A stretch of DNA of 64,000 nucleotides. Source: Planctomycetota bacterium. GTDB taxonomy: Bacteria > Planctomycetota > UBA1135 > GCA-002686595. Location of the stretch: assembly GCA_002862085.1 (NCBI GenBank), contig PKCK01000011.1:1-64000 (forward strand), in the 5' to 3' direction. Below, in pieces: positions 1 through 64,000 of the stretch. How positions within the stretch are numbered: position 1 is the stretch's first letter; the number at the start of each line of letters is the position of its first letter. The notes below the pieces were generated by a model that saw only the letters and a list, made by a program, of their open reading frames with translations, made no database searches and was not told the origin of the DNA. A program made the position numbers and the translations under genes.

Positions 1-1677
1 TCCGCCGAGGCCCTCCTGACCGACGGCTCGCTCTCCCTCGCGGCGGGTGCGATGGGCGGGACGCGTCCGGGAGCCTTCTTCACCGAGCCGGACGGCCAGC
101 ACCTCGCCACCCTGCGCGTCGCCACGGGCGACGATCTGGAGCGTCCCTGGGACGAGCTCCCCGAGGAGGTCCGCCGCGTGGCCCTCGAGGGCGCCGGCGA
201 CGAGGTTTTCTCCGTCGTCTGGCGCTTCAAGCGCGGCAAGCGCGAGGGCGAGCACACCTTCGAGGGGACGTGGCCGGGACTGCTCCGGCTCGTGGAGGAG
301 GAGGCCGCGCGCCGTTCCCAGCAGAAGGCCGCCGCCGAGTGGGCGGCGCCGCTGGTCGAGGTCGACTGCGCGGAGTGTGAGGGGTCGGGGATGGCGCCGG
401 CGGCGCGCTCGCGGGCGGTCGGCGGCCTCACCCTGGGCGCCGCGTTCGCGGCCACGGTCTCGGAGCTCCGCGAGGCGCTCGGGAGGATCGAGGGCACCTC
501 GGCGGCGGCCGGCGCGCTCGCGCCGGAGATCGACGCGCGCCTCGCGGACCTCGCCGAGCTGGGGGGCGGCGGGCTGCCCCTCGGCGCCCGCGCGGCGGAC
601 CTCGCCCCCGCCGAGCTCCAGCGACTGCGGCTCGCCGCGGTCCTGCGCAGCGGCCTGACCGCGACGACCGTCGTCCTCGACGAGCCCGCCGCCGGGCTCG
701 ACCCCGCTGGCGTCGAGGCGCTCCTCGCGAGGCTGGAGCGACTGCGCGTGGAGGGCAACACGATCGTCGCGGTGACCCACCGGCCCGAGCTCGTGGCGCG
801 CGCGGACCACGTCGTGGCCCTGGGCCCGGGCGCCGGGCCCGAGGGCGGCCGCGTCGTCGGCGCGGGGCGCTTGGAGGAGCTCTCTCCCGAGGTGCGCGCG
901 GCCCTCGAGGGGGACGCGGAGGACGCGACGGGATGGCCCCGCGGCGAGGGCGAGGTGCGCGTGGGGGAGGAGGTCCTGCCCCGCTGCGGCGTCCTGCGCT
1001 GGTCGGGCCCGCAGGCGAGCCGGCGCCTCCGCGCGCTCTCCGGCGCGGACGTGTCGGGAGCCTTCGAGGAGATCGTCGACCCGACCGGGGCGCTGCGATC
1101 GCGGGCCGTCGTCGGCGCGCTCGACGTCATGGGCGCGCTCCAGGGGCTGTTCGCCTCGACGGACACCGACCTGCCGCGCGCGGCGTTCTCCTTCGCCAGC
1201 CCCCGGGGTCGCTGCCCCCGCTGCAAGGGCTCGGGAGTGGAGAGCGTCGCCATGGACTTCACCGCCGACCTGGCGCTCCCGTGCGAGGCCTGCGGCGGGA
1301 CGCGGTACCGGCCCGAGGTGCTCGAGGCGCGCTGGCGCGGGCTGAGCGTGGCGCACGTGCTCGGGAGTCCGCTCGCGGCCCTCGATGGCCTGGAGGGCCA
1401 GCTGGCGAAGGCGCGGGACGCAGCCGTGGCCGTGGGGCTCGGCCACCTGGCGCTCGGCCGGCCGACGCGGACGCTGTCCGGCGGGGAGCGCCAGCGCCTC
1501 GCGCTGGCCGCCGGCGCGGTCCGCGCGCGCGGGCCCGCCCTCTTCCTCCTCGAAGGACCCGAGCGCGGGCTGTCGGCCGCCGACCTGCCGCTCCTCACGG
1601 GCGCCATGGCGCGGCTCGCCGCGGAGGGTCACACCCTCGTCGTCGCGAGCGAGGACGAACGGCTCGGGCCGCTCTGA
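1..1677 (+). CDS. UvrA-like excinuclease ABC subunit A paralog, 5' truncated by window edge
   Basis: Frame is open from base 1 (SAEALLTDGSLSLAAGAMGG...). CAECEGSG, VVLDEPAAGLDP, zinc module CPRCKGSG...CEACGGTRY and LSGGERQRLALA are UvrA hallmarks. Confidence 0.85.
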   Translation, partial: SAEALLTDGSLSLAAGAMGGTRPGAFFTEPDGQHLATLRVATGDDLERPWDELPEEVRRVALEGAGDEVFSVVWRFKRGKREGEHTFEGTWPGLLRLVEEEAARRSQQKAAAEWAAPLVEVDCAECEGSGMAPAARSRAVGGLTLGAAFAATVSELREALGRIEGTSAAAGALAPEIDARLADLAELGGGGLPLGARAADLAPAELQRLRLAAVLRSGLTATTVVLDEPAAGLDPAGVEALLARLERLRVEGNTIVAVTHRPELVARADHVVALGPGAGPEGGRVVGAGRLEELSPEVRAALEGDAEDATGWPRGEGEVRVGEEVLPRCGVLRWSGPQASRRLRALSGADVSGAFEEIVDPTGALRSRAVVGALDVMGALQGLFASTDTDLPRAAFSFASPRGRCPRCKGSGVESVAMDFTADLALPCEACGGTRYRPEVLEARWRGLSVAHVLGSPLAALDGLEGQLAKARDAAVAVGLGHLALGRPTRTLSGGERQRLALAAGAVRARGPALFLLEGPERGLSAADLPLLTGAMARLAAEGHTLVVASEDERLGPL

Positions 1678-1711
1678 GTCAGGGGCTCCGGCGCGCGCTC
1701 GCGCCGCCGCG

Positions 1712-3091
1712 TCACAGCTCGACCGTGCCGAAGCGCTCGACGCCGATGCGCGCGCACACCTCGCGCACCCAGGGCGACGTGTACTCGCGATAGGCCTCGA
1801 CGTTGTGAGGGCCGACGCAGTGCTCCGCGCTGTAGCTGCCGCCGAATCCCGTGACGCAGACGTCGTAGGCGATGCGCTGGAGCTCTCCCTTGCGTCCCTC
1901 CGGGGCTGACGCCGGGTCCCACACCAGGTTGAGGTGCGAGCCTCCATCGCCCCAGTGGCCGAAGTCCGCCACGCGCGCGTCGGGCGCGACCTCGGCGACG
2001 CGCCGCGCGACCTCCGCGGTGAACTCCGCCATCCGGGACCGCGGGACCGACACGTCCAGGCCGAGGACCTGGCCCTCCTCGCGGAGGCTCTCGGAGATCT
2101 GATGGCGCACGTGCCAGAAGTCCGCGACGTCGCCCACGACCACGTCGCGGATTCCCGGATCGTCGCCTTCCATGAACTCCACGAGCGCCTCGCCGAGGAG
2201 CTCCTCCAGATCCAGGGTCTCCGCCGGGATCGACGAGGACAGCTCGACCAGCACCGCGTAGGCGGGGGGGCCGCCGGGGAACGGGCTGCGCTCCATCGTT
2301 CCGTGACGCAGGACCGCGTTCACGGCCTCGGCGGACATCGCCTCGTAGGCCGTGAGGAACTCGCCGAGGCGCGGCTCGAGGGCCTCGAAGAGCCGGACGA
2401 CGGCGTCGCCGCTCTCGGCCTCGACGAGCGCTCCTGCCCGCTGCCGGGGGAGGGGCCAGGTGCGCAGGACCGCTCCGGTGACGATGCCGAACGCCCCCGA
2501 CGTGCCCACGAAGAGCTGCTTGGCGTCGAGGCCGGTGTTGTTCTTCCGCAGGCCGCGGAGGTCGCTCCAGGTGGAGCCGTCGGGCAGGACCACGCGCAGC
2601 CCGAGGAGATTCGCGCGCACGTCGCCGTAGCGCACGAGCCGCGAGCCGCCCGTGTTGGTCGCCACCATCCCCCCGATCTGGGGATCGGCGCCCAGGTCGA
2701 TCGGGAAGGTCCGGCCGCGCTCCTTCAGGGCCTCGTTCAGGGCGGAGAGCAGGACGCCGCCCTCGACCTCGACCGAGCCGTTCGCGTCGTCGATGTTCGT
2801 GATCCGCGAGAGCCGCTCGAGGGAGAGCACGACCATCTGCCCGGAGCCGTCGGGAGTGGACGCGCCGACGAGGCCCGTGTTGGCGCCGGCCGGCTGCACG
2901 CGCGCGCCGTGCTCGTTGCAGAGCCGGACGCACGCGGCGACCTCCTCGTGCGTGCGCGGCCGCGCCACCACGCGCGCGCTTCCCTCGCCGTAGCGCCAGC
3001 CCTTCTCGTAGCGAGCGAGGTCGTGGGCGTCGGTGACGAGAGCGTCCTCGCCGAGGGCCGCCGCGAGGGCGTCGTGCAGTGCGTCGGTCAT
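1712..3091 (-). CDS. FAD-binding oxidoreductase (GlcD / D-2-hydroxyglutarate dehydrogenase-like)
   Basis: 459 aa; PANTGLVGASTPDGSGQMVVLSL and IDLGADPQIGGMVATNTGGSRLVRYGDVR are the FAD-binding PCMH fold signature; C-terminal GHWGDGGSHLNL. Confidence 0.9.
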   Translation of the reverse strand: MTDALHDALAAALGEDALVTDAHDLARYEKGWRYGEGSARVVARPRTHEEVAACVRLCNEHGARVQPAGANTGLVGASTPDGSGQMVVLSLERLSRITNIDDANGSVEVEGGVLLSALNEALKERGRTFPIDLGADPQIGGMVATNTGGSRLVRYGDVRANLLGLRVVLPDGSTWSDLRGLRKNNTGLDAKQLFVGTSGAFGIVTGAVLRTWPLPRQRAGALVEAESGDAVVRLFEALEPRLGEFLTAYEAMSAEAVNAVLRHGTMERSPFPGGPPAYAVLVELSSSIPAETLDLEELLGEALVEFMEGDDPGIRDVVVGDVADFWHVRHQISESLREEGQVLGLDVSVPRSRMAEFTAEVARRVAEVAPDARVADFGHWGDGGSHLNLVWDPASAPEGRKGELQRIAYDVCVTGFGGSYSAEHCVGPHNVEAYREYTSPWVREVCARIGVERFGTVEL

Positions 3092-3495
3092 CTCTTCGCG
3101 TCAGGCGGCGCGTGCTGAACTCTTCGAACGAGTCCGGCACCTCACGCACGATCATGTGCCCTTTCGCGGAGCGCCACAACCGCTGCGTGGAGGGCTGCAT
3201 GCATGACGCTCTCATGAGTCGAGAGCTCGACGGCGGCCTCCATCGAACGGCCGAGCCGCTCCCGCTCCTCGGCCACCATCCACGCCATCTCGACGCTCTC
3301 GGTGGGCAGGGTCTCCTCGTCCGTGAGGGCTCTGGCCGCGTGATGGCGGCTGAAGGTCGCAACGAGCTCGGTGAAGAGGCTCGCAGCCTCCTCGAGCGGA
3401 AGCCGGCGGGCGCTGCCTCCCCTGCAGCTCCCCTCGCCCGGACAGATCCAGGTTCCGCGTCGACGCGGAGGAGCGAGGCCCGTTCAATCCGCGCC

Positions 3496-3657
3496 ATGCC
3501 GGGTCAGGACGAGCTCCCCTCCATCACCGCGCTGACCGCCTTCGACGCGGCGCTGCGGCACCTGAGCCTCACGGGCGCCGCGAAGGAGCTCGGCGTGACC
3601 CCGGGGGCTTCTTCGCGGCAGGTCGGGGCCCTCGAGGAGCTTCGCGGCGGTGTCTGA
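3496..3657 (+). pseudogene. Truncated LysR-type regulator (N-terminal HTH only)
   Basis: LPSITALTAFDAALRHLSLTGAAKELGVTPGASSRQVGALEELRGGV* matches the GcvA/LTTR HTH, then stops before the effector domain. Confidence 0.65.
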
Positions 3658-5074
3658 ACCCTCCGATCTCGAGAGGCTCCTCTCGCGGGCGCGCGACGCG
3701 GCGGTCGAGTACCTCGGCTCGATCGGCGAGCGCGGGATCGGCGCCAGGACGGGCCGCGACGGGGCCGGGCGCGAGGCCGCGCTCCCCGAGGAGGGCGTCG
3801 GAGGCGCCGCGGCCTTCGAGGAGCTCCTCGCCCGGGCCGAGGCGCGCGCCGTGGCGTCCACGGGGCCCCGCTACTTCCACTACGTCGTCGGCGGTGCGAC
3901 TCCGGAGGCACTCGCGGCCGACTGGTTCACCTCGGCCCTCGACCAGGTCGCGTCGTCCGCGGCCGGATCGCCCCTGGCGGTCGACCTCGAGGTCCTCTGC
4001 GCGCGCTGGCTCTGCGAGCTCTTCGAGCTGCCCGCCGACGAGCTCACGGGGGTCTTCGTCACGGGGGCGACCGCCGCGAACACCGTGGGGCTCGGAGCCG
4101 CCCGCCAGCGGGTCCTCGCCAGGGTGGGCCATGACGCGGCGGAGCGAGGTCTCGCGGGCGCGCCGGAGGTTCGCGTGCTCACGGGCGGCTTCGTCCACGC
4201 GAGCGTGGTCAAGGCGTGCGCGGTCCTCGGGCTCGGTCGCGCGTCGATCGAGCGCTTCGCCGCGGACAACCGAGGGACCCTCGACGAGGCGGCGCTGGCG
4301 CGCAGGCTGGAGGGGCTCGGCGGCGCTCCGGTCATCCTCGTGGGCACCGCCGGGGAGGTGAACAGCGGTCGGTCCGATCCGCTGGATCGTCTCGCCGAGC
4401 TCGCCGCACGGCACGGAGCATGGCTGCACGTGGACGCGGCCTTCGGCGCCTTCGCACGGGTGACGCCGCGCGCCTCGGACCTGGTGCGGGGGATCGAGCG
4501 CGCCGACTCGATCGCCGCGGACGCTCACAAGTGGCTCAACGTCCCCTACGACTGCGGCTTCGCGCTCCTGCGCGACCGCGACGCGGCAGCCAGGACCTTC
4601 AGGCTCAGCGCGCCGTACCTGCCCCCCGCCGTGGCCGGCGAGCCGCGCGACCTCGTGCCGGCGAACCTCTCTCCCGAGAGCAGTCGCCGCGCGCGGGCGC
4701 TGCCGGTGTTCGCGACGCTGCTCGCCCGCGGCCGCGCCGGCATCCGCGCGATGGTCGAGCGGCACCTCGACCTCGCCGCCCTCCTCGCCGACGAGGTTCG
4801 CGCGGCCGAGGACCTCGAGCTCGTGGACGACCCGGTGCTCAACGTCGTGCCCTTCCGGTTCGCGCCGGAGGGCGTGAGACGACGGGATCTCGACGAGCTC
4901 AACGAGCGGCTCGGGCGAGCGGTGCTCGAAGACGGCCGCGTCGCGGTGGGGCTCACGCGCCATCGCAGCGTCGTGTGCCTGCGACCGGCGATCGCGAACT
5001 GGCGCACGGGGGAGGACGACGTGCGACTCGTCGTCGAGGTCGTCCGCGAGCTCGGCGCGCGGCTGCTCGGATGA
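3650..5074 (+). CDS. Pyridoxal-dependent (group II) decarboxylase
   Basis: 474 aa; VDAAFGAFARVTP...ADSIAADAHKWLNVPYDCGFALLRD contains the PLP lysine motif; GTG start overlaps the LTTR fragment. Confidence 0.88.
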   Translation: MSEPSDLERLLSRARDAAVEYLGSIGERGIGARTGRDGAGREAALPEEGVGGAAAFEELLARAEARAVASTGPRYFHYVVGGATPEALAADWFTSALDQVASSAAGSPLAVDLEVLCARWLCELFELPADELTGVFVTGATAANTVGLGAARQRVLARVGHDAAERGLAGAPEVRVLTGGFVHASVVKACAVLGLGRASIERFAADNRGTLDEAALARRLEGLGGAPVILVGTAGEVNSGRSDPLDRLAELAARHGAWLHVDAAFGAFARVTPRASDLVRGIERADSIAADAHKWLNVPYDCGFALLRDRDAAARTFRLSAPYLPPAVAGEPRDLVPANLSPESSRRARALPVFATLLARGRAGIRAMVERHLDLAALLADEVRAAEDLELVDDPVLNVVPFRFAPEGVRRRDLDELNERLGRAVLEDGRVAVGLTRHRSVVCLRPAIANWRTGEDDVRLVVEVVRELGARLLG

Positions 5075-5125
5075 CGCTGCGACACATCGCGCGCTCCGGC
5101 GAAGTCGCCGCTGCGGGATAGACTC

Positions 5126-5506
5126 GTGTCGTACATGGACCCGCTCCGCCACATCGTCGACGCGAAGATCAAGGAGGCCCAGGAGGACGGCGTCTTCGAC
5201 GACCTCCCGGGCAAGGGCAAGCCCCTCGAGTTCACCGACGACTCGCGCGTGCCGGCGGAGCTGCGCGGCGCGTACTCGGTCCTGCGCACGGCGGGGATGC
5301 TGCCCGAGGAGATGGAGCTGAAGAAGTCCATCGTGACCCTGCGTGAGCTGATCGAGCACGCCACCGACGGGGACGAGCGCGCGCGCATGGAGAGCGAGCT
5401 CGAGTCCGTCTCCACGCGCTTCGACCTCCTCATGGAGCGCCGCCGCGGCCGCGGTCTGAACCTCGGCCGCTACCGCAGCGCTGCCATGGGGCGCTTCATG
5501 CGCTGA
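5126..5506 (+). CDS. DUF1992 (DnaJ homolog subfamily C member 28-like) protein
   Basis: IVDAKIKEAQEDGVFDDLPGKGKPLEF is the DUF1992 signature. Confidence 0.85.
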   Translation: MSYMDPLRHIVDAKIKEAQEDGVFDDLPGKGKPLEFTDDSRVPAELRGAYSVLRTAGMLPEEMELKKSIVTLRELIEHATDGDERARMESELESVSTRFDLLMERRRGRGLNLGRYRSAAMGRFMR

Positions 5507-5546
5507 CCGACCGAGCCCCGGAGCCCGGGCAGCCGGAGCGCTCGCG

Positions 5547-7034
5547 TCAGCCGGGCGAGGGGCGCGCGGTCGTGGCGGCGGGGTCAGCGAGCGTCGCCCG
5601 CAGCGTCTGCTCCAGGTGCGCGCGCATGGCCGCGGCGCGAGCGGGATCCTCCGCGCGCAGGATCGCGGCCGGGTGGAAGGTCACGAGGGTCGCGTCCGCG
5701 TAGCGGCTCGTCCTCGCCTCCGGCGCCGCGCCCGGGTCCGGCATGCGAAAGGTCGGCCCGAAGACCGCGCGCGCGGCCGTGGCGCCGAGGCAGACGAGCG
5801 CGCGCGGGGCGACGGCGGCCAGCTCCGCGTCGAGCCAGGGCTGGCAGCGCGTCACGTGCTCGATGGTGGGCCGCTTGTGAAGCCGGCGCTTCCCGCGCGG
5901 GGCCGGCTCGTGGCGGAAGTGCTTGACCGCGTTGGTCACGTAGAGCGCCTCGCGGCGGATCCCAGCAACCTCGAGCGCAGCGTCGAGCACCTCGCCCGCC
6001 GGGCCGATGAAGGGGCGGCCCGCGCGCTCCTCCGTATCGCCCGGCTGCTCGCCGAGCAGGACCGTCGAGGCGTCCTGCGGCCCCTCACCGGCGACGGCGC
6101 GCGTCCCGTTGCGATGGAGCTCGCATCCCTCGCAGCCAGGGAGCGTCTCGCGCAGCTCGTCCAGCGGCGCGCCGAAGGGGACGAAGGGCGCGGCGGAGTC
6201 CGCGACCGCGCGCGAGTTCCGCGCCATCTCCTCGAGGCGCCGCGGCACATCCGCGAGCAGCTCCGGGATCTGCTTCGTCTCCGGCAGCGTGTCCCAGAAC
6301 TTCCGCGGCATCTCCGCGACCATCGCGCTGATCTTCACGCGTGCCGGATTGAAGATCGATGCGTAGTAGGTGCACCACAGCTCCTCCAGCTCGTCGTGAT
6401 CGGGCGCGGCGTCCCGCGGCGCTCCTTCCGTGAAGCGCACCTCGCGTCCGTCCCAGTGAGCGCAGCGGTCGGGGGTCAGGATCGACCAGTCCATGCTCGG
6501 GAAGCGCCCGCGGAAGAAGGACGCCTCGCGCTCCACGATCAGATGGGACGGGCGGTACCACGCGATGAAGCGCTCGCCGCCGCGGGCGCCCGGATCCTCG
6601 ATCCGCCGGAAGCGGACGAACGCGTGCATCTTGTGGGCGTCGCGGCCGATGGCCTTCCGCATGCGCTGGAGGACAGCCACGTCCGCGTCGAGGGGATCGG
6701 CCATGAGGCCCCGATCCCCGCGCGCGATGCGCCAGGCGACGACGTACAGCGCGCGCCAGACCGACTCGTCGCGGTAGCAGGAGATCGTCGGGAGCGCGTC
6801 CACGTAGGCCCGCGGCAGCTCGAGGGCCGGGCTCCGGACCGCCGCGGTCCTGTCGGGCAGCGGGGAGGGAGCGTCGGTGGCTCCGAAGAGCCCTGGCTCC
6901 GCGCCCTCCGCGCGGGGACTCCGGAGCGGATCGCGCCACCTGATGCCCTCGGGAGGGACTCCCTCGCCGATGAGCGCGCGCGCGTGGGCGCGGAACGCGT
7001 CGAGCGTCCCGTCGAGCACGACCGTGCGCGTCAT
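5547..7034 (-). CDS. UdgX-family uracil-DNA binding protein with N-terminal DUF4130 domain
   Basis: LLGEQPGDTEERAGRPFIGPAGEVLDAAL, KRRLH loop, TFHPAAILR; N-terminal DUF4130-like region (MRKAIGRDAHKMHAFVRFR...). Confidence 0.9.
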   Translation of the reverse strand: MTRTVVLDGTLDAFRAHARALIGEGVPPEGIRWRDPLRSPRAEGAEPGLFGATDAPSPLPDRTAAVRSPALELPRAYVDALPTISCYRDESVWRALYVVAWRIARGDRGLMADPLDADVAVLQRMRKAIGRDAHKMHAFVRFRRIEDPGARGGERFIAWYRPSHLIVEREASFFRGRFPSMDWSILTPDRCAHWDGREVRFTEGAPRDAAPDHDELEELWCTYYASIFNPARVKISAMVAEMPRKFWDTLPETKQIPELLADVPRRLEEMARNSRAVADSAAPFVPFGAPLDELRETLPGCEGCELHRNGTRAVAGEGPQDASTVLLGEQPGDTEERAGRPFIGPAGEVLDAALEVAGIRREALYVTNAVKHFRHEPAPRGKRRLHKRPTIEHVTRCQPWLDAELAAVAPRALVCLGATAARAVFGPTFRMPDPGAAPEARTSRYADATLVTFHPAAILRAEDPARAAAMRAHLEQTLRATLADPAATTARPSPG

Positions 7035-8329
7035 CAGACCTGCCCGGTCTTCGCCGAGCCGTTCGCCTCGAAGAGGAGCAGCTGTCGATCCTTCGTGCGG
7101 ACCTTCTCGCGCAGGTCTTCGAGGTCGAGGTCGCGGACTGCGCCGTCCCAGGAGTCCGCGCACACGATGAACGGCAGCACGCGCTTGAGGGGCGCCCTGA
7201 GCTGCTTGAGGTCGGCCTCGCGCAGGCGACGGCGCCGCCGCGCGCCGAGGATGCGCCCCACCGACCGCGTCCCCAGGCCCGGCACGCGCAGGAGTGCCTC
7301 CTTCGGGGCGGTGTTGACGTCGACCGGGAAGAAGTCGCGGTGGGCGAGGGCCCAGGCCATCTTCGGATCGACCTCGAGGTCGAGGTTGCCGTCGCCGCGG
7401 GTGACGACCTCGTCGATGCGGAAGCCGTAGAAGCGAAGCAGCCAGTCCGCCTGGTAGAGGCGGTGCTCGCGGACGAGCGAGGGCTGCGCCGTGGGGAGGT
7501 CCTGGTGCGCCCGCGGGATCGGGCTGTAGGCGGTGTAGTACACGCGTCGCAGGCCGTGGGTCCCGTAGAGGCGGTCGGCCGTCTCGAGGACGGATCGGTC
7601 GGGCGATGGCGTGGCGCCGACGATCATCTGGGTGCTCTGCCCCGCGGGGGCGAAGCGGCGCCGGCCGCGTCTCGCGCCCGCGGTCCCCCCGGGCGTGCTC
7701 GCGCGCCGACGCCCGCGGCCCTTGGCCTCGTCGATCCCCTCCTTGAGGAAGGCCATGGCCGACTCCGCCTCGTCGATCGACTTCTCCGGGGCCAGACGGT
7801 CGAGGTCGGCCTGCACGGGGAGCTCGACGTTCGCGCTCACCCGATCCGCGTACTGCCCGGCCTTCGTCAGCGCCTCCTCGGACGCGCCGACGACGCCCTT
7901 CAGATGGATGTAGCCGTGGAACCCCTCCTCCTCGCGCAGCCGCCGCGCGACCTCCGCGAGCAGGTCCATCGTCCGGTCGGAGTCCATGACCACGCCCGAG
8001 GAGAGGAAGAGCCCCTCGATGTAGTTGCGGCGATAGAACTCGATCGTGAGCCGCACCACCTCCTCGACGGTGAAGCCCGCGCGCGGCACGTCGTTGCTGA
8101 CGCGGTTGACGCAGTAGCGGCAGTCGTAGATGCAGCGGTTCGTCAGCAGGATCTTCAGCAGCGACACGCACCGGCCGTCCGGCGTGTAGCTGTGGCAGAT
8201 GCCCATCCCCGTCGCGTTCCCCAGGCCCTTCCCCCCGTTGGAGCGCTTGGCCCCGCTCGAGGCGCAGGAGGCGTCGTACTTGGCCGCGTCGGCGAGGATC
8301 CGGAGCTTGTCAGCGGTGTCCATGGCCAT
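7034..8329 (-). CDS. Putative DNA modification/repair radical SAM protein (UdgX-linked)
   Basis: LTNRCIYDCRYCVNR (CX3CX2C), GMGICHSYTPDGRCVSLLKILLTN, C-terminal HhH VNTAPKEALLRVPGLGTRSVGRIL; stop overlaps the udgX start. Confidence 0.9.
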   Translation of the reverse strand: MAMDTADKLRILADAAKYDASCASSGAKRSNGGKGLGNATGMGICHSYTPDGRCVSLLKILLTNRCIYDCRYCVNRVSNDVPRAGFTVEEVVRLTIEFYRRNYIEGLFLSSGVVMDSDRTMDLLAEVARRLREEEGFHGYIHLKGVVGASEEALTKAGQYADRVSANVELPVQADLDRLAPEKSIDEAESAMAFLKEGIDEAKGRGRRRASTPGGTAGARRGRRRFAPAGQSTQMIVGATPSPDRSVLETADRLYGTHGLRRVYYTAYSPIPRAHQDLPTAQPSLVREHRLYQADWLLRFYGFRIDEVVTRGDGNLDLEVDPKMAWALAHRDFFPVDVNTAPKEALLRVPGLGTRSVGRILGARRRRRLREADLKQLRAPLKRVLPFIVCADSWDGAVRDLDLEDLREKVRTKDRQLLLFEANGSAKTGQV

Positions 8330-8509
8330 GGAATCCACCCTAACAGGATGCGAACGATCGCGCGCGAGACACCCTGCCGCGGGGGCCAGGACCACGGAGC
8401 GACCCGGAGCGTTCCCCGGCACCGGACCGCACGCGGCGCTCCTCGCGCGGCTCCAGGACGCGCTGCAGCCGTGGCCGCGGCGAGGGGATCCCGCCCGGCC
8501 GGGTGCCTC

Positions 8510-9025
8510 TCAGCTCCTCTCGTTCGCCTTCGCGAAGGGGAAGATCTCCGGGCGCGCGACCTCGAGGTAGTCGTCGAGGGACATCACGACGGAGCGCGTG
8601 AGGGAGCCCGCGTTGAAGGCGATCCGGTCGCTTCGTAGGAAGCCCTCGTCGAGGCAGTTGGGCAGGTCGAGGATCGGCGGGCCGAAGGGGGGGACGCATC
8701 CGGGGACCAGACCGGTGAGGTCCATGAGCTCCTCGCGCGTGGCGAAGCGCGCGCGCTTCTCACCGAAGTGACGGCGCACGGCGTTCGAACCGAGCTGGAG
8801 GCCCGCGCTCAGGACACACACGCGGAAGGTGTCGCCGACCTTGAGCACGATGGACTTGCCGCCGACGTCGATGCTCTCGCCGCGGGCCGCTGCCGACTCC
8901 TCGCTGGTGCGCGTCGGGCCGTGCGTCACGAAGCGGTGAGGGATCGAGCGCTCCTGGAGGAGCTCGAGGATGCGCGCGGTCACCGGCGTGGGTTCGCAGC
9001 AGCGGATGAAGTCGGGGTCGTCCAT
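8510..9025 (-). CDS. YbaK/EbsC-type aminoacyl-tRNA deacylase-like protein
   Basis: 171 aa; IPHRFVTHGPTRTSEESAAARGESIDVGGKSIVLKVGDTF; GLVPGCVPPFG. Confidence 0.8.
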   Translation of the reverse strand: MDDPDFIRCCEPTPVTARILELLQERSIPHRFVTHGPTRTSEESAAARGESIDVGGKSIVLKVGDTFRVCVLSAGLQLGSNAVRRHFGEKRARFATREELMDLTGLVPGCVPPFGPPILDLPNCLDEGFLRSDRIAFNAGSLTRSVVMSLDDYLEVARPEIFPFAKANERS

Positions 9026-9160
9026 CGCGCGTACATGGTGTCAGGCGGGCGGCGCGGGAGGAACCGCTCCAGACCCGTGATGATCGGGGGATCTTCCCTG
9101 GTGGAGCGAACGCTCTCGCGGTGCCCGCGCGACCGAACCCGTGCGACGCCCGCCAGGGGA

Positions 9161-10723
9161 TCAGGTCCATTCGCCCTGGACGAAGCCGCGGCCGTCGCGG
9201 GGTTCGCGGTAGGCCCAGAGGGTCCGGCCACAGGCCGTCTCGAGACGGAAGTAGTCGCGCAGGGTGTGCTCGCCGTCCTCCCACCAGGGGCGGGCGATGC
9301 GCTCGGGGCCGCGGGCGTGGCGGACGCGGTAGGCGATGCCGCGCCAGCGCAGCCGGCGAGGCGCGCCGCGCTCGTCGAGGGCGTCGAGCACCGCGGGCTC
9401 GGGCGGGTCGAAAAGGCGCGAAGGGCGGGGAGGGAGGGGCGCGGCGGGTGAGGCCTCGGGGGCGCGTCGTGCAGAGCCCTCGCCGGGACGCTCCCAGCCG
9501 TAGGCGCGCTCGGGGAGGTGGCTCTGACGCGGAGCGGGCGTCAGCACGCGCTCCTCGCCGAGCCGCGCGCGCAGGACGTCCACGAGCTCCCCCATGTCCC
9601 GGTCGAGGCCCCCGCCGTCCTCGTCCTCCGCGCCCCACGCGCCGACCTGGCGCGAGGGCAGACGCCCCGTGCGCACCGCGGACACGCGCACCCGCTCGAT
9701 GCCGAAGCCCAGGTGCGCGCCGGCGACCTTCGGCTCGAGCATGGTCCACAGGTGCCGGCCGCTCGCGCTGGGGCGCGCGAGGGTCAGTGGGATCGAGCGC
9801 GGGGGGAGGTCCGAGGGCTCGAGCACGAGCACCAGCTCGAGGGCGCCGCGCCGCGCGCGCAGGAGCTCGGCGGCGAGCTCGCCCACGAGGGACTCCGCCG
9901 TCTCGAGGATGCCCTCGAGGGCCTTCACCGGCCCCTCGAAGGTGCGCTCCCGCTGGGGCGGTGTCTCGTGGACGAGGGGCGTGACCGCCTCGAAGGCGCG
10001 CCCCAGCGCCTGGTCCAGGCGAAGGCCCACGTCGCCGCCGAAGCGCGCCGCGACCCGCGCGCGATCGAGGCGCACGAGCTCTCCGACGGACCGCACGCCG
10101 AGCTCCGCGAGGCCCTCGGCCGTGGCCGGTTCGAGGCGCAGGGACTCGACGGGGAGCGGCGCGAGGACGGCCTCCTCGTCGCCGGTCTCGACGAGCTGGC
10201 GGGGCGTTCGCCCGAAGTGCGAGAGGGCCCAGGCCGCGCCGACGGTGTCGGCCACGGCGAGGCGCGCGCCCAGGCCGAAGCGGTGCATGGCGCGCAGCAG
10301 CGCGCGGCACACGTCCTCCTCGTCGCCCAGGAGGCGGCCGGTGCCGGCCACGTCCATGAACAGGCCGTCGGGTGGGTCGAGCGCGACCACCGGCGAGACC
10401 TTCGCCATGCACCATGCGCCGAGGGCGTGCAGGGCGCGGCCGTCACGCGCGGGCTGGAGCTCCTCGACCCACGGGTCTCCGTGGCGCGCGCGCACCCGCG
10501 GGTCGATCAGGGCCTGGGCTTCGCCGAGGGTCAGGCCGACCCGGATGCCGCGCCGGGCCGCCTCGCTGCAACGCTGGACGACGAGAGTCCGTCCGCGGTC
10601 CTCGTGGGTCAGCAGGAGGCAGGAGGTCGGGAGCGCGCCGGGGCGTCGGCCGGCGCGGGCGCGCCGCCGCTGGGCGAGGTCGATGGAGAGGTGGGGGACG
10701 TGGAGGGAGAGGACGCGCCGCAT
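9161..10723 (-). CDS. imuB: ImuB, Y-family polymerase-like translesion protein
   Basis: MRRVLSLHVPHLSIDLAQ...; PDGLFMDVAGTGRLLGDE...; AVADTVGAAWALSHFG; C-terminal RDYFRLETACGRTLWAYRE. Confidence 0.88.
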   Translation of the reverse strand: MRRVLSLHVPHLSIDLAQRRRARAGRRPGALPTSCLLLTHEDRGRTLVVQRCSEAARRGIRVGLTLGEAQALIDPRVRARHGDPWVEELQPARDGRALHALGAWCMAKVSPVVALDPPDGLFMDVAGTGRLLGDEEDVCRALLRAMHRFGLGARLAVADTVGAAWALSHFGRTPRQLVETGDEEAVLAPLPVESLRLEPATAEGLAELGVRSVGELVRLDRARVAARFGGDVGLRLDQALGRAFEAVTPLVHETPPQRERTFEGPVKALEGILETAESLVGELAAELLRARRGALELVLVLEPSDLPPRSIPLTLARPSASGRHLWTMLEPKVAGAHLGFGIERVRVSAVRTGRLPSRQVGAWGAEDEDGGGLDRDMGELVDVLRARLGEERVLTPAPRQSHLPERAYGWERPGEGSARRAPEASPAAPLPPRPSRLFDPPEPAVLDALDERGAPRRLRWRGIAYRVRHARGPERIARPWWEDGEHTLRDYFRLETACGRTLWAYREPRDGRGFVQGEWT

Positions 10724-11781
10724 GGGCTCCGCTCGTCGGTGATGGCTCGCGCCGGTTCGTTCCCTCCTCGCTGGACCTCGTCTTCCCTCTCGGTCCCCGG
10801 GGGTTGGCTCGCAGGATCGGCCCCGCGGGCGGCGGCCCGCACGAGGCGGTGCACCTCCTCGAGCGCGGGACGCGAGCGGTGGCGCGGATGTGCGTCCGCG
10901 TCCGCCGGTTCCGCGCCGGTCAGGGTCTGGGCGCCCTTGGCGCGCAGGAGTTCGAGGCGCCAGCGCACGCCGCGGGCCGGCTCGGCGCCGTCCTCGCCGC
11001 ACGCAGCGCCCGTCCGCTCGATCCACCAGCGCGTGGTGGCGGCCGAGATCTCGCCGCGCTCCGCCGGGGGGCGCGTCAGCAGGACGAGTGCGTTCGAGCG
11101 CGCGGCCACGAGCTGGAGCCTGCGGCTGGCGGCCATGTCGAGGCCGCTCCCGTCCGCGACCACGGCGGTGACGCTCGGACAGCGCAGGGCCGTGTCGATC
11201 GCCCACAGCTTGCGGCCGAGGTCGGCTGCGCCGCGGCCCTTCGCGCGGCCGCGGTGCTTTCGCCGTGCCGGCCGTGCCTCGTCGCGCCCTTCGACGTCGA
11301 CGAAGAGCGAGCCGGCGAAGAGCTCGCCGTCCCCGGCGCTGAATCGCTCGGCGCGCTCGTGCAGGGTCAGCTCGAGTTCGAGGCCGTGTCCTCCGTCGGG
11401 CCCGCGCCGATCCGCCGGCCGCAGGACCTCGAGCACGCCGCACCCGCCCGCCAGCACGCGCGGATAGGGCCACACCGCGCGCCCCACCCAGACCACCGAG
11501 CGCCCGACCCCGCGAGCCGCCGCGTCCGCGACGGCGCAGCCCGCGAGATGGGCGAGGAGGAGCACCGGCGGCGACCAGGGCGCGCCCTTCGGCGGTCCGG
11601 CGTCGCCGCGGGCTTCTGCCGTTCCGATCCACTCGTGGACGCCGCCTCGCACGAGCCCGCAGCCCTCCGCGTCGGCTCTCAGGGCTCCGTCGAGTCCGGG
11701 CCAGCCGGTCCCCACGGCGCGCCCGACTCGTCCGAAGGTGCCGGACGAGCAGGAGGACGAGGGAGCCAGCGCGGGGAGCAT
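10609..11781 (-). CDS. imuA: ImuA-like (RecA/SulA-type) translesion accessory protein
   Basis: 390 aa directly upstream of imuB; LVRGGVHEWIG, VVWVGRAVWPYPRVL, LWAIDTALRCPSVTAVVADGSGLDMAASRRLQLVA. Confidence 0.75.
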   Translation of the reverse strand: MLPALAPSSSCSSGTFGRVGRAVGTGWPGLDGALRADAEGCGLVRGGVHEWIGTAEARGDAGPPKGAPWSPPVLLLAHLAGCAVADAAARGVGRSVVWVGRAVWPYPRVLAGGCGVLEVLRPADRRGPDGGHGLELELTLHERAERFSAGDGELFAGSLFVDVEGRDEARPARRKHRGRAKGRGAADLGRKLWAIDTALRCPSVTAVVADGSGLDMAASRRLQLVAARSNALVLLTRPPAERGEISAATTRWWIERTGAACGEDGAEPARGVRWRLELLRAKGAQTLTGAEPADADAHPRHRSRPALEEVHRLVRAAARGADPASQPPGTEREDEVQRGGNEPARAITDERSPCGASSPSTSPTSPSTSPSGGAPAPADAPARSRPPASC

Positions 11782-11914
11782 GGTCCGATGGTAGGCTTTT
11801 GTTAGGTTTTCGGGTAGGCCTCTTCCGGACTCCCTCCGCGGCGCGCCTCCGCCCCGGGCTCACCTCCTTCGGCGAGACGACCGCGCCCTCGACCCCGCCA
11901 TGCGCGGCGCGCCC

Positions 11915-12412
11915 TCAGCCCCGCGGCCGGCTCGAGATGCGGTAAGTCTCCCGCATCGGGCGCAGCAGCAGGAGCACTCCGAGCCCGGCGAACAGGAGCG
12001 CGGGCCCGATCACCATCTGCAGGATCGTCGCCGTCGTCTCGGCCGCTCGCGGGTGGTCGGGGTCGATGATGGCGAAGAGGCCGCCGTAGATACGGACCAT
12101 GTCCACGAGCCCCGACACGGCGCCGGCGAAGGTCGCCCACCAGCCCCACGTCCGACGCGCGAGGAGCCCCGCGGCGCCGAGCACGAGGCAGCCTCCGGCG
12201 ATGTGGTTGAGCAGGAAGAACCTGGCCTCCGAGGTCCCGACCACGAAGGCGCCGAAGGTCTCGAAGACGTCGCGGACGCTCGTGCGGATCGCGAGGTGGG
12301 AGACGAGCGCGGTCACGGCGGCGAGGCCGGCGCAGGCCTTCGCCAACGGGGTCAGTTCGATGCGTCGCGCGGCCGCGAGGCGCTCCGAATGATAAGAGTG
12401 GCTAGGGACCAT
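11915..12412 (-). CDS. Hypothetical membrane protein (about 4 TM)
   Basis: 165 aa with several hydrophobic helices. Confidence 0.6.
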   Translation of the reverse strand: MVPSHSYHSERLAAARRIELTPLAKACAGLAAVTALVSHLAIRTSVRDVFETFGAFVVGTSEARFFLLNHIAGGCLVLGAAGLLARRTWGWWATFAGAVSGLVDMVRIYGGLFAIIDPDHPRAAETTATILQMVIGPALLFAGLGVLLLLRPMRETYRISSRPRG

Positions 12413-12554
12413 GTGAGGATTCGAGGCGACTCAGCGCTTTGACGTCAGCTTGAGGAGAGCCTCATTCCAGAACAAGCAGCGTGGGGATCATCCGCACCGT
12501 TCCGCAGCGACGCCGGCCCGTCGTCGCCGGCGCTGCCTCACACCGCACACTTCC

Positions 12555-14933
12555 ATGATCCGACACCGCATCCTCCCCTTCGTCGCGCTCGCTGGCCCGT
12601 TCGCCTCGCCGTGCCTCGCGCTCCAGGGCCAGTCGTCCCAGCACTTCCAGCGCATCGCCACGTTCCCTGTCTACCTGAACACCGACGTCGACGACGAGAC
12701 GGTCGCCGAGATCGTCGCCGCGACGCCGGACGGGAACACGCTGGTCTACACGGACAGCGAGACCGAGAAGCTCGGCTTCGTCGACATCACCGACCCGTCG
12801 AACCCTCAGCCGGCCGGGGCCGTCGACCTCCCCGGTGAGCCCACCGCCGTCTCCGTGCGTGGGAACTTCGCCCTCGTCGGCGTCAACACCAGCGCGGACT
12901 TCATCGACACCTCCGGCGAGCTGGTCGTCATCGACATCCAGGCCCGCACGATCGTCCGCTCGCTGGATCTCGGCGGCCAGCCGGACTCCGTGGCGGTCAG
13001 CCCGGACGGCCAGTACGCCGCCGTCGCGATCGAGAACGAGCGTGACGAGGATCTCGGCGACGGCGAGCCGCCGCAGCTCCCGGCCGGCTTCCTGGTCATC
13101 GTCGACCTGATCGGCGACGACACCGCCGACTGGGGCACCCGGAACGTCGACCTGACCGGCATCGCGTCGCTCTTCCCGGACGATCCCGAGCCCGAGTTCG
13201 TCGACATCAACCGCTTCAACCTGTGCGCGGTCACGCTCCAGGAGAACAACCACATCGTCATCGTCAGCCTCGCGCTCGGCCGGGTGCTGACCTCCTTCTC
13301 CGCCGGCACGGTCGACCTCACCGACGTCGACGTGGTCGAGGAAGGCGTGATCGATCAGACCGCGAGCCTCGACGCGGTCCCGCGCGAGCCGGACGCCATC
13401 GCCTGGGTGGGCAACTTCGCCCTCGCGACCGCTGACGAAGGTGACCTCTTCGGCGGCAGCCGCGGCTTCACGAACTGGACCGTCTTCGGCTCGACGATCC
13501 ACGAGCCGGGGAGCTCCCTCGAGCACGGCACGGCGCGCGCTGGCCACTACCCCGAGGAGCGCAGCGCGAACAAGGGCAACGAGCCCGAAGGCGTCGAGTA
13601 CGGCGAGTACGGATCCGGCGACCGCTTCCTCTTCGTCGGTTCGGAGCGCTCGAACCTCGTCTTCGTCTACCGCCTCCTCGGCGGCGGCCTCCTCGGCGCG
13701 TCCGAGCCGATCCTCGAGCAGGTCCTGCCGACCGGCGTCGGCCCCGAGGGGCTCCTCGCGATCCCCGACCGCGACCTCTTCGTCGTCGCCTGCGAGAAGG
13801 ACGATCGCGGTGACAAGTTCCGTTCGTCGATCATGATCTACAGCCGCAACGGCCAGGGTGACTACCCGTCGATCTCCTCGGTCGATCGTGACGGCACATC
13901 CGAGATCCCGATCCCGTGGGGCGCCCTGAGCGCCCTCGCCGCCGACCCCGCGGACGACACCCGGATCTACACGGCCCACGACAGCTTCTACGGCCGGAAT
14001 CGCATCCTCGAGCTCGACACCGACGCGGCCGGCCCCGGGGTCGACGCGACCATCGTCCGGGAGATGACCATCGAGGACACCTCGGGCCTCCTCCGATTCG
14101 GTCTGGAGCGCCAGGCGGCGGTCCTGCCGGGCACCGACGACTTCGACATCGACGCGCTCGTCAACGCCGACGGGACCGTCAACGTCGACATCGAGGGGCT
14201 CGCGATCGCCGAGGACGGCGTCTCGCTCTGGGCGGCGACCGAGGGTCGCGGAAACCTCGTCGGCGGCGTCAGTGATCCCGCTGACCGTCCGTTCGAGAGC
14301 CCGAACTTCCTGCTCCGGCTGACCCCGAGCGGCGCCACCTCGAACCTCTCGATCACCTCGGTGATCGGCCTCCCGCCGTCCGTCACCCGGAACCAGCTCC
14401 GCTTCGGCTTCGAAGGCGTCACGATCGATCCGGTCACGGGTGACATCTACGTCTGCTTCCAGCGCTCCTGGCAGGCCAGCGGCGACGCGGCCGACCGCGC
14501 GCGCATCGGCAAGTTCAGCGCCTCGACGCGCGACTGGACCTTCGCCTACTACCCGCTCGACGCGCCCACCTCCCCGAACGGCGGCTGGGTCGGCCTCTCC
14601 GAGATCACCCGCCTCGACGACGGGCGCCTCGCGGTCCTCGAGCGCGACAACCAGGGCGGCCCCGACGCCTCGATCAAGCGGATCTACACCGTCGACCCGA
14701 GCGCGGTGACCTTCGTCAAGGACGGTTCGGGCCCGATCCCGGATCTCGCGAAGACCCTCGCCGTCGACCTGATGGCCGCGGGCGCGTTCGATCGCTTCAA
14801 CGGCCTCACCTTCGAGAAGCTCGAAGGCATGACCGTCCTGTCGAACGGGGACGTCGTCCTCGTGAACGACAACGACGGCGTCGACGACAACAGCGGCGAG
14901 ACTCGACTCTTCACGATCCCGGCGATCTTCTGA
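12555..14933 (+). CDS. Secreted beta-propeller / phytase-type esterase-like protein
   Basis: Signal peptide MIRHRILPFVALAGPFASPCLALQ; SPDGQYAAVAIENERDED; GFEGVTIDPVTGDIYVCFQRSW. Confidence 0.75.
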   Translation: MIRHRILPFVALAGPFASPCLALQGQSSQHFQRIATFPVYLNTDVDDETVAEIVAATPDGNTLVYTDSETEKLGFVDITDPSNPQPAGAVDLPGEPTAVSVRGNFALVGVNTSADFIDTSGELVVIDIQARTIVRSLDLGGQPDSVAVSPDGQYAAVAIENERDEDLGDGEPPQLPAGFLVIVDLIGDDTADWGTRNVDLTGIASLFPDDPEPEFVDINRFNLCAVTLQENNHIVIVSLALGRVLTSFSAGTVDLTDVDVVEEGVIDQTASLDAVPREPDAIAWVGNFALATADEGDLFGGSRGFTNWTVFGSTIHEPGSSLEHGTARAGHYPEERSANKGNEPEGVEYGEYGSGDRFLFVGSERSNLVFVYRLLGGGLLGASEPILEQVLPTGVGPEGLLAIPDRDLFVVACEKDDRGDKFRSSIMIYSRNGQGDYPSISSVDRDGTSEIPIPWGALSALAADPADDTRIYTAHDSFYGRNRILELDTDAAGPGVDATIVREMTIEDTSGLLRFGLERQAAVLPGTDDFDIDALVNADGTVNVDIEGLAIAEDGVSLWAATEGRGNLVGGVSDPADRPFESPNFLLRLTPSGATSNLSITSVIGLPPSVTRNQLRFGFEGVTIDPVTGDIYVCFQRSWQASGDAADRARIGKFSASTRDWTFAYYPLDAPTSPNGGWVGLSEITRLDDGRLAVLERDNQGGPDASIKRIYTVDPSAVTFVKDGSGPIPDLAKTLAVDLMAAGAFDRFNGLTFEKLEGMTVLSNGDVVLVNDNDGVDDNSGETRLFTIPAIF

Positions 14934-14999
14934 TCCACGATCGGTGCCGGGTGCCGCGCGCTGCGCGGAGGTCGGTACAAACAGTCTTGCCCGTTTATG

Positions 15000-15028
15000 G
15001 AGGCCCGTTCGCGCAGCGAACGGGCCTC
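15000..15028. terminator. Perfect 13-bp inverted repeat (GAGGCCCGTTCGC-GCA-GCGAACGGGCCTC), terminator-like hairpin
   Basis: Exact inverted repeat 67 bp after the 12555-14933 stop codon, followed by GATTCATT. Confidence 0.75.
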
Positions 15029-15249
15029 GATTCATTGGTACCTCTCACGGCCATGGTGCGTGATGAACTCGCACTCCGGCGTTCCGGTGCACGGGCCCAC
15101 CGTGGCCGCCGCACGCGGCAGCGGTGCGGTGGCCGCTCGGGCTGGTCGCCGTCCGAGAATCGCCGAAGACCTGGATCCAGCCCGGAATCCGCCCCCGCGC
15201 GCGGCCTGCGCTTGCGCCCCCACGCTCCATCGGGATCCTTGTGCCCTCG

Positions 15250-16044
15250 ATGCGGAGCCGGAGCAAACGAGAGCGCTGGGCGGAGAACGCCGAGCTGGAG
15301 TGCGTGCACGAGCCGGACCTCTCGGAGGTCGCGGCCGGGCGGGCCTACCTGCGTGGGCGCTGGGCGGCGGTTCATTTCGGCGACGAGGCGCCTCTCACGC
15401 TCGAGCTCGGCTGCGGTCAGGGGCTGTTCGCCGTCGACCTCGCGCGGCGCTTCCCGGATCGCAGTTACGTCGGCGTGGACGTGAAGGGCCATCGCTTCTG
15501 GCGCGGAGCGCGGCTCGCGACCGACGAGGGCGTGCGCAACGCCGCTTTCCTGCGCGCGCGGATTCAGTGGCTCGATCGTTTCTTCGGACCCGGCGAGGTC
15601 TCGGAGATCTGGGTCACGTTCTCGGACCCCCAGCTCGCCGACAAGCGCGGGACCAAGCGCCTCGTGTCGCCCTTCTACCTGCGCCTCTACCAGCACGTCC
15701 TCGCGATGGGGGGCGTCGTGCGCGTGAAGACCGACAGCCCCGAGTTCGCCGGGCACGCGCTCGAGGCCGCGCGCGAGGCGGGCATGGAGGTCGTCGACCA
15801 CTCGGGCAACGTGCACGGCGAGCCCGAGGGGCGCTTCGACGCCGAGCTGACGCGCTCCCTCGCGTTCATCACCGCCTTCGAGGAGCGCTGGATCAAGGAG
15901 GGCCGGCGCATCCACTACGTGGAGCTGCGCAAGGTGGTGGAGGTCGCGCCAGCGGACCTGGCCGAGGCCCAGCGCATGCTCCAGGGCCCGACGGAACGCG
16001 TCTCTCCCCGCGTCCCCGGGGGCCTGCCGGCATCGGCGGACTGA
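15250..16044 (+). CDS. trmB: tRNA (guanine-N7-)-methyltransferase
   Basis: LTLELGCGQGLFAVDLARRFPDRSYVGVDVKG; VSEIWVTFSDPQLADKRGTKRLVSPFYL. Confidence 0.85.
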   Translation: MRSRSKRERWAENAELECVHEPDLSEVAAGRAYLRGRWAAVHFGDEAPLTLELGCGQGLFAVDLARRFPDRSYVGVDVKGHRFWRGARLATDEGVRNAAFLRARIQWLDRFFGPGEVSEIWVTFSDPQLADKRGTKRLVSPFYLRLYQHVLAMGGVVRVKTDSPEFAGHALEAAREAGMEVVDHSGNVHGEPEGRFDAELTRSLAFITAFEERWIKEGRRIHYVELRKVVEVAPADLAEAQRMLQGPTERVSPRVPGGLPASAD

Positions 16045-16072
16045 GCGCTCGACAGCGAGGTGCCAGCTGCCC

Positions 16073-17107
16073 TCAGCGGCGGCGCTTCTGCTTCTTCGAC
16101 GCGGCGCGGTTCAGCTCGAGGACGGCCTCGCCGAACGCCTCGCCGACGCCGAGCATGGTGCGCGGGCTCCCCAGGTAGTGGTAGGGGCGGTCGGAGCCCA
16201 CGCGGTTCCACTCCTCGAGGTTCTCCTTCCAGCCGCGGTCGAAGACCTCCTGAGCCTCCGTGTCCCAGTGGGCGTCGGTGCGCACGACGGCGACGTTCCC
16301 CTCGAACTCCGGCAGCGACGCGGGTGCGATCTGGGCCTCCTTGAAGCGCAGGTGCTTGGGGTGGCTCGCCGCCTCGCCGCCGACGCCGAACTGGCCGATC
16401 ACGAAGGGCAGCTCCGGCGCTTCGAGGTGCTCGCGCACGTCGCGGATGAAATGGGCCATGTTCTCGGCGTACTCGGCCGTCGCCCTGGCGTCGATCATGT
16501 CGTTCCAGCCCTGGAACCAGACGAAGCCGCGCAGCTCCAGCTCGCGCCTCTTGCCCGGGAACAGCGCCTTCGAATCGTCGAGGGTCGCGCGGATCTCCTC
16601 GAGCATCGACCGATAGGTCGCGCCGAAGGAAGCGACCACTTCTTCGCGGGTCGTCTCCGGCCGGCGTTTCCGCTGCCGCTCGAGCAGCTCGTCGATGACC
16701 TCGTCCTCCGGGAGGCCCGCGCCCGGACTGCGGAAGTCGCGCCAGAGGCTGCGTCCGCCCCAGGCGGTCTTGATGATGAGGACGGGCTCGTCGTGGTGAT
16801 CGCCCACGACCTGGCCGAATCCGAGCTCCGGTCCGATGCGGTCAGGGCTGCCGAAACCCACGGTCAGCGGGCCGCGGCGGTTCAGGAAGTCGATGACCAC
16901 GTCGTCACGTACGAGCCATTCGTCGCCGTCACGCAGGTGCGCGTAGCGCGCGGCCGTGGCCTCGTCGAGGAGCTGGCGCTCCATGACCTCGACCCGCGCC
17001 TTGCCCTCCATGTTGGACTGGCCGGCGAGCACGTAGACGGGGATCGGGTCGGCCGTCGGCGCCGGCGCGATCATCGAGAGGGAGAGCAGCAGAGCGGTCT
17101 GGATCAT
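16073..17107 (-). CDS. Sialate O-acetylesterase-like (SGNH) secreted esterase
   Basis: Signal peptide then IPVYVLAGQSNMEGKA; LIIKTAWGGRSLWRDFRSP; FVWFQGWND. Confidence 0.88.
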   Translation of the reverse strand: MIQTALLLSLSMIAPAPTADPIPVYVLAGQSNMEGKARVEVMERQLLDEATAARYAHLRDGDEWLVRDDVVIDFLNRRGPLTVGFGSPDRIGPELGFGQVVGDHHDEPVLIIKTAWGGRSLWRDFRSPGAGLPEDEVIDELLERQRKRRPETTREEVVASFGATYRSMLEEIRATLDDSKALFPGKRRELELRGFVWFQGWNDMIDARATAEYAENMAHFIRDVREHLEAPELPFVIGQFGVGGEAASHPKHLRFKEAQIAPASLPEFEGNVAVVRTDAHWDTEAQEVFDRGWKENLEEWNRVGSDRPYHYLGSPRTMLGVGEAFGEAVLELNRAASKKQKRRR

Positions 17108-17117
17108 GGCGCCAGGT

Positions 17118-17798
17118 TCAGAAGAGGGTGTCCGGGGTCAGGAGGTCGGGCCCCTCGTTGCGCACGTTGCCCACGCGCTGGCTGACCCGGTGGTGTTCGA
17201 GGGTGCCCGCCGGGGCGGGCCGGAGGAGCGCCGCGACGGCGTCCATGTCGTCGTGCTCGACGTCGAGCCAGCGGTCGTGATCCTCGCGGTTCAGCAGGCA
17301 GGGCATGCGGTCGTGCAGCCCCTCCATGTCCTCGTTCGCGGAGGTGGTGAGGACCGTGAAGGTCGTGCGCGGCGCCTCGGTCGCGTTCCCGCGCCAGCTC
17401 TCGAAGAGCCCCGCCATCACCAGCGGCGCGCCGTCGATCCGCTGGATCTTGAAGGGCGTCTTCTCCTTGCCGTCCTTGCGCCATTCGTAGAACCAGCTCG
17501 CCGGTACGAGGCAGCGTCGCTCGCGGTACGCGGAGCGGAAAGCGGGCTTCGTCGCGGCGGTTTCCGACCGCGCGTTGATCGTGCGGTAGCCGATCTTCGA
17601 GTCCTTGGACCAGGAGGGGACGAGCCCCCAGCGCATCGATCGCAGCGCTCGCCCCTCACGCGCGTCGTCCCGGGTCACGACCGGCGCGGACTGCGAGGGC
17701 GCGAGATTCCAGCGCGGCTCGAACTCCGCCACGTCGCGCAGGGCGAGGAGGGCGGAGAGGACCGCGGGCTCGACGGTGAGGGCGTAGCGTCCGCACAT
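17118..17798 (-). CDS. SRAP-domain protein (YedK/HMCES family, abasic-site crosslinker)
   Basis: MCGRYALT...; WNLAPSQSAPVV; WGLVPSWSKDSKIGYRTINARSETAATKPAF; RCLVPASWFYEW. Confidence 0.93.
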   Translation of the reverse strand: MCGRYALTVEPAVLSALLALRDVAEFEPRWNLAPSQSAPVVTRDDAREGRALRSMRWGLVPSWSKDSKIGYRTINARSETAATKPAFRSAYRERRCLVPASWFYEWRKDGKEKTPFKIQRIDGAPLVMAGLFESWRGNATEAPRTTFTVLTTSANEDMEGLHDRMPCLLNREDHDRWLDVEHDDMDAVAALLRPAPAGTLEHHRVSQRVGNVRNEGPDLLTPDTLF

Positions 17799-17844
17799 GA
17801 ACGAGAAGAGCGTACACCCGTCGGCGCGCGGCGTTCGTGACCGC

Positions 17845-18750
17845 TCAGGAGCGTCGAACCACGAGGGCGCGCACGGCGAGGAGGGTGCCCGCGCAAACCG
17901 CGACCGTCCCGCTGGCGTCGATGCTCGAGCCGAGGACGGCCGGCGCGGTGCGCGTGGCCAGGAGGTATCCGGTGACGCCCGCGAAGAGGCCGTAGACGCA
18001 GGAACGCGTCACGTATCCGAGGAGGGTCCGCGCGTCCAGGCGCGCCGCGGCCGCCGGGCAGGTCAGGAGCGCGATCACGAGGATGGAGCCGAGCGCCTCG
18101 AAGGACGCGACGATCGCGGCGGCCTGGAGGATGAAGAGCCCCGCGCGCAGGAGGCGCGGGGCGGTGCCTCGCGTGCGTGCGTAGGTCGGATCGAAGACCG
18201 CTGCCTCGAGCGGGCGCCAGACGAGGGCGAGCAGGGCGGGGACCGCCGCGAAGAGAGCACCCAGCAGCAGGGTCTCGCGCGGCAGGGTCGCGAGGACGGC
18301 CGGTCGCAAGAGGTCCACCGCCGTGGCCGGCGGGGTCCAGAACAGGAGCTCCAGCTGGCCGCTCAGCACGCAGTCGAGGTCGAGGTCGACGTTGCGCGCC
18401 CCGCTCGTCTCGACGAGCAGGACCCCGAGAGCGAAGAGCGTCGTGAAGACGATGCCGATGGCGACCGTGGGATCGAGGCGGCCGAAGCGTCCGATGGTCC
18501 CGATCGCTCCGCTGGCGACGACCGCCGCCCCGAGGGCGCCGAGGAGCATGGCGGAGGGGGCGCGGGTCCCGGTGACGAGGAACGCGATCACGAGGCCGGG
18601 GAGGACCGAGTGGGCGACCGCGTCGCCGATCATCGCGCGCCGCTCCAGGACGAGGAACGCGCCCAGGAGTGCCAGGGTCCCCGCCGCGAAGGTCACCGCG
18701 AGCAGCGGCGCGAGATCGAGGGTGAGGAAGGTACGAAGAGCCTCGGACAT
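17845..18750 (-). CDS. Metal ABC transporter permease
   Basis: ABC-3 permease; LLGAFLVLERRAMIGDAVAHSVLPGLVIAFL. Confidence 0.88.
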   Translation of the reverse strand: MSEALRTFLTLDLAPLLAVTFAAGTLALLGAFLVLERRAMIGDAVAHSVLPGLVIAFLVTGTRAPSAMLLGALGAAVVASGAIGTIGRFGRLDPTVAIGIVFTTLFALGVLLVETSGARNVDLDLDCVLSGQLELLFWTPPATAVDLLRPAVLATLPRETLLLGALFAAVPALLALVWRPLEAAVFDPTYARTRGTAPRLLRAGLFILQAAAIVASFEALGSILVIALLTCPAAAARLDARTLLGYVTRSCVYGLFAGVTGYLLATRTAPAVLGSSIDASGTVAVCAGTLLAVRALVVRRS

Positions 18751-18757
18751 GGATGCT

Positions 18758-19729
18758 TCAGGCTCCCCGTGCGTCGCGGGCGCGGAGCGCCGCGGCGTTC
18801 GCGTCGCGTCGCAGTCGCGCTCGCCTGAGGAGCCCCGCGATGACTCCGCGCTCCGGCGCGGCCGCGAGGCTGACGACGAACAGCGCCGACGCGGTCAGGA
18901 CGATCAAGGCACCCGTCGGCGCATTCGGGGCCGCGGCCGAGAGTGAAGTGCCGGTCCACGCGCTCAACCCTCCGATGCTCGCGGAGAGCGCCAGGAGCGG
19001 CGGCACGCGGCGGGCCCACAGGCGCGCCGTCGCGGGCGGGATCACGAGCAGCGCCACGATGAGCAGCATCCCCACCGCCTGCATCCCGGCCAGGGTGACC
19101 GCCGCGACGAGGGCTGCGAGGAGCGCTTCCATGGCGGGGACGCGCAGGCCCGTCGTCCGGGCGTAGCGGTCCGAGAAGGCGATCGCGGTCAGCGGTTTCG
19201 AAGCGACCAGCGTGATGGTCAGGGTCAGGGCCGCCAGGATGCCCATGGTCCACGCGTCGGCGCGCGTCATGGACGCTGCCGAGCCGAAGATCAGATCGTC
19301 GAGTCCCGCTTGCCCGGCGCCGCCGGCGCGGCGGGCGATGGAGAGCAGGCAGATGCCGAGACCGAAGGAGGCGCTCGACACCGCGGCGGTCGCCGTGTCC
19401 GCGGTGAGCCGGGTGTTGCGCGTCAGCCAGCCGATCGCTCCGACCGCGAGAGATCCGCTGACGCCGGCGCCGAGGATGAGCACCTCCATGGATCGTGGCG
19501 CGCTGCCCTCGGCCGTGAGCGCGCCGCGGACGAGGAACGCGGCCGCCACGCCGGCGAGGGACGCGTGGGCGAAGGCGTCGGCCACGAGGGACTCCTTGCG
19601 GAGCATGCTGAACACGCCGACGGTCCCCGCCGCGACGCCGAGCAGGATCGCCGCGCAGAGCACGACGTTCGTGTTGAAGCCACCGCCGAAGGAAAGGGCG
19701 CGCAGCCACTCCGCGACCAGCTCGCCCAT
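18758..19729 (-). CDS. Metal ABC transporter permease (second copy)
   Basis: VGVFSMLRKESLVADAFAHASLAGVAAAFL; AVGMLLIVALLVIPPATARLW. Confidence 0.88.
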   Translation of the reverse strand: MGELVAEWLRALSFGGGFNTNVVLCAAILLGVAAGTVGVFSMLRKESLVADAFAHASLAGVAAAFLVRGALTAEGSAPRSMEVLILGAGVSGSLAVGAIGWLTRNTRLTADTATAAVSSASFGLGICLLSIARRAGGAGQAGLDDLIFGSAASMTRADAWTMGILAALTLTITLVASKPLTAIAFSDRYARTTGLRVPAMEALLAALVAAVTLAGMQAVGMLLIVALLVIPPATARLWARRVPPLLALSASIGGLSAWTGTSLSAAAPNAPTGALIVLTASALFVVSLAAAPERGVIAGLLRRARLRRDANAAALRARDARGA

Positions 19730-19742
19730 GCCCGGGAGGTCG

Positions 19743-20501
19743 TCAGACTCCGGCCGCGGCCGCGCCGACGTCGCCGCGCCAGGTGGCGAGGGCCTCGGCG
19801 GCAGGACCCTGGGCCCTCACGGTCCGGTCGAGCACGAGGGCGTCGTCGAAGTGCCGCGCGACGGATCCGAGGTCGTGGTGCACCGCGATCACGGTGCGGC
19901 CCGCCTCCGCGAGGCGGCGGAGCTCGGCGGTGAGCACGGCCTCGGTCCCCTCGTCCACGCCCGCGAAGGGCTCGTCGAGGATCACCAGGTCCGCGTCCTG
20001 GGCGAGGGCGCGCGCGAGGAACACGCGCTGCTGCTGACCGCCGGAGAGCTCGCCGATGGGCCGCGCGCCCAGCTCGGTCATGTCCACGCGGACGAGCGCG
20101 TCCTCCACCCGCCGCTCCGTCTCGCGGCGGCCAGCGCGCGTCGGGACGAGCCAGCCCGGCAGCCACCACGCGGCGCCGCGCATCGCTCCCATGCGGACCA
20201 CGTCGCGGGCGGTCACCGGGAAGTCCCAGTCGACGCTCTCGCGCTGGGGGACGTGCGCGACGCGGTCGCGCACGGCGGAGAAGGGCTGGCCCCAGAAGCG
20301 GACGTCACCCGCGAGGCGGGGCACGAGGCCGAGGGAGGCGCTCAACAGCGTCGTCTTGCCGGCGCCGTTGGGGCCGACGACCGCGGTCATGCTCCCCGCA
20401 CGGACCGACCAGTTGACGTCCCAGAGCACGGGCTCGTCCCGGTAGGCGACCGAGAGGGCCGTCACCGCCAGGGGGACGCCGGACTCCTCGCGGAGGATCA
20501 T
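19743..20501 (-). CDS. Metal ABC transporter ATP-binding protein
   Basis: VVGPNGAGKTTLL, IGELSGGQQQRVFLARALAQDADLVILDEPFAGVD. Confidence 0.93.
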   Translation of the reverse strand: MILREESGVPLAVTALSVAYRDEPVLWDVNWSVRAGSMTAVVGPNGAGKTTLLSASLGLVPRLAGDVRFWGQPFSAVRDRVAHVPQRESVDWDFPVTARDVVRMGAMRGAAWWLPGWLVPTRAGRRETERRVEDALVRVDMTELGARPIGELSGGQQQRVFLARALAQDADLVILDEPFAGVDEGTEAVLTAELRRLAEAGRTVIAVHHDLGSVARHFDDALVLDRTVRAQGPAAEALATWRGDVGAAAAGV

Positions 20502-21454
20502 TGCGCGGGACCCTCCGGCTCGGTCACGGAGGCGGCGTCGCCGCCGAGGGCGTCCGCGATCGTGCGGGCGTTGTGCCGGATCATCGCGGCGTAGGTGCGC
20601 GCTTCGCCGGGTGCGTCCGAGTGGAGCACGCCGCCGATGGCGACGGTGTGCCCGCGCGAGCCGGCGCCCTCGACGAGGGCCCGCACGTTGCGCTCGGACA
20701 CGGTCGACTCGAAGAAGACCGCCGGCGCCTCGCGCGCGACGATCAGATCCACGAGCTCCTCGATGGCCCGGAGCCCGGCCTCGCTGGCCGTGGACACGCC
20801 CTGGACCGCGTGAACCTCGACGCCGTAGCGGCGGCCGAAGTACGCGAACGCGTCGTGGGCCGTGATCAGGACGCGCGAGCGCTGCGGGATGGTGGCGACG
20901 ACAGCCTCGACCTCGGCGTCGAGGGCGAGCAGTTCGCTGCGGAGCGCGTCCGCGCGTTCGCGAGCGCCGTTCACCGGGAGCGTGGACGCGATCACGTCGC
21001 AGCACCGCGCCCAGAGCTTCACGTCCATCCACAGGTGTGGGTCGACGACGCCCTCCGTCTCGCTCGAGAGCTCGGTCTCGTCCGCGATGTTCGGGGCGAG
21101 GGCGACGACCGTCGTGCCCCCGTCCGCGATCTTCGCGAGCGTCGGCTCGAGATAGGCCTCGAGCCCGTACCCGCTGTGGAACACGACCGAGGCGGCGGTG
21201 ATCGCTGCCACGTCGTCGCGCGTCGGGCGGAAGAGGTGCGGGTCGACGTCGGCCCCGAAGAGCACCGTGACGTCGGCCTCCTCACCCGCGATCTCGCGCA
21301 CGAGGTCACCGACCATCGCGGTCGTGCAGACCACGCGCGGCCGGACGTGCTCACCGGCCTCGACCTCTCCAGCCCCGCAGCTCCAGAGGAGGAGGCTCAG
21401 CGGCGCGGCGAGGGCCCAGGCGAAGGGTCGGAGGGTGGAGGTCAGGCGAGGCAT
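20498..21454 (-). CDS. Metal (Mn/Zn) ABC transporter substrate-binding lipoprotein
   Basis: Lipobox LLWSC; VVCTTAMVGDLVREIAGEEADVTVLFGADVDPHLFRPTRDDV; DPHLWMDVKLW; FFESTVSERNV. Confidence 0.93.
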   Translation of the reverse strand: MPRLTSTLRPFAWALAAPLSLLLWSCGAGEVEAGEHVRPRVVCTTAMVGDLVREIAGEEADVTVLFGADVDPHLFRPTRDDVAAITAASVVFHSGYGLEAYLEPTLAKIADGGTTVVALAPNIADETELSSETEGVVDPHLWMDVKLWARCCDVIASTLPVNGARERADALRSELLALDAEVEAVVATIPQRSRVLITAHDAFAYFGRRYGVEVHAVQGVSTASEAGLRAIEELVDLIVAREAPAVFFESTVSERNVRALVEGAGSRGHTVAIGGVLHSDAPGEARTYAAMIRHNARTIADALGGDAASVTEPEGPAQ

Positions 21455-21494
21455 GGGGAGGACTCGGTCGTCCCCGAGGATAGTTCGTGCCGTC

Positions 21495-21518
21495 GGCTAC
21501 GCTGTAGCCTTGGCTACA
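21495..21518. promoter_or_regulatory. Candidate MntR operator: three alternating half-sites GGCTAC-GCT-GTAGCC-TT-GGCTAC with palindrome TGTAGCC-TT-GGCTACA
   Basis: Exact inverted repeats seen in the mntR-importer intergenic gap, 41-64 bp upstream of the substrate-binding gene start. Confidence 0.65.
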
Positions 21519-21562
21519 TTTTTGACCGCGCGGTTCGCCCGGCGACCCCCCAGGCCGTCCTC

Positions 21563-22429
21563 TCAGGCCCTCGTGTCGCGTTCCGAGACCGCGTCGAAGA
21601 CCTCGAGGGTCCGCTCGGAGACGTGGTGTTCGACGCCCTCCGCGTCGATCTCGGCGGCCTCCTCGGGCACCCCGATCGCGCGCAGGAACCGCAGCACTCT
21701 CTCGTGCCGCTCCCGCGAGCGCGCAGCGAGCTCCTCCCCGAGGGGGGTCAGGGTCACGGGCCGATAGGGCTCGGTCTCCACGTAGCCGTCGCGCTGGAGT
21801 CGTCCCACGGTCCGGCTGACGGTCGCGTGGCTGACGCCGAAGCGGCGGGCGAGGTCGCCCACGCGGGCCGAGCCCGACTCCGCGATGAGGTCGCCGATCG
21901 CCTCGACGTAGTCCTCCGTGACCTCCGACGCGTGGGCCCGGCGGACCCGCGCGAAGCGCTCGGGGTCGGAGGCCGCGGGAGTCGGCGGCGCCGCGTCCGG
22001 CGTCCGGCCCCGCGCAGCCACGAAGCGCGCGAAGGCTGCCAGCGTGTCGGGCCCGACGTGGTGCTCGATGCCCTCTGCGTCCTGCTCCGCGACCTCCGGT
22101 TCGACCCCGAGGCTCAGGAGCAGCGCCAGGACCTGTGCGTGGCGCGCGCGCGATGCTGCGGCCATCGCGCGGCCCTCCTGCGTCAGCTCGATCGAGCGGT
22201 AGGGCTCGGTCTCGACGAGGCCGTCGCGCTGCAACCGCTCCACCGTCCTGCTGACGGTGACGTGGCTCACCCCGAAGAGGGCAGCGAGGTCCCGGACGCG
22301 CGCCTCGCCGTTCTGCGCGAGCAGGTCGTCGATCGCCTCCACGTAGTCCTCCGCCGTCTCGCTGCGGTTCGCACTGCGGACGGCCTCGAAGCGGCGGGCG
22401 TTCTGCTCGTCGGCGGGCGTGGGCGTCAT
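21563..22429 (-). CDS. Tandem (two-module) MntR/DtxR-family metalloregulator
   Basis: Two consecutive MntR-like modules: TAEDYVEAIDDLL..FGVSHVTVSRTVERLQRDG..RARHAQVL..DAEGIEHHV and VTEDYVEAIGDLI..FGVSHATVSRTVGRLQRDG..RERHERVL..DAEGVEHHV. Confidence 0.9.
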   Translation of the reverse strand: MTPTPADEQNARRFEAVRSANRSETAEDYVEAIDDLLAQNGEARVRDLAALFGVSHVTVSRTVERLQRDGLVETEPYRSIELTQEGRAMAAASRARHAQVLALLLSLGVEPEVAEQDAEGIEHHVGPDTLAAFARFVAARGRTPDAAPPTPAASDPERFARVRRAHASEVTEDYVEAIGDLIAESGSARVGDLARRFGVSHATVSRTVGRLQRDGYVETEPYRPVTLTPLGEELAARSRERHERVLRFLRAIGVPEEAAEIDAEGVEHHVSERTLEVFDAVSERDTRA

Positions 22430-22518
22430 GGGGAGGTGGGTCGCGGAGCAGTTTCCGCGTTCGGCGGATATGGTGCACGCCGGGGCGCGTCCCGCGCCAC
22501 TCGATCGAGCACGAGCAG

Positions 22519-23454
22519 ATGAACTACCGACAGATGGGCCGGACGGGTCTCCGGCTGAGCAGCGTCTCCATCGGAGGCTGGTTGACCTTCGGTGGCACCG
22601 TGGACGAGCGCGGGACCCGCGACATCCTGCGCGCGGCCGTGGACGAGGGCGTCAACTTCATCGACCTCGCCGACGTCTACTCCAAGGGCGCCTGCGAGGC
22701 TGCCGTGGGGGCCTGTCTCGGGGAGTTCCGGCGCGAGGACCTCGTCGTGTCGAGCAAGGTCTTCGGGCGCATGGGCGACGGTCCGAACGATCGCGGCCTG
22801 TCTCGCAAGCACATCATGGAGAGCGTCGACGCGTCGCTGCGCAGGCTCGGCACGGACTATCTCGACATCTACTTCTGCCACCGGCCCGACCCCGAGACGC
22901 CCCTCGACGAGACGGCGCGGGCCATGGACGATCTCGTCCGGCGGGGGAAGGTCCACTACTGGGGCACGAGCGTCTGGCCGGGCGAACAGCTCCAGGACGT
23001 CCACGATCTCTGCGATCGTCGGGGCCTCTACGCGCCCCTGGTCGAACAGCCGCAATACAGCCTCGCCTTCCGCGGGATCGAGGCGGACTCGCTGCCCGTG
23101 GCGCGAAGGCTCGGCATGGGCGTGGTGACGTGGAGCCCGCTCGCGGGGGGACTGCTGACCGGCAAGTACGACGAAGGCGTTCCCGAGGGTTCGCGCGGCG
23201 CCGACACGAGCTGGCTCGACGACGTCTTGAACGACGAGATGCGCGTGAAGCTGCGGGCCTTCAGCGCGATGGCGCGAGAGCTCTCCCTCGCCCCCGCGCA
23301 GCTCGCCCTGGCGTGGGTCCTGCACCAGGAAGGCGTCTCGAGCGTGATCACCGGTGCGACGCGCCCCGAACAGGTGCGCGAGAACGTCCACGCCGCCGAG
23401 GTCGAGCTCGATCCCGCCGCGCTGCGGCGCCTCGAGGAGCTCTTCCCGGCGTGA
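22519..23454 (+). CDS. Aldo/keto reductase
   Basis: MNYRQMGRTGLRLSSVSIGGWLTFG; NFIDLADVYSKGACE; LGTDYLDIYFCHRPD. Confidence 0.92.
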   Translation: MNYRQMGRTGLRLSSVSIGGWLTFGGTVDERGTRDILRAAVDEGVNFIDLADVYSKGACEAAVGACLGEFRREDLVVSSKVFGRMGDGPNDRGLSRKHIMESVDASLRRLGTDYLDIYFCHRPDPETPLDETARAMDDLVRRGKVHYWGTSVWPGEQLQDVHDLCDRRGLYAPLVEQPQYSLAFRGIEADSLPVARRLGMGVVTWSPLAGGLLTGKYDEGVPEGSRGADTSWLDDVLNDEMRVKLRAFSAMARELSLAPAQLALAWVLHQEGVSSVITGATRPEQVRENVHAAEVELDPAALRRLEELFPA

Positions 23455-24707
23455 GGGCCGCGCCCCTCTTCACGCGCCTTGGACTCTCCCTGGCGGCGCT
23501 GGGGGCGGCGCTCATCGCAGCGGAGCTCGCGGTGGAGCGCTGGTTCCCGGTCGGGGGGGCGGTGTACCGCCTCGACGCGGAGCTCCTCCACGACGCGCGG
23601 CCGGACGCCGCCCGGATCCAGCCGATGCCGCGCGCGCGCGTCGGCCCCGGGGACGCAGCGCGCGTGCTGGTCACGACCGGTCCCGAGGGGATGCGCGGTC
23701 GCGGGCTCGATCGCTCCGGTCAGCGTCCGCGGGTGCTGGTCATCGGAGATTCACTCGTGATGGCGGAGAACGTGCCGATCGACAGCACCTTCGTGCGCCA
23801 GCTCACCAGAGCTCTCGAGGAGGAACTCGATCTCCCTGCGTGGTCGCTGGAGGGCGTCAACGCGGGGCGTTCGGGCTATGGACCCGATCAGTCGCTCCTG
23901 CTCCTCGAGCGCTGCGCGCGCGAGATCCAGCCCTCGCTCGTGGTCTTCGTGCTCTGCGCCCACAACGACCTCGGTGACCTGGCTCGCAACCGGTTGTTCG
24001 CGCTCGAGGGGGAAGAGCTGGTGCGACGCTCGCCGGGTGTCGCGCCGCGCATCGAGGTGTGGTTCCGTGAAGTCGAGCGCGCGGCGAGCCAGCCGGCGCT
24101 CCTCCGTCTCTTCGACGCGCTCCGTGCGGGCGGTCCCGTCGAGGACGAGTTCCCCGGGGACCCGGTGCCGCTGTATCTCGCCGCGCTTCGCCAGCAGTGG
24201 GAGGACGCCCGCGCGGGACGCCCCGTCGATTCGCTCTTCGAGGACATCCACGACGTCGACGTGGCGCTCGGGATGGACGTGAGCGGGGGGGCGAAGGTCG
24301 CGCTCCTGACGGGGATCGCGCGGCGGGCGCTCTCCGCCGAGCGATCCCACGCGAGCCTCGGCCTCGAGCGGGCCGCGCCGGTGCATTTCGTCGTCGTGCC
24401 CTCGGCGGTCGACGTCTGCCGGCGCTTCGGGATCACGGTCGACCCGGCGATCCACCCCGGTTACGACCCCGAGGCGCTCGCCGCGGCCCACGTCGGAGCT
24501 CTTCGCCTCGCAGGCGCCGAGCGCGTCCACGACCTCGATCCGCCGCTGCGGGCCCTCGAAGAGCCCGGGGACCTGTTCGTCGGCGGGACCGACATCCACT
24601 GGAACGCACGTGGCCAGCGCTGGGCGGCGCGCCTCGTTGCGCGGCAGATCGCCGCAGATCCCCTGACCCGCGCCCGGCTCCTGCCCGATCCCCCCTCGGA
24701 TCGTTGA
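23451..24707 (+). CDS. SGNH/GDSL hydrolase family protein
   Basis: GTG start overlaps the upstream TGA (GTGA); VLVIGDSLVMAENVPIDSTFVRQL; GGTDIHWNARGQRW. Confidence 0.75.
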   Translation: MRAAPLFTRLGLSLAALGAALIAAELAVERWFPVGGAVYRLDAELLHDARPDAARIQPMPRARVGPGDAARVLVTTGPEGMRGRGLDRSGQRPRVLVIGDSLVMAENVPIDSTFVRQLTRALEEELDLPAWSLEGVNAGRSGYGPDQSLLLLERCAREIQPSLVVFVLCAHNDLGDLARNRLFALEGEELVRRSPGVAPRIEVWFREVERAASQPALLRLFDALRAGGPVEDEFPGDPVPLYLAALRQQWEDARAGRPVDSLFEDIHDVDVALGMDVSGGAKVALLTGIARRALSAERSHASLGLERAAPVHFVVVPSAVDVCRRFGITVDPAIHPGYDPEALAAAHVGALRLAGAERVHDLDPPLRALEEPGDLFVGGTDIHWNARGQRWAARLVARQIAADPLTRARLLPDPPSDR

Positions 24708-24738
24708 CGCGGCCGCGTGGCTCCCACCGACGAGGGGG

Positions 24739-24815
24739 TGGTACGCCCGACAGGATTCGAACCTGTGACCTTTCGCTCCGGAGGCGAACGCTCTATCCAG
24801 CTGAGCTACGGGCGC
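24739..24815 (-). tRNA. tRNA-Arg (anticodon CCG), CCA encoded
   Basis: Reverse complement GCGCCCGTAGCTCAGCTGGATAGAGCGTTCGCCTCCGGAGCGAAAGGTCACAGGTTCGAATCCTGTCGGGCGTACCA folds as a cloverleaf; loop CTCCGGA; GGTTCGAATCC T-arm. Confidence 0.95.
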
Positions 24816-25005
24816 TTTCGGGGGCGGGATCCTAGGCCGAGACCGGGCGAGGCGCCAGCCTCCCAGGGTCATACGCGCACGTGGTGTCGAGGGTGCCTCG
24901 GAGTCGGGGAAGCGGAGGCGCCCATCAGGGGATCTACCTAGGTCTCAAATCCGACGTTTGCGAGTAACTTCATACATGCGGTTCACCTAAGAACAGTCGC
25001 TGCTC

Positions 25006-25980
25006 ATGCCGTCACTCCCTACCGCTCCTCGCTCCTCGCTCAAAATGAGCCTGTGTGCGACGACCCTCTGCGCCGCCCTGGCGGCGCTGGCGGCCGAGAG
25101 GATGACGGAGCCCGGCGCGGGCTGGGCCGAAGACGCGGAGGGCAGCCCGATCTCCTCGCTCTCGGCGAACACCCTGCAGCTCGACGCTGACGGGGATGGC
25201 CTGGTGGACTCACAGGAGCTGCTCGTCGGCACGTCGCCCCTGGATTTCGACTCCGATGCGGACGGTTTCGGCGACGGGGAGGAGTTCGCACGCCACTCCG
25301 ACCCTCGCGACCCGCTCTCGCTGCCCGAGGGGGAGGAGGTCTCGGCGACCCTCCTCGCGCGAGGTCAGGGGGGGAAACTGCGCCTCGTCGTGGCCCTGCA
25401 CGAGCCTCAAGGCCTCTCGGACGTCTCGATGCTCCGAATCGGCGCCCTGGCCCAGGGTGAGATCGTCTCCGTCCCACTCGCCCGGTTCCTCGGCATCGCC
25501 GACGTTCGCGGAGTGGGCGGCTCGGCCAACTCGAGCGTGACCACGATCGACCTGCCCATCGATCCGAATTTCGTCCACGCGTCAGGGGGGATGGTCACGT
25601 TCTTCCTGGCCGCCGGTCAGACGGACACGATGACCTTCAACACCGCGGCGAAGGTCGACATCCGCTCCGAGGCGGGAGAGCTGGTCATGCTGCGTCCCAT
25701 CCAGTCGACCCTGGATCGACGCGTATCGGGGGGCAACGGCGGAGGGCTCCGCGAGCCCATCCCCGTCTCGACGCCGCCGCCGCTCGAGAGCGGCTGGGTC
25801 TCTGGCGCGATCTGCTATCAGCGCTCCGAGGTGGTCGGCATCAACGGCCCGCGCATCCTCCATCAGATCGTCGAGGCGGACTGCCTCGAGGGCTGGGACA
25901 GCTACTGCTCCGGCGAGTGCGCGGCCTCCGTGGGGGCGACCTACGAGACGGTCGATCCGCTCGCGCTGATCGGGGGCTGA
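25006..25980 (+). CDS. Secreted protein with thrombospondin type-3-like Ca-binding repeats
   Basis: DADGDGLVDSQELLVGTSPLDFDSDADGFGDGEEFARHSDPRDPLS; N-terminal hydrophobic segment. Confidence 0.65.
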   Translation: MPSLPTAPRSSLKMSLCATTLCAALAALAAERMTEPGAGWAEDAEGSPISSLSANTLQLDADGDGLVDSQELLVGTSPLDFDSDADGFGDGEEFARHSDPRDPLSLPEGEEVSATLLARGQGGKLRLVVALHEPQGLSDVSMLRIGALAQGEIVSVPLARFLGIADVRGVGGSANSSVTTIDLPIDPNFVHASGGMVTFFLAAGQTDTMTFNTAAKVDIRSEAGELVMLRPIQSTLDRRVSGGNGGGLREPIPVSTPPPLESGWVSGAICYQRSEVVGINGPRILHQIVEADCLEGWDSYCSGECAASVGATYETVDPLALIGG

Positions 25981-26175
25981 GGTCCCCCGGCCGCCAGGTC
26001 GGGCCTCGGATACGCGTCGGACGCCGCGCGGGGGACCCGCCGGGCTCACAATGGGACTTGGAGGGCCTCCGAGAGCGGGGGAAACTGACCCGGGCGAGAA
26101 GCGACTTTTTTGCCTTCAAGGAGGCCCTATGGCGCGGAACCTGAGTTCGACGCCGAGCATCTGATCAATCAGATT

Positions 26176-26814
26176 ATGAGCGGACCCGTCAGGATCGATC
26201 CCGACCGCGACCTCATCCTCGCCTGCCAGGCGGAGCCCGAGGCCGGCTTCAACGGCGCATTCCGGCAGCTCTACGAGCTGTACAAGGACCGCGTGTACAG
26301 CGCGTGCTTCCGGATCACCGGGAACGCGACGGACGCGCTGGACGCGTCCCAGGAGACCTTCGGGATCGTGTACCGCAAGCTCCAGAGCTTCCGCTTCGAG
26401 TCGAAGTTCTCCAGCTGGGTCTACCGCGTGGCGGTCAACGCCGCCATCGACATCAAGCGCCGCGCTGGCAGCCGCAGGGTGACCTCCCTCGATGCGCTCC
26501 GCGGCGGCGACACGGACACCCCCTCCGGTCCTCTCCAGATCCGCGATGAGGTGACCGAGGCGCCGACGGCTGCGGCCTCCCGCCACGAACTGGAGTCCGA
26601 TATCCAGTCCGCGATCGACCGTCTCTCGCCGAAGATGAAGACGATCGTGGTTCTGCGCTACCTGCAGAGCCTCAGCTACGAGGAGATCGCGGAGACCCTG
26701 GAGATCTCGCTGGGCACGGTGAAGTCGCGCCTATCGCGTGCGCACGCCGCGCTCGATCGAGAGCTGACCCCGGTCGTCGACCGACACTTCATCGAGCGGA
26801 ACCCTGCGCTCTGA
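26176..26814 (+). CDS. ECF RNA polymerase sigma factor (start uncertain, 26110 or 26176)
   Basis: LYKDRVYSACFRITGNATDALDASQETFGIVYRKLQSFRFESKFSSWVYRVAVNAAIDIKRR; SYEEIAETLEISLGTVKSRLSRAHAAL. Confidence 0.9.
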   Translation: MSGPVRIDPDRDLILACQAEPEAGFNGAFRQLYELYKDRVYSACFRITGNATDALDASQETFGIVYRKLQSFRFESKFSSWVYRVAVNAAIDIKRRAGSRRVTSLDALRGGDTDTPSGPLQIRDEVTEAPTAAASRHELESDIQSAIDRLSPKMKTIVVLRYLQSLSYEEIAETLEISLGTVKSRLSRAHAALDRELTPVVDRHFIERNPAL

Positions 26815-26838
26815 CCGCTACGCCGCCGTCTGCCTGCC

Positions 26839-27543
26839 ATGTCCTCCTCCTCGAGTCCTGAACCCGCACCGGAGCAGTCCCCGCTCCCGGTCGAGTGGCT
26901 CGACCTCGTGGTGGTCGACGGTCCGATCCCGGCGAACGTGGAGGGCGACGCGTCCGAGGCCCTCACGAGGGCGCGCGGCCACCTCCGCGCGCTGTCGTCG
27001 CTGATGGGCCGCAGGGCTCCGGACGAACTGGCTGGCCTCGTGGTGGCCAGCATCAACGCCGGGGCGCGCCAGGACCGGGCGCTGGAGTTCGCTCGATCCC
27101 TTCCTCGCATCGAGGCGCCGGCCACGCTCGACGAGGCGGTGGCCTCCGGGATCGACGCCGACGCGGCGAGCGCGCCGGCCGTGCTCGACCGGCTCGTCGA
27201 GGAGCGAGTGGGCGCGCCCGAGCAGACGATGGCCCGCTCCATGACGGGCCGGCTCGAGCGTCACAAGGCTCCGAGTGAGCTGGAGCGGCGCGTGCAGCGC
27301 GAGCTCTTCACGGGCCGGGATGCGACCAGCGGCGGCCGGCGCCGACTCGCGTCCGCGGTCGGGGCCTCCCTGCTCGCGGTCGTCCTGGTCGTCGCCGCGC
27401 AGCGGATGCTGCCCGCGAGCCCGTCCGCCTCGGAGCCCGCCGCCCCCGAGCTGGTGGTCTCGCTCACGGTGGAGCGCGTCGACGTCGGCGATCTCACCTC
27501 CTCCGATCGGGCCTTCCTCGGGATGATGGGAGGGCAGCTCTGA
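26839..27543 (+). CDS. Probable anti-sigma factor (single TM)
   Basis: Position after the ECF sigma; TM LASAVGASLLAVVLVVAAQRML; ELERRVQRELF. Confidence 0.6.
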   Translation: MSSSSSPEPAPEQSPLPVEWLDLVVVDGPIPANVEGDASEALTRARGHLRALSSLMGRRAPDELAGLVVASINAGARQDRALEFARSLPRIEAPATLDEAVASGIDADAASAPAVLDRLVEERVGAPEQTMARSMTGRLERHKAPSELERRVQRELFTGRDATSGGRRRLASAVGASLLAVVLVVAAQRMLPASPSASEPAAPELVVSLTVERVDVGDLTSSDRAFLGMMGGQL

Positions 27544-28601
27544 TGCGTGCGCTCTCCCTCGCGTCGACCGCGCTCGCGGTCGCCCTGCTGTCCCTCTCCA
27601 GCTGCGGGAACGCGGAGACCTACTCCGATCTGCCCACGAGAGGCGGCATGTCCGCGGTGTCGAGCGCGTCGGGTCTCCCCGACTACATCGTCCGCGCCGA
27701 CGGCGTCCTCGATGCGGTGCCGTTCCGAGGCGTCCGTCGCGTCTGGCAGCTCCACGGGGCTTCGAGCGGTGCGACCCCCGAGCCCCTCTCGGTCGTCGAG
27801 GAGGTCGCGGGCGACGGCGCCGGCAGCTTCTCGATCGAACTGATGGACGTTCTCGAGCTGCCGTCGACCATGGAGAGTTCGCTCTTCCCGTTGACCCACC
27901 AGCGCTCGGTGGACGTCTACTGGCGCACCCGTGACTTCCAGATCCGGGGAATCGCGCGGGCGGAGCAGAACTACACGTTCGTCGAGCATGCAGGCTCGTT
28001 CTCCGTAGCGGGCCACCCGTGTCACCGCGTGGAGATCCAGCGCGTCGCCCCGATCGGCGGGCGCCCCGGCCGCTACATCGTCGACATCGAGCCTTCCACC
28101 GGCTTCGTTCTGGCGTCCCGAGAACTCGATGCCCAGGGCGAGGAGATCCAGTCGATGTCCTACGACTCGATCACCTTCCGCCCGGACTTCGCAGGGCTCG
28201 ACCTGCGCAACGGCACCTTCTCCGGCTCGCCCCTGGACCTCTACGCCTCGCTCGAGGCGGTGGTGGGCTTCGATGTCCTGGTGCCGGACGTGCTCCCCCA
28301 GGGCTTCGAGATCACCGACGCACTGCTCTTCTCGATCCCGTCGGGCTTCACGGCCAACGCGGAGTCCTTCCTGACCGGCGGGGACTGGGTGCGCTTCACG
28401 GGGACGGATGGGATCGAGTCGATCACCTTCGCGCACGGCAACACGATGTTGGTGTCCTCGGGCGTCGTGGAGTCGAGCATCCGGATCGTGAGCGAGGGAG
28501 CCTGGGAATACGGCTTCGGCCGGGTGGCGGGCGTGTCCTTCGTGGTCGCGGGCCGCGTCGACGCCCAGGATCTGCGCCGTCTCGTCGAGTCGGCCTTCTG
28601 A
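27543..28601 (+). CDS. Lipoprotein resembling RseB/MucB sigma-E regulatory proteins
   Basis: Lipobox LLSLSSCG; LolA-like N-terminal half and C-terminal LLFSIPSG...WVRFTGTDGIESITF...GRVAGVSFVVAGRVDAQDLRRLVES; TGATG overlap with the anti-sigma gene. Confidence 0.55.
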   Translation: MRALSLASTALAVALLSLSSCGNAETYSDLPTRGGMSAVSSASGLPDYIVRADGVLDAVPFRGVRRVWQLHGASSGATPEPLSVVEEVAGDGAGSFSIELMDVLELPSTMESSLFPLTHQRSVDVYWRTRDFQIRGIARAEQNYTFVEHAGSFSVAGHPCHRVEIQRVAPIGGRPGRYIVDIEPSTGFVLASRELDAQGEEIQSMSYDSITFRPDFAGLDLRNGTFSGSPLDLYASLEAVVGFDVLVPDVLPQGFEITDALLFSIPSGFTANAESFLTGGDWVRFTGTDGIESITFAHGNTMLVSSGVVESSIRIVSEGAWEYGFGRVAGVSFVVAGRVDAQDLRRLVESAF

Positions 28602-28801
28602 TCCGGGATGGGCCGCCTGGCCCGCGGTGTCCCTGACCGGGACGACGGTCCCCGGAAATCGGTCTGATCGGCCCCGCGGGGGCGGATCCCTTCGGACGTC
28701 TCAGGGGAACGCCCGGCTCGGAGGAGCGGGGTAGGTTTCAGGTGAGCGCGGGCGCAGCCTTCGTCACCACCTCTCCTCCATCGCCCTCAGAAGTCCGCAC
28801 C

Positions 28802-29251
28802 ATGTCCGAGCAGCCTCAAGAGCCCTTCAAGGAGTCCAACCTGGAGTCGCCCGAGTACCGGGAGCGTCTGATGCGCAAGCTGAACACGCTCATCGCGGTG
28901 CTCGAAGTCGCCAGCGCCAAGGTCGACCGCTCCATCAACGCTCCTGCTGCTGACATCGATCGGCTCGCCAAGATCCGGACCAACCTCTCGAGCACGCTGG
29001 AGGTGTGCCGCAGGGCGCGCCGCGCACTGCAGCGTCGCGAGGCGCTGCCCGAGGGTCTGCCCGAGAACCTCGCCGAGGTCGTCCGTACCGCGGGTGAGCA
29101 CCAGATGAGCCCGAAGCGTCTTCCCGTCGGTGCCGGGGCGGAGATGAGCTCCGTCGAGGAGCAGCGACGCTTCGAGGAAATGGGCGCGATCACCGACGCG
29201 GAGCGCGACTCCGTCGACCTCGACGAGCTGGCGAACAGGCTCCAGGGCTGA
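28802..29251 (+). CDS. Hypothetical soluble helical protein
   Basis: 149 aa from ATG 28802, followed by a strong hairpin. Confidence 0.55.
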   Translation: MSEQPQEPFKESNLESPEYRERLMRKLNTLIAVLEVASAKVDRSINAPAADIDRLAKIRTNLSSTLEVCRRARRALQRREALPEGLPENLAEVVRTAGEHQMSPKRLPVGAGAEMSSVEEQRRFEEMGAITDAERDSVDLDELANRLQG

Positions 29252-29290
29252 CCGCTCGGGCCCCGGGGAGAGGTCCGGACTGGAACAGGG

Positions 29291-29324
29291 ACCGGAGGCG
29301 CGCTCCCCGAAGCGCGCCTCCGGT
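29291..29324 (+). terminator. Rho-independent-like terminator: ACCGGAGGCGCGCT-CCCCGA-AGCGCGCCTCCGGT then CCGTATTTTCT
   Basis: Perfect 14-bp inverted repeat with a downstream T-rich stretch. Confidence 0.8.
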
Positions 29325-29359
29325 CCGTATTTTCTGGGCGCCCACCGGCGCTCCTTCCC

Positions 29360-30781
29360 GTGCAGTTCAACTCGACGATCTTCCCGCTCTTCTTCGCAGC
29401 GGTCTACGCGGTCTACCTCCTCCTGGGGCCGCGTCGTTTTCGTGCTCAGAACGCGTGGTTGCTCGCGGCGAGCTACGTCTTCTACGGCTACTGGGACCCG
29501 CGCTTCCTCGCGCTCCTCGCTCTCTCGACGGCGGTCGACTTCGTCATCGGCCGGCGGCTCGAGGCGGCCGAGGACGAGCGCGTGCGCAAGCGTCTCGTGA
29601 CGCTTTCGGTGCTGGTGAACCTCGGGGTTCTCGGGTTCTTCAAGTACTTCGGGTTCTTCGTCGACAGCACCGCCGCGCTCCTCGACACGATGGGGCTTCC
29701 CGCGAACGTGAAGACGCTGGAGATCCTGCTGCCGGTCGGGATCAGCTTCTACACCTTCCAGACCCTCAGCTACACGATCGACGTCTACCGGCGAGCCATG
29801 CCGGCGACTCGCGACCTGCTCGGCTTCGCGCTCTTCGTGAGCTTCTTCCCCCAGCTCGTCGCGGGTCCGATCGAGCGCGCATCGCGGCTGCTGCCGCAGA
29901 TCGAGGCGCCCCGCTCCGTCACGGCGACCAAGGTGCAGGCGGGGCTGTGGCTCCTCGTCTGGGGCTACTTCAAGAAGACGGTGATCGCGGATCAGGCGGC
30001 CACGGTCGCCAACCCCATGTTCGGAGGGGACTGGAGCACGCTGTCCGGGCTCGAGCCCTTCACGGCGGTGCTCGCCTTCACCATCCACATCTACTGCGAC
30101 TTCTCGGGCTACTCGGACATCGCGCGCGGTCTTGCGAAGCTGATGGGCTTCGACTTCCTCCTGAACTTCCGCTTGCCCTACCTCGCGACGGGTCCCAGCG
30201 ACTTCTGGTTGCGGTGGCATGTCAGCCTCTCGACGTGGCTGCGCGATTACCTCTACATCCCGCTCGGCGGCAATCGCGGCGGGACGCTGCTGACGTACCG
30301 GAACATGTTCCTCGTGATGGCACTCGGGGGCCTGTGGCACGGGGCGGCGTGGCCCTACGTCCTCTGGGGGAGCTACCACGGCGTGCTGCTGGTGCTCGAG
30401 CGCCTGTGGCTCGACGCGCGCGGCCTTCCCACGCGGAGGGCCTTCTCCCTCCCGGGTGAGTGGATGCGCATCGTCCTGTTCTGGATTCCGATGCTCATCG
30501 GGATGGCGATCGTTCGCTGCAGCTCCGTCGACCAGTTCTGGCACCTGATCACCCACCAGTCCTTCGAGCTCACGCCTCTGGCCGCCGACGGGCTCCGCCA
30601 TCTGGCTCTGTTCACCTGGCCGCTGGTCATCGTGCAGCTCCTCCAGCACACGACCCGGGACCTGCTGGCGCCCCTGCGTCTCCCCCTCCCCGGCCGGATC
30701 GCCCTCGTGGCCGCCCTGGCTCTCGGGATGATGGTGTTCGGCGTGCGCAGCCCCGTGGAGTTCTTCTACTTCCAGTTCTGA
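29360..30781 (+). CDS. MBOAT family O-acyltransferase (AlgI-like)
   Basis: MQFNSTIFPLFFAAVYAVYLLL; LAASYVFYGYWDPRFL; VAGPIERASRLLPQ; DFWLRWHVSLSTWLRDYLYIPLGGNRGG; LWHGAAW. Confidence 0.95.
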   Translation: MQFNSTIFPLFFAAVYAVYLLLGPRRFRAQNAWLLAASYVFYGYWDPRFLALLALSTAVDFVIGRRLEAAEDERVRKRLVTLSVLVNLGVLGFFKYFGFFVDSTAALLDTMGLPANVKTLEILLPVGISFYTFQTLSYTIDVYRRAMPATRDLLGFALFVSFFPQLVAGPIERASRLLPQIEAPRSVTATKVQAGLWLLVWGYFKKTVIADQAATVANPMFGGDWSTLSGLEPFTAVLAFTIHIYCDFSGYSDIARGLAKLMGFDFLLNFRLPYLATGPSDFWLRWHVSLSTWLRDYLYIPLGGNRGGTLLTYRNMFLVMALGGLWHGAAWPYVLWGSYHGVLLVLERLWLDARGLPTRRAFSLPGEWMRIVLFWIPMLIGMAIVRCSSVDQFWHLITHQSFELTPLAADGLRHLALFTWPLVIVQLLQHTTRDLLAPLRLPLPGRIALVAALALGMMVFGVRSPVEFFYFQF

Positions 30782-31803
30782 TGGCTGAACGCTTCGATCG
30801 ACTCGCCCGCGAAGAGGAGCACGAGACCACGCCGCGCGCGCTGGCCCTGCTGCTGGTGGGAGCCGTGCTGGTGGTGCTCGCCGTCAACGCGCTCGCCGTG
30901 CGCCTGAGCCCGGCTGCGGAGCGGACCTACGACGGGATGGTCGTCGGCAGGAAGTGGAAGCTCGCGGGAGAGGGCGCGCCGGATGGGGGAGTGGTCGTCA
31001 TCGGTGACTCGAGCGGGAACTTCGCCGTGGACGCCGCCGTGCTCTCGGAGGCGCTGGGAGTCCCCGCGGTCAACCTCTGCGCCTACGGCCGTTTCCAGGT
31101 CAGCGGCGCCGCCTGGTTCCTCGACGAGGCGCTCCGCGCCGGTGGTGAGCCCGCCGTCGTGATCGTGGTGCTCGGCAGCCGCACGTTCGCTCTCGATCCG
31201 GGCGGGGCGCAGCTGGCTCAGGTGCCCATCGCGCCCTTCGAGTGGTCGAGCCGGTTGCCCCACGCGGGCCTCGACGCCGGTCGGGCTGCCGCCTTCGTGC
31301 GCGCGCGCGCTCTACCGCTCCTGGATCAGGCGCCCAGCTTCGAGGCCTCCGCGCTGGGCGGGCGCTGGCGCGTGGATCCGGCGCTCCTGCGCGTGGAGCT
31401 GGACGGGACGACGCGGCTCCCGCGCGCTTATCCCGAGGGCGTCGCGCCCTTCGCCGAGCGGCTCCTCGGTGAGCTGGCCGCCGTCGAGGGTCCGGTCCCC
31501 TCCGAGCGTGAGCGCCGGGCGATACGCGGACTCGTCGCGGATGCGGACGAGCGCGGGTACGACCTCGTGTTCGTCGACGGTCCGATCTGGAAGGGGCTCG
31601 CGACGGAGCCCGAGCACGCGACGTTCCTCGAGCGCATCCACGGTTTCCTCGACGAGGCGTGCGCGGGTTCGGAGCGCGCGCGGCGGCTGGACGTGCCGCT
31701 CCAGACCTTCCCCGCAGCGGAGCTGGAGAATCCGTTCCACGTCGTCCCGGAGGCGGCGCGCCGCTTCACCTCGCGGCTCGCGGAGCAGCTCATGGAGCGC
31801 TGA
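30781..31803 (+). CDS. SGNH-like partner protein of MBOAT acyltransferase
   Basis: VVVIGDSSGNFAVDAAVLSEALG; ENPFHVVPEAARRF; TGATG overlap with the MBOAT gene. Confidence 0.6.
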   Translation: MAERFDRLAREEEHETTPRALALLLVGAVLVVLAVNALAVRLSPAAERTYDGMVVGRKWKLAGEGAPDGGVVVIGDSSGNFAVDAAVLSEALGVPAVNLCAYGRFQVSGAAWFLDEALRAGGEPAVVIVVLGSRTFALDPGGAQLAQVPIAPFEWSSRLPHAGLDAGRAAAFVRARALPLLDQAPSFEASALGGRWRVDPALLRVELDGTTRLPRAYPEGVAPFAERLLGELAAVEGPVPSERERRAIRGLVADADERGYDLVFVDGPIWKGLATEPEHATFLERIHGFLDEACAGSERARRLDVPLQTFPAAELENPFHVVPEAARRFTSRLAEQLMER

Positions 31804-31818
31804 TCCGGCCGGCCGCGG

Positions 31819-32814
<996 letters not shown>

Positions 32815-32941
32815 CAAGGTGCTTGCTTCTGTCCGGGCGGCACGCGCCCTCGGCTCAAGACTACGAAACCAGGCGCGGAGACGGGGCCTGCACCTCGCCT
32901 TCGGAGTCGCGGACCCGGCGTCGATCGGGCATCCTTGGGCG

Positions 32942-33265
32942 ATGGCGCGCGCGGCGGCGGAGACGATGCCCACCGTGGTCGAGGACACGGACGTCGAGGC
33001 CGAGGAGAGCCTCGCGCCTCTCTGGCGCGTCGTCTGCCACGACGATCCGGTGACGACCATGGACTTCGTGGTGACGGTTCTCACGCGCGTGTTCCACCAT
33101 CCAGTCCCGCGCGCCGTCGAGGTGATGTATCGCGTTCACTTCAACGGCGCCGCGCTCGTCGGGCTGTGGCCCGAGGAGGTCGCGCGGCGCAAGGTCGATC
33201 GTGCTCACCTCATGGCGCGTTCTGCGGGCTACCCCCTGACCTTCTCCACGGAAGCCGACGGATGA
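32942..33265 (+). CDS. clpS: ClpS-type Clp protease adaptor
   Basis: LWRVVCHDDPVTTMDFVVTVLTRVFHHPVPRAVEVMYRVHFNGAALVGLWPEEVARRKV. Confidence 0.85.
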   Translation: MARAAAETMPTVVEDTDVEAEESLAPLWRVVCHDDPVTTMDFVVTVLTRVFHHPVPRAVEVMYRVHFNGAALVGLWPEEVARRKVDRAHLMARSAGYPLTFSTEADG

Positions 33266-34017
33266 GCGTGCCGCTGAAGACGGCGACCGCGCGTGCCTGG
33301 GCCACTCGCCGCAGCTGGGACCTCGACGACGTCCTCCCCGAGTCTCTCCTGGCGCCCCCCGGCGCGGGGCCGGTCGCGAGTCCCGAGCACGAGCCGCGCG
33401 TGTTCCAGGACCTCGTCGCGGAGTACGACGCGCGCCTTCTCGAGGCGGAGCTCCTGACCCGTGGCGACCGCCTCTCGGCGCCCTTCCGGGAGTTCCTGTC
33501 GGCTTGGGCCGCGGACGAGGAGAAGCACACCGACGCGCTCGGGCGACTGTATCGGTGCGCCTTCGGCGGTGACTGCGAGTCGCGCTTCAGCCGCCTTCGA
33601 GCGCGCCGCGGCGACTTCGCGCCTCTCGCCTCGTTCCTCGACGACGAGTTCAAGCTCGGAGTGATGCTCGCTTACGACGAGGCGATGAGCACCCAGGGGT
33701 ACGGAGCAGACATTCCCTTCTACGAGTCGCTGGGGCGGAGCGACGCCCAGTCCAGCGCCTTCGTGCGGGTGCTTCGCGAGCTGAAGAACGACGAGGCCAC
33801 CCACTACAAGAACGCAGTGGAGCTGCTCGCGCTGCGGCACCGCGGCCGCGGTGGCGAGGTCGCGCCGGTCATGGAGGAGATCGTCGCGCACGACGCCGCC
33901 CAGGAGGAGTACCGCGCGACCTTCCTCCTCGACCACGCCACGAATCAGTTCGACGCGACGATGATGGGGCGGGTCGGGCGCGCGGTGACGCGGACCCTGG
34001 AGCGCCGGCTCGGCTGA
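33262..34017 (+). CDS. Ferritin-like/di-iron carboxylate protein
   Basis: Helical protein with AADEEKHTDAL and KNDEATHYKNAVEL (E/DExxH) motifs; ATGA overlap with clpS. Confidence 0.6.
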   Translation: MSVPLKTATARAWATRRSWDLDDVLPESLLAPPGAGPVASPEHEPRVFQDLVAEYDARLLEAELLTRGDRLSAPFREFLSAWAADEEKHTDALGRLYRCAFGGDCESRFSRLRARRGDFAPLASFLDDEFKLGVMLAYDEAMSTQGYGADIPFYESLGRSDAQSSAFVRVLRELKNDEATHYKNAVELLALRHRGRGGEVAPVMEEIVAHDAAQEEYRATFLLDHATNQFDATMMGRVGRAVTRTLERRLG

Positions 34018-35181
34018 TCAGCGTCCGCCGAGGAGGTGTGGCGCCGCCGTGATCGCGGCGGTGGCCGCGAGCTGGAGGACGAGGAGGATCGCACCCCAGC
34101 GGGCCTCGAGCGTCGCGTCGCCCCGCCGGTTGAGCCAGTCGGCGATCCCGAGGGCGCCAGCTGGCACGAGGAAAGGCGCGATCGGCGCGTGGTCGGGGCT
34201 GCCCGCGAGGACCGGGGCGAGGGCGGCGAGGCACCAGGGCACGATCCACGTGGGCGCCCGCTTCGCCTCCACGCTCCTCGCCGCGAAGAGCATCTGGTAG
34301 AGCCCGAAGAGGATCACGCCCAGTCCGAGGGGGAGCTGGACGGTCCAGGCGAGGAGCGTTCCGGGCCCGAAGTCCCTCGCGCCCGCCAGCGCTCGCTCTG
34401 CGAGGTGGGCGACGCGCGCGGCCTCTCCCTGACCGCCGAGTCCGATCGCGATGGACATCGAGAGCACCGCGAGCACCGCGAAGAAGTTGGTCGGGCCCTG
34501 AGCGCGGTAGTCGGGGTGGCGCGCGACGGCGAGGGCCACGGCGGGGACGACGAGGCACAGCGCCGGATGGAGCATGTAGGCGAGACCGGCCGAGAGGATG
34601 GCGCGCCAGTGGTAGCCTCGCCGCGTCGTCTGCTCCTGGTGGAACAGAGACCAGAGGACGAGCGCCGCTCCGAGCATCCCGGGGGCGTAGTCGATGGGCG
34701 AGGTCGCTCCGAGGAACGCGTAGGGAACCGCGAACGCGGCGAAGGCGGCGGGGACGGCGCTCGTCCTGCGGAAGCCGAGGCGGCGCAGGAAGGCGAGCGT
34801 CAAGGTCAGCGCGGCGCCGAAGGCGAGGCCCCCGACCAGCCGAACGATCGCCTCGGGAGCCGCGCCGTCCACGAGCTCCGCCACCCCGCGCGCGACGGGG
34901 AGCAGCAGGCCCTGGGTCACCTCCTCGGCGCCGCCCAGGCGCCGTGTCACCTCGCCGCCGCTCTCGAAGGGCGGGGCGGCCGGGAGCGAGAGGGCGAGGG
35001 CGGCGGCGAGCATGCCGTAGCCCAAGTCCTGGATCCGCTCGCGCTGCTCGAGCAGCCGGAGCGACCGGCGGAGCCGGAAGAGCAGGCGTCGGCGACGGCC
35101 GCGCACGGTGTCCCCGCCGGCGGCTCCGGGGCCCGTCCTCACGGAGGACGCCACCACGGGCTCTCCGCCGTCGACGCTCAT
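34018..35181 (-). CDS. Polytopic membrane protein
   Basis: Many hydrophobic helices (GGLAFGAALTLTLAFL, SAVPAAFAAFAVPYAFLGATSPIDYAPGML). Confidence 0.65.
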   Translation of the reverse strand: MSVDGGEPVVASSVRTGPGAAGGDTVRGRRRRLLFRLRRSLRLLEQRERIQDLGYGMLAAALALSLPAAPPFESGGEVTRRLGGAEEVTQGLLLPVARGVAELVDGAAPEAIVRLVGGLAFGAALTLTLAFLRRLGFRRTSAVPAAFAAFAVPYAFLGATSPIDYAPGMLGAALVLWSLFHQEQTTRRGYHWRAILSAGLAYMLHPALCLVVPAVALAVARHPDYRAQGPTNFFAVLAVLSMSIAIGLGGQGEAARVAHLAERALAGARDFGPGTLLAWTVQLPLGLGVILFGLYQMLFAARSVEAKRAPTWIVPWCLAALAPVLAGSPDHAPIAPFLVPAGALGIADWLNRRGDATLEARWGAILLVLQLAATAAITAAPHLLGGR

Positions 35182-36512
35182 CGCCGGATGGGCCTCACGC
35201 TCCCGGTCGAGGGGGAGAGCCGGTGCGTGGCGAGCGGGTGGTCCTCGCCGACGGAGAGCGCGCGCTTCGCATCGGCGGCGGCCTGGACGCCTTCCTCGGA
35301 GTCCGGGTCGATCACCGGGACGCCGTGGCGCCGCGCGAGGAGGTAGGCGACGTCGGCGTACGCGTCCGGCGCCACGAGCGCGACGTCGCCGGGAGCGAGC
35401 TCGCCCCGACCGTCGTGGAGCGCGGTGCCCTCGTCGGCGTCCAGCGCGTACCAGTACCCGAAGGGCAGGGCCTGCCCGATCGCGCCCACCGCCAGGAGCA
35501 CCACGGCGTCCGAGGCGCGTCGCCGGCGCACGAGCGCGTCGGCGGCGAAGGCCGCGAGGGCCGGGACGAGGAAGGTCGCGGGGGGGATGTGAGCCGCCAG
35601 CGCCGAGGGGGCGCCGCCGACCAGCAGCATCCCATCGAGGGGGAGGGAGGCCACGATCTCGAGGGCGATCCCGGTCCGCAGCCAGAGGTGGAGCCAGCGG
35701 GGGGCGGCGCTCTCCTCGGGATCCCGGCGGGTGGCGGACAGCGCCACCGCCATGAGCCCGAGGAGGCCACCGAAGTGACGCGCACCGGCGAGCTGCACCT
35801 CGTGGGCGCCCGCGGCGCCGCACGCGAGGGCCGCCACGGGCAGGGCGACGAGGGCCGCGATCCAGAGCGGCGCCAGTCCGGCGGCGCGCTCCTCACCTGC
35901 GCGGCCCGTGATCGCGAGTGCGCACGCGGGGAGCAGGAGCGCCGCGGCGGGGGAGACCCAGCTCGCCAGCAGCCAGGCCAACGCGACCCGCGTGCCGTAA
36001 CCGCGGGCGGCGCCGTCGGACGGCGCGGCGATCGCGGCCATGAGGAGTGCCGACGCGGCGACTCCGAAGGAGTAGGTGGAGGGGAGGCGGCCGCTGGAGA
36101 TCACAGCGAGCGATCCGCAGGTGAGCAGAGCCGTCGCGAAGGCGGTGCGCCCGCCGATCCCGAAGGCGCGGAGCGCAGCGCCCACGGCGAGGAAGGCGGC
36201 GCCGACGCCGAGGGCGGAGAGGCCGAAGAGGGCCGCCTCGATGCCGATCCCGGCGCCACCGATCGCACGCGCGACGAGGTGAAGGGGATGCGCGGCGAGG
36301 CCGTCACCGCTCGCGGCGACCGTGGTCGGCCCCTCGAGCAGATCGAACTGCTCGGGGAGTCCTGCGAGCGCCAGGGCGCCGCCCAGCGCCACGGCCAACC
36401 ACGCGACCAGGCGCACGGGGAGGTCGCGCCAGTCGGCGCCGGCGACCGCGTCGAGCAGCTCCTCCCGCGGGAAGAGCTCGCCGTCCTGGGCGATGTCGAG
36501 GGGGCGCTCCAC
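35178..36512 (-). CDS. Polytopic membrane protein
   Basis: 444 aa, multiple TM; ATGA overlap with the downstream gene. Confidence 0.65.
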   Translation of the reverse strand: MERPLDIAQDGELFPREELLDAVAGADWRDLPVRLVAWLAVALGGALALAGLPEQFDLLEGPTTVAASGDGLAAHPLHLVARAIGGAGIGIEAALFGLSALGVGAAFLAVGAALRAFGIGGRTAFATALLTCGSLAVISSGRLPSTYSFGVAASALLMAAIAAPSDGAARGYGTRVALAWLLASWVSPAAALLLPACALAITGRAGEERAAGLAPLWIAALVALPVAALACGAAGAHEVQLAGARHFGGLLGLMAVALSATRRDPEESAAPRWLHLWLRTGIALEIVASLPLDGMLLVGGAPSALAAHIPPATFLVPALAAFAADALVRRRRASDAVVLLAVGAIGQALPFGYWYALDADEGTALHDGRGELAPGDVALVAPDAYADVAYLLARRHGVPVIDPDSEEGVQAAADAKRALSVGEDHPLATHRLSPSTGSVRPIRR

Positions 36513-36521
36513 GTGGGCGGC

Positions 36522-37610
36522 TCAGGCGAAGAGGGTCTCGAGGAGTTCGCGCCCCAGCGGCACGCCGAGGGCGATGTCGCCCGCGCCGCGCGGGAGCACG
36601 AACTCGGGCGCTCCGACCGCGGACTTCTTGTCGTGGGCGAGGCCGGCGATGAGCTGATCGGCGGGGAGGGCGTGTCCTGCGCTGCGGAGCTCCGTGAGAG
36701 ATCCGGGCAGACCGAAGGTCCGGCAAAGGGCGCGCGCGCGTTCGCCGACGCCGCCGTCGGCCCCGAAGGTCGAGCGTGCCGCGCGTGCCGCGAGGTCGAT
36801 GCCGACGGCGACCGCGACGCCGTGGGGGATCGCGCCGTAGCCGGCGACGTGCTCTATGGCGTGGCCGAAGGTGTGCCCGAGGTTCAGGGCGCGCCGCGGT
36901 CCGCGCTCCAGCGGATCCTCGGCGACGACGGCGGCCTTCGTGCGAACGCAGAGCTCGACCGCCTCGACGAGGGCACCCGGATCGCGCTGCGCCACCGCGT
37001 CCGCGCTGGCCTCGATCTGCGCGAGCGCCTGCTCGCCGGCGAGCACCGCGGTCTTGATCACCTCGCCGAGTCCGCTCGCGTACTCGGCGTCGTCGAGGGT
37101 CGTCAGCACCTCGGTGTCGCAGAGCACCTCGGAGGGCTGGTGGAAGGCGCCCGCCAGGTTCTTGCCGGCGTCGAGGTTGATGGCGGTCTTGCCGCCGACC
37201 GACGCGTCGACCTGGGCGAGGAGCGTGGTCGGGACCTGGACCACGGGCAGGCCGCGCTTGAAGAGCGCGGCGCAGAGACCCGCGAGATCGCCCACCGTGC
37301 CTCCGCCGTAGGCGACGAGGGCGGAGCCGCGAGAGAGCGAGGCCTCCGCGCAGAACTCGAGGGCCCGCCCGAGGACGGGGAGCGTCTTGATCCCCTCCCC
37401 GCCGTCGAGCTCCAGCGTCGGCCCTCCTGCGGTGAGCGGACCGTGGGCGGAGAGCACGCGGGCGTCAGCGATGGTCGCGACGCGCCCGTCGCTCGAGACG
37501 CGCGCCGCGACCTCCCCGGCGCGGGCGCGCAGCCCCGGGCCGACGAGCACGTCGTAGCCGTCCGCGCCGAGCTCGACCTTGACGCGGCGCGCGGTGTTCT
37601 CCTCGCTCAC
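36522..37610 (-). CDS. aroB: 3-dehydroquinate synthase
   Basis: VAYGGGTVGDLAGLCAALFKRGLPVVQVPTTLLAQVDASVGGKTAINLDAGKNLAGAFHQP; LNLGHTFGHAIEH. Confidence 0.95.
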   Translation of the reverse strand: MSEENTARRVKVELGADGYDVLVGPGLRARAGEVAARVSSDGRVATIADARVLSAHGPLTAGGPTLELDGGEGIKTLPVLGRALEFCAEASLSRGSALVAYGGGTVGDLAGLCAALFKRGLPVVQVPTTLLAQVDASVGGKTAINLDAGKNLAGAFHQPSEVLCDTEVLTTLDDAEYASGLGEVIKTAVLAGEQALAQIEASADAVAQRDPGALVEAVELCVRTKAAVVAEDPLERGPRRALNLGHTFGHAIEHVAGYGAIPHGVAVAVGIDLAARAARSTFGADGGVGERARALCRTFGLPGSLTELRSAGHALPADQLIAGLAHDKKSAVGAPEFVLPRGAGDIALGVPLGRELLETLFA

Positions 37611-39034
37611 GCCGGCCCGGCGGTGGAGGCCTCGCCCGCGCGTTCACGGCGCGCGCGCTTGCGGCGGATCATCTCCTCGTAGAGCGCCTTCGACTTGCGC
37701 CGGTCGGCGCGCATGAGCGCGACGATGATCAGGGTGAGGACGACCGTGCCGCCGAGCACGCCCCACTTGAAGTAAGCGATGGCAGGGTCCTCCTCGGGGA
37801 CGAAGACGTCGACGGCGTCCATCACGAAGATCGGCGCCCGGACGGGCTGGCCGTCCCTGTTCATGAAGACGTGGTTGCGGAAGAAGTAGCCCTTGCCGAC
37901 GACGTAGCGATGATCGTCGTCGAGCCCCTCTCGCAGCATGTCCTGGCGGGTGAAGGGCGCGAACCACTTGATGGTCTTGACCGAGCCCTTCCAGGTGCTG
38001 TTGCCGATCCACCCCTCGGTCTGGCGGTCGATGCGCAGGGGGTTGTCGTCGATGCGCCTCGAGTAGGTGTCCATGTTGATGGACACGGGCACGCGGAAGG
38101 GGCGGCCGCGGTGGCTCGCGCCGTCCTCGTAGATCGCGGCGAGCGTCTCGGTGTCGAGCTCGGGCGCGGCCTCCCAGTCGGTCTCTTCGCCGAGGAGCTT
38201 CGCGCGACCCATGAGCTCCCAGAAGGCCTGCTCGAACTCGGCCGGGTCGAAGATCTGGCCGATGCCGTCGTCCTCGACCGCCGAGAGCGAGGCCGCCAGA
38301 CGTGCCGCCTCGGCGGTCATCGGCGCCGTCGAGGGCACGAGGTTCGCGCCGAGCACCAGCGGAGCAGCGATGGGCTCACCTCCCACGGCCGCGCGGTAGA
38401 CGCAGTGGAAGAGCCCGTCGACGCGGAGGTAGTCGCCCACGTCGACGCGGCGCGCGCCGTCGGGCTGGACGGGCGCTCCAGCCACGAGGAAGTGGACGTA
38501 CTGGCCGTCGAGGGTCTGCAGCGTGCCGATCCAGTCGTTGCGCATTCGTCCTCCGTCATCGCGTGGTCGAACGCGGGCGGCGACGACTCTCCCGCGGGCG
38601 CGCAGCGGGGCGAGTCGCGCCGCGCCGGGGTCGGCGAGGATCTCGTCCTCGCGCGCGGCGTCGAGCTCCTCGCGCCCGAGCGCGCGCAGCGCCGTGTCGG
38701 TCTGGAGCCTCGCGTAGTCGAACACGGCGGCCAGGGGGGCATCCTCGAGCAGGTCCTGCTCGACGGCGTCCGCGTCGCGGATCAGCTCGAGCAGCTCAGG
38801 CTGCGTGAAAGGCGGCACCTCGACGTCCGCGACGTCGTCCTCCACTCTCCGCTCCGAAGTGCGCTGGGCCGCGGCGTCGGCCTCCTCCTCCGCGGCCTTC
38901 CTGCGCGACTGATTCATCGTCAGGAGGTACGCAGCTGCGACGAGCACCACGAGGACACTCATCCCGATGAGACGGTTGCGATCACGCTTGGCGAGTGCCT
39001 CCGCCTGCTCGGCGGACATCTTCGAGTACTGCAT
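37607..39034 (-). CDS. Hypothetical membrane-anchored protein (N- and C-terminal TM segments)
   Basis: 475 aa; TM LIGMSVLVVLVAAAYLL and WGVLGGTVVLTLIIVALM; ATGA overlap with aroB. Confidence 0.65.
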   Translation of the reverse strand: MQYSKMSAEQAEALAKRDRNRLIGMSVLVVLVAAAYLLTMNQSRRKAAEEEADAAAQRTSERRVEDDVADVEVPPFTQPELLELIRDADAVEQDLLEDAPLAAVFDYARLQTDTALRALGREELDAAREDEILADPGAARLAPLRARGRVVAARVRPRDDGGRMRNDWIGTLQTLDGQYVHFLVAGAPVQPDGARRVDVGDYLRVDGLFHCVYRAAVGGEPIAAPLVLGANLVPSTAPMTAEAARLAASLSAVEDDGIGQIFDPAEFEQAFWELMGRAKLLGEETDWEAAPELDTETLAAIYEDGASHRGRPFRVPVSINMDTYSRRIDDNPLRIDRQTEGWIGNSTWKGSVKTIKWFAPFTRQDMLREGLDDDHRYVVGKGYFFRNHVFMNRDGQPVRAPIFVMDAVDVFVPEEDPAIAYFKWGVLGGTVVLTLIIVALMRADRRKSKALYEEMIRRKRARRERAGEASTAGPA

Positions 39035-39040
39035 GTGGAT

Positions 39041-39832
39041 TCAGGATCGGGGCCCCGCGGCGGCCGCCTCGACGAGCGCGCGGAGGAGGGCGTCGCCGGA
39101 CTCGAGCCCGGGGGCGCCGCGCTCGCCCTGGTCGGGGCGGGGAGCGTGTTCGGTGGGGAGGGCGATCTCGGGGTGCCACTGGACACCCAGGGCGAAGCGT
39201 CGGTCGGATCGTTCGATCGCCTCCACGACCGGGGCGGGGGCGCCGTCTTCGCTCGTCTCGTCGTCCATCGCGCTGACGATCCAAGGGGGCGGGACCGTCC
39301 GGAGGGCCTGGTGGTGCCTGGAGACCACCGACAGCGGTTCTACGCCCAGCACCCGGGCCAGTTTCGAGCCTTCCCGCGGTCTGATCGCGTGAACCGCTCC
39401 CCCCCGGTGCTCCCGGGCCGCGGGGAGGGCGCTCGGAACGTCCTGGTGGAGGGTCGCGCCTCCCGCCAGTCCGAGGCACTGCATCCCGTAGCAGATCCCC
39501 AGGACCGGCAGGTCGAGCTCGAGCACGAGTCGGGTGAGGGCGAGGTCGGCGGCCTGCTTGTTGCCCTCGGTGGCCTGCGCCGCGGGGTGGGTGACGCCGA
39601 GGCCGAGGGGCTCGGCGTGGAAGTCGTCGCCACCGGTCAGCAGCACGCCGTCCATCCGCGCGAGGATCGCGCGCAGTTCGGCGTCGCGACCGGCTGGATC
39701 GGCGAGCGGGGTGGGCAGGACGATCGGGAGCCCGCCCGCGCGGCGGACCGCGTCGACGTAGCGGGTACGCAGGCGGAGCGAGGGCTCGTCCTCCTCGTGG
39801 AGAGGATTGATGGCGATGAGCGGCGCGGTCAT
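39041..39832 (-). CDS. Class I glutamine amidotransferase / peptidase C26 (PuuD-like)
   Basis: GVLLTGGDDFHAEPLG; LPVLGICYGMQCLGLAGGATLHQDV; FALGVQWHPE. Confidence 0.92.
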   Translation of the reverse strand: MTAPLIAINPLHEEDEPSLRLRTRYVDAVRRAGGLPIVLPTPLADPAGRDAELRAILARMDGVLLTGGDDFHAEPLGLGVTHPAAQATEGNKQAADLALTRLVLELDLPVLGICYGMQCLGLAGGATLHQDVPSALPAAREHRGGAVHAIRPREGSKLARVLGVEPLSVVSRHHQALRTVPPPWIVSAMDDETSEDGAPAPVVEAIERSDRRFALGVQWHPEIALPTEHAPRPDQGERGAPGLESGDALLRALVEAAAAGPRS

Positions 39833-39934
39833 TCGGCGTGGGGGAGGAGCGCCGGAGAGACGCGACGTGGGAACCGGCGCGAATGGGGCGGGGCGCGGGG
39901 CGTAGGCGCTACGCTCCGAAGGGTCCCTTTCGCC

Positions 39935-40900
39935 ATGCTCGACGTCCTCTTCCTCCTCGTGGGATTCTATCTCCTCGCCAAGGGCGCCGACGCGCTCGTG
40001 GAGGGCGCCGCGACACTCGCGACCCGCTGGGGCATGGACCGCTGGGTCGTCGGGCTGACCGTGGTGGCCTGGGGCACGTCCCTCCCCGAGGTCGTCGTCT
40101 CCGGCCTGGCGGCCCACGCCGGCAGCCCGGGCCAGGCCCTCGGGAACGTCCTGGGGTCGAACGTGGCGAACGCGGGCCTGGTGCTCGGCGCGGTGGGACT
40201 GATCCTGCCCCGGGCCCTGGTGGGCCGGCTCTCCGTCCGTGAGAGCGCCCCGCTGATCCTCTCTCTCGCGCTTCTCTACTTCGTGCTGCGGGACGAGGTC
40301 CTCACGCGGGCCGAAGCGGGGGTCATGACGCTGCTCTTCGTGGCGTACACCTTCGAGCTGATCTTCCTCCGCGGGCGGGGCGCTCAGTCGCCACCGGCGG
40401 ACGTCCACGAGGAGGAGACCCAGGCGCCGCGACCCTGGCTGAGCACGATCCTGGGGAGCTTCGCGATCGGTCTCGGCGCCAAGCTCGTCATCGACGGCGC
40501 GACCGGGATCGCCCTCGATTTCGGCCTCGACGACGGGTTCGTCGGCATCGTGATCTTCGCTCTCGGGACCTCGCTGCCCGAGCTCACCGCGGGCATCGCG
40601 AGCGCGCGCAAGGGGCACACCGAGATCGGGCTGGGGAACATCGTCGGGAGCAACGTGTTCAACACGCTCGCGGTGGTCGGGATCTCCGGACTCGTGGCGC
40701 CCTTCCGGGCGTCCGGCGCCGAGGACGACCGCTGGCCCGAGGCCGTCGGCAACGCGCTGCAGCGGGACCTGCCGGTCAACGCGGCCTTCGCGCTGATGCT
40801 GGCCTTCGGCCCGTTCCTGTTCCGCGGGCGCTTCGCGCGCCAGAGGGCGGCCTTCCTGCTGGTCGCCTGGCTCACGTACGTCGTCGCGATCGCGCCGTAG
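39935..40900 (+). CDS. Calcium/sodium antiporter (YrbG/CaxA type)
   Basis: AWGTSLPEVVVSGLAAHAGSPGQALGNVLGSNVANAGLVLG and FALGTSLPELTAGIASARKGHTEIGLGNIVGSNVFNTL, the duplicated alpha repeats. Confidence 0.95.
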   Translation: MLDVLFLLVGFYLLAKGADALVEGAATLATRWGMDRWVVGLTVVAWGTSLPEVVVSGLAAHAGSPGQALGNVLGSNVANAGLVLGAVGLILPRALVGRLSVRESAPLILSLALLYFVLRDEVLTRAEAGVMTLLFVAYTFELIFLRGRGAQSPPADVHEEETQAPRPWLSTILGSFAIGLGAKLVIDGATGIALDFGLDDGFVGIVIFALGTSLPELTAGIASARKGHTEIGLGNIVGSNVFNTLAVVGISGLVAPFRASGAEDDRWPEAVGNALQRDLPVNAAFALMLAFGPFLFRGRFARQRAAFLLVAWLTYVVAIAP

Positions 40901-40935
40901 CCGATCGAGGGCGAGCGGCCGGAACCGAAGGATCG

Positions 40936-40964
40936 GCGGGGCCCGGGGGCTCGCCGGGCCCCGC
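40936..40964. terminator. Hairpin GCGGGGCCCGG-GGGCTCG-CCGGGCCCCGC between convergent genes
   Basis: Perfect 11-bp inverted repeat, no T-tract. Confidence 0.55.
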
Positions 40965-40979
40965 GCCGCGGCCGAGCCC

Positions 40980-42215
40980 TCAGGTCGCGGCCGCGGCCAC
41001 GACCTCCTCGTCGGTGAGGTTGCGAGAGCTCCCTTTCGCCACCTCGAGGACCCGCTGGACGGCCTCGTCCGTGGGATCCACACCGTTCCTCTCGAGGACC
41101 CAGGAGACGTTCGACTTCCCGCTCATCGGCCCGACCAGGATCTTCTGCTCGAGGCCGAACATGCCGGCCGGGACGCCCGAGTAGACGCGGTCGGCGAGCC
41201 AGGAGTCTCCCTTTCGGAAGGCCTTGACGACCGCCGCGGCGTGCACGCCGGTGGCGGTCTCGAAGGCGTCCTGCCCGAAGACGGGGTAGTTCTCGGGGAA
41301 GGGAACGCCGATGGCCTCGGCGGCCTTGGACACGTAGGCGCCGAGGCTCGTGAGGTCGCGGTCGATCCAGCCCGTGAGCGCGAGGTTGACGAGCAGCAGG
41401 TCCATCTCGGTGTTGCCCGCGCGCTCTCCGACCCCCAGGGCGGTGCCGTGGATGCGGGAGGCGCCCGCCTCGATGGCGACCAGGGCGTTGATCAGGCCGA
41501 GTCCGCGGTCGCGGTGGCCGTGCCAGTCGATCCCGACGTCGACCCCTTTCTCCTCGGCGATGCCCTTCACGAAGGCGATCAGACGGCGAACGCCCGTCGG
41601 GGTCACGTGCCCGCAGGTGTCGCAGACGCAGAGCCGTCTGGCCCCCGCGTCGATGGCCGCGCCGTAGAGGGCGCGGAGGGTGTCCGGGTGCGCTCGGGTC
41701 GTGTCCTCGGTGACGAACATGACCGGCATGTCCTCCTTGACGGCGAAGGACACCGCCTCGGCGGAGAGCTGGACCATGCGATCGAGCTCCCAGTTCTCGG
41801 TGTAGAAGCGGATCGGGCTCGAGCCGATGAAGGCGCAGACCTCGAGCGGCGCCCCGACCTCCTGCTGGATCTCGGCGGCGGGCTCGATGTCCGCGAGCAT
41901 CGTGCGGCAGGCGACGTTGGGCGAGATCCGCATGTCGCGCATCGCGACGGCCAGCCGGGTGATGTGGTCACGGGCCCGCGCGCCCGCCCCGGGCAGGCCG
42001 ACGTTGGCCGTGTCGATCCCCAGCTCCTCCATCAGCCCCACGAGCTCCAGCTTGGTGTCGAGGTCCGGATCCAGGGCGCTGGGGCTCTGGAGCCCGTCGC
42101 GGAGGGTTTCGTCGTTGAGCTGGATCCGGCCGAAGCCCGCCGGGTTCTCGGCGTTCCAGTCGTGGATCAGCTCGCTCTCGTCTCGTTCGTTCGATTCCGC
42201 GCGGGGGTTCGTCAT
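40980..42215 (-). CDS. LeuA-family (2-isopropylmalate/homocitrate synthase-like) enzyme, short form
   Basis: IQLNDETLRDGLQSPSA; DTCGHVTPTGVRRL; IDWHGHRDRGLGLINALVAIEAGASRIHGTALGVGERAGNT; GPMSGKSNV. Confidence 0.85.
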   Translation of the reverse strand: MTNPRAESNERDESELIHDWNAENPAGFGRIQLNDETLRDGLQSPSALDPDLDTKLELVGLMEELGIDTANVGLPGAGARARDHITRLAVAMRDMRISPNVACRTMLADIEPAAEIQQEVGAPLEVCAFIGSSPIRFYTENWELDRMVQLSAEAVSFAVKEDMPVMFVTEDTTRAHPDTLRALYGAAIDAGARRLCVCDTCGHVTPTGVRRLIAFVKGIAEEKGVDVGIDWHGHRDRGLGLINALVAIEAGASRIHGTALGVGERAGNTEMDLLLVNLALTGWIDRDLTSLGAYVSKAAEAIGVPFPENYPVFGQDAFETATGVHAAAVVKAFRKGDSWLADRVYSGVPAGMFGLEQKILVGPMSGKSNVSWVLERNGVDPTDEAVQRVLEVAKGSSRNLTDEEVVAAAAT

Positions 42216-42280
42216 GGGGCTTTTCCGGGCCGCGCCCGGCCCCGTATCGTAGCGCGCACGGCCCCGGCCGACTCGCCCCC

Positions 42281-43654
42281 ATGAGCGCCCCCGAATCCAG
42301 CCTGGAGGCCGCCGAGGCGGCGTTCCGCGAGGTTCTCGCCGACTCCCCGGCGCGGGCCGCCGTGCTGCTGGCCGACGTTCACGCAGCCGATGCGGCGGAC
42401 TGGCTCCAGGACACCGCCGAAGAAGAACGTCACAGGGTCTTCGGCCTGCTCTCGGCGAACCTCCAGGCCGACGTCCTCGAGTACGCCGACGAGGCCCTGA
42501 CGCAGTCGCTCGTGGCGCGGCTCGGACCCAAGGACCTCGGCGAGGTCCTCGAGGAGCTGCCGTCCGACGAGGCGGCCGACGTGCTCGGCGAGGCCGACGA
42601 CCGGGTGGTCGACGACGCCCTCGCCGAGGTCACGCCAGAGACGGCCCGGGACCTGCGCGCGCTCCTGCGCTACGAGCCCGACACCGCCGGCGGCGTGATG
42701 GCGACCGAGTTCGTCGTCGCGCGCGAGGGCCAGCGCATCGGCGACGTCGTCAAGGAGGTGCGCAAGGAGGGCGAGGACGCGGAGGCGGAGCTGGGCGTCT
42801 TCGTACTCGACGCGGCCGGACGCCCGGCCGGCTACCTGAGCGATCGCGCGCTGCTGACGCACTCGATCCACACGCCCGTGGACGAGGTGATGGTCGAGCC
42901 GTTCCTCACGGCCGTCACCGAAGATCAGGAGGAGGCTGCGCGCACCATCGCCAAGTACGGCCTGGACGTGCTCGCGGTCGTCGACGACGCGGGCGCCATG
43001 CTCGGCGTGATCTCCGCCGACGACGCGGCGGACATCCTCGAGGAGGAGGTCGGCGAGGACTTCGCGCTCCTCACCGGCACCGGCTCCGAGGGTCAGCAGA
43101 CCCGTCTCCCGATCCACGTGCGCGTGCGGCAGCGCATGCCGCTCATGGGCTTCACCGTCCTGGCGGGGCTCGCGAGCGCGAAGATCCTCGCGATCGTGCT
43201 GGGCTCCTCCTCCGAGACGGGAGGCGAGAACACCCAGGAGGCGATCCTTCGCTACCTGCCGCTCATCGTCGGGCTCGCCGGGAACGTCGGGATCCAGTCC
43301 TCCACGATCTTCGTGCGAGGCTTCGCCACCGGCGAGGTGGAGCCCGACCGTGAGTGGGGCGTGTTCGGCTCCGAGTGGACGGTGGGCTCGATCATCGGCG
43401 TGCTCTGCGGCCTGGCGACGTGGATCGTGGCCGGGCTCATCGAGGGGAGCGGGCCTTCCGGCCTGGGCCTCGCGGTGGGCGTCGCGGTGGTCGCCGCCGT
43501 CGCGTGGGCGGCGATGCTCGGGGGCCTCGTGCCGATCGCGTGCCGCCGGATGGGGATCGACCCCGCGATCGTGGCCGGTCCCTTCCTGATCGCCATGTCG
43601 GACGTCTCCGGCTCGGTGATCTACATCCTCGTGGCGCGGGCGATCGCGCTCTGA
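42281..43654 (+). CDS. mgtE: Magnesium transporter MgtE
   Basis: VLEELPSDEAADVLGEADD; YEPDTAGGVMATEFV; CBS domains; NVGIQSSTIFVRGFATGEV; DPAIVAGPFLIAMSDVSGSVIYILVA. Confidence 0.95.
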   Translation: MSAPESSLEAAEAAFREVLADSPARAAVLLADVHAADAADWLQDTAEEERHRVFGLLSANLQADVLEYADEALTQSLVARLGPKDLGEVLEELPSDEAADVLGEADDRVVDDALAEVTPETARDLRALLRYEPDTAGGVMATEFVVAREGQRIGDVVKEVRKEGEDAEAELGVFVLDAAGRPAGYLSDRALLTHSIHTPVDEVMVEPFLTAVTEDQEEAARTIAKYGLDVLAVVDDAGAMLGVISADDAADILEEEVGEDFALLTGTGSEGQQTRLPIHVRVRQRMPLMGFTVLAGLASAKILAIVLGSSSETGGENTQEAILRYLPLIVGLAGNVGIQSSTIFVRGFATGEVEPDREWGVFGSEWTVGSIIGVLCGLATWIVAGLIEGSGPSGLGLAVGVAVVAAVAWAAMLGGLVPIACRRMGIDPAIVAGPFLIAMSDVSGSVIYILVARAIAL

Positions 43655-43715
43655 TCTCCTCCAGGGCAGCGGCCCGGTCCAACGGACCCCGTGCCCACGC
43701 CGTAGCGACAGCCCC

Positions 43716-44915
43716 TTGACCCGCTTCCTCCGCTTCCCTGTCCGCGTCGGCATCTGCGCGGCCCTCCTCGGGCTCGGGGGCGTCGTCGTTTGGCGGACGG
43801 TCGGCTGGGTGTTCCCGGTGGACTCGGGTTCGATGGAGCCCGTCATCCGCACGGGGGACTGGCTGGCGGTGCGCTACGGCGACGACGTGCCCGAGCTGTA
43901 CGAGTGCGTCGTGTTCAAGGAACTGGTCGGCCCGGGCGCGTCGGTGAAGTTCGTCGCCGGGCGTCCGCGGGACAAGGTGCACATCGACGCCGCGGGTGAC
44001 CTGCGCGTGAACGGGCGGCTGATGCCGGACGCGCCCGGACGTCCCGAGCCGGTTCCCGTGTTCGACTCGGCGCTCTCCTCGATGGAGGGGGCGTGGCGCC
44101 ACGGGACGGAGCTCTTCGATCCATGGGAACGGGTCACTGACGCCGGCCCCGGTGAGGAGTGGCGACTCGACGCGTCGGCGGTCGGGCGCGGCGCCGAGCT
44201 CGGGATCATGCGCTACGTCGAGCGCGTCGACGACGGGCATCTGCGCGCGGACGGCGAGCGCGTCCACGGCAAGCGCACGGTCCACGACGTGGTCGTCGAG
44301 TTCGAGGCGCGCGTCGACCGCGCCGGCGGTGTGCTGCGGGTCGAGCTCACCGAGCAGGGCGATGTGTTCCGCGCGCACGTCCCGATCTACGGGGGCGGCG
44401 CGGCGCAGAAGTCCTACCTCGGCTGCGGACTGGTCCCTGGCTGGTCGGGGCCGCCGCCCTTCGACCGGCGCCTCCCGGACTGGCTCGCGGGCGGTGAGAT
44501 CTCCGTGCCGATCGGCCGTTGGTTCGACGTGCGCTTCGAGAACCTGGACAATCACCTGCGGCTGACGCTCGACGGGCAGGTCCTCGAGTACGACTACGAC
44601 CGGCTCCGCAACACCGCCCACTGGAACTCTCCCGACGGCATGCCGCTGAGCACCGGGGAGAGAGTCGGGATCGGCGGCGAGGGCATCGAGATGCGCGTTC
44701 GCGGCGTGCGCGTGCTCCGCGACCTCCACGTCGTGCCCGCAGGCCAGTACGGGGTCCGGGGCACCGTCACGCTCGGGGACGACGAGATCTACGTCCTCGG
44801 CTTCGCGTCAGGCGTCAGCAGCGACAGCCGCGACCGCGGACCGGTCAAGCTCGACCGCCTGATCGGGCGCGCCGCTGGCGTCGTGTGGCCCCCGGAGCGC
44901 CGCCGCGAACTCTGA
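43716..44915 (+). CDS. lepB: Signal peptidase I with large inserted domain
   Basis: FPVDSGSMEPVIRTGDWL (Ser), VKFVAGRPRDKVHI (Lys), YVLGFASGVSSDSRDRGPVKLDRLIGRA (box E); about 230-residue insertion between. Confidence 0.8.
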   Translation: MTRFLRFPVRVGICAALLGLGGVVVWRTVGWVFPVDSGSMEPVIRTGDWLAVRYGDDVPELYECVVFKELVGPGASVKFVAGRPRDKVHIDAAGDLRVNGRLMPDAPGRPEPVPVFDSALSSMEGAWRHGTELFDPWERVTDAGPGEEWRLDASAVGRGAELGIMRYVERVDDGHLRADGERVHGKRTVHDVVVEFEARVDRAGGVLRVELTEQGDVFRAHVPIYGGGAAQKSYLGCGLVPGWSGPPPFDRRLPDWLAGGEISVPIGRWFDVRFENLDNHLRLTLDGQVLEYDYDRLRNTAHWNSPDGMPLSTGERVGIGGEGIEMRVRGVRVLRDLHVVPAGQYGVRGTVTLGDDEIYVLGFASGVSSDSRDRGPVKLDRLIGRAAGVVWPPERRREL

Positions 44916-45119
44916 TCGGGCCGGGCTCATCGACCTCTCACCGCGCCCGCGACACGACGCAGCACCTGGCGGGTGCGAGCGGCCCGGAAGGGGCCGATTG
45001 GGGGCCGTTGCGCTCGATCGTCGCGGCTAGACTCCTCGGCGAAAACCGCGCCCGCTGGCGCCCACGGCCCGTCCGCCCTTTCGCGGATCTCCGCAACCAC
45101 AGCACCGCACATCACTCCG

Positions 45120-46010
45120 ATGTCCTTCGACCAGCAACTCGACAAGGTCCGCACTCAGGACGGCTTCATCGCAGCCCTCGACCAGAGCGGCGGCAGCACC
45201 CCCAAGGCGCTCCTCTCCTACGGCGTCCAGGAGTCGGAGTACTCCGGCGACGACGAGATGTTCGCCAAGGTGCACGAGATGCGTACGCGCATCATCACCA
45301 GCCCCGCCTTCACCGGTGAGCGCATCCTCGGCGCCATCCTCTTCGAGAACACGATGGACCGCGAGATCGCCGGCAAGGGCACCGCGACCTTCCTCTGGGA
45401 GGACAACGACATCGTCCCGTTCCTGAAGGTCGACAAGGGCCTCGCGGACGTCGACGACGGCGCGCAGATCATGAAGCCCATGCCCGAGCTGGACGCGCTC
45501 CTCGCTCGCGCCAAGGACAACGGCATCTTCGGTACCAAGATGCGCTCGGTCATCAAGGAGGCCAGCGCCAGCGGCGTCAAGAAGGTGGTCGACCAGCAGT
45601 TCGAGGTCGGCCTGCGCATCGTCGACGCCGGCCTCGTGCCGATCATCGAGCCCGAGGTGGACATCCACTCCGCCACCAAGAGCGAGGCCGAGGCCATGCT
45701 CCGCGACGCGATGATGGAGCACCTCGACAAGCTGAGCGGCGACACCAAGGTGATGCTCAAGCTGACCCTCCCGGAGGAGGACAACTTCTACAAGCCGTGC
45801 ATCGAGCACGACCGCTGCGTGCGCGTCGTGGCGCTCTCGGGCGGCTACTCGCGCGAGGAGTCGAACGCGCGCCTCGCCCGCAACCACGGCATGATCGCGA
45901 GCTTCTCGCGCGCCCTGGCGGAGGGCCTGTCGGCCCAGCAGTCCGACGACGAGTTCAACTCGACGATGGACGCGACGATCCAGAGCATCTTCGAGGCCTC
46001 GCGCACCTGA
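45120..46010 (+). CDS. Fructose-bisphosphate aldolase class I
   Basis: IAALDQSGGSTPKALLSYGV; ILGAILFENTMDREI; VPIIEPEVDIHS; VMLKLTLPE; VVALSGGYSREESN. Confidence 0.95.
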   Translation: MSFDQQLDKVRTQDGFIAALDQSGGSTPKALLSYGVQESEYSGDDEMFAKVHEMRTRIITSPAFTGERILGAILFENTMDREIAGKGTATFLWEDNDIVPFLKVDKGLADVDDGAQIMKPMPELDALLARAKDNGIFGTKMRSVIKEASASGVKKVVDQQFEVGLRIVDAGLVPIIEPEVDIHSATKSEAEAMLRDAMMEHLDKLSGDTKVMLKLTLPEEDNFYKPCIEHDRCVRVVALSGGYSREESNARLARNHGMIASFSRALAEGLSAQQSDDEFNSTMDATIQSIFEASRT

Positions 46011-46065
46011 GCCGGGGACCGAGGGGTCGCGGGCGGAGTTCTCTCCGTGCGCGGCCCTCGCCGCC

Positions 46066-47046
46066 ATGTCCGACGACCCCTGGGACGGTCCGTTCACCGA
46101 GACCGAGGCCTACTTCTCGCTCTGCGAGTCGGGCTTCGAGGCCCTGGCCGAGGGGCGTCTCGACCGCGCGGAGGAGGTCGCCGCCGAGCTCGAGGGTCGC
46201 CGCGCGTCCGTCGGCTTCGAGCTCCGCGCCCACGCCCGGCTCCAAGCCGGTGATCCGGCGGGCGCGATCGACGCGCTCGAGGCTGGCACGGCCGCCGCGC
46301 CGGGGAACTGGGTCCTCTGGCAGCTCTTGGGCAACTGCTGCTCCGACGTCGAGGACTTCGAGCAGGCCGACGCCGCCTACGAGCGCGCCGCGAGCATCGA
46401 CGAGGCGGACGTCGACTCCGTCGCGCTGAACCGCGCGGTGATGGCCTCGCGCAGCGGCGGTCCCTCGGCGGGCCTCGCTGCCCTCGACGCGCACGAGCCC
46501 GCGCACCTCGCCCAGCGCCACGCGGCGCTCGCCTCCGAGTACCTGCGCGAACTGGGACGCACCCAGGAGGCGCTCGCGCGCGCGAAGGTCGCGCTCGACC
46601 AGGCGCGAGAGGATCAGGACGACGCGCGCGCGCTGCTGCTCGTGCAGTGCTCCCACGCGCTGCGGGAGATGAACCGGCGCAGGGAGGCGCGAGCCGCGGC
46701 GGAGACCGCGCACTCGATCGAGCGCGGCCACCCCGAGGCGCTCCACGCCCTGCGCCTGCTCGACCCCGAGGAGCGCGGCGCGGAGCACGTTCCGCTCCGC
46801 GTCCTCGTGCGCGGCGCCTGGCCTCGCCGCGAGGGGGCCCCGGCCCAGGGTTTCTTCACGACTTATCACGCCGTCGCGCGTGACGCGGAGGAAGCGCTGG
46901 GGCGCGCGCGCTCCCTCGAGCCCGCCGAGGTCCGCGACACGCTCGTCGTCGAGGAGTTCGAGGTGATCGAGGGCGACGCGGACGCGCCGCCCGGGATCTA
47001 CGGGATGTCCGGCCTGAGCTTCTTCCCGTCCGACGAGCGGGGCTGA
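46066..47046 (+). CDS. TPR-like repeat protein
   Basis: Repeated helical motifs (AIDALEAGTAAAPGNWVLWQLLGNCCSDVEDFEQADAAYERAASIDEADVDS). Confidence 0.7.
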   Translation: MSDDPWDGPFTETEAYFSLCESGFEALAEGRLDRAEEVAAELEGRRASVGFELRAHARLQAGDPAGAIDALEAGTAAAPGNWVLWQLLGNCCSDVEDFEQADAAYERAASIDEADVDSVALNRAVMASRSGGPSAGLAALDAHEPAHLAQRHAALASEYLRELGRTQEALARAKVALDQAREDQDDARALLLVQCSHALREMNRRREARAAAETAHSIERGHPEALHALRLLDPEERGAEHVPLRVLVRGAWPRREGAPAQGFFTTYHAVARDAEEALGRARSLEPAEVRDTLVVEEFEVIEGDADAPPGIYGMSGLSFFPSDERG

Positions 47047-47083
47047 GCCGGGGACGAGGGCGTCCTCGCGCCGCTCCAGAAGC

Positions 47084-47851
47084 TCAGCGCACGTAGAACT
47101 CGCCGGGAACAGGCTCCGGCAACGGCCCTTCGAGGATCGCCGCGAGACCTGCGAGGAGAGGCGGGCCCGTCTCCTCTCGCGGTGCGCCCCGGGCGAACTC
47201 GACCGTGAGGACCGGCGTCCCGCGGTCGACGCCGGCCCACGTCCCCAGCGAGCCCGGTGTGGAGTAGCCCATGGACGGCCGGACGTGCCAGGGCGCACCG
47301 GCGCCGTCGCGGAAAGCCGCCGCGAGCTTCAGCGCGGGGCCGTCGAAGTTCACGAACGGCCCGCTGCGCGCTGCGTGCAGGACGATGACGAGCGCGGGAT
47401 CGAAGTCCACGAGATCCCGATGCACCGCAGCGACGGCGGGCTCGGACAGCGGCCGCGGGCCGTGGCGCGGTCCGGCCCGGAAGTTCCCCGCGGGCCAGTT
47501 GCGGTTGGGATCGACGCCGGACGCGGTCGTGCGCGTGTTCGCGGCCGTCCCGTCGGGGTTCGCGTCCGCGATGAGCCGGACCGTGCGCGGGACACCGCGC
47601 ACGAGCGCGACGATCTCGTCGAGGTGCCGCAGCCCCTCCTGCTCGTCGCCGTGGATCCCGGCGATGAGCGCGATGCGCGGCCCGCCGCGGCCGCTGGTGA
47701 TCGCGCGCACCGGGCGGCCCTCGCGGCTCGAGCCGATCGTCTCCCAGCGCGGTGCACGCACAGCGACCTGCGCGCCGGCGGTGAGGCGGCAGGCCGGGAG
47801 CAGGGCGCTGGCAGTGAGCGCCGCGGCGAGCATGCGAGCGAGAGTTCTCAT
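47084..47851 (-). CDS. M14-family zinc carboxypeptidase-like lipoprotein (MpaA-like)
   Basis: Lipobox ALLPAC; IAGIHGDEQEG; DPNRNWPAGNF. Confidence 0.8.
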   Translation of the reverse strand: MRTLARMLAAALTASALLPACRLTAGAQVAVRAPRWETIGSSREGRPVRAITSGRGGPRIALIAGIHGDEQEGLRHLDEIVALVRGVPRTVRLIADANPDGTAANTRTTASGVDPNRNWPAGNFRAGPRHGPRPLSEPAVAAVHRDLVDFDPALVIVLHAARSGPFVNFDGPALKLAAAFRDGAGAPWHVRPSMGYSTPGSLGTWAGVDRGTPVLTVEFARGAPREETGPPLLAGLAAILEGPLPEPVPGEFYVR

Positions 47852-48021
47852 GGTGAGCGCTTGCTGCGCATCCTAGGGAGGAACCGATCTCCAGACGTCA
47901 TGCCGGGCGGATCGAGGCCTCGACCGCGGATCGGTCCATGTGGCCCGCTGCCGGCGTGACCCTCGACCCTCGAGGCGACCTCTCCCGGAGGGGCGGGCTT
48001 CCCTGTATTCTCGGCACCACC

Positions 48022-48702
48022 ATGAAGGCACCTCTCCTCCTCTCCACGGCGGCGCTCCTGCTCGCAGGCGCGTCCTTCCTGATGAACTCCTCTCGTACCT
48101 CGGGCGATGCTGAAAGCCGCCCCGTCGGCGGCGTCGAGCGAACGGACACGGGCGCGATCGCGGAGCTGCAGCGGGAGATGGCCGCGATCGTGGAGCGACT
48201 CGACGCGCTCGAGGTCGAGGACCTCGCGCCGGTCGCTGCGGCGCCCCGCGAGCAGGTGGACCCCGGCTGGATCACCCAGGAGCAGCTCGAAGCGCGGCTC
48301 GCTGAGTTCCGCGATGACGACGTGGTGAAGGCTCAGCGGAAGGCGGGCGCGTCGGTCATGGACGCCGAGTCCTTCGACGCCGCGCTCCAAGCCGCGCGCA
48401 GGCGTGAGACCACTCGCAAGTTCGAGGCGAAGGCGGAGAGCCGGGCGCAGGAACTCGATGAGCGGGTCGCGAAGTTCGAGGAGGCGCTCGGTCTCGACGC
48501 GTCGCAGTCCAACTCCCTGCGCGTCGCGCTGGAGAACCAGCAGGCGCGCAACACGGAGCTCGTCCGGATGTGGAACGAAGGCGCGACCGGCCTCGGGCAG
48601 GTGAAGCAGGACAACCGCGACGCTTTCCTCGAGGAGCTCGGCGGCTTCCTCTCCGAGGAGCAGCGCGAGGCCGTGGTGAGCGGTGGGGGTGGCGGGAAGT
48701 AG
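48022..48702 (+). CDS. Secreted/anchored coiled-coil hypothetical protein
   Basis: Signal-like N-terminus; charged helical body; Gly-rich C-terminus. Confidence 0.6.
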   Translation: MKAPLLLSTAALLLAGASFLMNSSRTSGDAESRPVGGVERTDTGAIAELQREMAAIVERLDALEVEDLAPVAAAPREQVDPGWITQEQLEARLAEFRDDDVVKAQRKAGASVMDAESFDAALQAARRRETTRKFEAKAESRAQELDERVAKFEEALGLDASQSNSLRVALENQQARNTELVRMWNEGATGLGQVKQDNRDAFLEELGGFLSEEQREAVVSGGGGGK

Positions 48703-48946
48703 CGAGTCTTCCCGCGTCCGGCTGGAGCGGGCGCGCCGAGCTGGGGTCTCGATCATCGACCGGGATCCAGGACGAGGTGCGCTTCGATGGTCGGCCCTGC
48801 CTCGCTGTCGAACGGCCCGTCGCTCGCCGAGGGCTTCCGCTGAGACCGGGTGCCACGCCGGGCGGTCTCAACCGACTCCCGGAGCGCTCGTCGGAGCCGT
48901 TGATCCAGCGGGAGCGTGCTAACGTCAGTGGGTCCAGACCGGATCG

Positions 48947-51637
48947 ATGACGAACCCTCCGCACACGCGGCGCTCCGCGCGCTCCCTCTCGAAGCTCCTC
49001 CGCAGCGGCGCCCTGTTCGTCGGCGTCCTCGCGCTCCCTGCGTCCGCGCAGGAGAGCGGTCGGCCCGACTTCGCCGCGCTCAAGGCCGAGGGTGCGAGGC
49101 GATCGCGCTATCTCCAGCCCGGCCATGAGGTGGGCGGCGCCGAGGTGCGCGGCGCGAACCTCGAGACCTTCCGCGCGGAGATCGAGCCGATCCTCGAGGG
49201 CGCGTGCTTCGAGTGCCACGGCGAGCAGAAGCAGAAGGGCGGCTTCCGCGTCGATGAGCTCGACCCCGACCTCGTGGCGGGCGAGGACGTCGACTGGTGG
49301 ATGGACGTGCGGGCGGCGCTGGTCGACGGCGACATGCCGCCGGGCGGCGAGGAGAGCCTCTCCGCGGAGGACCGGGGCCGCGTCATCGACTGGCTGACGG
49401 CCGAGGCGCAGGCGGCATCGCAGGCGCGTCAGGGCGCGCGCGAACACTCGACCTTCCGCCGCCTCGCGCGCTACGAGTACGACTTCGCCCTGCGGGATCT
49501 CCTGGGGGTGGCGCGCTCGTTCGGTGAGGAGCTGCCGCCCGATCCCATCTCCGAGGACGGCTTCGAGAACAGCGCCGAGGTGCTTCAGCTCTCGACGACG
49601 CAGTTCGAGGCCTACCTCGACGCCGCGCGCGCCGCGCTGGGTCACGCGACGGTCACGGGCGAGCGGCCGGCCCCGCTCCACTGGAGCGTGTCGATGGACA
49701 TGGCCGCGGAGCCGGAGTGGCGCCGCCAGGACGGCGCGCTCGAGGACATCGCCAAGAAGCACGCCGAGGATCCGGAGAAGCTCGAGGCCGAGCTCGAGAA
49801 GCGCCGCCAGAGCCACATGAGGCGGCCCGGCGGGACGCACTTCGAGCAGCGCTCGACCGGCCGCTTCGCGCGGGCGACCTGGGGGTACAACGGAGCGGCG
49901 CGAGCCTTCGCGCCGCAGGAGGGCGAGCCGGCTCCCCTCGCCGACTCCGACGCGGTCGCCGTGCTACCCGCCGGGGCGGGGCTGATCATCGAGCTCGGGG
50001 ATCGTCTCCCCGACGAGGGGGTCATGCGGGTCCGGGTCCGCGCCGAGCGCGGCGCGGACGGGGACGAGCGCATTCCGAGCCTGCGCCTGATGTTCGGCTG
50101 GCAGGCGAGCAACGACTCCAACGCCGTCTTCCGCGCGGAGGTGGAGGACGCGCTGATCGAGGCGCCCCCCGGGGAGCCCGCCACCTACGAGTGGCGCGTG
50201 CCGATGGGCACGATCGACGTGCGGAACCTCGCTCGAGGCGTGAACAAGATGGGCGAGCTCCCGAGCCCGTCCGAGTACATCAAGCTCGTCAACTCGTCGA
50301 TGTCGGGGCGCGAGGTGCGCCTGCACCACGTCGAGGTGACCGCGCCCTTCACCGAGAGCTGGCCGCCCGCGTCCCATCGAAGGGTGTTCGAGGGGGATCC
50401 GGGCCGGGGTCGTGAGGAAGCGCGCGTGCGCGCGATCCTCGAGGTCTTCATGGCGCGCGCGTGGCGGCGGCCCGTGTCCCGGTCGGAGGTCGGGCGCATG
50501 GTGAAGCTCTTCAGGCGGATCCGTTCGTCCGCCGAGAGCTTCGAGGAGGCCGCGGTGGAGGTGCTGGCGGTGACCCTCGCGTCTCCGAACTTCCTGTACA
50601 TCGTGCGCGGCGCGGAGGAGGGGCGCGCGTCGGACCACGAGCTCGCGACGCGCCTCGCGTTGTTCCTCTGGTGCAGCGTCCCCGACGACGCGCTTCTCGC
50701 AGCGGCTGAATCCGGTGCTCTCGCGGATCCCGATTCGCGGGCCCGCGAGATCGAGCGCATGCTCGCCGATCCGCGGGCGCGTCGCATGCCAGAGGTCTTC
50801 GTCGACCAATGGCTCGACCTCGGGCTGATGAAGAACCTCGAGATCGACACCGGTGTCCACGAGGGATTCGATGGACAGCTCAAGGCCTCGATGGTCGCGG
50901 AGCCCGTCGCGTTCTTCGCGGAGCTGCTCGCGACCAACGAGAGCGCGCTGTCGCTGATCCACTCGGATTTCACGATGGTCGATGAACGGCTCGCCGGTCA
51001 CTACGGCCTCGCCGGCGTCGCCGGTCACCGGATGCAGCGCGTGGAGCTCGATCCGGGCGGGCGGCGCGGCGGCCTGCTCGGTCAGGCGGGACCGCTGGCG
51101 ATGAACTCGGACGGCAAGGACTCCCACCCGCTGAAGCGCGGGATCTGGGTCCTCGAGAACCTCCTCGACGACCCGCCGCCTCCGCCGCCGCCCGCCGTCC
51201 CCGAGATCGACGTCGCGGATCCACGCATCGCGCAGATGACCCTGAAGGAGCGACTCGAGGATCACAGGAACGATCCCGCCTGCATGTCCTGCCACTCGAG
51301 GATCGACCCATGGGGCATCGCCTTCGAGCACTTCGACGCCACCGGACGATGGCGTGACGATGTGGAGGGGCGCCCGGTCGACGCGGTGAGCCTCCTGGCA
51401 GGAGAGCGGGAGCTGGACGGACTCGACGGCCTGAAGGCCTTCCTGCTCGAGGAGCGTCAGGACCAGTTCGTGCGCGCCCTCGCCAAGAAGATGACGACCT
51501 TCGCTCTCGGCCGGCCCCTCGGATTCGGCGATGAGGCGGGCCTGGGGGGCATCGTTTCGAGAACACGCCGCGGCGGGGACGGCCTCGCTACGATGGTGCA
51601 GGCGATCGTGTCCAGCGAGCTCTTCCTCGAGCGTTGA
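48947..51637 (+). CDS. DUF1587/1592/1588/1585 (planctomycete cytochrome c) protein
   Basis: CFECHGEQKQKGGFRVDEL; RRLARYEYDFALRDLLGV; ACMSCHSRIDPWGIAFEHFDATGRWRDD; KKMTTFALGRPL. Confidence 0.92.
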   Translation: MTNPPHTRRSARSLSKLLRSGALFVGVLALPASAQESGRPDFAALKAEGARRSRYLQPGHEVGGAEVRGANLETFRAEIEPILEGACFECHGEQKQKGGFRVDELDPDLVAGEDVDWWMDVRAALVDGDMPPGGEESLSAEDRGRVIDWLTAEAQAASQARQGAREHSTFRRLARYEYDFALRDLLGVARSFGEELPPDPISEDGFENSAEVLQLSTTQFEAYLDAARAALGHATVTGERPAPLHWSVSMDMAAEPEWRRQDGALEDIAKKHAEDPEKLEAELEKRRQSHMRRPGGTHFEQRSTGRFARATWGYNGAARAFAPQEGEPAPLADSDAVAVLPAGAGLIIELGDRLPDEGVMRVRVRAERGADGDERIPSLRLMFGWQASNDSNAVFRAEVEDALIEAPPGEPATYEWRVPMGTIDVRNLARGVNKMGELPSPSEYIKLVNSSMSGREVRLHHVEVTAPFTESWPPASHRRVFEGDPGRGREEARVRAILEVFMARAWRRPVSRSEVGRMVKLFRRIRSSAESFEEAAVEVLAVTLASPNFLYIVRGAEEGRASDHELATRLALFLWCSVPDDALLAAAESGALADPDSRAREIERMLADPRARRMPEVFVDQWLDLGLMKNLEIDTGVHEGFDGQLKASMVAEPVAFFAELLATNESALSLIHSDFTMVDERLAGHYGLAGVAGHRMQRVELDPGGRRGGLLGQAGPLAMNSDGKDSHPLKRGIWVLENLLDDPPPPPPPAVPEIDVADPRIAQMTLKERLEDHRNDPACMSCHSRIDPWGIAFEHFDATGRWRDDVEGRPVDAVSLLAGERELDGLDGLKAFLLEERQDQFVRALAKKMTTFALGRPLGFGDEAGLGGIVSRTRRGGDGLATMVQAIVSSELFLER

Positions 51638-51668
51638 CCTGGCGCCGACGCCTGCTCTCGACCCTCCG

Positions 51669-53078
51669 ATGAAAGTGCCCGCGCCCCTCGACATGAACAC
51701 GGTGGACCGTCGCCGGTTCCTGCGCGGGTCCGCGTTCGCGCTGGCGCTGCCCTGGTTCGAGTCCATGGCCATGGCCTGGCCCTCGGAGAAGCGAGGTGAG
51801 AAGCGCCGGCGGCTGGCCTGCGTGTACTTCCCCGACGGCGTGCCGATGCCGCTCCGCGAGGACCCCGCCTACGAGGACTGGTCGTGGTTCCCCCACGGCC
51901 GCGGGACGGAGTTCCGCTTCACGAAGTGCATGGATCCCCTCGTGGAGTTGCGCGACGACTTCACCGTGTTCTCGGGCCTCTCCCACCCCGCGGTGCGTGA
52001 CGTCCACGGCCACTCGAACGCGGACCAGTTCCTCACCGGCGCCGACACCGGCGCGAAGGGTGAGTACAGCAACGGCGTCTCCCTGGACCAGGTCTTCGCC
52101 GCCCACGCGGGCGAGCACACGCGTCACGACTCCCTCGTCCTCTCGACCGACGGGGGCACCGGCACCCCGCGCGGGGCCCACACGCTGTCCTTCTCCCGCA
52201 CCGGGCGGGCGATCCCGGGTGAGCACCGCCCCAAGCGGATCTTCGACGGGCTGTTCGTCAAGAAGGACAGCGCCGCGGAGAAGCGCCTCGCCATGAGCCG
52301 CAGCGCGCTCGACGCGCTGCTGGAGGACGCCCGCTCCCTGCGCAAGTCGCTCTCGCGCGAGGACCGCGAGACCCTCGAGGAGTACCTCGAGTCCGTCCGC
52401 GCCACCGAGCTCAAGGTGGAGAAGGCGCGGCGCTGGGCGAGGATCCCGCTGCCGAAGGTCAAGGCGGAGCACCTGGACCTCGAGGTCTCGCCGGACGAGC
52501 CCCGCGAGTACCTGCAGACGATCTACGAGCTCATGTACCTGGCCTTCCGCACGGACAGCACGCGGACGGCCACGTACCAGATCGGCCGGGAGAACGGCGT
52601 GGGGCGCAGCGATGTGCTCGCCCGAGCTGTGGGCTTCCCCCTCAGCCACCAGCTCTCCCACGAGACCAAGAACCCCGGCGGCTGGGAGCGCTTCGGGATC
52701 TACTGCCGCTTCCTCAACGAGGAGTTCGGCCGCTTCGTGCAACGCCTGAAGGACACGCCGGAGCCCGGCGGCGAGGGTTCGATGCTCGATCACTCGCTCC
52801 TGCTCTTCGGCTCCGCCTCGAGTGCCTTCCACCTCTCGCGCAACTACCCCCTGATCCTCGCCGGCGGCAAGGACATGGGCTTCGAGCACGGCCGCTACGT
52901 CAACCTCGTGGGCGACCGCGCCTTCGGCGGCGCCTGGAGCGGCGGCCGCGAGCCCTGGCAGCAGGAGTTCTCCTACGACGACGTCCCGCTGTCCGATCTC
53001 TACCTCTTGATGCTGCGCCGCCTCGGCGTCGACGCGGAGAGCTTCGGCGGGAGCACGACGCCGCTCAAGGGCGTCTAG
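51669..53078 (+). CDS. DUF1552 protein with twin-arginine-like leader
   Basis: VDRRRFLRGSAFALALPWFES; YFPDGVPM; SGLSHP...HSNADQFLTGA; LLLFGSASSAFHLSRNYPLILAGG. Confidence 0.9.
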   Translation: MKVPAPLDMNTVDRRRFLRGSAFALALPWFESMAMAWPSEKRGEKRRRLACVYFPDGVPMPLREDPAYEDWSWFPHGRGTEFRFTKCMDPLVELRDDFTVFSGLSHPAVRDVHGHSNADQFLTGADTGAKGEYSNGVSLDQVFAAHAGEHTRHDSLVLSTDGGTGTPRGAHTLSFSRTGRAIPGEHRPKRIFDGLFVKKDSAAEKRLAMSRSALDALLEDARSLRKSLSREDRETLEEYLESVRATELKVEKARRWARIPLPKVKAEHLDLEVSPDEPREYLQTIYELMYLAFRTDSTRTATYQIGRENGVGRSDVLARAVGFPLSHQLSHETKNPGGWERFGIYCRFLNEEFGRFVQRLKDTPEPGGEGSMLDHSLLLFGSASSAFHLSRNYPLILAGGKDMGFEHGRYVNLVGDRAFGGAWSGGREPWQQEFSYDDVPLSDLYLLMLRRLGVDAESFGGSTTPLKGV

Positions 53079-53112
53079 CGTCGTCGTCCCCGGTCGCGCG
53101 CTCCGGGCTCGC

Positions 53113-54186
53113 TCAGCGCGTCCCGGGGAACCTGAGATCCGACGCTCTCAGGTCGATACGGTTCGCCTCCCTGCCCTCGACGTCCATCGAGATGAGCGCG
53201 ACAGCGGGATCCTCCGCGGACCAGTCGACCTCGATGAAGCCGACGTTGTACAGGGCGACGGGTGCTCCGACGCGGCGCGTGCTGGGCTCGATCACGTCCC
53301 AGTCGTTGTTGATGCCGCTCGCGGTCACGTCGTAGAGCGGGTAGCCGCCCGGCACGTCCTGCCGGTTGATCTCGCCCCAGTGCACGTCACCGGAGATGAA
53401 GACGACGCCGTTCGCGCGGGTCTCGCCGATCAGATCGATCATGCGCTGACGCTCCCGGGGGACGTTGGTCCAGCTCTCCCAGCCGTTGTAGCTGTGTCCG
53501 AACTGGATGCTCGTGGCGATGACCCGCAGGTCCGCGGGCACCAGGAGCTGCCGGCGGAGCCAGGCCCACTGCGCGGGCCCCAGGATCGTCGCGTCGGGGC
53601 TCTGGTTGGTGCGGTAGTCGTTCTTGAAGGGGGGCTCGGGGTTCTCGCCGGCGAGCAGGAGATCGTCGCGGAAGGTGCGCGTGTCCAGCAGGATGATCTG
53701 GAGCCGGCGCCCGTCGTCCTCGAAGAGTCGGGCGTCGTACACCCCCTCGTGGCGGCGGCGCGAGGAGTCCTTCGGCTCGCGCCAGAAGTCGAGGAAGATC
53801 TCGCGTGACTCCTCCTTCATGGCGTAGCGCCGGCCGGAGTCGTTGGCGCCGTAGTCGTGATCGTCCCAGGTCGCGAGGAGGGGGCAGTGCGCACGCAGGG
53901 CCTGGAATTCGGGGCGGCAGCCCAGGGTGAAGTACTTGCCCCGCAGCACCGCCATGTCCTCGGTGTCGCCGTAGATGTTGTCGCCCAGATAGACGAACAG
54001 GTCCGGGTCGCGCTCGACGACGCGGCGAAGAATCGGCTGCGGACGGTTCTGATCCGCGCACGACCCGAAGCCGATGCGGGCCGGGAGGACGCCGTGATCG
54101 AGGATCTGGTCCTCGAGGTGGAACGAGTTCAGGCGCGGCGCGGAGCAGGCGATCGTGAGCAGCGCGAGGATGACAGGGAGGCGCAT
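53113..54186 (-). CDS. PhoD-like alkaline phosphatase family protein
   Basis: IGFGSCADQNRPQPI; DLFVYLGDNIYGDT; LATWDDHDYGANDSG; VVFISGDVHWGEI. Confidence 0.93.
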   Translation of the reverse strand: MRLPVILALLTIACSAPRLNSFHLEDQILDHGVLPARIGFGSCADQNRPQPILRRVVERDPDLFVYLGDNIYGDTEDMAVLRGKYFTLGCRPEFQALRAHCPLLATWDDHDYGANDSGRRYAMKEESREIFLDFWREPKDSSRRRHEGVYDARLFEDDGRRLQIILLDTRTFRDDLLLAGENPEPPFKNDYRTNQSPDATILGPAQWAWLRRQLLVPADLRVIATSIQFGHSYNGWESWTNVPRERQRMIDLIGETRANGVVFISGDVHWGEINRQDVPGGYPLYDVTASGINNDWDVIEPSTRRVGAPVALYNVGFIEVDWSAEDPAVALISMDVEGREANRIDLRASDLRFPGTR

Positions 54187-54248
54187 GGCGATGATCAGGG
54201 CGCCACTTCGCGGTCACGTCAAGCGCGCCGACCGATCTGCCGGGAGAC

Positions 54249-55529
54249 TCACTCCAGGACGCGCAGCGGTACGTTGTGGACGGCGCCGCTGCCCGATCCG
54301 TCGCGAACGTAGGCGAAGAGGCGATACGGCCCCGGGCGCTGGGGCATCCGGACCTTGGCCCGGGCGCGCTTGCCGGCGAGGATGGCCTCCGGGAACTCCT
54401 CGAGGGAACTCTCCGGGGCGCCCCAGGAGCCATCGCCTGGCGACGCGGAGCGCAGGACCCACTCGACCTCCAGCTCGTCGCCGTCGACGTCCCGGGCCTC
54501 GAGGGTGGCCTCGACGATCGCGCCGGGGCCCACGCTCGCGCGGTTGACCGCGAGCGAGCCGATCTCCGGCGCGCGGTTCTCCGGCGCCTTGCCCGACCAG
54601 AGCTCCGTCATCACGTCGACGGCGCCCAGCCGCGTGCCGTCCTCGAGATACATCCCGAACCAGGTCGCGGTGGTCTCCTGCTTCTGGCCCCACAGGAAGA
54701 CGTACGCGCCGATGCAGGTCGGCTGAGCGGCCACCGCCGCCTGGTAGGCGGAGCGGTAGAGGCCGGCCTTGTCGGTGCTGCTCAACTCGATGGGGGTGCC
54801 CCAGTCGGTCCGCGGGCTCTCCCAGTGCCCCTTCGGACCGAACTCGGTGATCAGGTACGGGCGCGACCCTCCCGCCTCGCGGTAGCGACGCGGGACCGAG
54901 CGAATGCCCCCGTAGCTGTTGATGCCGACCGCGTCGATCGACGGCGCGAGCCGCTCGAGGTCCTTGATCTTGCAGCCATCCTCGCCGAGCTCCGCGATGA
55001 CCGTCATGGTCGGATGATCGGGGTCGAGGTTGTGGACCATCGACGCGAGGGTCTCGAGGTGCTCGTAGTAGCGAGGATCCTCGCCGTGCCCCTCGCCCTC
55101 GTTCCCGAGGCTCCACATCAGGAGAGCGGGGTGGCTGCGGTGCTTCTCGACGGCCTCGCGGACCCTCTTCGTCTGCCGGGCGAGCGCCTCCTTCGAGCCG
55201 TAGTCGAAGCCTGTCCCCACGCGCCGCAGCCAGATCCCCAGCGTCACCGTCAGCCCCGCGGCGTGCGCCTCGTCGAGCAGCTTCCCGGTGCCCTCGTCGA
55301 CGCCCCAGGTGCGGATCGAGTTGCCGCCGGCAGCGGCGAGCTGGTCGAGATGATCGGTGCCGCCTGCGCCTTTCACGAAGAAGGGCTTTCCGTCGCGGAT
55401 CAGCTCGAAGCGCCCGGGGGTGCTCAAGATCGCCGAGCGCACCACGGGGTCGCTGGGGGCGTCTTCCGGCACGTCGGTCGAGCCGAGCGCGGCAGCGATT
55501 CCGAGGATGAAGGGGGCACTCTTGGGCAT
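54249..55529 (-). CDS. Glycoside hydrolase family 2-type TIM-barrel protein
   Basis: FFVKGAGGTDHLDQLAAAGGNSIRTWGVDEG; LLMWSLGNEGEG; PYLITEFGPKGHWE. Confidence 0.82.
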   Translation of the reverse strand: MPKSAPFILGIAAALGSTDVPEDAPSDPVVRSAILSTPGRFELIRDGKPFFVKGAGGTDHLDQLAAAGGNSIRTWGVDEGTGKLLDEAHAAGLTVTLGIWLRRVGTGFDYGSKEALARQTKRVREAVEKHRSHPALLMWSLGNEGEGHGEDPRYYEHLETLASMVHNLDPDHPTMTVIAELGEDGCKIKDLERLAPSIDAVGINSYGGIRSVPRRYREAGGSRPYLITEFGPKGHWESPRTDWGTPIELSSTDKAGLYRSAYQAAVAAQPTCIGAYVFLWGQKQETTATWFGMYLEDGTRLGAVDVMTELWSGKAPENRAPEIGSLAVNRASVGPGAIVEATLEARDVDGDELEVEWVLRSASPGDGSWGAPESSLEEFPEAILAGKRARAKVRMPQRPGPYRLFAYVRDGSGSGAVHNVPLRVLE

Positions 55530-55824
55530 CGGATGGACTGGTGACAGCGCGAGGATCCTAGGCCACCTGGAGGAGCGCTGGGGCAGAGACCAGCGCGACA
55601 TGTGGGGGGTCTCATCGGGCGTTCATCGACCTGGCGAGGATGGAGACGATCAGGCGCGTTCTGATGCACAGGAGAGGTCAACCAGGCACCCGGGCGAGGC
55701 GTCGTCCGCGGCGCCCTGTGGCCGGCGAGAGGTTCCGGAGGAGCCAGGAACGGCTCGGATCCAGTGGCCAGCGAATCCGGCCGGAACCTCAGCGGGGCCG
55801 CGGGGTTCCCTACCCTCGGACCCC

Positions 55825-56454
55825 ATGGCGGAGGACACGCGAGACCTGGAAGGAGACCCCGGTGGAGAGCTCATGCTCCGCTGGAGGGACGGCGACGACG
55901 CCGCCTTCGATGCGCTCGTCGACCGCTACTCGGGCCAGGTCTACGCCCTGCTCACTCGCTTCCTGGGCCGGTCCCATCCGGGCCGGGAGGACATGGTCCA
56001 GGAGGTCTTCCTCCGGATCCTGCGCGCGCGCGACCGCTACGAACCCACGGCCAGATTCTCGACCTGGCTGTACAGCATCACCCTGCGCATGTGCATCAAC
56101 GAGACCGAGAGAGGCCGATCGCGCAGGACGGCGTCGCTCGACTCGGCTGCGCGCGACAGCGGGCCGGCCTTCGACCCCGCGGACGAGAACGCCCCCGCCC
56201 CGGCGGAGCTCCTGGAGCGCGGCGACACCGTGGGCGCCGTCCGCGCGGCGATCGCGTCGCTGCCGGAGAACCAGCGGGTGGCCCTCGTACTCGCCCGCTA
56301 TCACGACATGCCCTACGCCCAGATCGCCGAGGTGGTCGGCTCGACCGAGAAGGCGATCAAGTCCCTGATCCATCGCGCGCGAGAGACGCTGCGCAAGACC
56401 CTGGCCCCGCTCGTCCAGCTCGAGCTCCAGGCCGGAGAGGAGCCCTTCGGATGA
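55825..56454 (+). CDS. ECF RNA polymerase sigma factor
   Basis: FDALVDRYSGQVYALLTRFLGRSHPGREDMVQEVFLRILRARDRYEPTARFSTWLYSITLRMCINE; PYAQIAEVVGSTEKAIKSLIHRARETLRK. Confidence 0.95.
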   Translation: MAEDTRDLEGDPGGELMLRWRDGDDAAFDALVDRYSGQVYALLTRFLGRSHPGREDMVQEVFLRILRARDRYEPTARFSTWLYSITLRMCINETERGRSRRTASLDSAARDSGPAFDPADENAPAPAELLERGDTVGAVRAAIASLPENQRVALVLARYHDMPYAQIAEVVGSTEKAIKSLIHRARETLRKTLAPLVQLELQAGEEPFG

Positions 56455-56981
56455 CAGAACACGACTGGATGAACGAGGACGAGATGCGCCGCATCCTCGG
56501 CGCCGATCCGGACCCGCGCCTCACCGCGGAGCAGCGGCGCGCGATCGTGCGTCGCGTACGTGCGGAGGAGGATGCTGCTCTCGACCAGGTCCTGGGAACC
56601 GTCGAGGTCGATCTGCCCGCCGGGCTGGCCGATCGGGTGCGCGCCCGGATCGCGTTGGAGCGCGCTGGCGAGCTGCGCGCAGTGCAGCGCCGACGGGCGA
56701 TCCCCCGCTTGGTCGGAGGGGGCGTGTTCCTCGCGGCCGCGGCGGCCCTGGCCCTCGTAATGCTCCGTCCGGATCCCGCGCGTGAGACGGCGGGACCGGA
56801 GGTGGCCCGCGCATCCGTGACCGGGCGCGGAGACGCCTTCGACGAGGAGCTGGTGGCCGCGCTGCCCGAGCTCGAGGAGCTCGGCGTGCTCCTCGATCTC
56901 GATCCGATCGAGGCAGACGTCCTCTTCCTCTTCGACCCCGAGGACGAGCTGCTGATCGATCTCCTGGAGGAGAACGGCTGA
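56451..56981 (+). CDS. Probable anti-sigma factor (single TM, very acidic C-terminus)
   Basis: ATGA overlap with sigma; TM VGGGVFLAAAAALALVML; acidic tail ELEELGVLLDLDPIEADVLFLFDPEDELLIDLLEENG. Confidence 0.65.
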   Translation: MTEHDWMNEDEMRRILGADPDPRLTAEQRRAIVRRVRAEEDAALDQVLGTVEVDLPAGLADRVRARIALERAGELRAVQRRRAIPRLVGGGVFLAAAAALALVMLRPDPARETAGPEVARASVTGRGDAFDEELVAALPELEELGVLLDLDPIEADVLFLFDPEDELLIDLLEENG

Positions 56982-58069
56982 TGCTGCGGGCTCTCTTGAT
57001 CGTCCTCATCGGGTCCTTCTCGGCCGCGGCTCCTGCGCTGGCCGAGGCGGAGGACACCGCTGATGACCGCCGCGCGGCCTGGGAGAAGCTCGATCCCGAG
57101 GAGCGGATCGCCCTGCGCGAGCGCTACGAGCGTCTGCGTGCGATGTCGCCGGAGGAGCGCGAGCGCGCGCTCACGCTGGCGCGTCGCATGCGCCGCGAGG
57201 CCGAGGCGACCCTTCGATCCCTGGAACCGGCGGAGAGAGCCGAGATCGAGGCCCTGGATCCGGCGGAGCGCGGGCGCGTCCTGCGCTCCCTGATCGCCGA
57301 CCGCGCGCGGATGATGGCGACGCGGCTCCAGGCGTACCTGACCGACGAGGAGCGAGCGCAGCTCGGGCGCGCCGACGCGATCGAGCGCTCCCGCATCCTC
57401 GGGCGCGTTCGCACCCGCATCATGGAGCAGCTCCCGGGCAAGGCGCGACGGACGGCCGAGGCCCTGCGTCTCTCGCCCCGTGAGATCGAACGCCTCTCGA
57501 GCGCCGATCCGGAGGAGCTCCGCGCGGCGATGATCGGCCTCGCACGTCGTCGGGCCGCGCAGATCACGGCGAAGCAGGGACTCCCCGAGGGTGTCACCCA
57601 GGCCGAGTGGGACAGGGTGCTCGACCTGCCGGACGGTCAGTTCGTGCGCGCGCTTCAGCGCCTGCGCGCGAGTCATCCCGAGCTCGGAGTCCCGGCGCGC
57701 CGCGTCGACCGCGCTCGCCGCCGTCAGAGCGCGCTCGCCTCGCAGCTGAGGTCCCTCGGTACGCCGAGCACGCGCGACCGACTGAGCGCGCCCGAGGCGA
57801 GTGAACGGGTCCAGAGCCGCCGCGCCGTGCTGCGCAATCGAGCGAAGATCGAGGGCCTCGTCGAACGCCGGATGCAGCTGTCAGCCGACGCCGTGCTGGC
57901 CGTCCGGGGGCTCGGCGACGATGCATTCGTTTCGATGCACCGCCGACTCCTGCGCACCCTCGTGTGGGAGAACGATCCACGGCGGTCCATCGAGCGCTGG
58001 CTCGAGGGCCGCGCCGAGGGCGCGGAGGCTTCGGACATGGAAGGTCGCGGGCGGCGCCGCGACCGCTGA
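56981..58069 (+). CDS. Secreted DUF3106-like Arg/Glu-rich helical protein
   Basis: Signal peptide; AAWEKLDPEERIALRERYERLRAMSPEERERAL; TGATG overlap with the anti-sigma gene. Confidence 0.7.
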   Translation: MLRALLIVLIGSFSAAAPALAEAEDTADDRRAAWEKLDPEERIALRERYERLRAMSPEERERALTLARRMRREAEATLRSLEPAERAEIEALDPAERGRVLRSLIADRARMMATRLQAYLTDEERAQLGRADAIERSRILGRVRTRIMEQLPGKARRTAEALRLSPREIERLSSADPEELRAAMIGLARRRAAQITAKQGLPEGVTQAEWDRVLDLPDGQFVRALQRLRASHPELGVPARRVDRARRRQSALASQLRSLGTPSTRDRLSAPEASERVQSRRAVLRNRAKIEGLVERRMQLSADAVLAVRGLGDDAFVSMHRRLLRTLVWENDPRRSIERWLEGRAEGAEASDMEGRGRRRDR

Positions 58070-58326
58070 CCCCGGCGACCTGTCCTCCCCGCCGGTCACC
58101 CAGGCGAGCTCCGGGGCGCTCGGGTTCCAGCCCCTCTCCTCGCGGAGGATCCCCCGCCCGGGGCCAGACAGGTCCTTGCCTCGAGATCGCTCCGCGCTTC
58201 GAGCTGGTCATCCTGCGCGTGGGTCATCGCGTGCCTCGAGGAGGAGAGGGCTCCCCGGACGCCTCGCCACACCCGCGGGTCGGGCCAGGGGCGGCCGGCG
58301 CGCTGACCCGCTACGCTTCGGCTGCG

Positions 58327-59526
58327 ATGATCCTCGACCGCGCCGACCTCTTCAGCCACGCCCTCGCCGCGGAGCCCGGGCGCCTGCACTTCGCGGCCCA
58401 CAGCCATCACCTCTGGCCCGACGTGACCCGCGCTTCCCACGAGCGGGCCTGGCTCGACGCGGCGGAGCTGGCGGACGAGAAGTGGAACCGGATCTTCGGC
58501 GAGGTCTGGACCGCGGCTCAGGCGAACGTCGCCCGGACCCTCGGCGTCGACGATCCCACCCAGGTGGCCTTCTCGGCGAACACCCACGACCTGCTCGTCC
58601 GCCTCTTCAGCGCCACGGAGGCGTGGGAGCGCGGCCGACCGCTGCGCGTCATCTCCACCGGCGCCGAGTTCCACAGCTTCACGCGGCAGATGCGTCGCCT
58701 CGCCGAGTCGGGGAAGGTGGAGTGGCGCGTCGTGGACGAGGAGCCCTTCGAGTCCCTCGCTGATCGCTTCAGCGCGGCGGCCGCAGAGGGGGAGTGGGAC
58801 GTCGCCTTCGCCAGCCACGTCCTGTTCAGCTCGGGGCACGTCTTCGACGAGTGCTTCGAGCTGCTCGCCGCGCTGCCCGAGGACGTCGTGCGCGTCGTCG
58901 ACGGCTACCACGGCTTCTTCGCCGTTCCGACGGACTTCGGGCCCTATGCGGATCGTCTCTACTACACGAGCGGCGGGTACAAGTACGCGATGGCCGGCGA
59001 GGGCGCCTGCTTCCTCGTGGCGCCCCACGGGCGCGAGGAGCGCCCCGAGATCACGGGGTGGTTCGCGGGCTTCGGATCGCTCGCAGATCCTCAGGACGCG
59101 CGCGTGGGGTACGACGGCGGCGCGGCGCGCTTCCTCGGGGCGACCCTGGAGCCGACGCCGCTCTACCGATTCAACGCGGTCTGCTCGATGCTCGCGGAGC
59201 AGGGGCTCGACGTCGACGCGCTGCATCGGCACTCCGCGGCGCTCCAGGAGCGCTTCCTCGATCGGGTCGACGCGGGCGACGCCGGCCCGCTGACCGTCGC
59301 GGAGCTCACCCCCGGCCGAGGCGAGCTCCCGGGCGTCCGGCGCGGTAACTTCCTCACCTTCTGCCGGCGCGACGCGCGCGACCTCCAGGCGCGCCTCGCG
59401 GCCGCGCGGGTCATCACCGACGCACGGGTCGATCGACTGCGCTTCGGGTTCGGGCTGTATCACCGCGCCGAGGACGTCGACGCGCTGGCGGGGCGCCTCG
59501 CGGAGCTGGGCTCGGCCGGCGACTGA
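58327..59526 (+). CDS. Class V aminotransferase / kynureninase-like PLP enzyme
   Basis: LHFAAHSHHLWPDVT; VAFSANTHDLLVRL; YYTSGGYKYAMAGEGACFL (PLP lysine). Confidence 0.8.
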   Translation: MILDRADLFSHALAAEPGRLHFAAHSHHLWPDVTRASHERAWLDAAELADEKWNRIFGEVWTAAQANVARTLGVDDPTQVAFSANTHDLLVRLFSATEAWERGRPLRVISTGAEFHSFTRQMRRLAESGKVEWRVVDEEPFESLADRFSAAAAEGEWDVAFASHVLFSSGHVFDECFELLAALPEDVVRVVDGYHGFFAVPTDFGPYADRLYYTSGGYKYAMAGEGACFLVAPHGREERPEITGWFAGFGSLADPQDARVGYDGGAARFLGATLEPTPLYRFNAVCSMLAEQGLDVDALHRHSAALQERFLDRVDAGDAGPLTVAELTPGRGELPGVRRGNFLTFCRRDARDLQARLAAARVITDARVDRLRFGFGLYHRAEDVDALAGRLAELGSAGD

Positions 59527-59541
59527 GGCGCGCGCCTCTCC

Positions 59542-60171
59542 TCAGAGGCCGGCCTCCGCGATGGCCTCCTCGAGGGAGTCCGGATCGACGCCGCGGCTGT
59601 TCTCACGGAGCTCCTCCGCCAGCGTGGCCGGATCCTGCGGGATCTCCGGGTCCTCGAGCGCGTCGTGCAGGTGCACCGGCAGGACCGCGAAGGGCGCGGT
59701 CCGCACCTGGTTGCCGAAGTGGGCCTCCTTGCCGAGCACGATGCGCACGGCGCCCTTGGGGATGGGTTCGCCCGACTGCTTGCACTTCGAGCGGTTGGAG
59801 GGGGCGATCTCCGCGTAGGGCATCGTCTTGCGCTCCCTCTCCTTCTTCTCGCGATCGGCGGCTGCCTTCTCGGCGATGACCTTGAGCTCCTCGAGCGTCG
59901 GCAGGTCCGCCGGATCGGGCGGGTCCTGGGCGGCCTCCCACGCGTTCATGGCGTAGGCCTCCTCGACGCGTTCGTACATCTTCTTCGCCGCACAGCTGAG
60001 GTAGTGCCACATGTACCCCGACCCGAACGGGCCCTCGACGAGGACACCCAGTCGGACCGCGCCCTTGTCGATCTTGCGCTTGCAGATCTTGCACTTGGAC
60101 CGCCCCGAGCGCGCGTGCTCGATCACGTACGGGGGGAGGGGGCCCTCTTCTTCTTCGACGTCGGCAACCAT
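59542..60171 (-). CDS. PARP-type zinc-finger protein (one finger plus one degenerate copy)
   Basis: YVIEHARSGRSKCKICKRKIDKGAVRLGVLVEGPFGSGYMWHYLSCAAK; second copy YAEIAPSNRSKCKQSGEPIPKGAVRIVLGKEAHFGNQVRTAPFAVLPVHLHDAL. Confidence 0.75.
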   Translation of the reverse strand: MVADVEEEEGPLPPYVIEHARSGRSKCKICKRKIDKGAVRLGVLVEGPFGSGYMWHYLSCAAKKMYERVEEAYAMNAWEAAQDPPDPADLPTLEELKVIAEKAAADREKKERERKTMPYAEIAPSNRSKCKQSGEPIPKGAVRIVLGKEAHFGNQVRTAPFAVLPVHLHDALEDPEIPQDPATLAEELRENSRGVDPDSLEEAIAEAGL

Positions 60172-60581
60172 GACGCGGGAGCATACGGCGGCCGCGAGAT
60201 CCTTGGAGCGCAGGAATGGTCGCGCTGCGGCGTCGCACCGGGCGTGACCCCTCCCGGCGGTGTCTCGCGGCCGGCTCGGCGGGTCGATCTCATGGAAGAA
60301 GTTCCTCCCGTCGCCCTCGACCTGCCGTCCTTCGGCGAGATCCGTGCGCCTCGAGGCTCGAGCCGGACTCCGCTTCGAGGACCATCTCCCCGGCGCGGAT
60401 GATCCAGCTCTCGGAGCGCTTCGTCGGGTTCGACCGGGCCCTCGCGGCCGCGCCGATCCGTCCGATCGCCCGGGCGCTCGCGCGGAGCTCGTGGGGATCG
60501 GCGCTGGCGCGGCCCGGACGATGGTCACCCGTCAGGAGAGCCCCCCTCGGGGCGCTCTTCTCCGATAGAGTCTCGCGCCCG

Positions 60582-61757
60582 ATGTCCCCCCCGGATGACG
60601 CCGTTCCCCGCCTGGCCCCCGTGCCCTTCGCGAGGCTCGACGCCGTGCGCCGCGCGCGGCCGCGGCTCATCGTGGACCTGCGGGCGCCGGCGGAGTTCGC
60701 GGACGACCACGTGAAGGGCGCCCTGAACGTCCCCCTCTTCGAGAACGAGACGCGCGCCTTCGTAGGGCTGCTCTACAAGCAGTTCAGCCCGGACGCGGCC
60801 TTCAACGAGGCGCGCGCCGAGGTCGTCCAGCGGATCGAGGAGATCGTCGGGCGGATCGCCGCCGCGGCCGGATGGGACGTGCCCGCGGTGGATCTGAAGG
60901 AGCGCGTACGGGCCATGACGTCCGGCGGGATCGCGCGGATGGAGACGGACCTCGATCCGGTCCCGCTCGACGACCTACCGGCGGACGCGGTCGTGCTCTC
61001 CTGCGCCCGGGGTGGGCTGCGCTCCCGCAGCATCGTCGCGCTCCTGCGCACGCTCGGGCTGGAAGCGGTCGGGCTGATCGACGGTTACCGCGCGCACCGC
61101 AGCCACGTGCGCGAGGCTCTCGAGGCGTGGACGCCGCCGGCCCACGTCTTCGCCCTGCGCGGGCTGACCGGGGTGGGCAAGACGCTCGTCCTTCGCGCGA
61201 TCGAGGAGCGCCGGCCGGGCTGGACGCTCGACCTCGAGGGCGTCGCCGGACACCGCAGCTCTCTCCTGGGGATGGTCGGTCTGCGGCAGACGACCCAGAA
61301 GGGCTTCGAGAGCGGTCTCGCCCTGCGCGCGGAGGAGGGGTTCCCGGACGGCGTGCTCGTGATCGAGGGGGAGAGCCGCAAGGTCGGGGACGTCGTGATC
61401 CCGAAGTCGATGTGGGAGGCGCTCCAGGGCGCGGTCAACGTCGAGGTCGTCGCGAGCCTCGCCCGTCGCGTTCGGGTCCTCTCCGAGGACTATCTCGCGG
61501 TGCCTGAGTCGCTGCCCAAGCTGCGCGAACAGCTCGTGGCGGTGGCGGCGCGCATGGACGGCGAGCCCGACCTCGCAGGCATGTTCGACCGCGGTGAGAT
61601 CGACCCTCTCGTGGAGCTGCTGCTCGAGTGCTACTACGACCCGCTCTATCGCGGGAGCGAAGCTGGCAAGCGCTACGAGGTGGCTGTCGAGGCGGAGGAT
61701 GCCGGAGCCGCAGCGGACGAGATCATCCGCTGGATCGAGGCGCGGGTCGGCGCCTGA
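60582..61757 (+). CDS. selU: tRNA 2-selenouridine synthase
   Basis: IVDLRAPAEFADDHVKGALNVPLFENETRAFVGLLYKQFS; VVLSCARGGLRSRS; RGLTGVGKTLVLRAIE; LEGVAGHRSSLLG. Confidence 0.92.
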   Translation: MSPPDDAVPRLAPVPFARLDAVRRARPRLIVDLRAPAEFADDHVKGALNVPLFENETRAFVGLLYKQFSPDAAFNEARAEVVQRIEEIVGRIAAAAGWDVPAVDLKERVRAMTSGGIARMETDLDPVPLDDLPADAVVLSCARGGLRSRSIVALLRTLGLEAVGLIDGYRAHRSHVREALEAWTPPAHVFALRGLTGVGKTLVLRAIEERRPGWTLDLEGVAGHRSSLLGMVGLRQTTQKGFESGLALRAEEGFPDGVLVIEGESRKVGDVVIPKSMWEALQGAVNVEVVASLARRVRVLSEDYLAVPESLPKLREQLVAVAARMDGEPDLAGMFDRGEIDPLVELLLECYYDPLYRGSEAGKRYEVAVEAEDAGAAADEIIRWIEARVGA

Positions 61758-61962
61758 ACGCGCTCGCGCGGAAGAGCTCGAGCGAGCCCATCGGAGAGGC
61801 CTCCCGAGGGGGCCGGTCGAGCATCGCGCGGAGCTGCGAGCAGATCCGCGAGTCCGCGCGGGTGCGCGACACCGACGCGACGCAGCACCGAGGAGAGATC
61901 CCGCCGCGACCTCCCCGTCGCTGGACGGCACTTCGCCGGAGCTCTCCCGCGAGCGCTGGAGA

Positions 61963-63123
61963 TCATGGCCGGAGCGGAGTGCGCGCCGCGCGTCGCAGCT
62001 CGTCCAGGGGATAGCGCGTCCCGCGCCAGCGCACGCCTCGTGTGAGGAGCGTGACGAGGGTCGAGCGCCAGAGGATCACGAGGAAGACGAGGATCCCGAG
62101 GGGGAACAGGAGACCGGTCCATCGAGGGAGTCCCGCGTCCGAGGCCGCGCGCGCGGCGCCCAGGACCTGGAGAGCAGCGCAGGCAGCGAAGAGACCTCGC
62201 TCGGGAGCGGCGGCCCAGGGCGCGGCGGCGAGCAGCCAAGGCGTCACGAAGAGGCCGAGCAGCGCGGCGGTCGCCAGCGCGACGAGCGACAGACGGAAGC
62301 CCACGCCGGCGAAGGCGTTCTTCTCGAGGCCGCGGATCATCGCGAACACGCCCGGATACCACTCCACCGAGGCCGCGTCGCGCGCGTAGCAGAACTCGGC
62401 GCGTCCACCGTGGGCCTTGAGCAGCTGCCCGAGCGCGAGGTCGTCGTCGATGCGGAGGCGGATCTCTCCGTGGCCGCCCGCGCGGTCGTACGCGCTCCGG
62501 CGCACGAGGTTCAGAGCGCCGATCCCCACGGAGGCCCGGCTGCGCGGATCCGCGACCTTCCAGGGACGCGTGAAGAGCGCGAAGAGGACCGCGAAGGTCG
62601 TGATCATCACGGCGAGCAGCGGTCCTCGGGCCACGACCCGCGGCGCGCCGGCGAGGTGCGCGAGCTCGCGCTCCTCAGCGAGGGCCACCGCCGCGGCGAT
62701 CGCGCCCGGAGCGAAGCGCACGTCAGCGTCCGTGAAGAGCAGGTAGTCGGAGGCCGGCGCGGAGCGGGCGCCGGCCCACAGGGCGTGGTTCTTGCCGAGC
62801 CAGCCTTCGGGCAGGGCCTCGACGCGGACCAGCCTTGCATGGGCGCAGCCTGCGACGAGCGCCTCGGCGACGGCGCCCGTGCTGTCCTCCGAGCGGTCGT
62901 CCACGACGACGACCTCGAGGCGGGGCCCGGCCTGGGCCATGAGGGCCGCCAGGGCGGGTCCGAGCGTCTCCGCCTCGTTCCTGGCCGGCACGATGACGCT
63001 GACGGTGGCGGCCGGGGCGGAACTCGACGGAGTGAGTCGCGGGAGGGCTCTGGAGCCGCGGACGACCGCCGCGAAGCGGATCAGCGCACCCGTGAGCAGC
63101 AACGCGGCGAAGAGCAGGAGCAT
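61963..63123 (-). CDS. Glycosyltransferase family 2, membrane associated
   Basis: VSVIVPARNEAETLGPALAAL; EVVVVDDRSEDST; YLLFTDADVRFAPGA; C-terminal TM helices. Confidence 0.9.
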   Translation of the reverse strand: MLLLFAALLLTGALIRFAAVVRGSRALPRLTPSSSAPAATVSVIVPARNEAETLGPALAALMAQAGPRLEVVVVDDRSEDSTGAVAEALVAGCAHARLVRVEALPEGWLGKNHALWAGARSAPASDYLLFTDADVRFAPGAIAAAVALAEERELAHLAGAPRVVARGPLLAVMITTFAVLFALFTRPWKVADPRSRASVGIGALNLVRRSAYDRAGGHGEIRLRIDDDLALGQLLKAHGGRAEFCYARDAASVEWYPGVFAMIRGLEKNAFAGVGFRLSLVALATAALLGLFVTPWLLAAAPWAAAPERGLFAACAALQVLGAARAASDAGLPRWTGLLFPLGILVFLVILWRSTLVTLLTRGVRWRGTRYPLDELRRAARTPLRP

Positions 63124-63232
63124 CGGTGGTCGGGCCCGGCAGCGCACCTCGAGGGTCCCTCGGGGGCGCCGCTGCTACCCTTTTCGGCCGCTCTCCGCCG
63201 GAGGACCCGGCACCCCCCAGGATTTCGACTCG

Positions 63233-64000
63233 ATGACCGTCACGACCGCTTCCGACGCCGCTCCGGACCAGGCCCCTGAGCCCAAGTTCCGCAAGGACTA
63301 CGCGCCGCCCCACTTCGACGTCGAGTCGGTCGAGCTCGAGTTCGACCTCGGCGAGGACAGGACGGAGGTGACGTCGCGCGTCGCCTACGCGCGCCGCGAG
63401 GGCTCGAGCGGGCAGCCGCTCGTCCTCCTCGGCGAGGAGCTGGAGACCCTGCGCGTCGCCGTCGACGGGCGTGAGCTCGCCGCGGAGGAGTTCGAGGCGA
63501 GGTCCGAGGAGCTCGTCGTCCCGGACGTGCCGGATCGGTTCGTGCTCGAGACCGCCGTGCGGATCCACCCGGAGCGCAACACCACCCTGATGGGGCTCTA
63601 TCGCTCGAGCGGGAACTTCTGCACCCAGTGCGAGGCCGAGGGCTTCCGGCGCATCACCTGGTTCCTGGACCGCCCCGACGTGATGAGCACCTACCGCGTG
63701 ACGATCACCGCGGACGAGGCGAAGTACCCGGTCCTCCTCTCGAACGGCAACCGCCTCTCGGTGGAGAGCCTCGGCGACGGCCGTCACCGCGCGCGCTGGG
63801 AGGACCCGTTCAAGAAGCCGAGCTACCTCTTCGCGCTGGTGGCCGGCGATCTGCACTGCCACCGGGGGAGCTTCGAGACGCTGACGGGCCGCACCATCGA
63901 GCTGGAGATCTGGGTGGAGCACCAGGACGCCGACAAGGCGGAGCACGCGCTGCGTTCCCTTCAGCGCTCGATGAAGTGGGACGAGGAGACCTTCGGCCTC
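63233..64000 (+). CDS. pepN: Aminopeptidase N (M1 family), 3' truncated by window edge
   Basis: Translation from ATG 63233: MTVTTASDAAPDQAPEPKFRKDYAPPHFDVESVELEFDLGED...GLYRSSGNFCTQCEAEGFRRITWFLDRPDVMSTYRVTITADEAKYPVLLSNGN. Frame open to window end. Confidence 0.93.
   Translation, partial: MTVTTASDAAPDQAPEPKFRKDYAPPHFDVESVELEFDLGEDRTEVTSRVAYARREGSSGQPLVLLGEELETLRVAVDGRELAAEEFEARSEELVVPDVPDRFVLETAVRIHPERNTTLMGLYRSSGNFCTQCEAEGFRRITWFLDRPDVMSTYRVTITADEAKYPVLLSNGNRLSVESLGDGRHRARWEDPFKKPSYLFALVAGDLHCHRGSFETLTGRTIELEIWVEHQDADKAEHALRSLQRSMKWDEETFGL

Follow-up and report, generated by a model that had tools for sequence, protein, structure and literature searches.

In the known MntR and DtxR repressors, two identical chains pair up on a palindrome. 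The locus described here raises the question of what such a repressor does when two of its modules are carried in a single chain. It lies in a 64,000-nt stretch of DNA from a Planctomycetota bacterium (the whole stretch analysed, called the window below), and a preliminary description had offered two readings of it, a covalent pseudo-dimer and a tetra-module dimer. The gene and its parts are as follows, in window coordinates.

21563–22429, minus strand: tandem MntR gene, starting with ATG and encoding 288 aa, kept across the genus
22013–22393, minus strand: N-terminal MntR module, aa 13–139, Mn ligands D28, E31, H97, E119, E122 and H123
22220–22276, minus strand: helix-turn-helix (HTH) of the N module, FGVSHVTVSRTVERLQRDG, aa 52–70, residue 36-equivalent His56
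21959–22012, minus strand: linker, aa 140–157 (18 residues), Ala/Pro-rich, lowest confidence in the AlphaFold2 models
21581–21958, minus strand: C-terminal MntR module, aa 158–283, Mn ligands D173, E176, H242, E264, E267 and H268
21785–21841, minus strand: HTH of the C module, FGVSHATVSRTVGRLQRDG, aa 197–215, residue 36-equivalent His

The preliminary description, which did not give the strand of the reading frame, had seen two full-length MntR units about 60% identical to each other, both with the HTH and the Mn ligands, and our analysis bears this out. The two modules are identical at 77 of 126 positions (61%), each has its HTH, and each has all six positions that match the binuclear Mn ligands of Bacillus MntR (D8, E11, H77, E99, E102 and H103; PMC6860424). 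Wherever the tandem sequence is complete, both of its halves match the six-ligand set. At the DNA level, a 157-nt direct repeat, 79% identical and with 435-nt spacing, lies within the gene. The Pfam models Fe_dep_repress and Fe_dep_repr_C each match the 288-aa protein twice, and the NCBIfam model NF008273 (PRK11050, MntR) matches two stretches, scoring 349 bits where the cut-off is 153. A standard MntR has one module per chain; two per chain were found in 9 of 9 genomes, and to judge from its sequence the tandem protein is a variant of the PRK11050 type of MntR, not a standard member.

Could the double protein be an artefact, a frameshift or an assembly error joining two adjacent mntR genes? 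The unusual protein length would fit this, and nothing else does. The nine genomes examined from the genus (the window genome and eight congeners) come from independent assemblies, one of them the single-contig complete chromosome CP036434 of isolate Poly30, and all carry the same architecture; moreover, the N halves and the C halves fall into separate clades. The chance of an artefact is therefore negligible, and the join that the preliminary description had kept in view can be set aside. The draft genome G001 has a frame break that interrupts the C half of its tandem (L014:6540–6877; G001:C7).

Other double-MntR proteins, for which the preliminary description had proposed a search, turned up in the congeners and nowhere else in the genomes and plasmid matches scanned. 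The tandem was not found in 28 other genera of the family (E ≤ 1e-10). A scan for close relatives across 84,980 species returned the same eight congeners as its top matches, with no tandem outside the genus among them, and the other loci fetched were single-domain. Fifty of 392 Planctomycetota genomes had a match, and the tandem occurred only in the genus. The plasmid search gave only single-domain proteins among the matches listed; matches joined there from 'pieces' are both tandem halves aligning to one single domain. The open-access literature searched yielded no description of a tandem MntR or DtxR, so a tandem of this family appears new, while the principle of the single-chain pseudo-dimer is already known for the TetR family (Mce3R).

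When the halves were placed in a tree with 74 single-domain relatives, the N halves grouped as a clade (support 95/96), as did the C halves (95/87), and both clades lay within a planctomycete cluster. A second, larger tree agrees (N clade 100/98, C clade 96/82). Since the N halves make one clade and the C halves another, the tandem has by these trees a single origin: the fusion happened once, before the genus radiated. Two Phycisphaerales sequences adjoin the N halves with weaker support (90/83). The tandems fall into clade A (the window, Poly30 (L015), L013 and L014) and clade B (L016–L020). The dN/dS ratio was 0.02–0.18 in five of the six pairs compared (N halves 0.07–0.13, C halves 0.02–0.18; clade B and L013/L015 pairs), and the window versus Poly30 gave 0.27 and 0.38. 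By this measure both halves are under purifying selection.

The tandem mntR, presumably the first gene of its transcription unit, heads a same-strand metal-ABC (ZnuA/ABC-3) operon.

20498–21454, minus strand: ZnuA-family metal ABC transporter substrate-binding protein (Pfam PF01297, E 1.8e-62)
19743–20507, minus strand, start approximate: ABC transporter ATPase (nearest NCBIfam models MntA-type and Mn/Fe ATPases, below cut-off)
18758–19729, minus strand: ABC-3 family metal permease 1 (PF00950, E 5.8e-54)
17845–18750, minus strand: ABC-3 family metal permease 2 (PF00950, E 2.6e-34)

A binding protein, an ATPase and two ABC-3 permeases make up the usual Mn or Zn importer set, and the operon fits metal uptake. 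Both Zn and Mn systems are found among the nearest NCBIfam transporter models, so it is the ligand set of the regulator that points to Mn as the metal. An aldo/keto reductase gene (window 22519–23454, plus strand) is divergent from the tandem mntR, and a stretch similar to the aldo/keto reductase region lies upstream of mntR in the other genomes of the genus. A tRNA gene is found at window 24742–24815 on the minus strand (Rfam RF00005, 69.6 bits).

The 108-bp gap from the tandem mntR to the substrate-binding-protein gene contains the presumed operator, and a weaker candidate follows it.

21502–21519, minus strand: presumed 18-bp MntR operator, ATGTAGCCA-AGGCTACAG (inner TGTAGCCAAGGCTACA, 21503–21518)
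21487–21500, minus strand: degenerate GTAGC-CGAC-GGCAC, possibly a second operator, 17 bp beyond the first, with a clear left half-site and a weak right one

A predicted MntR box is present at the same place, the gap between the regulator and binding-protein genes, in 9 of 9 genomes of the genus. Its size is the standard one of two half-sites, as one MntR dimer binds an 18-bp, 9+9 site (PMC11275975). In clade B 17 of the 18 box positions are invariant, against 5 of 40 and 8 of 40 in the flanks, and a mismatch-free copy of the box occurs just once in each clade B genome. A pattern scan calls the conserved palindrome after the tandem gene terminator-like, on the plus strand and thus opposite to the genes. 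That it is a transcription terminator and not an operator is nevertheless highly improbable: the clade B versions are asymmetric and give poor stem pairing, yet they are nearly invariant, and it was on these sequences that we rejected the terminator. Also against it, the window box has its TAGC-N4-GCTA core in common with the E. coli mntH and mntS boxes (ACATAGCCTTTGCTATGT and ATATAGCACAGGCTATAT), and boxes of the same form lie beside most single-domain mntR relatives.

The window genome has a second target, a double box with a 17-bp offset, TGTAGCGGATGCTACA-G-CGTAGCTCCGGCTACG (G000:C20:20889–20921; L094:1502–1534). It directly precedes the gene for a Phenol_MetA_deg-family outer-membrane protein (L094:1569–2426), a candidate for a Mn-regulated outer-membrane channel. 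The operon itself has only one box in Poly30, in L013 and in each of the five clade B genomes; in L014 there is a third half-site as well. Several planctomycete single-domain mntR genes also have two or three boxes ahead of them, at varying spacing (two at L065, 17 bp apart, three at L029, and two each at L073 and L067).

The two clades differ in how alike the halves are. Clade A has a box, GTAGC-N4-GCTAC, that is symmetric where it is contacted, and both recognition helices share their base-contacting residues, except that those of the window protein differ by Val/Ala at position 37. The helices of clade B are unlike each other: at residue 36 the N half has His and the C half Gln, and at residue 41 they have Ser and Arg, respectively. 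The N half reads ISHVAVCSVIERLRRDG, without the wing Tyr-Arg, and the C half reads VAQVTVTRVVARLRR. The clade B box is fixed and, at the contacted positions, asymmetric, TAATAGCAAYGGTTACAA, with the 18-bp form TAATAGCAA-YGGTTACAA in 5 of 5 genomes.

Inferring a heterodimer from operator asymmetry alone was tried and rejected, as homodimer-type MntRs of the Micavibrio group have a fixed one-base asymmetry. These single-domain MntRs of Micavibrio/Alphaproteobacteria show a fixed one-sided change, with GTAGC-N4-GCAAC boxes upstream of mntR (loci L032, L036, L054, L056, L057, L062, L068, L075, L077 and L078). Mild asymmetry occurs with other single-domain MntRs too, 8 of 44 His36 loci being G/T. 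Because asymmetry is thus not confined to the tandem, we chose to compare residue 36 with base −7. In the B. subtilis MntR–DNA structure, base −7 is met by Pro36 together with Thr40 and Val25, and bases −4/−5 by Lys41 (PMC11275975).

With an operator scan built on TAGC, His36 went with G at −7 in 58 of 66 half-sites in a first set of single-domain relatives and in 78 of 88 in an enlarged set, while other residues went with G in 0 of 44 and 1 of 42; Gln36 pairs with A or T. The enlarged set adds planctomycetes, plasmid-borne proteobacterial genes and E. coli, with near-duplicate Thalassospira rows removed. In it the rule for residue 36 (G for His, A/T for others) is obeyed at 63 of 65 single-domain loci, which amount to only 2–4 independent evolutionary contrasts, all of them concordant. 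The exceptions are both low-scoring sites: L157 has T/T with His36, and L164 has A/G with Gln36 and an A/A candidate nearby. Among the tandems, clade A pairs His/His with G/G, and all five clade B members pair His/Gln with G/A. A single G with a single A is what would be predicted for a self-folded chain in which each half takes one half-site; by the same rule GTAAC should belong to the N half of clade B and ATAGC to its C half.

The preliminary description had also looked to a structure prediction of the monomer, and this places the halves confidently. AlphaFold2 gave the window protein a mean pLDDT of 93.4 and a pTM of 0.88 (41-sequence alignment), and the clade B protein of L020 a pLDDT of 85.4 and a pTM of 0.80 (8 sequences), with pLDDT below 50 in its linker (aa 141–155). 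For two modules of 130 residues, such pTM values imply that the models predict their relative placement with confidence, and with it a fixed packing. Among solved structures E. coli MntR (2h09) is the closest, and one half matches it at TMt 0.89.

We think it likely, then, that the tandem is a covalent pseudo-dimer, one chain per box and one half-site per half, that represses Mn uptake. The two modules, on their 18-residue linker, would fold together like the subunits of an ordinary MntR dimer. Mn2+ would fill both binuclear sites, the chain closing into an MntR-like pseudo-dimer; one chain would bind the single 18-bp box that precedes the binding-protein gene; and the bound chain would block transcription of the metal-uptake ABC importer. 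In clade B the N half (His36, Ser41) would read GTAAC and the C half (Gln36, Arg41) would read ATAGC. What the sequences show is the architecture and its conservation, the selection on both halves, the conserved box and the correlation of residue with base; the interface within the chain, the stoichiometry at the box, Mn as effector and repression as outcome are what we infer. Of the two options in the preliminary description, this is the better supported and the tetra-module dimer the less: throughout the genus a box with the size of two half-sites occupies one and the same place, the divergence of the clade B helices is mirrored by that of the half-sites, and the models from both clades place the halves confidently relative to each other.

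In the tetra-module arrangement, two chains with four DNA-binding domains would cooperatively grip two boxes, or a box and extra half-sites. Such an arrangement would suit the two boxes 17 bp apart at the second target of the window genome, the window operon, where a second box keeps a strong left half at that offset, and the third half-site of L014, and there is a precedent in the double-TetR repressor Mce3R, a homodimer of pseudo-dimers (PMC11667970). Against this stand the seven genomes with one box at the operon (Poly30, L013 and the whole of clade B). Moreover, pairing needs no tandem protein, because single-domain MntRs have paired boxes as well, 17 bp apart at L065 and 19 bp apart for E. 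coli MntR. We regard the tetra-module arrangement as unlikely on the whole; a dimer of pseudo-dimers on paired boxes is possible. Less likely again is a parallel homodimer, with N–N and C–C pairing across chains, one pair reading the box and the other sensing metal or having some other role. The N half of clade B has lost the wing Tyr/Arg and Arg41, as a domain losing its DNA contact might, but a parallel homodimer would favour a symmetric box, whereas the clade B box is asymmetric in 5 of 5 genomes, its halves matching the N- and C-half rules, and AlphaFold2 places the halves of one chain relative to each other with high confidence, which implies a fixed packing.

If the covalent pseudo-dimer is the right reading, the two clades may be stages of one process. 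We lean towards the view that fusion let one sub-clade co-diverge its DNA-binding halves and their half-sites, from the symmetric fusion of clade A to a specialised pseudo-heterodimer in clade B, whereby a palindromic switch became an asymmetric, directional one. A natural single-chain MntR makes testable some questions that are closed to homodimers: whether metal has to occupy both sites, whether a single active DNA-binding domain is enough, and by what route symmetric operators become asymmetric. As the genus holds both the symmetric and the diverged stages, the joint change of protein and half-site can be studied with few natural proteins and boxes. Engineered manganese sensors that use asymmetric sites could also be built on the tandem as a scaffold.

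Known systems resemble the tandem in part. Chlamydia YtgCR has a DtxR-like regulator within a longer fused protein, a repressor joined to a permease and not a tandem of repressors. E. coli MntR (PDB 2h09; NF008273/PRK11050) is like each half in fold, ligands, TAGC-N4-GCTA core and control of Mn uptake, but it has one module per chain and is a homodimer, whereas the tandem has two per chain and, in clade B, DNA contacts that differ between them. Bacillus subtilis MntR (PDB 9c4c, 2f5c) has in common with it the DtxR/MntR fold, the six Mn ligands and one dimer per 18-bp, 9+9 site (PMC11275975); unlike the tandem it is a homodimer of 142-aa chains on inverted-repeat sites. A precedent for the principle is Mce3R of Mycobacterium tuberculosis, a double TetR repressor with two units per chain that forms a pseudo-dimer on a nonpalindromic operator, one of a kind of which 204 putative members are predicted in actinomycetes (PMC11667970). 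Mce3R differs in belonging to the TetR family, in not being a metal sensor and in fusing two distinct TetR sequences (PMC11667970), and its asymmetric operator has a possible counterpart in the clade B box only, that of clade A, including the window, being symmetric.
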